Positions 1 through 40,501 of a DNA stretch of 40,501 nt are shown in pieces; the first letter of the stretch is position 1, and each line of letters begins with the position of its first letter. The stretch lies in IMG/VR virus record IMGVR_UViG_3300032050_000311, positions 1 to 40,501 of that record; one strand, given 5' to 3'. A program made the translations under genes and the position numbers. This DNA comes from a virus. The notes under the pieces were generated by a model. It was not told the DNA's origin. It did no database searches and was given only the letters and a program-made list of their open reading frames with translations.

Positions 1-111
1 CCAAATTGCAATCGTGGGCTTGGGTTATTGGGGGACAGTGAGCATTTGCTACAAAAAGCAAAAGACTATTTAATCTCTGCCAAAATACAAGAGGTAGAAA
101 ATGTCTCTTAA
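1..111 (+). CDS. C-terminal end of an endonuclease VII-like (His-Me finger) protein, partial
   Basis: Frame 1 is open from the window edge to a TAA at 109-111 and encodes 36 residues. The start of this tail, Cys-Asn-Arg-Gly-Leu-Gly followed by Leu-Gly-Asp-Ser, Leu-Leu, Ala and Tyr-Leu, resembles the C-terminal signature of recombination endonuclease VII family proteins (phage T4 gp49-like Holliday-junction or branch-resolving nucleases), in which a CNRxLG motif precedes a helix ending in YL. Such nucleases commonly sit near packaging genes. The active-site region lies outside the window, so activity cannot be judged. The tail overlaps the next start codon by 11 nt. The family call rests on a short stretch only. 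Confidence 0.6.
   Translation, partial: PNCNRGLGLLGDSEHLLQKAKDYLISAKIQEVENVS
91..95 (+). promoter_or_regulatory. Ribosome binding site GAGGT for the gene at 101
   Basis: GAGGT followed by AGAAA sits directly before the ATG at 101. The same ten bases (GAGGTAGAAA) recur at 12670-12679, immediately before a probable ATT start, which makes this site a useful internal reference. Confidence 0.7.
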
Positions 112-340
112 AGCACCGCAACAATCCCTTAAATCTTGGGGCGACCAGAAATGGCGAACCAAGTCGGGTAAACCCTCATCCAAAACGGGTGAGCGGTATC
201 TCCCAGAGGCCGCGATCAAAAGTCTAAGCCCAGCGGAGTATGCCGCTACAACCCGTGCAAAGCGGGCGGGCAAAGCCAAGGGCAAACAGTTTGTGGCACA
301 ACCAAAGAACATTGCAAAGAAAACGGCAGGGTTTAGATAA
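101..340 (+). CDS. DUF5872-like small basic phage protein
   Basis: This 79-residue, Lys/Arg-rich protein has the layout of the DUF5872 family as I know it: a Trp-containing start (SWGDQKW), Thr-Lys-Ser-Gly-Lys-Pro-Ser, GERYLPEAAIKSLSP, a Tyr-Ala-Ala-Thr-Thr stretch and a basic tail. Its function is not known. Small basic proteins of this kind occur beside virion genes, and binding to DNA or the packaged genome is plausible but is inference. The ATG follows a good GAGGT site and overlaps the upstream nuclease tail by 11 nt; the stop is adjacent to the next ATG at 340. A related GERYLP-like ending (SRSEKYLPA) also closes the protein encoded at 17756-19012. Confidence 0.8.
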   Translation: MSLKAPQQSLKSWGDQKWRTKSGKPSSKTGERYLPEAAIKSLSPAEYAATTRAKRAGKAKGKQFVAQPKNIAKKTAGFR

Positions 341-1266
341 TGGCAAATACCTCTGGTGCATCAAGCTTTAACCTAGACCTCACCGAGTTGGTCGAGGAAG
401 CGTTTGAACGCGCCGGTGGTGAGTTGCGTACCGGGTATGACCTACGTACAGCCAGACGCAGTTTAAACATCATGTTTGCTGATTGGGCCAACCGTGGCAT
501 CAATCTGTGGACAATTGAGACTGGCACAATTGACTTGGTTCAGGGTCAGAACACCTACCCTCTACCCAACGACACCATTGACCTGTTGGAGCATGTCATC
601 CGTACTGGCGGAAACATCGCCTCAACTCAGGCTGATCTGACCATCACCCGCATCAGCGTTTCTACTTATGCGACGATCCCCAACAAGATCACGCAAGCCA
701 GACCAATCCAGATTTGGATTCAACGCTACAACGGACAAACATCAACGACAGGGTTAACCCTAGACGGTGCAATTAACAGCACAGTTACCCAGATTACGTT
801 GGACTCCGTGGTGGGGCTTCCAGCCGCCGGGTTTGTCAAGATTGACAATGAGATCATCAACTATGGATACATTGACGGGAATGTCCTGTACAACTGCTTC
901 CGTGGGCAGCAAAACACCACGGCGGCAAGCCATGCGGACAATGCGACCGTGTATTGGGAGCAGGTTCCCGCTGTAACCGTCTGGCCCACACCGGACAACG
1001 CACAGACCTACCAATTGGTGTATTGGCGTCTACGCCGCACCCAAGACGCTGGTGGGGGTGTAAACGTCATGGACGTTCCTTTCCGCTTCCTGCCTTGTAT
1101 GGCAGCGGGGTTGTCGTATTACATCGCCGGAAAGATCCCCACTGGCGCAGAACGTCTTGGATTCTTGAAACAGCAGTATGACGAGGCTTGGGAGCTTGCG
1201 GCGTACGAAGACCATGAGAAAGCTGCCTTGAGGCTTGTTCCCCGTCAAACCTACATTGGGAGGTAA
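340..1266 (+). CDS. Head-tail connector/adaptor-like protein with inserted beta module
   Basis: 308 residues. The N-terminal part (ELVEEAFERAGGEL..., then ARRSLNIMFADWANRGINLWTI) is the helical pattern of podovirus head-tail adaptor or tail accessory proteins that dock under the portal, comparable in role to P22 gp4. Residues about 138-205 form a separate beta-rich module (LDGAINSTVTQITLDS ... CFRG ... ASHADNATV), which is also present in the nozzle-like protein at 14840. The C-terminus returns to helical sequence (LKQQYDEAWELAAYEDHEKA) ending in a short RQTYIGR. It lies first in a run of small connector-region genes. Role assignment is by resemblance; the exact family is not certain. Confidence 0.65.
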   Translation: MANTSGASSFNLDLTELVEEAFERAGGELRTGYDLRTARRSLNIMFADWANRGINLWTIETGTIDLVQGQNTYPLPNDTIDLLEHVIRTGGNIASTQADLTITRISVSTYATIPNKITQARPIQIWIQRYNGQTSTTGLTLDGAINSTVTQITLDSVVGLPAAGFVKIDNEIINYGYIDGNVLYNCFRGQQNTTAASHADNATVYWEQVPAVTVWPTPDNAQTYQLVYWRLRRTQDAGGGVNVMDVPFRFLPCMAAGLSYYIAGKIPTGAERLGFLKQQYDEAWELAAYEDHEKAALRLVPRQTYIGR

Positions 1267-1268
1267 CA

Positions 1269-1694
1269 GTGGGCAACAGGTTTGCCAGTGGTAAGCACGC
1301 GATTGCGCAGTGTGATCGCTGCGATCAGCGGTTCAAGCTCAACATCTTGAAGACGGAGATCATCAAGACCAAGAACTACAACCTGTTGGTTTGCCCGGCT
1401 TGCTGGGATCCTGATCAACCGCAGTTGCAGTTGGGTATGTTCCCGGTGGACGACCCACAGGCTTTAAGGAATCCTCGTCCTGACCGCAGCTATGTGTTGT
1501 CAGGAACAAGCGGGTTGCAGATTGTCCCAACTGGTACAGGCCCATTGGGTACTGGGACAGTGGAGGGTGGTAGTCGAATCTTTCAGTGGGGCTGGAACCC
1601 AGTGGGTGGGGCAGCGTTTTTTGATGCTGCTTTGACTCCAAATAATTTGGTTTTAGCGGTGGAACTTGGTACAGTCACGGTAAGCGTAACTTAG
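1269..1694 (+). CDS. Small virion-region protein with N-terminal zinc ribbon
   Basis: 141 residues from a GTG start two bases after the upstream stop. Two CxxC pairs (Cys15/Cys18 and Cys42/Cys45) about 24 residues apart make a treble-clef or zinc-ribbon-like N-terminal domain, followed by a Trp-Asp-Pro motif. The C-terminal half is Gly/Thr/Val-rich and predicted beta. Similar short proteins occur between connector genes in environmental podoviruses; I know of no assigned function. It could stabilise the neck or head vertex. Confidence is high that the gene is real and moderate that the cysteines bind zinc. Confidence 0.7.
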   Translation: MGNRFASGKHAIAQCDRCDQRFKLNILKTEIIKTKNYNLLVCPACWDPDQPQLQLGMFPVDDPQALRNPRPDRSYVLSGTSGLQIVPTGTGPLGTGTVEGGSRIFQWGWNPVGGAAFFDAALTPNNLVLAVELGTVTVSVT

Positions 1695-1704
1695 GAGTTT
1701 AAAC

Positions 1705-1869
1705 ATGGACACGAAGCAGGTAAAAAAGATCGCGGGCAAAGCAGTTAAGTCCCACGAAAAGCGTATGCACAAAATGGCGGCTGGCGGCAAAACAAACGCC
1801 AACATGCTCAAGTATGGTCGCAACATGGCGAAGGTCATGAACCAACGCTCTTCTGGTCGCGGAGGCTAA
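1705..1869 (+). CDS. Very small basic phage protein (54 aa)
   Basis: ATG at 1705 follows a good ribosome site (TTAGGAG then seven bases), and the frame runs 54 codons to TAA at 1867-1869, ending two bases before the next gene's ATG. The product is Lys/Arg/Gly-rich: MDTKQVKKIAGKAVKSHEKR, then MHKMAAGGKTN, then KYGRNMAKV and a SSGRGG tail. This pattern recurs in small proteins of phages with similar connector clusters. Function is unknown; the strong positive charge suggests nucleic acid or scaffold contact (inference). Confidence 0.7.
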   Translation: MDTKQVKKIAGKAVKSHEKRMHKMAAGGKTNANMLKYGRNMAKVMNQRSSGRGG

Positions 1870-1870
1870 G

Positions 1871-2071
1871 ATGGTTGATTACAAAAAACCAAAAATAGTT
1901 CCAAGCGTTGTTGTTGGTGAGGCTGACAATAAAAAATACATGAAAGACCTAAACGTCTCTGAGGCAAATGCTCACAGCAATGACTACAAGCCCACCAAAA
2001 CCACTGGTATCAAAATCCGTGGCACTGGCGCGGCTACTAAAGGCGTGATGGCGCGGGGGCCAATGGCGTGA
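1871..2071 (+). CDS. Small phage protein with conserved Gly/Ala tail (66 aa)
   Basis: 66 residues, ATG one base after the previous stop region. The N-terminal half is Lys-rich and polar. The end, GIKIRGTGAATKGVMARGPMA, is the recognisable part; I have seen this RGTGAATKG...ARGPMA ending in small genes next to connector proteins of podoviruses. No function is assigned to it. The stop codon overlaps the GTG start of the next gene (GTGA), so the two are probably translationally coupled. Confidence 0.7.
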   Translation: MVDYKKPKIVPSVVVGEADNKKYMKDLNVSEANAHSNDYKPTKTTGIKIRGTGAATKGVMARGPMA

Positions 2072-2784
2072 ACTACAGCCAGCTTGTAATTGCAATTCAG
2101 TCATACACGGAGAATCAGTTTCCCCCTGTATACCTTGCTGATGGATCGACTGAGAATTCAACCGCTCAGATCAATCGGTTCATTCAGCAGGCTGAGCAGC
2201 GCATTTACAACTCGGTTCAGTTCCCGTCGCTTCGCAAGAATCAGTACACAGCGATCACGTCAAGCAATAAGTACGTGTCTTTGCCAAATGACTTTTTGTC
2301 TGTGTATTCGTTGGCATTGGTGACAGGTGTTGTTGGTGGTGATTTGGACACTGGCACGTTTGAGTATTTACTCAACAAGGATGTGAATTTCATCCGTCAG
2401 GCGTACCCTGCGCCAAACGACAAAGGTGTTCCAAAATACTACGCGTTGTTTGGCCCGACGATTGTCAGTTCTGCGATCACCAACGAATTGTCAATTATCC
2501 TTGGCCCAACGCCTGATGCGGCGTATTACGTTGAGCTTCACTACTATTACTACCCAGAATCCATCACCACCGCGACCACAACATGGTTGGGGGACAACTT
2601 TGATTCCGTTTTGCTGTATGGCTCATTGGTAGAGGCTTACACTTTTATGAAAGGTGAGCAAGACATCATCACGTTGTACGACACCAAGTTCAAAGAAGCA
2701 CTTGCGTTGGCGAAACGTCTGGGCGATGGCATGGAGCGTCAAGACGCTTACAGGTCAGGACAGTTTAGACAGGCGGTGACCTGA
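2068..2784 (+). CDS. Phage adaptor (head-tail connector) protein
   Basis: 238 residues starting at GTG 2068, which overlaps the upstream TGA. The arrangement is an N-terminal helix, INRFIQQAEQRIYNSVQFP, a beta segment with YVSLPNDFLSVYSLAL, an aromatic HYYYYPESI strand and a C-terminal helical stretch around LYDTKFKEALALAKR. This matches the adaptor proteins of podoviruses such as the SU10-like group, which form a ring between portal and nozzle. The stop overlaps the next ATG (TGATG). Family placement is by recognised layout, not by a search. Confidence 0.65.
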   Translation: MNYSQLVIAIQSYTENQFPPVYLADGSTENSTAQINRFIQQAEQRIYNSVQFPSLRKNQYTAITSSNKYVSLPNDFLSVYSLALVTGVVGGDLDTGTFEYLLNKDVNFIRQAYPAPNDKGVPKYYALFGPTIVSSAITNELSIILGPTPDAAYYVELHYYYYPESITTATTTWLGDNFDSVLLYGSLVEAYTFMKGEQDIITLYDTKFKEALALAKRLGDGMERQDAYRSGQFRQAVT

Positions 2785-3206
2785 TGGCTTTTCAAGGCAA
2801 CTTCTCTTGCAATACGCTGCGGGCAGGGCTGGCAAACGGGTCAATTAACTTGACCTCGGATACGTTCCGACTGGCTCTGTACACCAACGATGCAACATTG
2901 GACGAGACAACCACAGCCTACACAACCACTGGTGAGGCATCAGGCGGTAACTACGTGGCAGGCGGAGAGATCGTCACCACTACAGTGTCTTCTCAAACAA
3001 CAGCGTCCGGCAGCGTGACATACGTGACTTTTTCTTCTCCGTCATGGACAGGCGCGATCACAGCCCGTGGCGCGTTGATCTACAAAGCCGGAGACAATGG
3101 CGCAGTTTGCGTCCTTGACTTTGGCAACAACAAAACATCAACCACCTCATTCACCGTGACGATGCCTGCAAACACCAGCACGTCAGCACTCATAAGGATC
3201 GTGTAA
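2784..3206 (+). CDS. Beta-rich virion protein, paralogue A
   Basis: 140 residues, rich in Thr, Ser and Gly, with the pattern FRLALYTNDATLDETTTAYTTT-GE-SGGNYVAGG and a C-terminal FTVTMPANTSTSALIRI. It is clearly paralogous to the protein at 3409-3885: both share LALxT/LASATI, TTAYTTTGE, YxAGG and FTxTMPA(D/N)T near the same relative positions. Such proteins are common, unnamed structural proteins in podovirus tail regions and may decorate the tail or form part of a fibre base. Its ATG overlaps the upstream stop. Confidence 0.65.
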   Translation: MAFQGNFSCNTLRAGLANGSINLTSDTFRLALYTNDATLDETTTAYTTTGEASGGNYVAGGEIVTTTVSSQTTASGSVTYVTFSSPSWTGAITARGALIYKAGDNGAVCVLDFGNNKTSTTSFTVTMPANTSTSALIRIV

Positions 3207-3397
3207 TGCTAGTAACCACAACCAAAGGCGAAATGGACGATTCTCTGCTTGAAAAGCGGGAAGGTACAGTCGATAATGACAATGAACACACCACATGGGT
3301 TGAGTACTGGTTGGACGGAGAACTTGTCCACCGTTCCGCGCATGTAACTTTGAAAAAGCCCCCAACATTTGCTGGCGGCAGAGCAGCTTCGTTTTAA
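3206..3397 (+). CDS. Small acidic phage protein between the paralogue pair (63 aa)
   Basis: 63 residues, start overlapping the upstream stop by one base (TAATG). The body reads as a short beta protein: EGTVDNDNE, WVEYWLDGELVHRSAHV and a Pro/Gly tail. I have seen close look-alikes in podovirus structural clusters without any assigned function. Its fixed place between two paralogues suggests that it moved or duplicated with them, or that it is a small accessory subunit. Reality of the gene is well supported by tight packing and lack of alternative frames. Confidence 0.65.
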   Translation: MLVTTTKGEMDDSLLEKREGTVDNDNEHTTWVEYWLDGELVHRSAHVTLKKPPTFAGGRAASF

Positions 3398-3408
3398 GGA
3401 GAATCCAA

Positions 3409-3885
3409 GTGGCAAATACCCAATCAATGTGTACCTCGTTCATGGGCGAGTTGATGACAGCAACTCACAACTTCGGCACTGCGCCAACCCGTGGCACATC
3501 TGCCGCTGATACGTTTAAAGCAGCTTTGTTTTTGGCGTCAGCTACCATTAACGCATCGACCACTGCATACACTACAACCGGAGAAGTCTCTGGTGCTGGG
3601 TACACCGCAGGTGGCATAACGGTAACAATAGCAAACCCTCCTACGGCAACAAACGCATCTGCTACGGCGGGCGTGGCGTTTTTTACGCCTTCTGCTAGCT
3701 TGGTCTACACCTCTGTGACTTTGACCACAGCGTTTGATGCGGTGTTGATTTACAACTCCTCTCAGAGTAACAAGGCGGTTTCTGTCCATACGTTTGGTTC
3801 ACAAACTATCAGTGCCGGAACTTTTACCTTGACCATGCCAGCAGACACAACTTCAACGGCTTTGTTGCGTTTAGCCACAACCTAA
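3409..3885 (+). CDS. Beta-rich virion protein, paralogue B
   Basis: 158 residues from a GTG at 3409 preceded by AAGGAGAA. It shares with the product of 2784-3206 the motifs TTAYTTTGE, GYTAGG, a strand pair around FDAVLIYNSS, and the ending FTLTMPADTTSTALLRL. The N-terminus is different and includes MCTSFMGELMTATHNFG. Role as for its paralogue: probable tail or virion surface protein of unknown exact function. The tandem arrangement with an intervening small gene indicates an old duplication followed by divergence. Confidence 0.65.
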   Translation: MANTQSMCTSFMGELMTATHNFGTAPTRGTSAADTFKAALFLASATINASTTAYTTTGEVSGAGYTAGGITVTIANPPTATNASATAGVAFFTPSASLVYTSVTLTTAFDAVLIYNSSQSNKAVSVHTFGSQTISAGTFTLTMPADTTSTALLRLATT

Positions 3886-3910
3886 GCGGAGGCGGCGCAG
3901 GCCGTAGACC

Positions 3911-4753
3911 ATGTTTGGTATATCCGCATACGCCCAGTCACCTTATGCCGCTCTTGGCGAAAATGTAGTCGTCGTTGCCCTGACGGGCGTAGCCGCGACT
4001 GGGGATGTTGGAACAGTTGTAGCAGGTAAAGAATTTGCTCTGTCAGGTGTATTGGCGACAGGTAGTGTAGGTACGGTTGTCGCCGTAAATTCTCAAGCAG
4101 TAACAGGCGTAGAAGCATCGGGCAGTGCTGGGACGGTTGTACAAAGCATATCTGTTGCTTTGACTGGTGTTTTGTCCAACGCAGATGTTGGTGCTGTAGA
4201 TGAGACAAATTTCCCGTTAATAGCCGGAGTTCACGCCAGTGGGTTTGCGGGTACGCTGACCCCAGAAAAGATATTTGCCATAACAGGGGTGTCAGCCGCA
4301 GGAGCGGTCGGGACTGTTACACAAAGCCAAGAAGTTGCGTTAACAGGAGTTGGGGCTTCTGGTCTTGCTGGTACGGTCATATACAACGAGTCTGACGCAA
4401 CATTTGGCGACGAAGCTATAGGTTCAGTTGGAACAGTAAGCCCCGCTATTTCTATAGCATTGACCGGCGTTGTGGCTTCGGGTGCAGTTAACACTGTTGT
4501 CTTTTCTCAAGGTGGCCCTATAACAGGCAGTGGTGCTGCTGGGCTGGTTGGTACGGTTGGTTTAAACAAATCGTTTGCTTTAACTGGGGTTCAGGCTACA
4601 GGTTCTGTTGGGTCTGTAATTGCAATCTACTGGAAATTGGTAGATGACAGCCAGACCGCAAACTGGCAAAATGTCAACAATTCTCAAACTGCTGGCTGGG
4701 CGCTGGTAGACAACTCAGAAACCCCTGACTGGACGTTGGTTGAGACGGATTAA
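3911..4753 (+). CDS. 20-residue-repeat beta-solenoid-like virion protein with C-terminal Trp repeats
   Basis: 280 residues that divide exactly: 22 residues of head, eleven consecutive repeats of 20 residues (23-242), then a 38-residue tail. The repeat consensus is ALTGVxAxGxVGTV followed by six variable residues; copies four and eight are the most degenerate. The tail has three 11-residue Trp-terminated repeats (LVDDSQTANW, NVNNSQTAGW, LVDNSETPDW). Exact periodicity suggests a solenoid or a trimeric beta fibre in which each repeat is one rung. Related repeat proteins occur in podovirus fibre clusters, where they are only described as structural. Attachment to the tail is inference from position. 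Confidence 0.65.
   Translation: MFGISAYAQSPYAALGENVVVVALTGVAATGDVGTVVAGKEFALSGVLATGSVGTVVAVNSQAVTGVEASGSAGTVVQSISVALTGVLSNADVGAVDETNFPLIAGVHASGFAGTLTPEKIFAITGVSAAGAVGTVTQSQEVALTGVGASGLAGTVIYNESDATFGDEAIGSVGTVSPAISIALTGVVASGAVNTVVFSQGGPITGSGAAGLVGTVGLNKSFALTGVQATGSVGSVIAIYWKLVDDSQTANWQNVNNSQTAGWALVDNSETPDWTLVETD
3979..4638 (+). repeat. Eleven in-frame 60-bp tandem coding repeats
   Basis: Within the gene at 3911-4753, residues 23-242 are eleven uninterrupted units of 20 codons each. The units are diverged at DNA level but keep length exactly, with no insertion or deletion between copies. Confidence 0.75.
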
Positions 4754-4761
4754 GGACGCAC

Positions 4762-5232
4762 ATGGCTTTTGTACTTGCAGACCGAGTTAAAGAGACCACC
4801 ACCACGGCGGGTACGGGGACAGTGACTCTGCTCGGGGCATCAACTGGGTATCAGTCCTTTGCCGTCATAGGAAACTCAAACACCACCTATTACACCATTG
4901 CTGGGCAAAGTAGCTCGGAATGGGAAGTTGGTATTGGTACATACAATTCATCCGGTACAACGCTTGCCAGAACCACAGTTATTTCATCCAGTAACGCAGG
5001 CGCATTGGTTAACTTCAGTGCCGGTACAAAGGATGTGTTTGTCACCTATCCCGCAGAATTTACATCTAACGCTATTGGTGGTGGTATTGGCGCGGTGCAG
5101 TTAAATGCTGACACTGTGACGGTAAGTGGCACTATTGCTGCCGGGCAGAACGGATTTGCTGTTGGCCCTCTCACTGTTGCCAGCGGCGTTACTATTACTG
5201 TTACCAGCGGTCAACGCTTGGTCGTCTTCTAA
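4762..5232 (+). CDS. Fibre-region structural protein
   Basis: 156 residues. The opening MAFVLADRVKETTTTAGTGTV, the middle YYTIAGQSSSEWEVGIGTY, TTLARTTVISSSN and VFVTYPAE are a widely distributed phage pattern found in tail fibre clusters of environmental podoviruses. The C-terminal 30 residues (GQNGFAVGPLTVASGVTITV) look like a short trimerising beta-stalk sequence seen at fibre ends. No named function. Good ribosome site (AAGGA) before the ATG. Probably a fibre subunit or fibre connector. Confidence 0.65.
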   Translation: MAFVLADRVKETTTTAGTGTVTLLGASTGYQSFAVIGNSNTTYYTIAGQSSSEWEVGIGTYNSSGTTLARTTVISSSNAGALVNFSAGTKDVFVTYPAEFTSNAIGGGIGAVQLNADTVTVSGTIAAGQNGFAVGPLTVASGVTITVTSGQRLVVF

Positions 5233-5241
5233 GGAAAAAAC

Positions 5242-5805
5242 ATGGCAATAGCTTTTAGTGGTGGCTCCACCAATTTCACTTCAACCTTTACGGCTTCCCC
5301 TGCGGCTAACCGTGCTGTTACTGTGCCTGACTCTGACTTCACAATGACAGGTAATGACCTGACGCAGACGTTGACAAACAAAACCTTAACAAGCCCAACA
5401 ATCACCAATGAATTAGCCACAACAATCCGAGAAACAACGACTATTTCTGCTACTGCTGCAACAGGCACGATTGCCTACGATGCGCTGACTCAGGTTGTTT
5501 TGTACTACACCACCAATGCGTCTGGTAACTTCACGGTCAACTTCAGAGGCTCAAGCGGCACATCATTGAACACCATCATGGCAACAGGCGAATCCTTGTC
5601 TGTGACTTTCTTGGTGACCAATGGTGCTACGGCTTACTACAACTCTGCTGTACAGGTGGACGGCTCGTCCGTCACTCCCAAGTGGCAAGGCGGTACTGCA
5701 CCGACATCAGGCAATGCAAGCTCAATTGATAGTTACACCTATGTAATCATCAAAACAGGAAGCGCCGCTTTTACCGTGTTGGCATCACAAACCAAGTTCG
5801 CATAA
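5242..5805 (+). CDS. Tail-fibre-like protein
   Basis: 187 residues beginning MAIAFSGGSTNFTSTFTASP, with a short LTQTLTNKTLTSPTI stalk motif at about 45-58 that recurs in phage fibre shafts, then a beta-rich C-terminal domain containing GTIAYDALTQVVLYYT and ending in KTGSAAFTVLASQTKFA. The arrangement of anchor, short shaft and globular tip fits a fibre or fibre-chaperone component. It lies directly before the large Gly-rich adhesin, with 10 bases between them. Receptor binding is inferred from position and style only. Confidence 0.6.
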   Translation: MAIAFSGGSTNFTSTFTASPAANRAVTVPDSDFTMTGNDLTQTLTNKTLTSPTITNELATTIRETTTISATAATGTIAYDALTQVVLYYTTNASGNFTVNFRGSSGTSLNTIMATGESLSVTFLVTNGATAYYNSAVQVDGSSVTPKWQGGTAPTSGNASSIDSYTYVIIKTGSAAFTVLASQTKFA

Positions 5806-5815
5806 GGACACGCAG

Positions 5816-8785
5816 ATGCCCCGTCTATCAAAAATTGGAGCCGCCGCACTTGCCGCCTTTGGGTGGACAGGACTGCAATCGGTTACTGCAACCTACCTTG
5901 TAGTGGCTGGTGGTGGTGGTGGTGGCAGAGGTAACAATATAACCAGCTACGCTGGTGGCGGAGGTGGTGCGGGTGGTTTTAGAACAAGCACATTATCTTT
6001 AAACCCAACTCAGTCATACACAATTACTGTGGGTGCTGGTGGTGCTGGTTCTACATCAACTTCCAATAAGGGAACTAATGGAACTGATTCTGTATTTTCC
6101 TCAATAACATCTACTGGCGGCGGTGGTGGTGGTTCTTTAGGTAGTGGTGATGGTGCTAACGGAGGCAGTGGTGGCGGTGCAGGTTCTCCATCTGCCGCAG
6201 CATCTGGAGGCACAGGAAATACTCCAGCAACATCTCCATCACAAGGTAACAACGGTGGCAGTACAAGCGGATTTGTAAATTATGGTGGCGGCGGTGGCGG
6301 CGCTACTGCGGCTGGTGGAACTGGCAATACTGTATCTGGTGCTGGCGGTGCTGGCACAGCATCTTCAATTACAGGCTCTAGCGTTACCTATGCTGGCGGT
6401 GGTGGCGGTGGTGGTTTTAACAGTGGTGGCGCTGGAGGTAGCGGTGGCGGTGGAACAGGCGGTATTTCTAGTTCTGTTGGAACAGCAGGCACAGCCAACA
6501 CTGGTGGTGGTGGTGGTGGTGGGCCTAACAATAATGGTTCATCAGGCGGCTCAGGCATCGTCATCATTTCCTATGTTGGCGCACAACAATTTGGTGGTGG
6601 TGTCGTCACTTCTGTTGGTGGTAACACCATTCACACATTTACAACTTCTGGAACTCTTGTTCCAATCACGCCTTTGTCTGCATCCTATTTGGTTGTTGCT
6701 GGTGGCGGTGGCGGTGGTCAATATACAGGTTCTGGCGGTGGCGGTGCTGGCGGCTTTAGAACAAGTTCAGCCGTATTAGACACTAACTCAATTTATACAG
6801 TTACTGTAGGCGCTGGCGGCGCTGGCGGAGTTAGCGGTTCACAATCTGCAAATGGCTCAGACTCCGCATTTAGTTCAACAACTTCTACGGGTGGCGGCGG
6901 CGGCGGCGGTTATACAGGTTCTTTTTATAACGGAAAAAACGGCGGCTCTGGTGGTGGTGGTAATTATTCTGGTGCGGCAACAAACGGAACAGGAAATACG
7001 CCATCTACAAGCCCAAGCCAAGGAAATAATGGAGGCGCTGGCGGAGTAGGTAATGATTCTGGAGGCGGTGGCGGTGGCGCAACTGCGGCGGGTACTGCTG
7101 GTGCGGCGGCTGGTGGTAATGGAGGTGCAGGTACTGCCTCATCCATAAGCGGCTCCTCGGTCACTTATGCTGGCGGAGGTGGCGGTGCTAAATATCCATC
7201 TGGGACGGCGGGAACTGGTGGTGCGGGAGGCGGCGGTAACGGCGGTGTAAATGCCGCTGGCACAGCAGGCACAGCAAATACTGGCGGTGGTGGCGGCGGT
7301 TCAGGTTCTAGCAGTACAGCCGTTGCTGGTGGCTCAGGCGGCTCCGGCGTGGTCATCATCAGCTACCCCGGCTCAACTCAGCAAATGGCTGGTGGTACTG
7401 TCACCATCACTGGTGGTAATGTCATCCACACATTCACATCAACTGGATACTTGACACCAATCAAGTATGTGGGCAACTCTTTGCGTTTCCGTTCAAGTGC
7501 GACTGCTTATTTGAATAGGACAAATTCAAGTTCTGTAACAAATAACAAAATTTTTACTTACAGTTTATGGGTTAAAAGAGGTTCTTTTGGAGTAACCTCA
7601 TCACTTTTGGCTGGAGATAATTCAACAGCAATACATTATTTTGGGTATGGAAATTCATCTATTGCCGCTGATACTCTTGAGTTTTATGATGGTCAAACAG
7701 CCGCATGGAAAATTCAAACTAATGCCGTTTATCGTGACCCATCTGCTTATTATCATGTTATTTTGTCTGTTGATACAACACAAGCAACAGCCGCCAATAG
7801 AGTTAGAATTTATGTAAATGGTGTTGAATGTTCGTATGCAACAGCAACATACCCAGCACAAAATACTGTGCCAAATATAAATGTTGCTTCAATGCCTTTG
7901 TATATTGGTAGGCGTTCAAATGTAAGTCAATGGTATCTAGACGGCTACTTAACCGAAATAAACTTCATTGACGGTCAAGCCCTGACACCAAACAGTTTTG
8001 GAACATTCAACTCCTATGGTGTATGGCAACCCATCACCTATGGTGGCTCGTATGGCACAAATGGTTTTTACTTGCCGTTTACCAACACCACAAGCACAAC
8101 AACCTTGGGGTATGACTTCAGCCCTAACGGAAACAACTGGACAACCAACAACATCTCTTTGACTGCTGGCACAACCTACGACAGCATGACCGATGTGCCT
8201 ACACTGACAAGTGCGACAGCGGCTAATTATTCAGTTGCAAACCCACTTTCAACTTTATTCACAGTCACGGCTGGTAACATGGATTTCACTTATACAAATA
8301 GTACAAGTGGAGTTTGGTACTTAAAAGGAACCTTGGCTGTTTCATCTGACAAATACTATTGGGAAGTTACACCCACCAATGTCGGTGCTGGGTCAAATAT
8401 TTCGATAGGTATTATCTTGTCCTCAAATACACAAACAAACACCACCACAATTAATTTGGTTACTGATGGTTATGTGTACCATTGTGATGGAAATAAGTAT
8501 AGTGGCGCTGGTGGCGCAACTGGTGTGGCGTATGGAGCGACTTACACGAACAATGACGTTATTGGGGTTGCTCTAGATTTGACCGCAGGAACATTGGTTT
8601 TTTATAAAAACAATGTAAGCCAAGGAACAGCCTTCACTGGATTAACTTCCTCGTATATGCAATTGATTTGCAATCATCTGGGCGGTACATCAAGGACAGT
8701 TGCTGGTTCTGTCAACGCTGGTCAACGTCCATTCACCTACACCCCACCAAGCGGCTTTGTAGCCCTCAACACATTCAACCTATAA
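5816..8785 (+). CDS. Large Gly-rich adhesin with lectin-like and SPRY-like domains
   Basis: 989 residues. After a short hydrophobic N-terminus there are two homologous Gly-rich modules (about residues 25-281 and 290-545). Each opens with YLVVAGGGGGG and closes with a G(I/V)VIISY strand and IHTFT. Long Gly runs suggest stacked polyglycine II helices, the fold known from the T-even-type phage S16 gp38 adhesin. Residues about 551-730 (SLRFRSSATAYL, YSLWVKRG, RIYVNGVE, LYIGRR, GYLTEINFIDGQAL) look like a concanavalin/LamG lectin fold. Residues about 831-958 (YYWEVTP, GVALDLTAGTLVFYKNNVSQG) match an SPRY-like domain. The likely role is host recognition at the virion surface. Confidence 0.7.
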   Translation: MPRLSKIGAAALAAFGWTGLQSVTATYLVVAGGGGGGRGNNITSYAGGGGGAGGFRTSTLSLNPTQSYTITVGAGGAGSTSTSNKGTNGTDSVFSSITSTGGGGGGSLGSGDGANGGSGGGAGSPSAAASGGTGNTPATSPSQGNNGGSTSGFVNYGGGGGGATAAGGTGNTVSGAGGAGTASSITGSSVTYAGGGGGGGFNSGGAGGSGGGGTGGISSSVGTAGTANTGGGGGGGPNNNGSSGGSGIVIISYVGAQQFGGGVVTSVGGNTIHTFTTSGTLVPITPLSASYLVVAGGGGGGQYTGSGGGGAGGFRTSSAVLDTNSIYTVTVGAGGAGGVSGSQSANGSDSAFSSTTSTGGGGGGGYTGSFYNGKNGGSGGGGNYSGAATNGTGNTPSTSPSQGNNGGAGGVGNDSGGGGGGATAAGTAGAAAGGNGGAGTASSISGSSVTYAGGGGGAKYPSGTAGTGGAGGGGNGGVNAAGTAGTANTGGGGGGSGSSSTAVAGGSGGSGVVIISYPGSTQQMAGGTVTITGGNVIHTFTSTGYLTPIKYVGNSLRFRSSATAYLNRTNSSSVTNNKIFTYSLWVKRGSFGVTSSLLAGDNSTAIHYFGYGNSSIAADTLEFYDGQTAAWKIQTNAVYRDPSAYYHVILSVDTTQATAANRVRIYVNGVECSYATATYPAQNTVPNINVASMPLYIGRRSNVSQWYLDGYLTEINFIDGQALTPNSFGTFNSYGVWQPITYGGSYGTNGFYLPFTNTTSTTTLGYDFSPNGNNWTTNNISLTAGTTYDSMTDVPTLTSATAANYSVANPLSTLFTVTAGNMDFTYTNSTSGVWYLKGTLAVSSDKYYWEVTPTNVGAGSNISIGIILSSNTQTNTTTINLVTDGYVYHCDGNKYSGAGGATGVAYGATYTNNDVIGVALDLTAGTLVFYKNNVSQGTAFTGLTSSYMQLICNHLGGTSRTVAGSVNAGQRPFTYTPPSGFVALNTFNL

Positions 8786-8794
8786 GGAACAACC

Positions 8795-9871
8795 ATGCCA
8801 ACAACATATGCAATTCCTGATGGTCGTACTGTGATGGCGGCTACGCTGTACACGGGTAATGGGTCAACGCAAACAATCAATAACTCTGCAAATGGTGTTT
8901 CATTTGCTCCTGATTTGGTGTGGGTTAAGGTGCGAAGCAGTGCGGCTACCCACGGTTTAATTGATTCTGTCAGGGGTGCTGGAATTGCATTGGCTAGTAA
9001 TCTTACTGATGCCGAAAGAAACAACGGGACTGGCGCTGGCGGGGACGTAATTGCCTTCAATTCAAACGGATTCAATCTAGGAAACAACACTACTGGAAGC
9101 GCAACAAATAGCAATTTATCTGGCTCAACCTACGTTGGCTGGCAATGGAACGCTGGCGGCTCAACAGTAACAAACACCAGCGGGACAATCTCATCACAAG
9201 TAAGAGCAAATGCAACTGCTGGCTTTAGCGTGGTGACTTATACAGGTACAGGTACAGCCGCAACCATAGGGCATGGACTTGGTGTTGCACCATCTATGAT
9301 GATTATTAAGAGCAGGCCGACTGCAAGCACTTCTTGGATTGTGTATCACAGTTCAATCAGTCCAACAAACTTGCTAACACTACAAACAACAGCGGCTCAA
9401 CAAAACCTGCCGTTATATTTTAACTCTACTGCACCAACATCTTCTGTGTTTAGTATTGGTTCTGCCGCTAACACGGGTACTGACTTAAATGTAAATGGTT
9501 CAACCTATGTCGCATACTGCTTTGCCGCAGTAGCTGGATACTCTGCGTTTGGTAAATACACAGGCAATGGCTCTACTGATGGTGTGTTTGTATATTTAGG
9601 ATTTAGACCGAGGTTCGTTATGGTCAAGCAGACAAACGCTGTAGGAAATTGGATTGTTTGGGATACCTCAAGGTCAACATACAACCAAATGCAAGATTAT
9701 CTTTTGCCAAACAGTTCAGCCGCTGAAGCAAACAATGTGCTTGTGTCTATCGATGTTTTGTCCAACGGCTTCAAGTGCAGAACAGCAGATGACGACATTA
9801 ACGGCAGCGGTGGCACATACATTTACGCCGCCTTCGGCGAAAATCCAACGAAATTTGCAAATGCCCGATGA
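8795..9871 (+). CDS. DUF7483-like tail/adhesin protein
   Basis: 358 residues with motifs I know from repeated domains of marine and freshwater phage structural proteins, probably what Pfam lists as DUF7483: TYTGNGSTQTI, FAPDLVWVKVRS, HGLIDSVRGAG, FNSNGFNLG, STYVGWQWNAGG, then a second half with GHGLGVAPSMMIIKSR and GFRPRFVMVKQTN. The two halves look like related beta domains. Such proteins sit among fibre genes and are thought to mediate surface binding. A 39-bp gap follows before the next gene. Confidence 0.65.
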   Translation: MPTTYAIPDGRTVMAATLYTGNGSTQTINNSANGVSFAPDLVWVKVRSSAATHGLIDSVRGAGIALASNLTDAERNNGTGAGGDVIAFNSNGFNLGNNTTGSATNSNLSGSTYVGWQWNAGGSTVTNTSGTISSQVRANATAGFSVVTYTGTGTAATIGHGLGVAPSMMIIKSRPTASTSWIVYHSSISPTNLLTLQTTAAQQNLPLYFNSTAPTSSVFSIGSAANTGTDLNVNGSTYVAYCFAAVAGYSAFGKYTGNGSTDGVFVYLGFRPRFVMVKQTNAVGNWIVWDTSRSTYNQMQDYLLPNSSAAEANNVLVSIDVLSNGFKCRTADDDINGSGGTYIYAAFGENPTKFANAR

Positions 9872-9897
9872 CGAATAAACTAACGCCCATCACATTC

Positions 9898-9903
9898 AAG
9901 GAG
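9898..9903 (+). promoter_or_regulatory. Ribosome binding site AAGGAG supporting a TTG start at 9911
   Basis: AAGGAG lies seven bases before TTG 9911. No ATG is available in frame at that spacing, so this site decides the start of the gene. Confidence 0.65.
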
Positions 9904-9910
9904 AATTAAA

Positions 9911-10387
9911 TTGTCACACTTTGCCCGAGTAGAAAACGGTATGGTCACTCAGGTGATTGTTGCTGAACAAGACTTCATCGACACTGGTGCAGTTGGTCAC
10001 GGCTGGATTCAGACCAGCTACAACACGCTCGGTAACCAGCACCCACAAGGTCGCCCATTGCGTGGCAACTACGCTGGCATTGGCTACACCTATGACGAGA
10101 CAAACGATGTCTTCATTGCCCCCAAGCCTTTTGATAACTGGGTGCTGGACACTGCCACATGGCTGTGGAACCCACCTATTGCTATGCCTGTGGATGAATA
10201 CTTCTACACATGGAATCAAGAGACTACAGCATGGGACAAAGGCGACTTGCGCCCTGTGGTTGTTGTGGAGCCTGTTGTGGAGCCTGCACCAGTGGATAGT
10301 CCCGTTGTGGAGCCTGAAGCGGTAGTTGAGACTCCAGTAGAAACCACCCCACAAGAACCTGAAGCGGTCGTTGAGGTAAAACCATGA
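9911..10387 (+). CDS. Phage fibre-region protein with acidic Val/Pro/Glu repeat tail
   Basis: 158 residues starting at TTG 9911, set by a good AAGGAG site. Residues 1-110 have a conserved phage pattern (FARVENGMVTQVIVAE, WIQTSYNT, LRGNYAGIGYTYDE, FIAPKPFDNWVLD, YTWNQETTAWDKGD) with many aromatic residues. I have seen it in cyanophage and podovirus tail clusters without a function. Residues about 115-158 are low complexity, made of VVEP/VETP/EPEAVVE units, and probably form an extended acidic linker. The end overlaps the next ATG by four bases. Confidence 0.65.
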   Translation: MSHFARVENGMVTQVIVAEQDFIDTGAVGHGWIQTSYNTLGNQHPQGRPLRGNYAGIGYTYDETNDVFIAPKPFDNWVLDTATWLWNPPIAMPVDEYFYTWNQETTAWDKGDLRPVVVVEPVVEPAPVDSPVVEPEAVVETPVETTPQEPEAVVEVKP

Positions 10388-11607
10388 GTTTAATTCTTTC
10401 AGGCACGGACGGTTTGTCCGACATCGACGGTTCTGCCGCAACCCCTGCTGTCAGGGGAACAGATACAAACACAGGTATATTCTTCCCTGCCGCTGACACC
10501 ATTGCTTTTGCTGAAGGTGGTGCGGAGATTGCAAGGTTTGATAGCTCAGGTAACTTGGGGATTGGTACTGCTTCACCGAGTTCTAAACTTCATGTTGCTG
10601 GGGGGTCTGGCTCTACTATTAGAAACACAGCGTCTGCTGGGTCATCATGGTTTGTTGGCTCTAATGTAGATTCATACATTCTGCATAATGAGTCAAATAC
10701 GCCAATGGTGTTTACAACAAACGGCACAGAACGTATGCGTATCGACTCCAGCGGTAATGTGGGGATTGGTGTTGCGCCAAGTTATCGTCTTGAAGTAAAA
10801 GGGCCAGCGGCTACTGCGGGTCAATTAAGCATTCACGATGGCACAGGGGATACGGTTGTTTCTGGTAACAATGCGGCATCTTTGTTGTTCCAAGCTAGAG
10901 ATACAAGCGTTCGGACAATTGCTGAAATTGATGCTGTAAACACAACCACCAATGGTACTGGTGGGGCAATGGTGTTTCAAACAAGAATTAGTGACACTCT
11001 TGCAGAACGTATGCGTATCGACTCCAGCGGTAACTTGCTGGTGGCTCAAAGTGCCACTGTTTTGACTGGAACCATACAATTTACTTTTGATGGTTTTTCA
11101 CAACAAGGTATGTGCATTAAAAATAGTGCAAATAGTCAAAATGGTGCGGCAATAAGATTTATTGATTTTAACAATGCTTATACAGGCGGTGGAATTTATT
11201 ATTCTTCTTCTAATTCTATTAGTTATACAACATCATCTGATTACAGATTAAAAGAAAACATTGCACCTATGACTGGGGCATTGGCAAAAGTTGCTGCGCT
11301 TAAACCAGTTACTTACACATGGAAATCTGAACCAAATAAAACAAGCGAAGGGTTTATTGCCCATGAATTACAGGCAATTATTCCACAAGCAGTTATTGGA
11401 ACAAAGGATGAAATAGAAATTTATAAAGATGAAGAAGGAGCCGAACATTCCCGCCCAAGATATCAGTCTATAGATACCTCATTTTTAATAACAACCCTAA
11501 CAGCAGCCATCCAAGAACAGCAAGCCCTCATCACAGACCTGACAGCACGAATCACAGCGTTAGAAACACAAAGCGCGGATAATCCCCCACAAGGAGAAAC
11601 ACCATGA
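10384..11607 (+). CDS. Tail fibre with C-terminal S74 intramolecular chaperone
   Basis: 407 residues. The N-terminal half carries repeated (F/I)DSSGN(L/V)GIG-type fibre units (three copies of an RMRIDSSGN/RFDSSGN motif). From about residue 284 the sequence is an S74 peptidase (intramolecular chaperone) domain: SSDYRLKENIAPM, VAALKPVTYTWK, EGFIAHELQ, a Tyr-Gln-Ser-Ile-Asp motif, and a final heptad-like helix. In this family (phage K1F endosialidase type) the domain folds a trimeric fibre and then cleaves itself at the Ser-Asp bond, here Ser285-Asp286. The mature fibre would thus end near residue 285. Confidence 0.8.
   Translation: MSLILSGTDGLSDIDGSAATPAVRGTDTNTGIFFPAADTIAFAEGGAEIARFDSSGNLGIGTASPSSKLHVAGGSGSTIRNTASAGSSWFVGSNVDSYILHNESNTPMVFTTNGTERMRIDSSGNVGIGVAPSYRLEVKGPAATAGQLSIHDGTGDTVVSGNNAASLLFQARDTSVRTIAEIDAVNTTTNGTGGAMVFQTRISDTLAERMRIDSSGNLLVAQSATVLTGTIQFTFDGFSQQGMCIKNSANSQNGAAIRFIDFNNAYTGGGIYYSSSNSISYTTSSDYRLKENIAPMTGALAKVAALKPVTYTWKSEPNKTSEGFIAHELQAIIPQAVIGTKDEIEIYKDEEGAEHSRPRYQSIDTSFLITTLTAAIQEQQALITDLTARITALETQSADNPPQGETP
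10727..10757 (+). repeat. 31-bp direct repeat, copy 1
   Basis: Perfect 31-bp repeat shared with 11003-11033, encoding the fibre motif ERMRIDSSGN in the S74 fibre gene. The two copies are 276 bp apart and in the same frame. Confidence 0.85.
11003..11033 (+). repeat. 31-bp direct repeat, copy 2
   Basis: Second perfect copy of the 31-bp sequence at 10727-10757. Recombination between copies would delete 276 bp (92 codons) in frame from the fibre shaft. Confidence 0.85.
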
Positions 11608-12671
11608 GCAGTACCTATTCCTCAAGCCTGCGTATCGAGTTGATTGGTTCTGGCGACCAAGCCGGTGCGTGGGGTGCAACCACCGACAGCAACCTTGCCT
11701 ACGTTTTGGACACAGCCATCGCAGGGTATCAAGCTGTCACGGTGTCCTCTGCCGCCCAAGCCCTGACCTATGTCAACGGGCCATCCTCCAGCGCATCGCT
11801 GAACCAATCGGTGTACGCCATGTTGAAGTTCAACAGCGCGGCAGCAGCCTCAGCCATCTACGCCCCGCCAGTGTCTAAACAGTACATCATCTGGAACAAC
11901 TCTGGCTACACCATTACCATCTACAACTCTACGGTCATCGGCAACACAACAGCCGCAGGTACTGGGGTTGCAATTGCAGACGGCGACAAAGTCCTTGTCT
12001 GGTCTGACGGCACAAACTTCTACGAAGTACAAGCAGCAAACTTGACAGGCACATTGGCTATTGCCAAGGGCGGTACAGGAGCCACATCAGCGTCTGCCGC
12101 AAGAACAAACCTTGGCTTGGTGATTGGCACGGATGTGGCTGCAATTGCTTCCCCTGCGTTTACTGGCAACCCCACAGCGCCGACGCAATCCACTTCGGAT
12201 AACGATACGTCAATCGCTACAACAGCATTTGTTAAGGCGGCAATTGCGGCTGCTTTATACCCTGTTGGTTCTCTTTACACTGCAACAGTGTCAACCAACC
12301 CAGCTACATTGCTTGGTTTTGGTACATGGACTGCGTTTGGTGCTGGCCGAGTGATGATTGGCGCGGGTACAGGCGGAGGCGGAACATACACCGCAGGCGC
12401 AACAGGCGGCAGCAAAGATGCAATTGTTGTTAGCCACACCCACACTGCATCAGTCACAGACCCCGGACACAACCACACTTATCTCAGACCAAGTAGCGCC
12501 TTACCGCAATCAGGCAGTTCAACAAACTGTTTTGTTCCTGCAAACATAACTGATACAACTAGTACCGCAACCACAGGCATTACCGTGGCAAATAGCACAA
12601 CAGGTTCTTCTGGTACAGACGCAAACCTTCAACCATATATTGTTGTGTATATGTGGGAACGCACCGCTTGA
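11604..12671 (+). CDS. Tail fibre/collar-type protein with C-terminal tip domain
   Basis: 355 residues. The N-terminus (SSSLRIELIGSGDQAGAWGATTDSN) is a virion-anchoring pattern common in phage fibre proteins. The middle contains the shaft motif LAIAKGGTGATSASAARTNLG and PAFTGNPTAPT...TSIATTAFVKAA. The C-terminal domain has YPVGSLYTATVSTNPATLLGFGTW, GRVMIGAG, SHTHT, HNHTY and NLQPYIVVYMWERTA, the layout of T4 gp12-like collar/receptor-binding tips, where His pairs can bind metal ions. It starts on an ATGA overlap with the S74 fibre gene. A receptor-binding fibre is the most likely role. Confidence 0.75.
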   Translation: MSSTYSSSLRIELIGSGDQAGAWGATTDSNLAYVLDTAIAGYQAVTVSSAAQALTYVNGPSSSASLNQSVYAMLKFNSAAAASAIYAPPVSKQYIIWNNSGYTITIYNSTVIGNTTAAGTGVAIADGDKVLVWSDGTNFYEVQAANLTGTLAIAKGGTGATSASAARTNLGLVIGTDVAAIASPAFTGNPTAPTQSTSDNDTSIATTAFVKAAIAAALYPVGSLYTATVSTNPATLLGFGTWTAFGAGRVMIGAGTGGGGTYTAGATGGSKDAIVVSHTHTASVTDPGHNHTYLRPSSALPQSGSSTNCFVPANITDTTSTATTGITVANSTTGSSGTDANLQPYIVVYMWERTA

Positions 12672-12674
12672 GGT
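12670..12674 (+). promoter_or_regulatory. Ribosome binding site GAGGT deciding the ATT start at 12680
   Basis: GAGGTAGAAA at 12670-12679 is identical to the ten bases before the ATG at 101. Here it stands directly before ATT at 12680, at the same spacing. Confidence 0.6.
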
Positions 12675-12679
12675 AGAAA

Positions 12680-13375
12680 ATTGATCCGATCAGCCTTCTC
12701 TTTGCCGCTAATGCTTGTGTCGCCGCCATCAAGGAAGGTTGTGAGCTATACAAGCAGGCGAAGACTTCTTTCATGGAGGTCAAAAGCACTGTTGACGAGG
12801 CTGTTGGCGTTTATAGGGAAGTTACTGGATTTTGGAGTAACTTTAGTAACTTCTTCAAACCCAAGGCAAAGCAGTCAACGCCCAAGCCTGTGGCGAAAAA
12901 GAAAGACAAGTTCGTTGCCGTTGACGAAACCGAAGTCATGGTTGGGGTTGTCAAGCAGCTTACCGAGTTCTTCAAGATTCAAGAGCAGTTAGCTGCACAC
13001 ATTCGGGAAGAGGAGGAGAAGTCCAGAAACGTCTACGAACCTGACCAGAATCAAATGGAAGCCGCACTGAAGCGGGTCATGGCGCAGGATCAGATGGCGG
13101 AGTTGGAGAAGACAATAAGGGAAACGATGGTGTATCAAAGCCCTCCCGAAATGGGTGCGCTGTACAGCAAAGTGTTTGAGATGCGGGATGTCATAGCCGC
13201 TGAACAAGAAGCTGCCAGACTTGCACAGGAACAACGGGAGCGAAGATTGAGATGGCAACGACACCAAAGGGAAAGAAGCCAAAACCTGCGAGCGGGAGCA
13301 GCCGTCCTAGCCCTTATTCTTATCCTGTACCTGTGGACGTGGTTCCTGTGGTTGAAACAACTGAGGAGCTTGTGA
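12680..13375 (+). CDS. Membrane-associated phage protein with coiled coil and C-terminal TM; probable ATT start
   Basis: The frame is open from after a TAG at 12674. Reading from ATT 12680 gives 231 residues starting (M)DPISLLFAANACVAAIKEG, which fits the usual MIDP.. start of this podovirus family. The first ATG in frame (12773) has no ribosome site and would remove this conserved N-terminus. The middle is charged and helical (KPKAKQSTPKPVAKKKDK; then long coiled-coil-like Glu/Gln/Arg stretches), with a single transmembrane segment near the end (AVLALILILYLWTWFLWL). Its position directly before the holin and spanin genes suggests a part in lysis or the membrane stage of ejection; I cannot name a function. 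Confidence 0.65.
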   Translation: MDPISLLFAANACVAAIKEGCELYKQAKTSFMEVKSTVDEAVGVYREVTGFWSNFSNFFKPKAKQSTPKPVAKKKDKFVAVDETEVMVGVVKQLTEFFKIQEQLAAHIREEEEKSRNVYEPDQNQMEAALKRVMAQDQMAELEKTIRETMVYQSPPEMGALYSKVFEMRDVIAAEQEAARLAQEQRERRLRWQRHQRERSQNLRAGAAVLALILILYLWTWFLWLKQLRSL

Positions 13376-13593
13376 TGGGAATGGTGGGCTGGGTGGTGGC
13401 GGTTTTGTTGGTGGCCTTGATGCTGCCGTTGTTGGCGTTCATGTATCTGGACATACTGGAGACAAGGAACGATGCCAAACAGCAGTTGGAGAAGGTGGAG
13501 AAGCTGAGACAAGAAATCGAAAGAAAGAATCGGGACAGTCCAAAAGAGTTTGAGGACAACCCCATTTTTGACCGGAGGAAGAAACATGAGTAA
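13252..13593 (+). CDS. Small TM plus coiled-coil protein of the lysis cassette
   Basis: As drawn, 113 residues with a Pro/Lys-rich head, one strong transmembrane segment (VGWVVAVLLVALMLPLLAFMY) and a charged coiled coil (ETRNDAKQQLEKVEKLRQEIERK). A second start at 13375 gives 72 residues. It has a better ribosome site (GAGGAG) and a TGATG overlap with the previous stop, the same coupling used elsewhere in this block, and I slightly favour it. The longer form would overlap the previous gene by 124 nt. The shape resembles small spanin- or holin-associated membrane proteins. Role in lysis is inference from position. Confidence 0.6.
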   Translation: MATTPKGKKPKPASGSSRPSPYSYPVPVDVVPVVETTEELVMGMVGWVVAVLLVALMLPLLAFMYLDILETRNDAKQQLEKVEKLRQEIERKNRDSPKEFEDNPIFDRRKKHE

Positions 13594-13912
13594 GCAACTT
13601 GAGAAAGACTCAACCTACAACGAATTCGATACCGACCACGACGGCGTGGTGACGGACACGGAGTTAGCTCGCTCTGAGCGCATGATTGTCATTGAGAACA
13701 TGGACAAGATGGCTGACCAACAGAGGATCATGGCTTGGGCGGCATTGGTTGCACCGCCTGTACTCATTGCTTACTTGGCATCTGAACTGGTTGCACTGGA
13801 GAAGGTCAATGCCCTGAATGGTTTGGTGACCACCTACTGCGCTGCAATGGGTACGATTGTGGTGGCGTTCATGGCGGCAACTGCCTACGTCCGTGGAAAG
13901 ACCAACGAATGA
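13586..13912 (+). CDS. Holin-like membrane protein with an N-terminal EF-hand loop
   Basis: 108 residues from ATG 13586, chosen because GGAGGAAGAAAC lies directly before it. Residues 15-26 read DTDHDGVVTDTE, a canonical 12-residue EF-hand loop with acidic or oxygen ligands at positions 1, 3, 5, 9 and 12. A short amphipathic helix (RSERMIVIENMDKMADQQRIM) leads to two transmembrane segments (about 52-72 and 83-103) and a basic tail. Size, two TM helices and location just before Rz-like and endolysin genes indicate a class II-type holin or holin-like protein. Calcium binding is predicted by motif only. Confidence 0.65.
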   Translation: MSKQLEKDSTYNEFDTDHDGVVTDTELARSERMIVIENMDKMADQQRIMAWAALVAPPVLIAYLASELVALEKVNALNGLVTTYCAAMGTIVVAFMAATAYVRGKTNE

Positions 13913-14376
13913 CTTTGCTCAACCCATATGTCTTGCTTGGCATCGTACTTGCCCTACTTGGCAGTTTTGGGGCTGGGTATTACAGTGGAGAGCAAGACGA
14001 ATATGAGCGCCAGCAGGTGGAGATCGCCCGTTTAAACGAGCAGGCACGGGAAACAGAACAACGCATGGCAGAGGTTGCCCAGACCTACGCCCAGACCTTG
14101 AAGAAAGCCAACGATGTTGCACGGATTAAAGAAATTAAGCTTCGTACTGATCTTGCCTCTGGCGAGCGCAAGTTGTTCATTCCTGTCAAAGCGCCCGACT
14201 GCCCCGTGTCAGTGTCCGAGCCATCCACCGCTGCCAGTGGAGATACAGAAACAAGAGCCGAGCTTGACGGACGAGTTGCTCAAGCTCTTGTCGATCTCAC
14301 CGCCCGAGGCGACCAAGCCATCCGGCAACTCAACACCTGCATCGACCAGTACAACCAAGTGAGGAGCATGAAATGA
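13909..14376 (+). CDS. Rz: Rz-like inner-membrane spanin
   Basis: 155 residues: an N-terminal transmembrane anchor (VLLGIVLALLGSFGAGYYSG), a long periplasmic coiled coil (EYERQQVEIARLNEQARETE onward) and a C-terminal part with RAELDGRVAQALVDLTARGD then AIRQLNTCIDQYN, which is the ending typical of Rz-family i-spanins. It would link the inner membrane to an outer-membrane partner and disrupt the outer membrane after peptidoglycan is degraded. Start overlaps the holin-like stop, and its end overlaps the endolysin ATG (ATGA). A nested candidate Rz1 lies in another frame at 14114-14362. Confidence 0.8.
   Translation: MTLLNPYVLLGIVLALLGSFGAGYYSGEQDEYERQQVEIARLNEQARETEQRMAEVAQTYAQTLKKANDVARIKEIKLRTDLASGERKLFIPVKAPDCPVSVSEPSTAASGDTETRAELDGRVAQALVDLTARGDQAIRQLNTCIDQYNQVRSMK
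14114..14362 (+). CDS. Candidate nested Rz1-like outer-membrane lipoprotein (o-spanin)
   Basis: An 82-codon frame lies wholly inside the Rz-like gene in the +1 frame, the same relation as lambda Rz1 within Rz. The product starts MLHGLKKLSFVLILPLASAS and then Cys21: a positive n-region, hydrophobic core and Ala/Ser before cysteine, as in a lipoprotein signal, although the -3 residue is Ser rather than the usual Leu. After Cys21 it is Pro-rich (RPTAPCQCPSHPPLPVE), as in Rz1 proteins. The ribosome site is weak. Position and composition support it; direct proof is lacking. Confidence 0.5.
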   Translation: MLHGLKKLSFVLILPLASASCSFLSKRPTAPCQCPSHPPLPVEIQKQEPSLTDELLKLLSISPPEATKPSGNSTPASTSTTK

Positions 14377-14837
14377 ACCTGACCGCCAATTTCTCCCTGC
14401 ACGAACTGACCAAATCCGAGACAGCCCTGCGCATGGGCTTAGACAACACTCCCGGGCCAGTTGAAACCGAGTACCTCAAAATCTTGGCTGAACGTGTTCT
14501 CCAGCCGATCCGCGATCACTTTCAAAAAGGTGTCAAGGTGAACTCTGGGTATCGCTCTCCTGACTCAAATGCAGCAGTGGGCGGAAGTCGTACCTCAGAC
14601 CATTGCAAGGGCCAAGCAGCCGATATAGAGATTCCCGGCGTACCAAATGCGGAATTGGCGCAGTGGATCATGGATAATCTGGACTATACCCAGTTGATTC
14701 TGGAGTTTTACACCCCCGGCATTCCTGACAGTGGTTGGGTGCATGTAAGTTACAACCCAGACAACTTAAAGAAGCAGGAGTTGACCGCCATGAAAGTCGC
14801 TGGTAAAACGCAATATGTTCCCGGACTTGTAGCTTAA
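14373..14837 (+). CDS. Endolysin, peptidase M15A family (zinc D,D-peptidase)
   Basis: 154 residues matching the length of a single-domain M15A peptidase. The family motif SGYRSPDSNAAVGGS-TSDHCKGQAADI contains zinc ligands His77 and Asp84, and WVHVSY supplies His124. Glu111 in QLILEF is the candidate general base. The enzyme would cleave D,D-peptide bonds or cross-links in peptidoglycan stem peptides and release progeny. It has no signal peptide and therefore depends on the holin. It is the last gene of the lysis cassette and starts on an ATGA overlap with the Rz-like gene. Confidence 0.85.
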   Translation: MNLTANFSLHELTKSETALRMGLDNTPGPVETEYLKILAERVLQPIRDHFQKGVKVNSGYRSPDSNAAVGGSRTSDHCKGQAADIEIPGVPNAELAQWIMDNLDYTQLILEFYTPGIPDSGWVHVSYNPDNLKKQELTAMKVAGKTQYVPGLVA

Positions 14838-14839
14838 TC

Positions 14840-17077
14840 ATGCCACTCCAAAAGCTCGCCTTCCGCCCCGGTGTAAACAGAGAAAACACCTCCTACTCTA
14901 ACGAGGGTGGTTATTACGCCTCCAACAAAATTCGGTTCCGCTCAGGTCAGCCAGAAAAGATTGGCGGGTGGGCAGCCGACACGGGAACAACTGTATCTGC
15001 GTTAAAACCCCCAACGGGTACGCTTTGGGGTGTTGCTAGGGGTATGTGGAACTGGCTTAATTTGACGGGCTACAACCTGTTGGCGATAGGCACAAACCTC
15101 AAGTACTACATCCAGAACGGGCCAAACGGCTTGGTGTACGACGTTACCCCATTGCGCTCTACCACCACCGCAGGCGAAGTCACCTTTGCCGCAACCACTG
15201 GGTTGCCAATCATCACAGTCACGGATATCGCCCACGGTGCGCAGGCAGGGGACTTCGTTACGTTTAGCGGCGCGGTATCTTTGGGTGGCAACATCACTGC
15301 CGCCATCTTGAACGCAGAGTTCCAGATCACCAGCTACGTCAGTTCAAACTCATACACCATCACAGCTTCAGTCAATGCAGCCGCAGGGGACTCGGGCAAC
15401 GGCGGAGCATCAGTGGTTGCCGCATATCAGATTACAACGGGTGTAGATATTTACTCTCTGAATGTGGGCTGGGGCGCAGGTACTTGGGGCGGTATCGTTT
15501 TTGGTACAGCAACAAACCAACTTGACGGCTCAATAAACAACTCTGTCACCACAATCACAGTTGATTCAACAGCAGCGTTTTCAGCAGCCGGAAACATTCT
15601 GATTGACTCAGAGAACATCTCTTACACAAGTAAAAATTCAACGCAATTCTTGGGGTGTACCCGTGGGTTGAGTGGGACGGGTTCAGGCGCAGCCGCCTCC
15701 CACGCCGACAATGCAATAGTGACGCAGTCCACCACATTCACTGGCTGGGGTTCTCCTGCGGCTACAGGGATTGGCATTCAGCTTCGTTTGTGGAGCCAGT
15801 CAAACTTTGGCGAAGACCTGATCTTCAACCCCCGTGGCGGTGCGTTGTACTACTGGGCAAACGCAGCATCTGCCAGCACATTTAACCGAGGCCAATACCT
15901 TGGCCCAAGCACCGCTGTTGTTACAAAGTCCGGGACGATTACCACTGACTCATCTTGCCCAACGGTTGCCAACTTTGTCATGGTGTCGGATGCCTCAAGG
16001 TTTGTTCTTGCGTTTGGTGTAAACGATTACGGCACTACCGTCCAAGACCCCTTGCTGATACGTTGGTCTGACCAAGAAAGTTTTGCCACATGGATTCCGG
16101 CTGTAACAAACCAAGCGGGTAGCTACCGACTGAGTCACGGTTCACAAATTGTGACCGCCATGCAGACCCGCCAAGAGATTTTGGTGTTGACGGATTCAGC
16201 CATTTATTCCATGCAGTACCTTGGCCCACCGTATGTCTGGAGTTTCCAGATCATGGGCGACAACATATCTATTGCTGGGCCAAATGCGATAGCAACCGCT
16301 AACAACATCACCTACTGGATGGGTACAGACAAGTTTTACATGTACTCTGGTCGGGTGCAGACCTTGCCGTCTACCTTGCGGGAATACGTGTTTAACGACA
16401 TCAACCTTGAGCAAGCGTTTCAGTTCTGTGCGGGAACAAACGAGGGCTACAGTGAAGTATGGTGGCAGTATTGTTCTGCCAACTCATCCGTGGTTAACCG
16501 CTATGTGATCTACAACCACTTGGAAAACACTTGGTATTACGGCGACTGGGACAACTACCAGAATCTAAACCAAGGCCGCACAGCATGGTTGGATAGTTCC
16601 CTTCGCTCATTCCCAATGGCAACCACATACGGCGTGGCAGGTGGTAACTCAAACGCACAGCTTCTGTACCATGAGAGCGGAGTGGATGACGGCACAGTGA
16701 ACCCGTCCGTGCCAATTGTGGCGCAGGTGACTTCTTCTGATTTTGATATTGGGGATGGACACAACTTTGGGTTTGTCTGGAGATTGATCCCTGACTTGAC
16801 GTTTGACGGATCGAATGTGAACCAGCCGACCGCCATGTTCACGGTACTGCCTCGCGCCAACTCAGGTGCGCCGTATGGCAACTCAAACAACCCTGATGTG
16901 GTCAGTACGCAGAACTACCAGAACACCAGAACCTATGCCATCCAAGAGTTCACCCAACAGGTGTATGTGCGGATTCGTGGTCGTCAGATGGCGTTTAAGG
17001 TAAGTTCAGACGAGCTTGGTGTTCAGTGGCAGTTGGGTGTGCCTCGGATTGACATCAGACCAGACGGCAGGCGCTGA
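14840..17077 (+). CDS. Tail nozzle-like/stabilisation structural protein with shared beta module
   Basis: 745 residues. The opening LAFRPGVNRENTSYSNEGGYYASNKIRFRSGQPEKIGGW is a recognisable start of podovirus tail-hub proteins, comparable in role to P22 gp10 and T7 gp12, which close the tail. The interior is almost wholly beta, with propeller-like repeats (IYSMQYLGPPYVWSFQ, ITYWMGTDKFYMYSGR, YVIYNHLENTWYYGDW). Residues about 226-297 carry the same module (LDGSINNSVTTITVDS ... GCTRG ... ASHADNAIV) as the connector at 340-1266. The C-terminus ends QWQLGVPRIDIRPDGRR. Exact subunit assignment is uncertain. Confidence 0.65.
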   Translation: MPLQKLAFRPGVNRENTSYSNEGGYYASNKIRFRSGQPEKIGGWAADTGTTVSALKPPTGTLWGVARGMWNWLNLTGYNLLAIGTNLKYYIQNGPNGLVYDVTPLRSTTTAGEVTFAATTGLPIITVTDIAHGAQAGDFVTFSGAVSLGGNITAAILNAEFQITSYVSSNSYTITASVNAAAGDSGNGGASVVAAYQITTGVDIYSLNVGWGAGTWGGIVFGTATNQLDGSINNSVTTITVDSTAAFSAAGNILIDSENISYTSKNSTQFLGCTRGLSGTGSGAAASHADNAIVTQSTTFTGWGSPAATGIGIQLRLWSQSNFGEDLIFNPRGGALYYWANAASASTFNRGQYLGPSTAVVTKSGTITTDSSCPTVANFVMVSDASRFVLAFGVNDYGTTVQDPLLIRWSDQESFATWIPAVTNQAGSYRLSHGSQIVTAMQTRQEILVLTDSAIYSMQYLGPPYVWSFQIMGDNISIAGPNAIATANNITYWMGTDKFYMYSGRVQTLPSTLREYVFNDINLEQAFQFCAGTNEGYSEVWWQYCSANSSVVNRYVIYNHLENTWYYGDWDNYQNLNQGRTAWLDSSLRSFPMATTYGVAGGNSNAQLLYHESGVDDGTVNPSVPIVAQVTSSDFDIGDGHNFGFVWRLIPDLTFDGSNVNQPTAMFTVLPRANSGAPYGNSNNPDVVSTQNYQNTRTYAIQEFTQQVYVRIRGRQMAFKVSSDELGVQWQLGVPRIDIRPDGRR

Positions 17078-17721
17078 TGGCAACCATCATCAACCGATAT
17101 CGCCCAGTCGTCCAGCCACGACTGCCAGCGGCTCCGAACGAGTACAACGCCGAGTTTATTGAGCAGTACTCAAACATCCTGCGCCTGTATTTCAACCAGC
17201 TTGACAACCTGACCGGGGCGCTTTTGGGTGAGTCCGGCGGGCGGTTTATTCGCTTCCCGTACGGGGCATTCTCCAGCGACCAAGATCAGGCAACCACGGC
17301 AAACACAGCCACGCTGATGACACTCAACACCACGGATTTTGCCAATGAGGTGTCGATTGCTACATCCAAGATTACAGTAGCCAATTCAGGTATATACAAC
17401 CTTCAGTTTAGTGCGCAGTTCCAGAACACAGCCGTGCAACTGCACGATGTTTATATTTGGCTGAAACAGAATAACGTAGACATCACAGGCTCAACCGGAT
17501 TTGTCTCAATCCCCAACAGCCACGGTGGTACACCCGGTCACTCAATCATTGGCTGGAATTATTTCTTGGAAATGGATGCAAATGACTATGTAGAAATTTA
17601 CTGGTCGCCAACCGATGCCGCTGTAACCATCCAGCATTTAAACGCTTCTGGTACGCCAACCAAGCCGTCTACCCAGTCTGTGGTAGCCACACTTTCGTTT
17701 GTCTCGGCACTCTCAACATGA
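17077..17721 (+). CDS. Jelly-roll virion protein (C1q/TNF-like fold predicted)
   Basis: 214 residues, ATG overlapping the upstream stop (TGATG). N-terminal helix region YNAEFIEQYSNILRLYFNQLDN, then a beta sandwich with VANSGIYNLQFSAQFQN, DVYIWLKQNNVDITGSTGFVSI and NSHGGTPGHSIIGWNYFLEM, DYVEIYWSP. This sequence type is widespread in environmental phages and resembles C1q/TNF-like trimeric jelly rolls. It may cap the tail or form a short appendage. Placement between the nozzle-like protein and internal proteins is typical of this phage layout. Confidence 0.65.
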   Translation: MATIINRYRPVVQPRLPAAPNEYNAEFIEQYSNILRLYFNQLDNLTGALLGESGGRFIRFPYGAFSSDQDQATTANTATLMTLNTTDFANEVSIATSKITVANSGIYNLQFSAQFQNTAVQLHDVYIWLKQNNVDITGSTGFVSIPNSHGGTPGHSIIGWNYFLEMDANDYVEIYWSPTDAAVTIQHLNASGTPTKPSTQSVVATLSFVSALST

Positions 17722-17755
17722 TACGATCAACCACCCCTGTTTACACGAGGCTAAT

Positions 17756-19012
17756 ATGAGTCTACAGCAAGCTGCAAAACATCTTGAAAGGCATGGACGC
17801 AACGGCGACGACATGCTCGTTCACATGTCCAAAGGGGAAGTAAAAAGCCTGAACGACATCGCTATGGCGCATGGCGGGCAGTTAACCATTAATCCGCAGA
17901 CTGGCCTGCCTGAAGCTGGTTTTCTAAAAAGCCTACTCCCAATGATTGCTGGCGCAGGATTGATGGCAGTCTCTGGCGGAGCAATTAACCCGCTGACCGC
18001 AGGATTGTTGATAGGCGGCGGAACAACGGTAGCAACTGGAGACATCAAGAAGGGCTTGATGGCTGGCTTGGGCGCTTATGGTGGCGCTGGTATTGGCAGT
18101 GCATTGGCAACTTCTGGTGGTGCGGCAGCAGGGACAGCGGGGACAGCAGCGGCGGCAACTCCAGCAGCGCCTGTTGTGCCAACAGGTAATTTTATGGGCG
18201 GCATGGGTTACGTCCCACAACCTGCGACTGTACCGGTTGATGCTCTTACCAACGCTCCATTGAGTGCCACTCCTAACTTGGCAACTACGCAAGCAAACGT
18301 GCTTAAATCGCCAGCACTTACCGGTCAACAAGTAGCACCTCTTAATCCAAATATTGCCCAACCAGCGCAATTTTCTATGGATGCAGCGAAAACATCTGGC
18401 AACCAAATGATTGAGGGCGCTAAAACGCTTACTTCGCCGGAAGGTCGCACGGCTTTTATGAAAAATCTTGGGAACGTGGAATACACATACGGCCCCAAAA
18501 CCACACTGGCTGCTGCCGCCGCGCCTGCTCTTGCTTACGCAATGGAGCCGAAAAAACAAGAAGAAACAAAGACTGATTCTGACCCCGGTCAGCAATACAC
18601 ATACGCTGCAAACCCAGCTAACCCATTCCCAGAACCTGATCCGTATGGGCGCGAGCGTCGATACTTTAGCCCAGCATACACGCCAAGGGCGGCGGCTGGC
18701 GGCATGATGGCTTCCGGCGGCATCTCTCATCTTGGCGATTACTCAGACGGCGGTCGGTTGCTGCGTGGCCCGGGCGATGGTGTATCTGATTCCATCCCTG
18801 CGGTCATTGGAAAGAAGCAACCTGCGCGTTTAGCCGACGGCGAGTTTGTCGTACCTGCACGTATCGTGTCCGAGTTGGGCAACGGCTCGACTGAGGCTGG
18901 CGCACGTAAGCTGTACGCCATGATGGACAGGATTCAGAAAGCTCGCGGCAAGACTGTGGGCAAGGGCAAGGTCGCCAAGAACAGCCGCTCCGAGAAGTAT
19001 CTACCGGCATGA
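17756..19012 (+). CDS. Internal virion/ejection-associated protein
   Basis: 418 residues from ATG 17756, preferred over an upstream ATG at 17699 because of a GAGG site and a family-like start (MSLQQAAKHLERHGRNGDDM). It has MLVHMSKGEVKSLNDIAMAHGG, LTINPQTGLPEAGFL, then a Gly/Ala-rich hydrophobic segment (about 55-140) that could enter or cross a membrane, a long Pro/Ala linker, and a C-terminal part with LADGEFVVPARIVSELGNGSTEAGARKLY. The latter phrase recurs in podovirus internal proteins. The last residues (SRSEKYLPA) echo the DUF5872-like protein. Probably packed in the capsid and ejected with DNA (inference). Confidence 0.6.
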   Translation: MSLQQAAKHLERHGRNGDDMLVHMSKGEVKSLNDIAMAHGGQLTINPQTGLPEAGFLKSLLPMIAGAGLMAVSGGAINPLTAGLLIGGGTTVATGDIKKGLMAGLGAYGGAGIGSALATSGGAAAGTAGTAAAATPAAPVVPTGNFMGGMGYVPQPATVPVDALTNAPLSATPNLATTQANVLKSPALTGQQVAPLNPNIAQPAQFSMDAAKTSGNQMIEGAKTLTSPEGRTAFMKNLGNVEYTYGPKTTLAAAAAPALAYAMEPKKQEETKTDSDPGQQYTYAANPANPFPEPDPYGRERRYFSPAYTPRAAAGGMMASGGISHLGDYSDGGRLLRGPGDGVSDSIPAVIGKKQPARLADGEFVVPARIVSELGNGSTEAGARKLYAMMDRIQKARGKTVGKGKVAKNSRSEKYLPA

Positions 19013-19437
19013 TGGTGTCTTTGATACCACCGGGCATGGTGGCTCAAACGATACCGGGGTTGCTCCCTCTTTTAACAAAATCCCAAGAATGGACAAGAGG
19101 CAGGGCAACGGTAGACGACATCTTACGGTTTGTTTTTAATGGTCAGATGCAGTTGTGGATTGGGCATGAAGAAGGCAAAATCTACGGTCATGTGATTACG
19201 GAAGTAAAAGATTACCCACGGCGCAGAATGCTGGTTGTTCAGTACTGCGCAATGGAGCCAAGCCATATGCAGTATATGGATGATGAAATATTCGACCTGC
19301 TCAACAGGTTTGCTAGAGATGCTGGTTGTTCCGGCATTGAGTTCGTTGGTCGTCCCGGCTGGCGTAAACAGGCTGATAAGTATGGGTTTGAGGTGCAGAG
19401 TGTAGTGTACCAAAAATTCTTTAAGGAAGAAACATGA
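19009..19437 (+). CDS. GNAT-like acyltransferase-fold phage protein
   Basis: 142 residues starting on an ATGA overlap. The pattern fits a small GNAT-fold domain: FNGQMQLWIGHEEGKIYGHVITEV (strands 2-4), MLVVQYCAMEP, a helix EIFDLLNRFARDAGCSGIEFVGRPGW, and a final KYGFEVQSVVYQKFF strand. Similar proteins sit beside internal virion proteins in many podoviruses. The acetyl-CoA pyrophosphate loop (Q/RxxGxG/A) is not evident, so it may be a structural use of the fold rather than an active enzyme. Coupled to the next gene through an ATGA overlap. Confidence 0.6.
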   Translation: MMVSLIPPGMVAQTIPGLLPLLTKSQEWTRGRATVDDILRFVFNGQMQLWIGHEEGKIYGHVITEVKDYPRRRMLVVQYCAMEPSHMQYMDDEIFDLLNRFARDAGCSGIEFVGRPGWRKQADKYGFEVQSVVYQKFFKEET

Positions 19438-21896
19438 GTCGCAATTATCAACGTCAATTGGCTTTATTGGATACGCCCGCTGGCGATCTACGTGCGTTTA
19501 AAAAAGAAGGCGGAAAAATAAGGCTGTACGACATGGGTGGCTCTCCAAGCACGCCCGAGAAAACCACACAAGTTGTTGAACTGCCTGACTGGGCCAAAGG
19601 CTATGCCAAAGATACGCTGGCAAAAGGCGCGGCGCTTACCGATATAAGTAAAAACCCATACCAACAGTACGGTGGTGAGCGGATTGCTGGGTTTCAGCCT
19701 TTGCAACAAAGAACATTTGAGACAGCAGAACAGATGCAGCCATCCCAACAAGTAGGGCTTGGTTCTAGCATTGCTGGCATGGCGGGTCTTGGTGCGCTCG
19801 GTACAAATTACCAAGGTGGTAGATTTTATGGCGGTCAATTTAACGAACAAGCCGCTCAAGATTACATGGATCCATACGCTAAAAATGTGGTGGATTACCA
19901 GAAAGCTCAGGCTTTACGGGATTTTCAAATCGCTCAACCGATGCGTCAAGCCCAAGCAGTAAAACAAGGTGCGTTTGGTGGCAGCAGGTCGGCAATCATA
20001 GATGCTGAAGCACAGCGTTCTTTAAATTCTCAGCTTCAAGGCATTGAGGCTACAGGTCGGCAAGCTGCGTTTCAAAACGCCCAGCAGCAATTTGAACGTG
20101 ATCAGGCTCGGCGTTTACAAGCTCAAGGCATGGGTGAGCAGTCACGCCAGTACGGCGCTGGTTTGGGTATGCAGGGTCTCCAAACTGGATTGCAAGCCGC
20201 AGGTCAGTTAGGTCAACTTGGTCAAACCGAGTATGGTCAAAGAATGGGTATCACTCAGTTGCAAAGTCAATTGGGCGCACAGCAACAGCAGCAAGCCCAG
20301 CGTCCGCTGGACATGGCGTATCAGGATTTCCTAAACCAACAGAACTATCCGTATAAACAGTTGGGCTTCATGTCCGACATGATCCGTGGCTTGCCGTTGG
20401 GTCAACAATCAACTCAGTCGGTTTACGCAGCCCCGCCCAACTTGATGGGCCAGCTTGGTGGTATCGGTATGGGCGCTTACGGTTTAAGCAAAATGGGGAT
20501 GTTTGATTCCCCCACTCCGGGTAAAGCAGGCGGCGGTTTAGCTGGGTACGCTGACGGAGGAGAGGTAACAAGTCAAGGCAACAAAGACGCTATCGTTGAT
20601 GACATGTATAGCATTGAAGGTTTGCAGATAGCCAAAGAAGCTGCTTTGAACCGTCGTGACATGGACACCGTAGCAGCGATTGATGAACGCATTGCTCAAT
20701 TGAATGCAATACAAGCGCAGTCAGCTTCTATAAATTACGGACTGGGTTCAGCGTTTGACCAAATTCCACAAGAGCGCCAAGAAGAAATGATGGCTGGCGG
20801 CGGTATCGTTGCGTTTGCTGATGGGGACATGGTTTCTGACCCAATGGGAACTGGAGCAAGCGAAATATACGATGCGCCAGTCAACCCAAACTCATTAAGT
20901 TTTCTTCAGCGTATTACAAACGAACCCGCATGGAAAGCAAAAGCAACTACTGAAAAACCTAAAACAGCAGCAAGCGCTTCTGCTGTTGATGCATCAAATA
21001 AAACTGATGCAATGAGAAATGCGTCTCGTGCCGCTCAAGTAAAAACAAATGACAAAAAAGTTGCGCCTGCGCCAAAACAGAAAAAACTTAGCCCTGCCCT
21101 AGATAAAGCCGTCACAAAGATGGCTGAAGAGCAGGGTGTGCCCAAAGAAGACTTTATGGCCATGTACGATAAAGTGCGGGAAAAGTTACAAAATGAAAGC
21201 AAAGAAGACCTCAAGGGGTTGCAAGAACTAATAGACAAACAATCAGGCAAGTCAAAAGAAATCAAAGAGAAAGCCTTGGGTAAAGCCTTGGCTGAGTTTG
21301 GTTTTAATATGGCTGCTCAGGCTTCCAAGACTGGTAGAGAAAGTAAAGGTCAAGGTATCGCTGGTCTACTTGGGAGCGCTTCAGCAGCTGCACCTACGTT
21401 GGCTGCATCTTTTGCTGAGAGCGAAAAACTTGCTGCTGCCGCAGATGCTAACGACATGAAGCTGCAAATGGAGATGCGTAAATTTAACATCGCCACACGT
21501 AAGAATGACTCTGCAACTGCAATGAGCGCCGCACAAAACATGCGTATTTTGCAGCAACAACAAGAGACTATCAAACAGGCACAACGACAGCTTGATGAAA
21601 CCATTCGCGCAAATCAAGCCAGAGAAAACTTACAAAGGCAGCAAATTGCTGCTAGGTCTGGCACTGCTGGTCTGCGTGGTATGCAATACGTAGCAAGAAG
21701 TAGAGCTGAAGCTATGAAGTTGGCGCAAAAAGAAGTTGATTCAAAGATCAGAGGCGGTATGGGAACGGTGAAACCAGAAGACTATGACCGTATGCTAAAC
21801 CAAGCCATGAAAAAATATTTACCAATCACAACTGGGTTTGGTATGACTGGGATATCCTCTTCAAAAGACGATGACGACATAATTGATCTGGATTAA
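19434..21896 (+). CDS. Large internal virion protein, Gln-rich
   Basis: 820 residues. The first 350 residues are Gln/Ala-rich and helical (AAQDYMDPYAKNVVDYQKAQ; AVKQGAFGGSRSAII; long QLG/QQQ runs). Two short motifs of the type GGGLAGYADGGE and GGGIVAFADGD follow, which are repeated marks of internal proteins in environmental podoviruses. The C-terminal third is strongly charged and coiled-coil-like (KLSPALDKAVTKMAEEQGV; MRILQQQQETIKQAQRQLDE). It is likely an ejection protein that helps DNA cross the envelope, similar in place to T7 gp14/gp15. Assignment is by position and style. Confidence 0.65.
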   Translation: MSRNYQRQLALLDTPAGDLRAFKKEGGKIRLYDMGGSPSTPEKTTQVVELPDWAKGYAKDTLAKGAALTDISKNPYQQYGGERIAGFQPLQQRTFETAEQMQPSQQVGLGSSIAGMAGLGALGTNYQGGRFYGGQFNEQAAQDYMDPYAKNVVDYQKAQALRDFQIAQPMRQAQAVKQGAFGGSRSAIIDAEAQRSLNSQLQGIEATGRQAAFQNAQQQFERDQARRLQAQGMGEQSRQYGAGLGMQGLQTGLQAAGQLGQLGQTEYGQRMGITQLQSQLGAQQQQQAQRPLDMAYQDFLNQQNYPYKQLGFMSDMIRGLPLGQQSTQSVYAAPPNLMGQLGGIGMGAYGLSKMGMFDSPTPGKAGGGLAGYADGGEVTSQGNKDAIVDDMYSIEGLQIAKEAALNRRDMDTVAAIDERIAQLNAIQAQSASINYGLGSAFDQIPQERQEEMMAGGGIVAFADGDMVSDPMGTGASEIYDAPVNPNSLSFLQRITNEPAWKAKATTEKPKTAASASAVDASNKTDAMRNASRAAQVKTNDKKVAPAPKQKKLSPALDKAVTKMAEEQGVPKEDFMAMYDKVREKLQNESKEDLKGLQELIDKQSGKSKEIKEKALGKALAEFGFNMAAQASKTGRESKGQGIAGLLGSASAAAPTLAASFAESEKLAAAADANDMKLQMEMRKFNIATRKNDSATAMSAAQNMRILQQQQETIKQAQRQLDETIRANQARENLQRQQIAARSGTAGLRGMQYVARSRAEAMKLAQKEVDSKIRGGMGTVKPEDYDRMLNQAMKKYLPITTGFGMTGISSSKDDDDIIDLD

Positions 21897-21899
21897 AAC

Positions 21900-24800
21900 A
21901 TGGCAACCTACAAAGTACGTTCCGGCGGGAAGGTTTATAACTTTGAAGGGCCTGATGGCCTACCAGTAGATGCCGTAAAAATGTTGGCGTCAGATTATTT
22001 TAATTTGATGCAAGAACCCGAGGCTCCTCCTACCCCGGTAAAAAAACCGGAAACTGGCTTCATTCCGTCCATCAAACGTGGCGCTGCGCAAACCGGTGTG
22101 TTGTTGGGTGACATCTTGCCTGCTATGGCTGGTAGAGCAGTTGGCGCAGATGAGTATGCTGCGCAGCAGATGCAGGAGGCTGCAAAGTCTCAGGAAGAAA
22201 TCGCCAAAAAATATCCAGCTGAAGTACCGTCATACACTGACATTAAAGATGTTAGCGATGCGCTGGTGTATGCCAAGGAAGCAGTTGGCGAAGCTCTGCC
22301 CTCTCTCATACCAAGTTTGTTTACTGGTGGCACAGCAGCTATCCTAGGGCGTGGTGCAGTAGCTGCTGCGCAGGCTACAGCGGAGAAAGCTGTTTTGGCA
22401 CAAGCCGCCAAAGGTTTGGCTGGTGAAGAATTAAAGCAAGCTGCGACGCAAGCGGGAATCCAAGCTGCGCGGCAGACCGCACTCAAGTATGAAGCAGGTG
22501 GCGCGTTGGCTGGCTCTGCGGCACAGAACATACCTGATGTTTACCAGAACATTTACGAAGCCACAGGGCAACAAGACCTTGGTACAGCGATTGCGTTTGG
22601 TAGCTTTAACGCTGTGCTGGACGCTGCGTTACCTATAAGTCTATTACGCAAAGCCAAGCTGTCTGGTATCGGTCCTGAAGAATTAGGCGCGGCTTGGTAC
22701 AAACGTGCAGGCACGGGCGTAGCCAAAGGCTTTGTAACTGAAGGCGGCACTGAAGCGTTGCAAGAAGTATCAAGCGCGGCTGCTGAGAATTTTGTTGACC
22801 AGAACCTTGGGTTCTTCACACCGCAGAATTTTGAACGATTCATCAACGCTGGACTCAAGGGCGGGCTTGGTGGTGCTGGCATTACTGGCGTTGCAGACGT
22901 AGTGCTTGGCAAGGGGCCTGAAGCTGCGGCTGAAGCACAGAAGATTCAGACCAAAGGTTTGGCAGATGTTGAAGTGCCTGCTGATGCTGAGTTAGGTGTA
23001 GAGCCTGAACTTGCGCCTACTACAGTGCAGCGTGATGTGTCTGGGTTTGAGATTGCGCCTGAAGGTATAGCCCCTGCCGTTGTGCCTACTGGAGCGCCAG
23101 CTACTCAGCTTGATGTATTGATTGCTGATTTTGATAAAAGAGCTGCTGAAATTAAAGCACTTGAGCAAAAACAACGAGACGGCACTATTACGCCAAGAGA
23201 ACAAGGTTTATTAAGTGGAAAAAGAAACAAACAGCGAAGCGTCGAATACAAGATTAAGACTCTACAAACAGCTCAGAAAGGAACGCCAGATGTTGGACCA
23301 ACTGACACCACAGCAGGTGGAACAAGCGTTCCAGTGGCTGGACAGCCCGATACAGTCGTACCCACCGAAGGACTTGCAGAACCTGACGGACTTGGAGTGG
23401 TTCCTGCTGGACCGGATGCTGTGCAGCCTATTGCAGGAGAAAAACAGCCACCCATTACAGTAAATCAGCTTCCTATTGACGCAGACATAGAAGATTTTCC
23501 TTCTGTACATCCTATTACAGGGGAAAAAATAGAACTTGAAGACGTACCAAGTTTTGAAGCGCCTGTTGAAGAAATTACGCAGCAAGGTAAATCAGACCTA
23601 GAAACTCGCACCAAAGATATGGTGCAAAACGAAATTAGTGCTATTGATGAACAGCAACGCGCGCTATTGTCTAAAGATGGGCGTGCTCCAAAGAGGGGTA
23701 CAGAAAAATTCAAACAGTGGGAAGCCCTTGACAAACAACGCACTAATTTATTTAGTGAATGGGCGCAGCTTGACATACAAGAAAGCGCGGCTAAACAAGC
23801 AGAAGCTACCACCGAACAACAAGGAGACCAAGTTGGCACTGAAACCCCTGAAGCCGTCGAAACAGAAACGCAAGGACAAGAAGCGCCCATTGCCGAACCA
23901 ACAGTAGAGGTAACTCCTGAAGAACAACAGATGTACGAAGACACACGGGAATACCACAACGGTATTGAACCCGATGCGCGGTTACATCTACCTGAGTTTG
24001 GCGCGTTGTCACCTGAAGAAAAACAGGTTTACTTTGAAGGTTTAGCGACTAATAACCAGCCTGAACACGATATAGCTGCTGAAAAACTGTCAGCGTACTT
24101 GGCCGAGAAGCAAGGCATTGAGCCTGAAGGCGTGCCTAAAACTAAACCGTTGCCTAAGTTTGTTGAAGAACAACTGGACAATAACAACGCCACGGCATTC
24201 CTAAACTACTTGCGCACTTCTGCGCAAGACCCAGTGCATAGGGCTGTTGCACAGGCGCTTTACAAGCTCAAGCTCAAGACAAAAGTTGAAGTTGTAAAAA
24301 GTCTACCAAACAACCGCCCCGCTGAGTACGACCCTCAAACTGATACGGTCCGAGTGACTAAAGAAGGACAGACAGAGACTGTCTTACTGCATGAGTTTGC
24401 GCACGCCGGGACCCTACGTGTACTGTATGGGTTTGAAGAAAGCGAAGTCAAACTGTCTCAAAAGCAAGAAGACGGCGCAGTGCATCTTGACTACTTGATG
24501 AAAGAGACTAGCAAGGAGCTTAAGGCAAAGTATCCAGCTGCGTACGAAAACATTTACGAGTTTGTATCCTACGCCGTGACTGACCGCGCATTCCAAAAAG
24601 AATTACAGCGCATTCAAATTCCTGCTAGTAATTCACTGTGGGGTCAAGTTAAAAACGCATGGTCTAACTTTGTAAAAGCAGTTGCCCAAGTGCTTGGCAT
24701 TCCAGACACTGTTGAGTCGCGTAATGCGTTGATTGAAACCTTTGGCGCGTTTGAATACGTCATGGCTGCCCCCAAAGACGCTATCAAGATGGCTCCCCTG

Positions 24801-27800
24801 CCCACTGAAACGAAACAGGCAGAAACCTACGACGAGTCAAAGCTGTCTGATGAACAACTTGCAGCACAAGCTGAGTCTGAAGTTCAGCTAAAAGAACGGA
24901 CTGCCAAATCATTTTTGCGTAATTTGTTTACCAAGAAGGGCGGCCATTGGGCGGCCACTATGTTCCAGAACGAACGCTACCCAATTAAAGTGGTAGAAGA
25001 CCGTGCGCGGTTGTTCGGGATGCTCAAACGTATTGGGCCTGATCTAAACAATGTATATGGGCAGATTACACGTTCTGCTGGTATGGCTGTCAATCTGTAT
25101 GACGAGTATTTACGCAACGCAACTGAAGAAACCCATGCAGCTGTAGAAGCATACGCAAAGAAATCTGGATTGACTATCAATGAGGCGCTTGCACGTCTAC
25201 ACATTATTTTGGAAGCGCGCCACGAGCCTGAGCGCCGCCGTGTCAAGTACATAAAGACTGTGCCGCTTGAAAATGAAAGCAAGCGCATCAAGTTTGAAGG
25301 CAAGGAATATTCTGCTGAAGGGTTCAGGGAAGCGGTGATGCGTGAATTGGCGCAGCCTTCTTACCAAGTTACGCCTGAGATGACGCAGGATCAGATCAAC
25401 GAGCTGGATCAAAAACGCAAAGAGCGCGCGCTTGACCTACGCGCCATGTTGGATAAGGTTGTTGACGATAAAACATTTCACGCAAAGCAAATAAACAAGA
25501 AGCCCACTACGCCTGAAATGTTTAACCAAAACAATGCGATGTACAACGTCATTGCAAACCGTACGCCGCGACAGATTGCTGCAATCCTTAAAGAACGTGT
25601 AACGCCTGAAACAGAAAAAGAAGTTGGGGCAGTGGTAGAAGCCTTGCGTAAGGTCAATCAAATGACACAAACGCTGAACAAGATGGCGAACTACCATTCA
25701 CAACCCGCGTCAAACGTGATTGACTTCTATGACTTTAAAGACTATGTGCCGTTCAAAGGACGTCCGGGGTTAAGGCAAATTGACGAAGAGTTCAACATCG
25801 ACTCACGTCGTATTGGTGGTGACTTGCAAGAAGGCCAGAATCCTTTTGGTGGGCGAGAGTCTGAATCTGAGAACCCATTACTTCAATCCCTTGCGGATGG
25901 CGCGTCTGCTGCTATGCGTGCTGGACGTAAAGACTTGACTCTGGCAATTAAGAATGCCGTTGACCCCAAGAACAGATTACTCATGGGTAAAGTTAAGGAC
26001 ACTATCAAGTTTGAAGACCGCTTCTTGGGTAATCTTGATAAAAAAGATATTGGTGGAAGCAACAAGATATTTCACTACAACGCCGATGGAACAATTGACG
26101 TCATTGAACTAAACGATGAAAAACAACGCGAAGCCATTCGTCGTTCATACAGAACAACGCAACCGTTGATTGATATCGCTAACTCTATTACAAGTGGTAT
26201 CGGGCAGATGCATACACGGTATAACCCAGCGTTTGCACCAATGAACTTTGTGCGTGATGCGCTGACTAACGCCTTTACGCTTGGCGCTGAACTTGGCCCA
26301 GTCAAGGCAGGTCAATTGCTGACTGCTGTTGCTGCGGATGTGGCTGGTGGTGGCATGGCTAAGTCTGTGCGGTTCTCAAATCTTTACGCAAACGGTAAGT
26401 TCGATAAGCTAAGAGAGCTTGCCGCTAAAGATCAATACTATGCCGACCTGCTTGAGTACGTACAGTTGGGTGGTCGCGTGTCGTATCTCCAAGGGCTTGC
26501 TGCCAAGGGTGCGCTTGATGGACTGATGAAAGAGATCGGTCGCAGTGGCATCTTGCAAAAGAAAGATCAGGTAGATAAGTTCATTGATATCTATAACGAC
26601 ATGTTTGAATTGTCTAGCCGTGCCGCTACATACCGCATGTTGAAGGATCAGTTCTTTGCTGAGAACAAGTCAAGTGGCAAGTTTAAAAACGACGCTGATG
26701 CGCTAACTGATGCTAAGGCTCAGGCAGTTGAGTACGCCAAGAACCTAGCCAACTTTGAACAGGTAGGGCGTTGGGGCAGGGGTGCTGGCGCATTGTTCAT
26801 GTTCTTCCGTCCAGCTGCCACAGGTGCAGTCAGAGCTATTGAGGCGTTGGCTCCAGCGTTTGGTTTTAATGAAGCAAACTTTAGAGAAGAGGCTGCTGCA
26901 CAGGGCCGCACTGAAGAACAGATTGAGAGCGCGGTAAAAGAACTCAAACAACGTCAAACTAATGCACGGTACATGGCTACAGGTTTGATCGGTACAGGCG
27001 TGGCTATGTATTACATGGCGCTGATGATGGCAGAAGACGATGACCAAGGTCGTAACAAAGTTGTTACAGATGACATGGCACGCTGGACTCGGAACGCTCG
27101 CTTCCACATACCCGGCACAGACTTGATTATTCAAATCCCTTGGGGCTTCGGTCTTGGCGCGTTTGCATCTGCTGGTGCGCAGATAGCTTCTATTGCATCT
27201 GGCAGGACATCCCTACTTGATGCGTTTGGGAACATCTTGGTTACTGGAGTTGATTCATTCCTGCCCTTGCCGGTATCGCGTATCAGTCCGATAGACAATT
27301 TCCCAGCGTTTGCTATGGACTCAGTAACGCCATCTATGTTCCGTCCGTTCTTTGAGTATGTGATGAACTTGGATGGTCTGGGGCGTGAGATATACAACAA
27401 CCGTCAATCACGGTTTGGCGATGCCTATACAGGTGGCGACAACATTCCAGAGATGTACAAGAAAGCTGCCAGAGAATTGTTTGATGCAACAAATGGCGCA
27501 GTGGACTGGAGTCCAAACACCATGTACTTCTTTGCCAACAACTATTTTGATGGTATGGCAAAGATGGCCTCAAGCGCAACGAATGTTGGATTGACTGTGG
27601 CTGGGGCAAAAGAATTTGATCCAAAGAATGACATGGTGTTCCTCAGTAGTTTTATTGGCTCTAGATCAAACATTGATGCCCGTGAATTCAGTAGCATTGA
27701 GAAGCAGGTCAAACAGATGGAGCAGCGCATTAATTCGCTTAAAGACCGCCCAGAGCAGTTGGAAAAATTTATGGAAGACAACCCCACTGCTTATCCTGCC

Positions 27801-27989
27801 GTACAGTTTTACAACACGCAAGTAAATGGAACGCTGCGCAACATCCGCACTATGGCAAACCAAGTTCGCGCAAACAAAGATTTAACCATCATGGAACGCA
27901 AAGAGCAGCTCAAGCAACTCAACGACATGTCAAGCTTGGTCAAGCACAGGTTGGTTGAAGCCTTCGATATGCTTGACGTCAAGCCCTAA
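21900..27989 (+). CDS. Giant polyvalent ejection protein with zincin metallopeptidase motif
   Basis: 2029 residues, the largest gene of the window. The N-terminal MATYKVRSGGKVYNFEGPDG is a common start of giant phage internal proteins. Residues about 60-360 are helical with hydrophobic Ala/Gly segments; 380-760 are acidic and low complexity. At 831-835 lies HEFAH within ETVLLHEFAHAG, with Glu887 in YEFVSYAV, which fits gluzincin-type zinc ligands. Around residues 1410-1480, YNPAFAPMNFVRDALTNAF matches the large polyvalent protein domain LPD38. A transmembrane segment (YMATGLIGTGVAMYYMALMM) lies near 1690-1710. It probably enters the cell with DNA and may cut peptidoglycan or protein on the way. 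The last bases overlap a convergent gene. Confidence 0.75.
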   Translation: MATYKVRSGGKVYNFEGPDGLPVDAVKMLASDYFNLMQEPEAPPTPVKKPETGFIPSIKRGAAQTGVLLGDILPAMAGRAVGADEYAAQQMQEAAKSQEEIAKKYPAEVPSYTDIKDVSDALVYAKEAVGEALPSLIPSLFTGGTAAILGRGAVAAAQATAEKAVLAQAAKGLAGEELKQAATQAGIQAARQTALKYEAGGALAGSAAQNIPDVYQNIYEATGQQDLGTAIAFGSFNAVLDAALPISLLRKAKLSGIGPEELGAAWYKRAGTGVAKGFVTEGGTEALQEVSSAAAENFVDQNLGFFTPQNFERFINAGLKGGLGGAGITGVADVVLGKGPEAAAEAQKIQTKGLADVEVPADAELGVEPELAPTTVQRDVSGFEIAPEGIAPAVVPTGAPATQLDVLIADFDKRAAEIKALEQKQRDGTITPREQGLLSGKRNKQRSVEYKIKTLQTAQKGTPDVGPTDTTAGGTSVPVAGQPDTVVPTEGLAEPDGLGVVPAGPDAVQPIAGEKQPPITVNQLPIDADIEDFPSVHPITGEKIELEDVPSFEAPVEEITQQGKSDLETRTKDMVQNEISAIDEQQRALLSKDGRAPKRGTEKFKQWEALDKQRTNLFSEWAQLDIQESAAKQAEATTEQQGDQVGTETPEAVETETQGQEAPIAEPTVEVTPEEQQMYEDTREYHNGIEPDARLHLPEFGALSPEEKQVYFEGLATNNQPEHDIAAEKLSAYLAEKQGIEPEGVPKTKPLPKFVEEQLDNNNATAFLNYLRTSAQDPVHRAVAQALYKLKLKTKVEVVKSLPNNRPAEYDPQTDTVRVTKEGQTETVLLHEFAHAGTLRVLYGFEESEVKLSQKQEDGAVHLDYLMKETSKELKAKYPAAYENIYEFVSYAVTDRAFQKELQRIQIPASNSLWGQVKNAWSNFVKAVAQVLGIPDTVESRNALIETFGAFEYVMAAPKDAIKMAPLPTETKQAETYDESKLSDEQLAAQAESEVQLKERTAKSFLRNLFTKKGGHWAATMFQNERYPIKVVEDRARLFGMLKRIGPDLNNVYGQITRSAGMAVNLYDEYLRNATEETHAAVEAYAKKSGLTINEALARLHIILEARHEPERRRVKYIKTVPLENESKRIKFEGKEYSAEGFREAVMRELAQPSYQVTPEMTQDQINELDQKRKERALDLRAMLDKVVDDKTFHAKQINKKPTTPEMFNQNNAMYNVIANRTPRQIAAILKERVTPETEKEVGAVVEALRKVNQMTQTLNKMANYHSQPASNVIDFYDFKDYVPFKGRPGLRQIDEEFNIDSRRIGGDLQEGQNPFGGRESESENPLLQSLADGASAAMRAGRKDLTLAIKNAVDPKNRLLMGKVKDTIKFEDRFLGNLDKKDIGGSNKIFHYNADGTIDVIELNDEKQREAIRRSYRTTQPLIDIANSITSGIGQMHTRYNPAFAPMNFVRDALTNAFTLGAELGPVKAGQLLTAVAADVAGGGMAKSVRFSNLYANGKFDKLRELAAKDQYYADLLEYVQLGGRVSYLQGLAAKGALDGLMKEIGRSGILQKKDQVDKFIDIYNDMFELSSRAATYRMLKDQFFAENKSSGKFKNDADALTDAKAQAVEYAKNLANFEQVGRWGRGAGALFMFFRPAATGAVRAIEALAPAFGFNEANFREEAAAQGRTEEQIESAVKELKQRQTNARYMATGLIGTGVAMYYMALMMAEDDDQGRNKVVTDDMARWTRNARFHIPGTDLIIQIPWGFGLGAFASAGAQIASIASGRTSLLDAFGNILVTGVDSFLPLPVSRISPIDNFPAFAMDSVTPSMFRPFFEYVMNLDGLGREIYNNRQSRFGDAYTGGDNIPEMYKKAARELFDATNGAVDWSPNTMYFFANNYFDGMAKMASSATNVGLTVAGAKEFDPKNDMVFLSSFIGSRSNIDAREFSSIEKQVKQMEQRINSLKDRPEQLEKFMEDNPTAYPAVQFYNTQVNGTLRNIRTMANQVRANKDLTIMERKEQLKQLNDMSSLVKHRLVEAFDMLDVKP
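27971..27984. other. 14-bp perfect palindrome GCTTGACGTCAAGC
   Basis: A perfect, loop-free palindrome two bases before the stop of the giant ejection gene and right at the meeting point of the two convergent blocks. It may be chance or a protein-binding site. Confidence 0.4.
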
Positions 27990-28207
27990 GACACGCGCCA
28001 AACACGTATGCCAAGAACACCGTCTTCAGTGACGGTGTGTATTTTTACTTTTACATCGCTTTTCTTTGCCGCGTTATCAGCCGCATACGTCAAGTACGCG
28101 GGCTTCATAGTCGGTATAAAGAAGCTGTCCCCCACCAGCATGGCTGGATAGGGAAACAACCAGACGGGTTCATCGTAGGGCTTACTCGCTGACGACAGCT
28201 TCTTCAT
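27986..28207 (-). CDS. Small conserved phage protein after the primase gene (73 aa)
   Basis: 73 residues. The sequence (VWLFPYPAMLVGDSFFIPT, MKPAYLTYAADNAAKKSDVK, VTEDGVLGIRVWRV) is of a type I have seen in many phages: a conserved GDSFFxPT followed by a helix and a GIRVWR strand, with no known function. The ATG overlaps the end of the primase gene by 26 nt, so it is the last gene of the early operon. Its TAG overlaps the TAA of the convergent late gene, and a late-block terminator is embedded in its coding sequence. Confidence 0.7.
   Translation of the reverse strand: MKKLSSASKPYDEPVWLFPYPAMLVGDSFFIPTMKPAYLTYAADNAAKKSDVKVKIHTVTEDGVLGIRVWRVS
28017..28046 (+). terminator. Rho-independent terminator of the late (+) block
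   Basis: ACACCGTC, loop TTCAGT, GACGGTGT gives a perfect 8-bp stem, followed by GTATTTTTAC. It lies 28 bases after the stop of the giant ejection gene and inside the opposing 73-residue gene. The reverse orientation lacks a T run, so it should act on + transcripts only. Confidence 0.7.
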
Positions 28208-31031
28208 TTACAGGGAAGAGGTGAGTCATGTCCATTTCAAACTCGTAGGCTTGGATGTTTGTTGTGCCAAATGCATCCTTCCACCCTGAAGCCATCTGCT
28301 TGCGAATTTTGTTCTTGAGTGTCCCTCGACGTTGAAGATTGGATTCAAATTCCCTGACACCCAGCTTGATGTCTTTGAGGTATGTCTTCATGGCAGAGGT
28401 GGAGATGTATATCTTGCCCTCATCGACTTCAGCACGGATGTATAGCGCTTGCTTTGGTTCGGTTGATGTACGACCGTCTTTGATGACCAACGCAGATTGA
28501 ATGTATTTATTGATGAAGTCACCAAGGATGTCTTCGTAAGCGCTGGTCTTGTCTTTGGACTTGCCGTTGATTGTGTCCATGATGCCCTGCCCCACCACGC
28601 CAATGATGCGGTCTAGATCAAAGTTAAACAGGCCGAGTCTGTTGCCATCCTCTCCCGCCACCCTTGTCACTGCCAGCACGTTGGCAATGAATCGGTACTC
28701 AGCATTGTCTGTATAGGCGCGGCTGTAATCAAGGTACTCGTTACGGATGCGCTTTTTAACTTCAGGTAGAGTTTGTTGATACAAGTCCTTGACGTAGACA
28801 GGGCCAGCAAAGCCGTAATTAAACTTCAACGGTTCAAACATCAACAGACCCCGCGCCATGTTCAACTCGTAGCCCGGCTCTGATGGGCGTGGGACTTCTG
28901 GTTCAATAATCCGTACATCCTCTGGGTTTGTGTTTGCTTTGTATAGCGCAATGATGTCCTTGAGTGGCGTGTTTGTAGTAATGATTGCCAACAGGTTTGT
29001 GACAAATGACATCTCTCGTTCTTGGTTCACGGATGCCTGAAGCCGTAGCTTGGGCGCACCAGACGACACGTTGTAGGCTATATGAGATACGACCTTACCG
29101 TCTGTGTTTGACTGCTCATCCATACCAAACAAAATGTTTTTGCAGGTAATCATCCGTTGCATCAGGGCGTTTTGCGTGGCGTCAAAGACCGCCAAGTTCT
29201 CGCAGTTACCCCATACACTCAAAGCGCCATTTAGTGCGCCAGTCTTTCCGTTGCCAGCTTCACCAAACAAAGAATAAATAGCACCGTTGACGTTGGTGAA
29301 CTGCATCAACGGGGAAGCCAAACCGCACAGCACAGCAAAAGCGTGGTATTCATAGCCAGGGTCATTAAACATTTGAATGGCTTTCTTCCATTCATCGAAT
29401 GTACCTTTCTCTTGAATGTTCTTCACCACGTTCTTTGCTATCGGGGATGGCGGGCAGTATCGCTCTTCGCCGTCTGCCATGTACTCTGTTGTACCCAATA
29501 CAAATGACTCGTTGTTTTCTGTCCATCCTTGTTGTATTCTCATGATGCTTGCCCTTTGTGTTTGCATTAAAAAATCCATCCACTTAGTGATGTAGCTTGA
29601 TACCATTGGAGCGTGGCGCTGGTCAAAGTTAATACCTTGAAACAAAAGCGCCGACTTCAATCTATCGACTGCACCAACATCTTTTAGTGGCAGTAAAAAT
29701 TCACGGGTTGGGTCTATTGGTAACACCGCCCTCATTACCAAACATTCCCCATCATGTGGACTAAATACCCGTTGCGTTGGAAAGAAGTCCACAGCAGAAA
29801 TCATTTCTGGGGGGTCTTGAACCATTCCTTTTTTTGTTGCTCTGGGAGCTGGTTGGAAATAGATTCCTCCATTAATTCCTCTGGAAAATGGATAGAGGGC
29901 ATCGGGGAAGAAAGGAATTTTTTCGGTATGCGCTTCGACCCGAATTGATTCCTGCGTATTTGTTTGGGGTTCATCAAGCTCTCTGTCAATGGGCTGTTGT
30001 GGGGTTCTAAGGGTTTTGCCAAGTTCGATAGGCCCACGTTTTCCAAACTTACCTGCATAGGCGCATCCTTTGCATCCTCCTGAATTGGATCGTTCAAAGG
30101 CATCGCAACTAAATGACCAGTCGACTTCAAGGGATTGGGCGGCTTTTCGCTCAGTCTCTTCCCAAGAATATTTTGGGTGGTCTTCTGACATGAGATGTAT
30201 GGCAGTACTGCCATCACGACACCGAGCGGCGACAGATATTCCAGCGTACCAGATCGGCTCTGGACAACTAGCGGCGTTTTCGAGGATATATTTAATTTGC
30301 CCACAACCGTTCCCTTCTATACTCATTTGCGCGATGCGCATGAAGTCATATTCAAAATTGTCGTTACGTTTTTCGTAAATTGCTTTGGTGTCAGGGTCAA
30401 GACCCTTTTCAACCTTCTTCAGATCAAACGGCAGCTCAACTGTGCCAAGACGTTCAGTCCAGTACTCGAATGATGTTGGCTCAGCATCTTGTATGACTTC
30501 AACAGGCAACGGCTCGCCCTTGAGATTGCGAGACCCCGGTACTCTGAGGACTCGTGCTAAGTCTGCTGTGACTGTTTCGTCAATGTGCAAATCGTTGTCT
30601 AGACAGAATGCCTTGAACTTTTCAGCGTAGGGCTTCCAATCCTCAGCAGGTATTTCATCATCAAAAGGCCAGTATGCGTGTATACCGCGCCCAGAATTGA
30701 CGATGATTGGTTTTGGCAGATCAGTGGTCTGTACAAACTTGTGTATTGCAATTAACCCATCTGCCCACTCCGTATACGGCTTCCCCTCACCGCAATCCAA
30801 ATCAACGAAGAAGGCGCGCATGAAAATACAACCTGCCGCCTTACGTTCGTACCCCTCAAATGTCCCCAGTGCAAAGAATGTGTTGTAGTCGTCTTTGTCA
30901 AAAGCAACCATCTGTTCAATGGCGCTATCAATGTCATCAACAAACCGTGGCTTTACGCTCTTATCTTTGATACCTACTACACAAATGTTGCCCTGCGCTG
31001 GCAATACTTTCTCAAAAAATTGTTTATTCAT
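28182..31031 (-). CDS. Primase-polymerase (AEP) fused to a D5/DUF927-type helicase
   Basis: 949 residues. The N-terminal domain has archaeo-eukaryotic primase motifs: Asp77/Asp79 in FFVDLDCGE, SGRGIHAYW (113-121), and ARVLRVPGSRNLK (159-171). A cysteine cluster follows at about 308-325 (CDAFERSNSGGCKGCAYAGK), as in phage primases. The C-terminal half has a Walker A GEAGNGKTG near 590 and Walker B ILFGMDEQ near 633, as in the DUF927/superfamily 3-like helicases. The protein would unwind the fork and lay down primers. The mRNA has no clear ribosome site before ATG 31031 but an intrinsic-terminator-like hairpin 18 bases upstream. It is the penultimate gene of the early operon. Confidence 0.85.
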   Translation of the reverse strand: MNKQFFEKVLPAQGNICVVGIKDKSVKPRFVDDIDSAIEQMVAFDKDDYNTFFALGTFEGYERKAAGCIFMRAFFVDLDCGEGKPYTEWADGLIAIHKFVQTTDLPKPIIVNSGRGIHAYWPFDDEIPAEDWKPYAEKFKAFCLDNDLHIDETVTADLARVLRVPGSRNLKGEPLPVEVIQDAEPTSFEYWTERLGTVELPFDLKKVEKGLDPDTKAIYEKRNDNFEYDFMRIAQMSIEGNGCGQIKYILENAASCPEPIWYAGISVAARCRDGSTAIHLMSEDHPKYSWEETERKAAQSLEVDWSFSCDAFERSNSGGCKGCAYAGKFGKRGPIELGKTLRTPQQPIDRELDEPQTNTQESIRVEAHTEKIPFFPDALYPFSRGINGGIYFQPAPRATKKGMVQDPPEMISAVDFFPTQRVFSPHDGECLVMRAVLPIDPTREFLLPLKDVGAVDRLKSALLFQGINFDQRHAPMVSSYITKWMDFLMQTQRASIMRIQQGWTENNESFVLGTTEYMADGEERYCPPSPIAKNVVKNIQEKGTFDEWKKAIQMFNDPGYEYHAFAVLCGLASPLMQFTNVNGAIYSLFGEAGNGKTGALNGALSVWGNCENLAVFDATQNALMQRMITCKNILFGMDEQSNTDGKVVSHIAYNVSSGAPKLRLQASVNQEREMSFVTNLLAIITTNTPLKDIIALYKANTNPEDVRIIEPEVPRPSEPGYELNMARGLLMFEPLKFNYGFAGPVYVKDLYQQTLPEVKKRIRNEYLDYSRAYTDNAEYRFIANVLAVTRVAGEDGNRLGLFNFDLDRIIGVVGQGIMDTINGKSKDKTSAYEDILGDFINKYIQSALVIKDGRTSTEPKQALYIRAEVDEGKIYISTSAMKTYLKDIKLGVREFESNLQRRGTLKNKIRKQMASGWKDAFGTTNIQAYEFEMDMTHLFPVNEEAVVSE

Positions 31032-31040
31032 GATCGCAGA

Positions 31041-31067
31041 GACAAAAACGGCGGGAGTTACCCCGCC
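31041..31067 (-). terminator. Terminator- or attenuator-like hairpin upstream of the primase gene
   Basis: Read on the - strand: GGCGGG, loop GTAACT, CCCGCC, then GTTTTTG. This is a GC-rich 6-bp stem with a T5 run, placed between the HTH gene and the primase gene. It could reduce read-through into the primase gene or act as a processing or stability element. Confidence 0.55.
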
Positions 31068-31086
31068 AACAAATGAAATAGCTTAT

Positions 31087-31425
31087 TCAGCCCGTTTTGC
31101 TATCAGAAGCAGGCTTGATGGGACGTCCAATCATGTCCCTCAAATATGCTTTTGCATCGCGTAGGCTCTTGCAAGGCAAGATACCTTTTTTTAAATCCTC
31201 CTCGACTAAAGCGATGAATGTTTCTATACGTTGCCGCTTCTTAGGACGTATAGCCCCGCCTCTAAACCACGTGTGGGTGGTTGCTCGGGTGACATCAAAC
31301 ACTTGCGCTATGTAGGCAGACGGAAGATTTGCTTTGACACAAACCTTCGCAAGATCAACCCCTAACCGATATACGTTCGTGTTATCAATCAAGTCCAACA
31401 ACTCAGGGCTATATCCTCTGCTCAT
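31087..31425 (-). CDS. Small helix-turn-helix DNA-binding protein
   Basis: 112 residues. Residues about 36-57 (SAYIAQVFDVTRATTHTWFRGG) have the spacing of a helix-turn-helix with Arg/Thr-rich recognition helix. The rest is basic and helical (RPKKRQRIETFIALVEEDLKKG; SLRDAKAYLRDMIGRP). It could be a phage regulator or a replication-initiation accessory factor; there is no autoregulation evidence in the sequence. The ATG overlaps the stop of the upstream gene (TAATG). An attenuator-like hairpin follows its stop. Confidence 0.65.
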   Translation of the reverse strand: MSRGYSPELLDLIDNTNVYRLGVDLAKVCVKANLPSAYIAQVFDVTRATTHTWFRGGAIRPKKRQRIETFIALVEEDLKKGILPCKSLRDAKAYLRDMIGRPIKPASDSKTG

Positions 31426-32264
31426 TACTTCTTAGACCATTTCTTCAAAACGTCGTTGACTTCCTCTACCTTGGCGGGGGCGGCTTTCGCAGTCTCGCGC
31501 TTCGTAGGTTCGGGTGTGGCCTGTGCAGGTGCTTCGGCTTCAGCAGTCTCGTCCATCTTGAACACAGTCAATTTCACTGCGTTCTCAGCGGCAGACGATT
31601 TGCTCTGACGTGCAATGATTTCACGTGCATCAGTTGGCACTGCGGCTTGTGGAGAGAACAACAACTTTGGTGTAGAAGAGTTGGTATCAAACTCCATCTT
31701 GGTCACGATGCGCCCAGCAGACACGTTGTTGTTGGCAAGCATCTGAATGTACGGACGGAAAGGCCAACGACCGTTTTCTTCTTTACCAAACGCTGATGTA
31801 GCAGGTAACACCAACTGATAGACATCACCAGCAGGGTCATTAGGCAACACCACGGCAGTGCGCCAAGACAAGCGGCAAGCTGTACCTGTACCGCCTTGAC
31901 CTGAACCCTTTACAGAGTTGGGGCAGTCAGCGCAGGCTGAAGCGGGTGCTTCTTTTACATCTGGGTCAGGAGTCTTGGAGTCACTTGACCAGCAAGAGGG
32001 GGCAATCTTCACACCCTTCTTGTATGTCTGGCTGTAGTATGTGCGTGAAGCTTCATGCGCCATCTTCACAAAAATCACATTCATAGAAATGTCAGTGTTG
32101 ACACTCTGCTCCTTACCGCCAACAATTTTGCGAAACACGCGCCCTTCAATCGAAATACGTTTGTTACCTTTTGTTGCTCCCCCTGCAACGGCAAGGGTAT
32201 CTTCATCAAGTCCAAGCTCAACGATGTCGGACGACTGCATGATGGTTGCGAGATCATTACTCAT
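31425..32264 (-). CDS. Candidate ssDNA-binding replication protein with four conserved cysteines
   Basis: 279 residues. The N-terminal two thirds are beta-rich with KRISIEGRVFRKIVGGKE, MNVIFVKMAHEASRTYY, and a Cys set at 91, 111, 114 and 130 (PSCW, ACADCPNS, TACRLSW) that could bind zinc. The last 60 residues are an Ala/Pro/Glu/Lys linker ending in a short tail. Proteins of this kind lie among replication genes in several podoviruses and are sometimes proposed to be SSB-like. The C-terminus is Lys-rich rather than acidic, unlike classical SSB. So the call is tentative: replication-associated, possibly ssDNA binding. Confidence 0.5.
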   Translation of the reverse strand: MSNDLATIMQSSDIVELGLDEDTLAVAGGATKGNKRISIEGRVFRKIVGGKEQSVNTDISMNVIFVKMAHEASRTYYSQTYKKGVKIAPSCWSSDSKTPDPDVKEAPASACADCPNSVKGSGQGGTGTACRLSWRTAVVLPNDPAGDVYQLVLPATSAFGKEENGRWPFRPYIQMLANNNVSAGRIVTKMEFDTNSSTPKLLFSPQAAVPTDAREIIARQSKSSAAENAVKLTVFKMDETAEAEAPAQATPEPTKRETAKAAPAKVEEVNDVLKKWSKK

Positions 32265-32277
32265 GATTTATTTTTCC

Positions 32278-32691
32278 TTAAACTGAAGTTTCACTGGTTG
32301 TACTGGCCTTGCGCACTGTTATGTCAAACTCGCGCAAGGCATTCACTCCGGGAGGTAACCCTTTAGATTCCCGACCGTTCATGAATTCTTTGAAATTGCG
32401 TTGATGGATGCGGCGTTCAAGCAAATCAATCGAGCCTTCTGTCTCGACAAACTTCCTGAAGTAATCCCAATCAGTGCAAAAAAATCTTTCTTTGACTGTC
32501 CTAGTGACAGTGCCGTGTACTGTTTTAAATCCATTCAAATTCGCCTCATTACAAACTGCCAGCAACGCTTGTTCCAAGCGCGTCATATCTTCTTTGAGTT
32601 CCGCATCTGCCGAGTCGTACTCAGCTTTTAGGTTCTCACGTTTGCGTCTGATTGTCAAATAGGTTTCTACTAACACATCTGTGTCACTCAT
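32278..32691 (-). CDS. Conserved phage protein of the replication cluster (137 aa)
   Basis: 137 residues from ATG 32691, chosen because AAGGAG precedes it and because ATG overlaps the helicase stop (ATGAGTGA). The N-terminal half is a charged coiled-coil-like helix (TYLTIRRKRENLKAEYDSAD; KEDMTRLEQALLAV). The C-terminal half has a GTVTRTVKERFFCTDWDYFRKF motif, then LLERRIHQRNFKEFM and LPPGVNALREFDITVRK. The last phrase is familiar from hypothetical proteins in phage replication modules. Its function is unknown. A short gap separates it from the candidate ssDNA-binding gene downstream. Confidence 0.65.
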   Translation of the reverse strand: MSDTDVLVETYLTIRRKRENLKAEYDSADAELKEDMTRLEQALLAVCNEANLNGFKTVHGTVTRTVKERFFCTDWDYFRKFVETEGSIDLLERRIHQRNFKEFMNGRESKGLPPGVNALREFDITVRKASTTSETSV

Positions 32692-34261
32692 TGATTTCTC
32701 CTTCTTCAATTTCCACTCTGTACAGGTCTACTAATTGTTCGTGCATGTCTACTTTGTTCTGAAGCATTGTGTACATGCGCCGCTCCACCTCAGACCCTTG
32801 GAGGTGAATTACCGTCATTTTGTTTTTTTGTCCTACGCGATCAATCCGAGCAATACACTGTAAGTATGTCTCTACAGACATTACTGGAGACCAAAATACA
32901 ACTGTGTCAGCCGCTGTAAGCGTTACCCCATGCGATGCGGCTTGCGGTTGAATCAATAGTACTCGTGGGTGCGCTATGGTTTGGAATGAATTAAATATGG
33001 CTGACCTTTTGCTTGCGCTTACGTCTCCAGAAATAATTTCATTGGTGATGCCATTCTTCTCTAAATAATTTTTTACTAGATATAGTGTGTGTTTGTACGG
33101 CACGAACACAATTACTTTATGGGGCGACTCATCAAGTACCTCATGCAACACTGACAATCTAGGCTGAACATCAAACTCAACCACGTTGCCATCATCTGTG
33201 TACACAGCCCCGCCTGATAATTGAAGCAAGCGGCTCAGTGCGGCGGCGGCATTGACTGTGCTGATTGTTTCTCCAGCTGCTTGTATCTGCATCTCTTTTA
33301 AAAGTTCTCTGTAATACTTCATCGCTTGCGGTGTGAGCGGTACAACCCGTGTCTGATAAGTAACTTCTGGTAGATCAAGACACTGCGCCTTCTCGTATCT
33401 AATGGCTGGCTGAAGCGCCTTGAACACTGTGTCCTGCGCGTCGGGTTTCGGAACCCACTTAAACTTGGTTACTTGGCGCATCACAGAGTCTTTCCATGCC
33501 GTGGCATAGCGTGGCACTCCGTTGGGGTTTATGAGCTTGGCAAGCCCAAACGCATCCTCTGGCGACTGCGATGCAGGTGTGCCTGTCATCATCCAAAGAT
33601 ACGTGTCCTTGGTCAGTATCCTTGCAAGGGTGCGCCAGCGCTTTGTGGATACGGTTTTGTATGCGTTGGCTTCGTCAATGATGATTAAATCAAACTTGCC
33701 AGCAATCTCTTTCTCCATGACACCAACACCGTCGTAGTTGATGATGACAAAGTCATAGAGTCCATTGATGATCTTTTTGCGCTTTGATGTTGTGCCGTGT
33801 GCAATACCACATGTCCTGTGCATTGCAGTCTTAAACAAATCTGCTTGCCATGCGGACTGCATGATTGACAGAGGGCAGACGACTAACACACGTTTCACCA
33901 ATCCCTGATTCATTAAATAGTCAGCCGCCCATATAGCCGCTGATGTTTTACCTGTACCAGCCTCATTGAAACAAAACGAACGTTTGTTCAGAGTTAGGAA
34001 TCGTGAAGTATCTTTTTGGTGATTGAACGGTTGAAACATTCCCGGCCATGCATAGTCACGCTCAATGGGCGATGGAACTTTTATGGTGGGCGGGGTAAGG
34101 TACGAGAGACGTTGCATCTCATCAAGACCCCAATGCACTACGACATCAGCAATGCCGTCTTTTTCATCCAGCACTTCGCTACGTTCGATGTAGCTTTTTA
34201 TTGTCTGTGCAATGTCGCTAGGACATTCAAAACGCACAGCTATGTTGTTCACGATTTCCAC
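32684..34261 (-). CDS. SNF2-family DEAD-like helicase/ATPase
   Basis: 525 residues from a GTG at 34261 with AAGGGG upstream. Both RecA lobes are present: Walker A NEAGTGKTSAA (99-109, Lys105), motif Ia VVCPLSIMQSAWQ, Walker B LIIIDEAN (Asp196-Glu197-Ala-Asn, against the usual DEAH), motif III MMTGTPASQSPED, and C-terminal motif VI QCIARIDRVGQ near 468-476. These mark an SNF2-type dsDNA translocase. In phage replication modules such proteins occur beside PolA and probably remodel forks or remove proteins. It is the first gene after the - strand promoter at 34479-34506. Confidence 0.85.
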   Translation of the reverse strand: MEIVNNIAVRFECPSDIAQTIKSYIERSEVLDEKDGIADVVVHWGLDEMQRLSYLTPPTIKVPSPIERDYAWPGMFQPFNHQKDTSRFLTLNKRSFCFNEAGTGKTSAAIWAADYLMNQGLVKRVLVVCPLSIMQSAWQADLFKTAMHRTCGIAHGTTSKRKKIINGLYDFVIINYDGVGVMEKEIAGKFDLIIIDEANAYKTVSTKRWRTLARILTKDTYLWMMTGTPASQSPEDAFGLAKLINPNGVPRYATAWKDSVMRQVTKFKWVPKPDAQDTVFKALQPAIRYEKAQCLDLPEVTYQTRVVPLTPQAMKYYRELLKEMQIQAAGETISTVNAAAALSRLLQLSGGAVYTDDGNVVEFDVQPRLSVLHEVLDESPHKVIVFVPYKHTLYLVKNYLEKNGITNEIISGDVSASKRSAIFNSFQTIAHPRVLLIQPQAASHGVTLTAADTVVFWSPVMSVETYLQCIARIDRVGQKNKMTVIHLQGSEVERRMYTMLQNKVDMHEQLVDLYRVEIEEGEINE

Positions 34262-34293
34262 TTATTCCCCTTGACTGAATTCAAACTGCTTTA

Positions 34294-34315
34294 CGTGCGG
34301 GGAACGCCCCGCACG
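34294..34315 (-). other. 9-bp GC-rich hairpin in the helicase leader
   Basis: CGTGCGGGG, four-base loop, CCCCGCACG: a perfect 9-bp stem about 33 bases before the GTG start. No T run follows on either strand, so it is not a typical terminator. Confidence 0.65.
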
Positions 34316-34336
34316 ATTGACCCTGTCGCAGTGGAG

Positions 34337-34359
34337 CATGAAGCGGACTAACGCTCATG
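34337..34359 (-). other. Second hairpin in the helicase leader
   Basis: On the - strand CATGAGCG, loop TTAGTC, CGCTTCATG forms an 8-bp stem with one bulged T. It stands 21 bases upstream of the GC-rich hairpin. Confidence 0.5.
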
Positions 34360-34478
34360 GACCTGCCGATCAACTGACAATGGTTACGACTATGCAATTA
34401 AGTCTACGAGCCACTCATGCCTTACGCCCGATCAAGCTTCATTCACCTCTTCTCGACTCACAACGCTTGATGTATTGA

Positions 34479-34506
34479 ATTATGGAGTCAGTTTTTTATT
34501 TGTCAA
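34479..34506 (-). promoter_or_regulatory. Strong sigma70-type promoter of the helicase/primase operon
   Basis: On the - strand a perfect -35 TTGACA (34506-34501), a 16-base spacer and a -10 CATAAT (34484-34479, one mismatch to TATAAT). The region upstream is A/T-rich (AAAAAAAGTTGAAAAAATAAC), like an UP element. It lies just beyond the stop of the HNH-like gene and points to the helicase gene. Recognition by host RNA polymerase is expected. Confidence 0.75.
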
Positions 34507-34507
34507 G

Positions 34508-34825
34508 TTATTTTTTCAACTTTTTTTCACGTTTGCTGGTTTCCGATACCAAAGCACCCGATGAATTACGTTTGAATGAACGATTCAAAGCAGGGCTTTC
34601 GACACGTACACCATCACCGTTTGAGCCGCCTCTTGACAGCGCCTTGCGATGCGCAATGTCTTTACCCTCACGAGCATCAGCTGTTCCATCACCATTAGCA
34701 TCCCTGCCCTTCTTGTCCATCGCGCGACGCGCACGTTGACGCTCCATGCGGTTAGCCAATTCACCACGGGCTTTCTGCTGTTGATATTCTTTTTTGTACG
34801 GTCTAGGTTTGTTCACGTAAGGCAT
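34508..34825 (-). CDS. Small basic HNH-like phage protein with an EF-hand-like loop
   Basis: 105 residues, very basic. MPYVNKPRPYKKEYQQQKAR and ERQRARRAMDKKGRD begin it. The later GKDIAHRKALSRGGSNGDG, SPALNRSFKRNS resembles the D-H-x-x-x-L-S-x-G-G...NRS core of HNH nucleases, though the canonical His-Asn-His set is not complete. Residues 42-53 (DANGDGTADARE) fit an EF-hand or dockerin loop exactly. Similar proteins occur in podovirus replication modules without assigned function. A DNA-binding or nicking role is possible. It is preceded by a good GAAGGAG site. Confidence 0.6.
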   Translation of the reverse strand: MPYVNKPRPYKKEYQQQKARGELANRMERQRARRAMDKKGRDANGDGTADAREGKDIAHRKALSRGGSNGDGVRVESPALNRSFKRNSSGALVSETSKREKKLKK

Positions 34826-34845
34826 GTTGTTTCTCCTTCATGGGC

Positions 34846-34872
34846 TTGATAGATTACGCCTATCAATCTATC
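34846..34872. repeat. Two overlapping, mutually exclusive inverted repeats
   Basis: TTGATAG (34846-34852) pairs with CTATCAA (34860-34866), and GATAGATT (34848-34855) pairs with AATCTATC (34865-34872). The two stems share bases and cannot form together. They lie in the short gap between the nuclease and HNH-like genes. Confidence 0.5.
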
Positions 34873-34881
34873 GTCTTTCAT

Positions 34882-35541
34882 TTATCTTTCCTTATGAAAC
34901 TGGCATCGCTTCACGGGACACCAACCACATAATGGCGTAGGGTTTTCTTGCCAGACACCATTCTCGTACGAAAGGCGTAGGCGTTCAAGATGGGGGTAAA
35001 AGTCGCCCCAAAGTTTTTCCTCATCCTCTCTGTGGTATTCGGAGGGAAAGAAGTGTTCGTGCATAACAAACAGAAGCCCTGCCTTGATATTTACGATTTC
35101 AGGGTAGTGTGAAAAGACCATCAAGGCCATCAGCTGTAACTGTTTGGGGTCAGGGTATTTACTACTGCCTGTCTTGTAGTCCACAATAAACGCAGTGTCG
35201 CCATTCAAGACGACCAAGTCAGCAATACCACGCACCCAGTAGTCGCCCCACTTAGACGGCTTGCGATCAAACCCTAGCGCCATGCGTAGTTCGGGATGCT
35301 TGACGCCTTCCATCTCAATCAGGGGTTGGAGTTGTTTGGCAAAGCGTTGGTAGTCAGGCGCAAGGGGCTTACCCTCTCCCACATAATCTTCTACCGCTTT
35401 GTGTACCTCTGTCCCGTATCGCATTTCTGCGGTGGGGAACTTGGTGTAGTTCTTCAGTACTTTGATTTCTTGATACTGCCGTGGGCAGTTTTGATAATCT
35501 TTAAGACTGGAGTAAGACCATTTGACTTCGTGTGCTTCCAT
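34882..35541 (-). CDS. PD-(D/E)XK nuclease, Cas4/RecB-like with Fe-S cysteines
   Basis: 219 residues. Family motifs are complete: YSSLKDYQNCPRQY (Cys19), GTEVHKAVE (His47), GIADLVV (Asp108), VDYKTG (Asp121, Lys123) and QLQLMAL (Gln134). Three more cysteines at 205, 208 and 213 (LCGWCPVKRC) with Cys19 make the four-Cys set that holds a 4Fe-4S cluster in Cas4 and AddB. The enzyme probably resects DNA ends as a metal-dependent exonuclease in phage recombination or replication. There is no cas1/cas2 nearby, so a CRISPR role is unlikely. Nine bases separate it from the gene upstream. Confidence 0.85.
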   Translation of the reverse strand: MEAHEVKWSYSSLKDYQNCPRQYQEIKVLKNYTKFPTAEMRYGTEVHKAVEDYVGEGKPLAPDYQRFAKQLQPLIEMEGVKHPELRMALGFDRKPSKWGDYWVRGIADLVVLNGDTAFIVDYKTGSSKYPDPKQLQLMALMVFSHYPEIVNIKAGLLFVMHEHFFPSEYHREDEEKLWGDFYPHLERLRLSYENGVWQENPTPLCGWCPVKRCQFHKER

Positions 35542-35550
35542 GACTGATTT

Positions 35551-36609
35551 TCACGTGGTTTGGGAAGCCCAATCATATCGTTTTTCTTTGTAATTACCTA
35601 TGGCGTAATCCTTAATGATCTTGCCATTGGCCTCATCGCCTACAAGCATGGGCGCTACCCAAGTACGCTTTCCAGATTTATATGATCTCCAGTGACCACG
35701 CCTCCAGTGCTGCCGAGGCGATGCATGTGTATCGTGAGTTGTTGAGGGGGTCTTGGGTTGTTCTTTCCCTGTAATTGAAATCAGTCGAAACTCAATCAGC
35801 GGAGTTTTGCCTTTACGTAGCTTCTTCTGATTTACTTCTATTTCTCTAGGGGTGGGTGTAGATATGTACGCATCACCTGTGTGGTAAGTCATCATATAGA
35901 TTGTGCGTAATACAGCATCTGATATGACATGTATCATTTCGCTGTCTAGCCATCCCTCTTGACTATGAGGGATAACGGGGTATATACCCAAAACTTGATT
36001 GTCTCTATCTGGAGTTACTTCTAACCTTATAGACGCAACATACAACGGTGCATTTACACTAGAAGAAAGAAACGCGCTTATTAAAATACCGTCGTAGTCT
36101 TGGGACACTGTGTAAAAACTAAATCTATTTACCCTTCCTGCGGCTGACCTGCCAAAATATGGCAAATTAGACTGGCTAGGGGCGTCATGTAAATACCCAG
36201 CTATCACACCTATCTTTGGAAAGGGTAATTTTATTTTGCCTTCTTCAATGAAAGAACTAATCCAATCATTGTCAGGTGGTTGAAAGTCTGATTCAATAAT
36301 TATTTTTGGATACTTCAAAATTGTTTGACAAACTTCTTCATCTACACCTTTTGTAAAAAATCCGTCCTTGCTTTTTAGTGTGTCATACAACTGACTAAGA
36401 AAATATCTAATCCCGTCTTTTACCTTTGGGTCAGACTTAAAAGCGTCTCTTACTGATGGGTACGTTATACCTTCTGATACTCTTCCCATAGACAATATTT
36501 TTAAATTGCCACGGAATCTTTCATTCACTTCTTTTGTAGAAACAGTATTTCTACGGTTCGGGTCTATACGTTTATGTATTCTTTCTAGATTAGCATTTAT
36601 TCCACTCAT
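35551..36609 (-). CDS. Unrecognised 352-residue protein with C-terminal HWRRGHWR motif
   Basis: I do not recognise the main body: residues 1-285 mix helices and strands with no familiar motif (NERFRGNLKILSMGRVSEGI; PFPKIGVIAGYLHDAPS; an Ile/Tyr-rich segment near 235). Residues about 297-335 read SPRQHWRRGHWRSYKSGKRT, then WVAPMLVGDEANGKIIKDY, a C-terminal element also seen at the end of unrelated phage and prophage proteins. Codons are visibly more A/T-rich than in the flanking polymerase and nuclease genes, which suggests later entry. The start overlaps the polymerase stop (TGATG), so it is expressed with the replisome. Function unknown. Confidence 0.75.
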   Translation of the reverse strand: MSGINANLERIHKRIDPNRRNTVSTKEVNERFRGNLKILSMGRVSEGITYPSVRDAFKSDPKVKDGIRYFLSQLYDTLKSKDGFFTKGVDEEVCQTILKYPKIIIESDFQPPDNDWISSFIEEGKIKLPFPKIGVIAGYLHDAPSQSNLPYFGRSAAGRVNRFSFYTVSQDYDGILISAFLSSSVNAPLYVASIRLEVTPDRDNQVLGIYPVIPHSQEGWLDSEMIHVISDAVLRTIYMMTYHTGDAYISTPTPREIEVNQKKLRKGKTPLIEFRLISITGKEQPKTPSTTHDTHASPRQHWRRGHWRSYKSGKRTWVAPMLVGDEANGKIIKDYAIGNYKEKRYDWASQTT

Positions 36610-38480
36610 CAGCAGTCTCCATAGGTTGCACCGACTTTTGTTTCACATGCCACTGGCAAGCCTGTCGCCCAGTCGGGTGGGGTAGACATTACTTTATTGA
36701 TATACGCTACGGCTTCAGGTACGTCGTCTTCTTGCACGACAACGACTGCCGCATCATGTACTGTCAAAGCTACTCTGTATCTTTCAGATATGGCAAGCAT
36801 CTGCTTACCCACGATAATTCTTGCTAGGGCTTGCACCACGTTCTCAGTGATACTGCCGCCCCAAGTTGAGATTTCACCCCTGCGTGAATCGTAAACAATC
36901 TGTGACTTACCGTCCTTGTCCATGCGCCTCAAGTTGGCGTAGCGTATGCGCAGGCCATTAGGGAGAATCACTCCGTCGTTGTCGTAGAACAAACAACCAT
37001 GCTCACCAAGCTGGATTGGTTTCTTGATCTTGCCATTCATCATGGTGTCAAGCATCCTGTCAGCGTCACCCCATAGTTCAGGTATCTTGTAATTCTTCTC
37101 CCGATAAATACCCACAATGGTTTTGCATTGTTCTTCGGGGAGCTTCACGCTTACTGGTTGAGCTGTAGCCAATGTGTGTTGTAGCTTCAACGCCCCTGTA
37201 CCAAAGCCCAATCCCAAGATACATGTCTTACCCACGAATCGTTCTACCTCATCAGCTTTAGTGATCTTCCTGTTGTAAACCGACGATGAAAATATTGAGT
37301 AGACATCTTCGCCATCAGCAAACTGCTTGACAACATCTTCCTGACCAGACACCCACGCAAGTACCCGAGCCTCAATCTGCGATGAGTCAGAGTTAATTAC
37401 CACATAGCCTTCAGGTGGCACGATGGCTTTCTTCAGCGCTTTCTTCTTGGCATCCCTGCTCGGTAAGTTCTGGAAGTTCACCTTGTCTGTGCCTGACCAA
37501 CGCCCAGTGTGTGCGCCGTAATACTTCAACGGGATAGGCAGTCTGCCCTTGTTGCGTAACCCTATACCCATGAATCGTTCAAGTCGTTTGGTTTCAAGCG
37601 TAGACTTCGTCCCCAAACGCACAGCGCACAGGTGTTGAATAAAAGTATCTTCGCTCTCAGTCAGTGCGATGAACCCCTCGTCCTTCTTCGCAAGCGCTGG
37701 CACTTCCTTCTTCTGCTTCTCGCTCATCTTCATCGGCACAGGCACACCCAGCTTCTCCAACACCTTGGCAAACTTGGCGTTACTCGACAGCTTCTCACGC
37801 ACCTCTTCTTCTGTGGCGCAATCAAGGTCAGTCATCAGTGAAGCAAGCAAATCTGATTTCTCTTTTGCCAAGTCATCAAATCGCTCTTTCAGGGTATCCT
37901 GATTCACATACAACATCGGGTCGGTGAACATGCGCAACGTCATGTCTATTAACTTCAACTCGTCAGGGTCAAAGCTTGGCATCATCAACAAGAATAGTTT
38001 GTATGTCAGGCGTACATCATTCCTACAGTACTCACCATACAGTGCCAACTCTTCTTCTGTAAAGTCTAAGCGTGTCTTGTTAATTGCTTTGACAACCTCA
38101 TCGCCCTTCTCCCCAATCTCATAGCGCTTCGCAAGGGCGGCAAGTGAACCACCTGCATCTACCCCATGCAATGCTCTCGCCATTGACAATGTATCCAACA
38201 ATGCCATCGGCTTGATGTTAAAAATCCAACTGAGGATAGCGCCATCGAACAGCGTGTTGTGCGCCAAGACAGCACTACCCTTCCAGTCAAACTGCTTGAA
38301 AAACTTACGTATCTGTTCATGTGTCCCTGAAAACCAAACTGGGTCTTCAGCATCCACCTGAACACTTACACCTATGACCTCAAACCGAGGGTCTCGCACG
38401 TACTCTTCAGTCGTCTGCTTTTTGAACCCAAGGTCTGTGTCGGTGTAGTACGTTTCAAAATCAAGAGTTATTAGGGACAT
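36609..38480 (-). CDS. polA-like: Family A DNA polymerase (PolA type) with 3'-5' exonuclease domain
   Basis: 623 residues. Exonuclease motifs: Asp7-Phe-Glu9, Asn75-x-x-Phe-Asp79, Tyr151-x3-Asp155. Polymerase motif A is SDSSQIEAR (Asp365, Glu370, Arg372); motif B is RFVGKTCILGLGFG (Arg414, Lys418, Leu422, Phe426); motif C is VHDAAVV (His575, Asp576, Ala577). Aligning Lys418 with E. coli Lys758 puts Leu422 at the 762 position and Phe426 at Tyr766. No 5'-3' exonuclease domain is present. It is the replicative phage polymerase. The ATG overlaps the end of the DUF3310 gene by 20 nt. Confidence 0.9.
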   Translation of the reverse strand: MSLITLDFETYYTDTDLGFKKQTTEEYVRDPRFEVIGVSVQVDAEDPVWFSGTHEQIRKFFKQFDWKGSAVLAHNTLFDGAILSWIFNIKPMALLDTLSMARALHGVDAGGSLAALAKRYEIGEKGDEVVKAINKTRLDFTEEELALYGEYCRNDVRLTYKLFLLMMPSFDPDELKLIDMTLRMFTDPMLYVNQDTLKERFDDLAKEKSDLLASLMTDLDCATEEEVREKLSSNAKFAKVLEKLGVPVPMKMSEKQKKEVPALAKKDEGFIALTESEDTFIQHLCAVRLGTKSTLETKRLERFMGIGLRNKGRLPIPLKYYGAHTGRWSGTDKVNFQNLPSRDAKKKALKKAIVPPEGYVVINSDSSQIEARVLAWVSGQEDVVKQFADGEDVYSIFSSSVYNRKITKADEVERFVGKTCILGLGFGTGALKLQHTLATAQPVSVKLPEEQCKTIVGIYREKNYKIPELWGDADRMLDTMMNGKIKKPIQLGEHGCLFYDNDGVILPNGLRIRYANLRRMDKDGKSQIVYDSRRGEISTWGGSITENVVQALARIIVGKQMLAISERYRVALTVHDAAVVVVQEDDVPEAVAYINKVMSTPPDWATGLPVACETKVGATYGDC

Positions 38481-38940
38481 TGTTTGTTATTTCTCTTCGT
38501 AGATACCAAATAGCTTTGGCTAGGTCTTGCGCCTTGCTTCCCTTGTGGTCGGCTCGTGTGATGTACTTTATGGCGTTACCTAGGTTGTAATTCAATCCCT
38601 TGGCTTCAATAAAGTCAATCGTCTCAATCCCACCAACTTTGTAATGCCAAGGATGGTTCACTGGGTCGGGTTGTGGCTCATTCACTGGGTCATGCACTTT
38701 GTCGATGTCTATACCAAAATGTTTTTCAACAATCGCGGGTTTGACAATTGGGGTTATCGCGGTCTTCGGTGTCAAGGTGTTTGCCATCTTGCGTATCTTA
38801 TGGCGCATCACATACACGTATTGTTTAGTGATGTTAAATTTTGATGCAATTTGTTCTGTCGTTGCATTTGGGTGATATGTCATGTACGACAAGATTTTTC
38901 TTGATTTCACTGTGTCACGTGGTTTTTTGGTTGTAGTCAT
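38461..38940 (-). CDS. Winged-helix/HTH domain fused to DUF3310 (SaV-like)
   Basis: 159 residues, with AAGGAGAGAGAA before the ATG. Residues about 15-50 (ILSYMTYHPNATTEQIASKF, NITKQYVYVMRHKI) make a helix-turn-helix. After a linker (51-91), residues 92-151 are DUF3310: DPVNHPWHYKVGGIETIDFI, LGNAIKYITRADHKG, DLAKAIWYLRRE. DUF3310 proteins, often called SaV-like, are common in phages near polymerases and have a suggested nucleotide-linked role that is not well proven. The fusion could make it a DNA-bound regulator. It precedes the polymerase gene in the same operon. Confidence 0.8.
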   Translation of the reverse strand: MTTTKKPRDTVKSRKILSYMTYHPNATTEQIASKFNITKQYVYVMRHKIRKMANTLTPKTAITPIVKPAIVEKHFGIDIDKVHDPVNEPQPDPVNHPWHYKVGGIETIDFIEAKGLNYNLGNAIKYITRADHKGSKAQDLAKAIWYLRREITNNVPNNS

Positions 38941-38958
38941 TTCTCTCTCCTTGGTTAA

Positions 38959-39147
38959 TTAAACTAACGCGTCTTCTGAGTGCTTGAGCACTTCTTCTTT
39001 TTTTATTTTTCTATGTAGACGTTCAAGTGATTGCCCGTCCACACGATCAAAAGGCCACCATTTAAGTAGCTGTTCTTGACTCAGGATTTTTGGTTCTCCA
39101 TCGTCAATCTTTTTTTTCTGTGTTCTATCAGATACTTTCTTAACCAT
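38959..39147 (-). CDS. Small charged protein of the early cassette (62 aa)
   Basis: 62 residues from ATG 39147, taken because GGAGG lies seven bases before it; an upstream ATG at 39171 has no such site. It is Lys/Glu-rich with QLLKWWPFDRVDGQSLERLH in the centre and a helical, charged end. I do not recognise it. Its first 67 bases overlap the end of the gene at 39081-39248 in another frame. It lies in a run of tiny genes typical of early phage regions, where host-takeover proteins are common (inference). Confidence 0.55.
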   Translation of the reverse strand: MVKKVSDRTQKKKIDDGEPKILSQEQLLKWWPFDRVDGQSLERLHRKIKKEEVLKHSEDALV

Positions 39148-39248
39148 ACACTGCCTCCAAGTTTGCGCCATTCTTTAAAAAGTTCTTCTGTTAACCTCGC
39201 CCCAACAATTTTTGGGTTGGTGGTCAGTTCACTCTTGGGTCTTGGCAT
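39081..39248 (-). CDS. Small phage protein MPRPKSEL-type (55 aa), overlapping both neighbours
   Basis: 55 codons from ATG 39248 to TGA 39083-39081. The start MPRPKSELTTNPKIVGARLT and the following FKEWRKLGGSVWLRKYL are a pattern I know from small phage proteins of Betaproteobacteria, in which a ribbon-helix-helix or short helical DNA-binding fold is likely (basic strand, then two helices). It shares 25 bases with the upstream zinc-finger-like gene and 67 with the downstream gene, both in other frames. Recognition of the protein pattern is the main support. Confidence 0.65.
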   Translation of the reverse strand: MPRPKSELTTNPKIVGARLTEELFKEWRKLGGSVWLRKYLIEHRKKRLTMENQKS

Positions 39249-39391
39249 TTGTGGTCATCTCCAGCGGACTTGGTTAAAAATATAAGGTAGCAGTTACTGC
39301 ACCGCCATACAAGACCTTCTTGCACGACCGTTCTGCGCTCCCCGTGTTCCCCACGCGATTTACCAAAAAATGTTCTGATTGCTTCAATCAT
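39224..39391 (-). CDS. Small zinc-finger-like protein (55 aa)
   Basis: 55 residues from ATG 39391, which follows a GGAGGGGGAAAG site and overlaps the stop of the preceding gene. Cys31-x-x-Cys34 and His47-x-Cys49 (WRCSNCYLIFLT; DDHKC) form a candidate CCHC-type zinc site. The N-terminal 20 residues are basic and helical. The function is unknown; small zinc proteins in early phage regions can bind host polymerase or nucleic acid (inference). Confidence 0.6.
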   Translation of the reverse strand: MIEAIRTFFGKSRGEHGERRTVVQEGLVWRCSNCYLIFLTKSAGDDHKCQDPRVN

Positions 39392-39546
39392 TCTTTCCCC
39401 CTCCAAATATTGATTGCTCGCTTGATTGCGTACCAAAAGCTCTGGCGCATAAGCTGTTTCTTTAACTGCTCGTTCTCAAGCAATAGTTCGCTGTTGTGCA
39501 TGGACATCATGTTCCATGCTTTTTGAATTGCTTCTTTATCCATCAT
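39388..39546 (-). CDS. Very small helical protein (52 aa)
   Basis: A 52-codon frame starting at ATG 39546 (ATGA overlap with the upstream stop; a second in-frame ATG follows at once) and ending at TGA 39390-39388, where it overlaps the next ATG. The product is helical: MDKEAIQKAWNMMSMHNSEL, a coiled-coil-like LLLENEQLKKQLM and a basic amphipathic end (WYAIKRAINIWRGKE). Tight coupling on both sides supports it. No known family. Confidence 0.6.
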   Translation of the reverse strand: MMDKEAIQKAWNMMSMHNSELLLENEQLKKQLMRQSFWYAIKRAINIWRGKE

Positions 39547-39725
39547 GTTCTACTCCAATCTGTGTATCCAAGAATTTTCATCATCGCTGTTTCATGAATT
39601 GCATCCCACCAAAATCGAACACCGCCTTCTGTTACAACGAACCGCCATAACGTCCCATAGTCATCGGTCGTGTACCAAACATTGCGTGTCGTGAGTCTGC
39701 CGTTGATGTCGTGTACCTCAAGCAC
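39543..39725 (-). CDS. Small aromatic-rich early protein (60 aa)
   Basis: 60 residues: MLEVHDINGRLTTRNVWYTT, then DDYGTLWRFVVTEGGVRFWW, ending in a short helix and GYTDWSRT. Rich in Trp and Tyr, predicted as a small beta sheet plus helix. Unrecognised. Start overlaps the preceding stop by eight bases, and the stop overlaps the next ATG. Part of the tightly packed early cassette. Confidence 0.55.
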   Translation of the reverse strand: MLEVHDINGRLTTRNVWYTTDDYGTLWRFVVTEGGVRFWWDAIHETAMMKILGYTDWSRT

Positions 39726-39927
39726 CTTGTTGCTCCTTCCATCGTTTACACATACGCTTTACAGTATCAGTTTGGTGTCTTTTGTCTTTTCTCAGACAGA
39801 TTTCACTTAGCTGTCGTTCTTTTGCTTTTTGCTTCAGCGTTTTTTCCACTGGCGGCGTGGGTTCGGGGAACAAGCCATTCCACCCTGTTGCCATAAGCGC
39901 CACGCTGAGTATGAGCCGATCAATCAT
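39718..39927 (-). CDS. Small protein with N-terminal hydrophobic segment (69 aa)
   Basis: 69 residues from ATG 39927, which overlaps the preceding TGA (ATGA) and follows AAGGAGAAGAAC. The start MIDRLILSVALMATGWNGLF could be a signal or membrane anchor; the remainder is strongly basic (KTLKQKAKERQLSEICLRKD; RMCKRWKEQQ). A periplasmic or inner-membrane small protein is possible. An upstream ATG at 39960 lies inside the previous gene and lacks support. Confidence 0.55.
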   Translation of the reverse strand: MIDRLILSVALMATGWNGLFPEPTPPVEKTLKQKAKERQLSEICLRKDKRHQTDTVKRMCKRWKEQQGA

Positions 39928-39941
39928 GTGTTCTTCTCCTT
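39924..39941 (-). repeat. 18-bp junction repeat carrying ribosome site and ATGA, copy 1
   Basis: AAGGAGAAGAACACATGA on the - strand covers the end of one gene, the ribosome site and the start of the next. An identical copy lies at 40448-40465. Confidence 0.8.
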
Positions 39942-40451
39942 GAGTTTGGCTTCTGCCCATTCAACAGCAAGTTCCCAAACCACTGCGTCATTAGACAAGG
40001 GGGGTTTGCTTTCATGTATCTCCTCATTCGTCAGCCCTACCCATGTGCGCTGTGGTGGGGTGGCGTATAAAAGCTGACCAACCTTTACGCTTCGGTCTGG
40101 CAGTATTTCCGCCCAATAGCCTTCGTCATTTGCGTCAACCTTCGCCACAGGCTTTTGCTCTGGCTGTGGTGGGGTGGTGCGAGTTAGATGCTTCAGCCAA
40201 TCAGCCTGATGCCACTCATCTTGACCGTTGATACGCAACTTGATGTCAGTCATGTGTGCGTGTCTTGCTCGGTCAACCAAGCGGTGAATTGAATCCACTT
40301 GAAGGCTGTTGATTTTTTCATCTGTAATAAGCCACGCCACAGGCTCTTGCTCTGGCTGTGGTGGTGCTTGCATAGAGTATTGACACATACACCCTTGCAA
40401 TATGCTTGAGTGAAGACCTGCTACCTTTCCGCAATTTGGACAAGTGTTCAT
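39924..40451 (-). CDS. Phage protein with zinc-ribbon-like start and PQPEQ linkers (175 aa)
   Basis: 175 residues from ATG 40451, fixed by the AAGGAGAAGAAC site and ATGA overlap. The N-terminus has Cys4-x-x-Cys7 and Cys21-x-Cys23. Two linkers of the same type (APPQPEQEPVAWL, TPPQPEQKPVAKV) bracket a domain with SIHRLVDRARHAHMTDIKLRIN. The end TPPQRTWVGLTNEEIHE is widespread in small proteins of Burkholderiales phages. The final AVEWAEAKLKEKNT matches the end of the truncated protein at the window edge, which indicates a tandem relative. No known function. Confidence 0.65.
   Translation of the reverse strand: MNTCPNCGKVAGLHSSILQGCMCQYSMQAPPQPEQEPVAWLITDEKINSLQVDSIHRLVDRARHAHMTDIKLRINGQDEWHQADWLKHLTRTTPPQPEQKPVAKVDANDEGYWAEILPDRSVKVGQLLYATPPQRTWVGLTNEEIHESKPPLSNDAVVWELAVEWAEAKLKEKNT
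40144..40174 (-). repeat. About 31-bp repeat encoding the PQPEQ linker, copy 1
   Basis: Near-identical to 40336-40366 with few mismatches; both encode the (A/T)PPQPEQ(E/K)PVA linker of the same protein. Confidence 0.75.
40336..40366 (-). repeat. About 31-bp repeat encoding the PQPEQ linker, copy 2
   Basis: Second copy of the linker repeat at 40144-40174, 192 bp apart and in frame. Confidence 0.75.
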
Positions 40452-40465
40452 GTGTTCTTCTCCTT
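40448..40465 (-). repeat. 18-bp junction repeat, copy 2
   Basis: Identical to 39924-39941 on the - strand; again spans the end of one gene, a strong ribosome site and the ATG of the next. Confidence 0.8.
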
Positions 40466-40501
40466 CAGCTTTTCCTCTGCCCACCACACTGCTGATTGAA
40501 A
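40448..40501 (-). CDS. C-terminal end of a gene related to 39924-40451, partial
   Basis: The - strand frame entering from the right edge ends FQSAVWWAEEKLKEKNT and TGA at 40450-40448. It matches the last residues of the following gene (AVEWAEAKLKEKNT) and shares the same 18-bp junction. Only 17 residues are visible. It is most likely another member of the same small-gene family that has been duplicated in tandem. Confidence 0.65.
   Translation of the reverse strand, partial: FQSAVWWAEEKLKEKNT

Follow-up and report, generated by a model that had tools for sequence, protein, structure and literature searches.

Zincin metallopeptidase (MPTase) domains were predicted in the polyvalent proteins of phages in 2017, and the available text of that study (Iyer 2017, PMC5512222) also predicts that such domains process polyvalent proteins, with DdrB of P1 as the precedent. 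In the portions of the literature available to us, we met no experiment showing what these domains do. The accessible text of a DEV phage preprint (PMC10925440) contains neither "protease" nor "zinc", that of an ejection-protein review (PMC8954989) lacks "protease", "zinc", and "peptidase", and the accessible parts of a P1 DarA/Hdf paper (PMC12810830) and a jumbo-phage review (PMC7824862) hold nothing on protease function. Three described virion proteins are relevant here. The N4 virion RNA polymerase (vRNAP, gp50) has solved structures of 3500-residue chains, LUZ19 gp37 is the last and largest product of the internal virion genes gp35–gp37, and PhiM1 gp48 is the tetrameric ejection protein (TEP) of the ejectosome. 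Database records name both LUZ19 gp37 and PhiM1 gp48 "internal virion protein with endolysin domain", and the PhiM1 paper, in its available text, uses BLASTP and DALI to describe TEP D268–D528 as endolysin/exotransglycosidase-like.

The window analysed here is a 40,501-nucleotide stretch of viral DNA. At 21900..27989 on the + strand it encodes, from an ATG start, a giant 2029-aa protein, probably an ejection protein, that combines a predicted zincin with LPD38. It falls among the polyvalent-protein metallopeptidases already known; the polyvalent proteins in the available text of Iyer 2017 (PMC5512222) include large phage proteins joining these two domains. The zincin is shared by structurally solved virion proteins of lytic phages, namely those of N4 (9PNQ, 9PNR, and 9PNT), of the LUZ19/phiKMV type, and of PhiM1, and the last two carry a muralytic label. 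A zincin in the virion proteins of studied phages turns the 2017 prediction into a checkable question.

Domain organization and predicted zincin fold

The conserved N-terminal module (residues 1–350; 21900..22949, + strand) was delimited by identity, a PHROG match, and hydropathy. It shares 44–73% identity with those diverged relatives that cover it, and residues 75–152 match a PHROG virion structural protein. The preliminary description had also placed a transmembrane segment in the protein. Moderately hydrophobic stretches are indeed present, including in this module, with the best Kyte–Doolittle 19-residue means at residues 231–249 (1.61) and 1692–1710 (1.37), but none is outstanding, and the segment is therefore weakly supported. 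The following linker (residues 351–740; 22950..24119, + strand) is poorly conserved, with 10–34% identity in diverged relatives over residues 351–700, and P, E, S, T, Q, and G make up 48% of its composition. The zincin domain (residues 741–955; 24120..24764, + strand) is followed by the conserved peptide AAPKDAIKMAPL (residues 956–967; 24765..24800, + strand), which lies between it and the highly conserved, mostly helical C-terminal module (residues 1011–2029; 24930..27986, + strand). The zincin is thus set between two conserved modules, beside a poorly conserved linker and ahead of a short conserved peptide.

The LPD38-like part noted earlier corresponds to PF18857 at residues 1724–1904 (27069..27611, + strand), with a Pfam match of 68 bits (cut-off 27). 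Pfam searches found no second enzyme domain in the protein. Searches for a known fold in the C-terminal module with Foldseek and VIA-align returned weak and scattered matches only; as the model spans 1019 residues at a pLDDT of 78, a new fold should not be concluded from them. Directly upstream, an 820-aa protein (19434..21896, + strand) matches the PHROG "DNA ejection protein" (phrog_4287, E 5.4e-25). No solved relatives of the whole 2029-aa protein or of this neighbour were found by phmmer.

HEFAH (residues 831–835; 24390..24404, + strand), which would supply two zinc ligands and the general base, is the sole HExxH of the protein (0.013 expected from composition), and Glu887 (24558..24560, + strand), on the helix after the HExxH helix, is the predicted third ligand. 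Both had been pointed out in the preliminary description and were confirmed. The AF2 model of residues 741–955 (pLDDT 89.2, pTM 0.86) is predicted with good confidence to form a zincin. Helices are followed by three strands, the HExxH helix, and a helix with the Glu, so that HExxH and Glu lie on successive helices preceded by a three-stranded sheet and an N-terminal helix; Tyr810 is a conserved strand residue. This core order agrees with the MPTase description in the available text of Iyer 2017 (PMC5512222).

Structural and profile matches also point to a zincin. The best VIA-align row was formed by lethal-factor-type peptidases (Z 8.2; models lacking a clear match usually have a best Z near 8), followed by N4 vRNAP residues 2124–2362 (Z 7.5 over 173 residues) and the PPEPs (Z up to 6.7). 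Foldseek gave no match for the zincin model at E <= 0.001 (best 0.076). No Pfam family covers the domain; metallopeptidase models match 1–3 of 64 members each, weakly and beside unrelated models. Zinc binding and proteolytic activity are predicted properties of the domain.

Conservation of the catalytic residues and their slot

Among 64 aligned domains with a mean column identity of 23%, only H831, E832, H835, E887, and F888 are invariant. Because 25 of these rows came from a pattern search with LHExxH or EF, their invariance is partly by construction; the same five residues are nonetheless invariant in the 39 rows fetched without use of the motif. His862 was discarded as a conserved active-site residue, being invariant among 16 sequences yet His in just 36 of 64.

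The motif was not lost in relatives. It is kept in 19/19 members of a first relative search and in every usable member of a larger set, whose counts are independent of the motif. For this set the C-terminal half alone served as the query, matching 276 stretches, of which 99 were confirmed and 80 loci kept; six (L038, L046, L083, L089, L095, and L099) were dropped because their sequence ahead of the C-terminal module was shorter than 300 residues. Exactly one HExxH occupies the same slot in all 74 usable relatives and in all 54 non-redundant representatives. By comparison, none of the 158 other frames of at least 400 aa at these 54 loci has an HExxH, a control that covers both strands and includes spurious frames and proteins shorter than the ejection protein.

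The 16-sequence zincin profile matches 60/74 relatives and 41/54 representatives. It matches 160 frames, all with HExxH, many of them fetched by patterns including LHExxH. The KEF group proved homologous when compared with the 64-domain alignment without shared rows (P 99.3, E 4.6e-20), and in three of the 54 representatives the slot holds a different-looking HExxH domain, so that a metalloprotease, and not one sequence, seems to be kept. One profile scan of genome contigs yielded no cellular or prophage relatives (48 stretches matched a pattern, 0 confirmed). HExxH is missing from a distant LPD38 protein of Vibrio phage 252E42.2 (3066 aa); the protease is thus not everywhere a requirement of the C-terminal module. 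Judged from these sequences, strong constraint acts on the protease slot in a large podovirus lineage that seems to be uncultured.

The peptide after the zincin has the family form roughly aPxxGIxxapL. This pattern, chosen after inspection of the sequences, is present in 41/54 representatives compared with 7/54 control stretches, and 13/54 are without it. The peptide, just beyond the folded model, may be a self-cleavage or docking site.

Candidate roles of the zincin

Delivery of the protein with the DNA, as proposed in the preliminary description, is likely, considering the PHROG ejection-protein neighbour and the homologous domains in N4 vRNAP and PhiM1 TEP. Gene order also bears on this point. 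We give an even chance to a reading in which a latent zincin in a giant podovirus ejection protein is co-ejected with the DNA and, once delivered, most likely cuts its own chain or its ejection partners. The protein would be packaged in the virion with the zincin latent there, and would be ejected with the DNA into the host. Cleavage after delivery would release the C-terminal module from its attachment to the N-terminal part and may help dismantle the ejection channel, with the peptide beside the zincin as a candidate cut or docking site. The available text of Iyer 2017 (PMC5512222) describes N4 vRNAP as packaged unprocessed, and its 3500-residue chains have been solved; self-cutting cannot therefore be constitutive.

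The main rival, cleavage of host proteins in the first minutes of infection, was also raised in the preliminary description; the co-ejected zincin would cut one or more proteins of defence, the envelope, or transcription. The three representatives with a different-looking zincin are expected if targets change, and the nearest VIA-align folds include proteases that act in trans. The same role is the alternative given for polyvalent MPTases in the accessible parts of Iyer 2017 (PMC5512222). However, with 41/54 representatives matching one profile and the KEF group homologous, the domain is more uniform than we would expect of an arms race. We regard a host target as possible though rather unlikely, and self-processing of the giant protein as at least as likely. 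The zincin might instead act during assembly by maturing the giant protein within the procapsid, or else other proteins of the head, as P1 DdrB, which has such a domain, is processed before packaging (PMC5512222, available text). The unprocessed state of packaged N4 vRNAP speaks against this, as does a head protein in locus L189 with further matches to profiles that bear the name head maturation protease, which makes a separate maturation enzyme possible; we consider this role improbable.

The idea that the domain opens the envelope by degrading peptidoglycan or crosslinks at entry, raised in the preliminary description, draws on the "endolysin domain" records of LUZ19 gp37 and PhiM1 gp48 and on the call made for PhiM1 TEP D268–D528 in the available text of its paper. 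Yet the HExxH of gp48 (385) lies inside that very stretch, and the nearest folds of the zincin are HExxH peptidases, not peptidoglycan hydrolases. The phage, moreover, already has a separate M15 endolysin at 14373–14837. The idea thus found little support, and we rate it as very improbable. That the zincin is a structural relic, a zinc-binding fold retained for stability or encapsidation and not catalytic, seems quite improbable too. In its favour, the N4 MPTase region is required for encapsidation, according to the available text of Iyer 2017 (PMC5512222). A purely structural zinc site, however, would not require the base Glu, so the invariance of Glu832 in 64/64 domains speaks for catalysis, and HExxH is kept in the slot even where the domain looks different.

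Relation to known peptidases and ejection proteins

The HExxH...Glu arrangement resembles that of M34-type peptidases (lethal factor and PPEP), which gave the highest Z among the structural matches, at about 15% identity. In M34 peptidases a Tyr is conserved seven residues ahead of the Glu ligand, whereas the present protein has Ala880 at that place, and Tyr is outside the six commonest letters of the column. It also differs from one widespread phage MPTase clade in the available text of Iyer 2017 (PMC5512222), having Thr838 instead of an Asp three residues past HExxH.

The zincin and the C1 domain of N4 vRNAP (residues 2124–2375) fall in one clade; C1 is a homologous HExxH domain (HELVH 2228) in an ejected giant protein. 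Their hhalign comparison gave P 95.2 and E 2.7e-8, or P 48 and E 1.8e-4 with HExxH masked, against P 0.5 and E 0.12 for the best of 30 shuffles; N4 vRNAP was matched by the PDB profile search at about 2e-6. Unlike N4 vRNAP, which has four vRNAP Pfam domains, the 2029-aa protein has no RNA polymerase domain in Pfam searches. A PHROG vRNAP match at residues 559–1011 was rejected as evidence of virion RNA polymerase identity, as 62/64 zincin domains alone match that profile. The C-terminal C2 domain of N4 vRNAP was likewise not recognized by hhalign, and the C-terminal module was dismissed as its homologue after comparison with N4 residues 2050–3500 (P 0.2).

The phiKMV/LUZ19 gp37 protein carries the same zincin (HEAVH 423; hhalign P 98.4). 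The profile matched PDB entry 9sfn, an "Internal virion protein" to which LUZ19 gp37 is identical over the 128-aa piece searched, at E 8.2e-17; no paper naming 9sfn was found. PhiM1 gp48 (8vb2) also has the zincin (HEAAH 385; profile E 2.5e-7). Unlike the 2029-aa protein, both are shorter (1337 aa for gp37 and 1263 aa for gp48) and lack an LPD38 match, and gp37 is annotated with an endolysin domain.

We tentatively suggest, at somewhat less than an even chance, that a zinc protease recurs as a near-obligatory component of the ejection machines of podophages, in this lineage as well as in N4-like vRNAPs and the gp16-class channels of phiKMV/PhiM1 type, and that the "endolysin/exotransglycosylase" of phiKMV gp37 and PhiM1 TEP is this protease, which would amount to an unnoticed protease-driven step of infection. 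A T7 gp16-type muralytic domain gave no Pfam match in the 2029-aa protein, and none in LUZ19 gp36 either, which is annotated with a lysozyme motif. If the "endolysin" domain of phiKMV gp37 and PhiM1 TEP is a protease, a protease would take the place, in these channels, that a peptidoglycan cutter has in T7.

The HExxH domain of the giant protein and its predicted fold

The open reading frame at 21900–27989 (+) encodes 2029 residues, arranged as an N-terminal module, a linker with little conservation, the putative protease, a short linker, and a conserved C-terminal module. The preliminary description had noted HEFAH and Glu887 in this protein, and we located HEFAH at residues 831–835, its sole HExxH (composition predicts 0.013), and Glu at residue 887. 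The proposed LPD38-like part was confirmed by a Pfam LPD38 match (residues 1724–1904; 68 bits, the cut-off being 27). The TM segment that had also been proposed is possible but not evident: no stretch is more than moderately hydrophobic, the best means over 19 residues being 1.61 at 231–249 and 1.37 at 1692–1710. The PHROG profile phrog_2206, 'virion RNA polymerase', labels window positions 23574–24932, where no polymerase domain was found; the zincin domain by itself matches this profile, and automatic annotation would give the giant gene a wrong name.

The zincin fold suspected earlier was predicted by AlphaFold2 for residues 741–955, using 64 sequences (pLDDT 89.2, pTM 0.86). The model comprises N-terminal helices, three strands, a helix with HExxH (model residues 86–107), and a helix with the Glu (145–154), and matches the core of the metallopeptidase domain of polyvalent phage proteins (MPTase) as given by Iyer et al. 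2017 (PMC5512222). A Foldseek search with the model gave no match at E ≤ 0.001, the best value (0.076) being short of significance. At the head of the VIA-align list stood lethal-factor-type peptidases (Z 8.2), residues 2124–2362 of N4 vRNAP (Z 7.5, 173 residues), and PPEPs, with Z values reaching 6.7; judging from their titles, nearly all of the top rows presumably have the HExxH peptidase fold. These Z values are modest taken alone, and their weight comes from the shared fold of the top rows and the agreeing sequence evidence.

Only H831, E832, H835, E887, and F888 were invariant among the 64 aligned domains, at a mean column identity of 23%. Although 25 of the 64 rows came from a search with patterns containing LHExxH or EF, the same five residues were invariant in the 39 rows from searches without those patterns. 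That the general base, Glu832, never varies argues for catalysis.

Conservation of the HExxH slot

HExxH was kept in 19/19 relatives found with the whole giant protein. A motif-independent search, using only the C-terminal module (residues 1011–2029; alignment of 16 sequences), confirmed 99 loci, of which 80 were kept; leaving out six with <300 residues upstream gave 74. All 74 contained exactly one HExxH in frame, 174–469 residues upstream of the C-terminal module, as did the 54 representatives at 90% identity (54/54). The motif loss in close relatives that the preliminary description had named as counterevidence was therefore not seen in any of these sets. Other frames of at least 400 aa at the loci of the 54 representatives contained no HExxH (0/158), with similar residue numbers (115,510 versus 117,012).

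In 52/54 representatives, HExxH was followed 45–125 residues later by a Glu-Phe motif like that at Glu887; the remaining two (loci L093 and L096) carry HELAHTGNMDH or HELAHTGDMDH, an HExxHxxxxxH pattern. The slot domain of another locus, L091, has HEILH with SEFWA and looks different from the main clade. The zincin-domain profile (16 sequences) matched 41/54 representatives. Divergent domains with KEF at the third ligand were homologous to the main clade (hhalign P 99.3, E 4.6e-20), as judged with nine KEF sequences against the 64-domain alignment after removal of shared and KEF rows. The homology of L091 (P 33) and L093/L096 (P 12) to the main clade was not clear. Because 3/54 representatives hold a different-looking HExxH domain at this position, these few cases suggest that the slot requires a metalloprotease and not one particular sequence.

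Related ejection proteins and gene order

Against the PDB, the zincin profile matched 9sfn, 'Internal virion protein' (8.2e-17), 8vb2, PhiM1 gp48 (2.5e-7), and N4 vRNAP entries (~2e-6). The 9sfn piece matches LUZ19 gp37 at 100% identity and phiKMV gp37 at 99%. In hhalign, the zincin domain matched LUZ19 gp37 (P 98.4), N4 (P 95.2, E 2.7e-8), and PhiM1 gp48 (P 90.7); masking HExxH lowered the N4 match to P 48 and E 1.8e-4, against P 0.5 and E 0.12 for the best of 30 shuffles. LUZ19 gp36, PhiM1 gp49, and the Vibrio phage 252E42.2 protein gave no match. In N4-like phages, a tblastn search with the gp37 piece also led directly to genes that carry the annotation virion RNA polymerase (4e-8). The N4 gp50 C1 region has already been called zincin-like (PMC5512222; PMC8472413), and PMC12633501 describes it as having the HExxH of zincins.

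Database records name LUZ19 gp37 (L190:4753-8766) and PhiM1 gp48 (L191:3867-7658) 'internal virion protein with endolysin domain', and both hold the same zincin domain, with HExxH at 423 and 385, respectively. The PhiM1 structure paper describes D268–D528 of the tetrameric ejection protein gp48 (TEP), a stretch that includes the HExxH of gp48, as 'endolysin/exotransglycosidase-like'; the words 'protease', 'metallo', and 'peptidase' do not appear anywhere in the paper's main text. Pfam detected a muralytic domain in neither gp37 nor gp48, which is weak evidence because it also detected none in gp36, annotated with a lysozyme motif. The endolysin label of gp37 and gp48 is likely a mislabel. Among the papers listed in literature searches (titles and abstract starts, most subscription journals being outside coverage), none states that gp37 or gp48 holds a zincin.

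The window, a 40.5-kb virus record, also carries tail genes, an Rz-like spanin, and an M15 endolysin. A 54-kb contig encoding an identical giant protein reaches, by coordinate reckoning, ~13 kb further left, where it carries large terminase, portal, and major head protein genes. A protein adjoining the portal gene in L189 (L189:8179-8637) showed a weak match, over part of its length, to a GroES-like co-chaperonin PHROG (E 1.9e-6). An 820-aa PHROG 'DNA ejection protein' (19434–21896) directly precedes the giant gene, which closes the structural module. Downstream, on the minus strand, lie replication genes: a DUF927 primase-like protein (28182–31031), an SNF2-type helicase (32684–34261), a PD-(D/E)XK nuclease (34882–35541), and DNA polymerase A. 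The same order, a mid-sized gene and then the largest internal virion gene, is seen in LUZ19 (gp35-gp36-gp37) and PhiM1 (gp50-gp49-gp48). From this gene order beside an ejection gene and the likeness to LUZ19 and PhiM1, we infer that the giant protein would be packaged and ejected.

Possible action and relation to known proteins

A domain that separates two conserved modules would be expected to lie between them, as this putative protease does. The linker that follows the zincin is variable except for a short conserved peptide right at its start, roughly aPxxGIxxapL (residues 956–967; window 24765–24800). This pattern, chosen after the sequences had been seen, occurred between zincin and C-terminal module in 41/54 representatives (13/54 lacked it), versus 7/54 same-length stretches upstream of the zincin. 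The peptide may serve for cutting or docking, or it may just be where the domain ends.

According to Iyer et al. 2017 (PMC5512222), N4 vRNAP is packaged unprocessed, and cutting would therefore need a trigger after ejection. The reading we favour, with about an even chance of being right, is that the zincin would be latent in the virion and, once triggered after ejection, the putative protease would act first on its own complex. Host proteins, a target raised in the preliminary description, could come next, which we rank lower, as less likely than not. Opening of the envelope by the zincin domain, also raised there, has little support. The C-terminal module is not always accompanied by a protease, since Vibrio phage 252E42.2 has a related protein with LPD38 (3066 aa, L182:2008-11208) that contains no HExxH and gave weak methyltransferase matches instead.

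Polyvalent phage proteins carrying MPTase domains and LPD38 form a known class (PMC5512222), and the window protein is a new member. Our additions are a slot count that does not depend on the motif, together with its control; three representatives in which the zincin has apparently been replaced; and a connection to the gp37/TEP proteins labelled muralytic.
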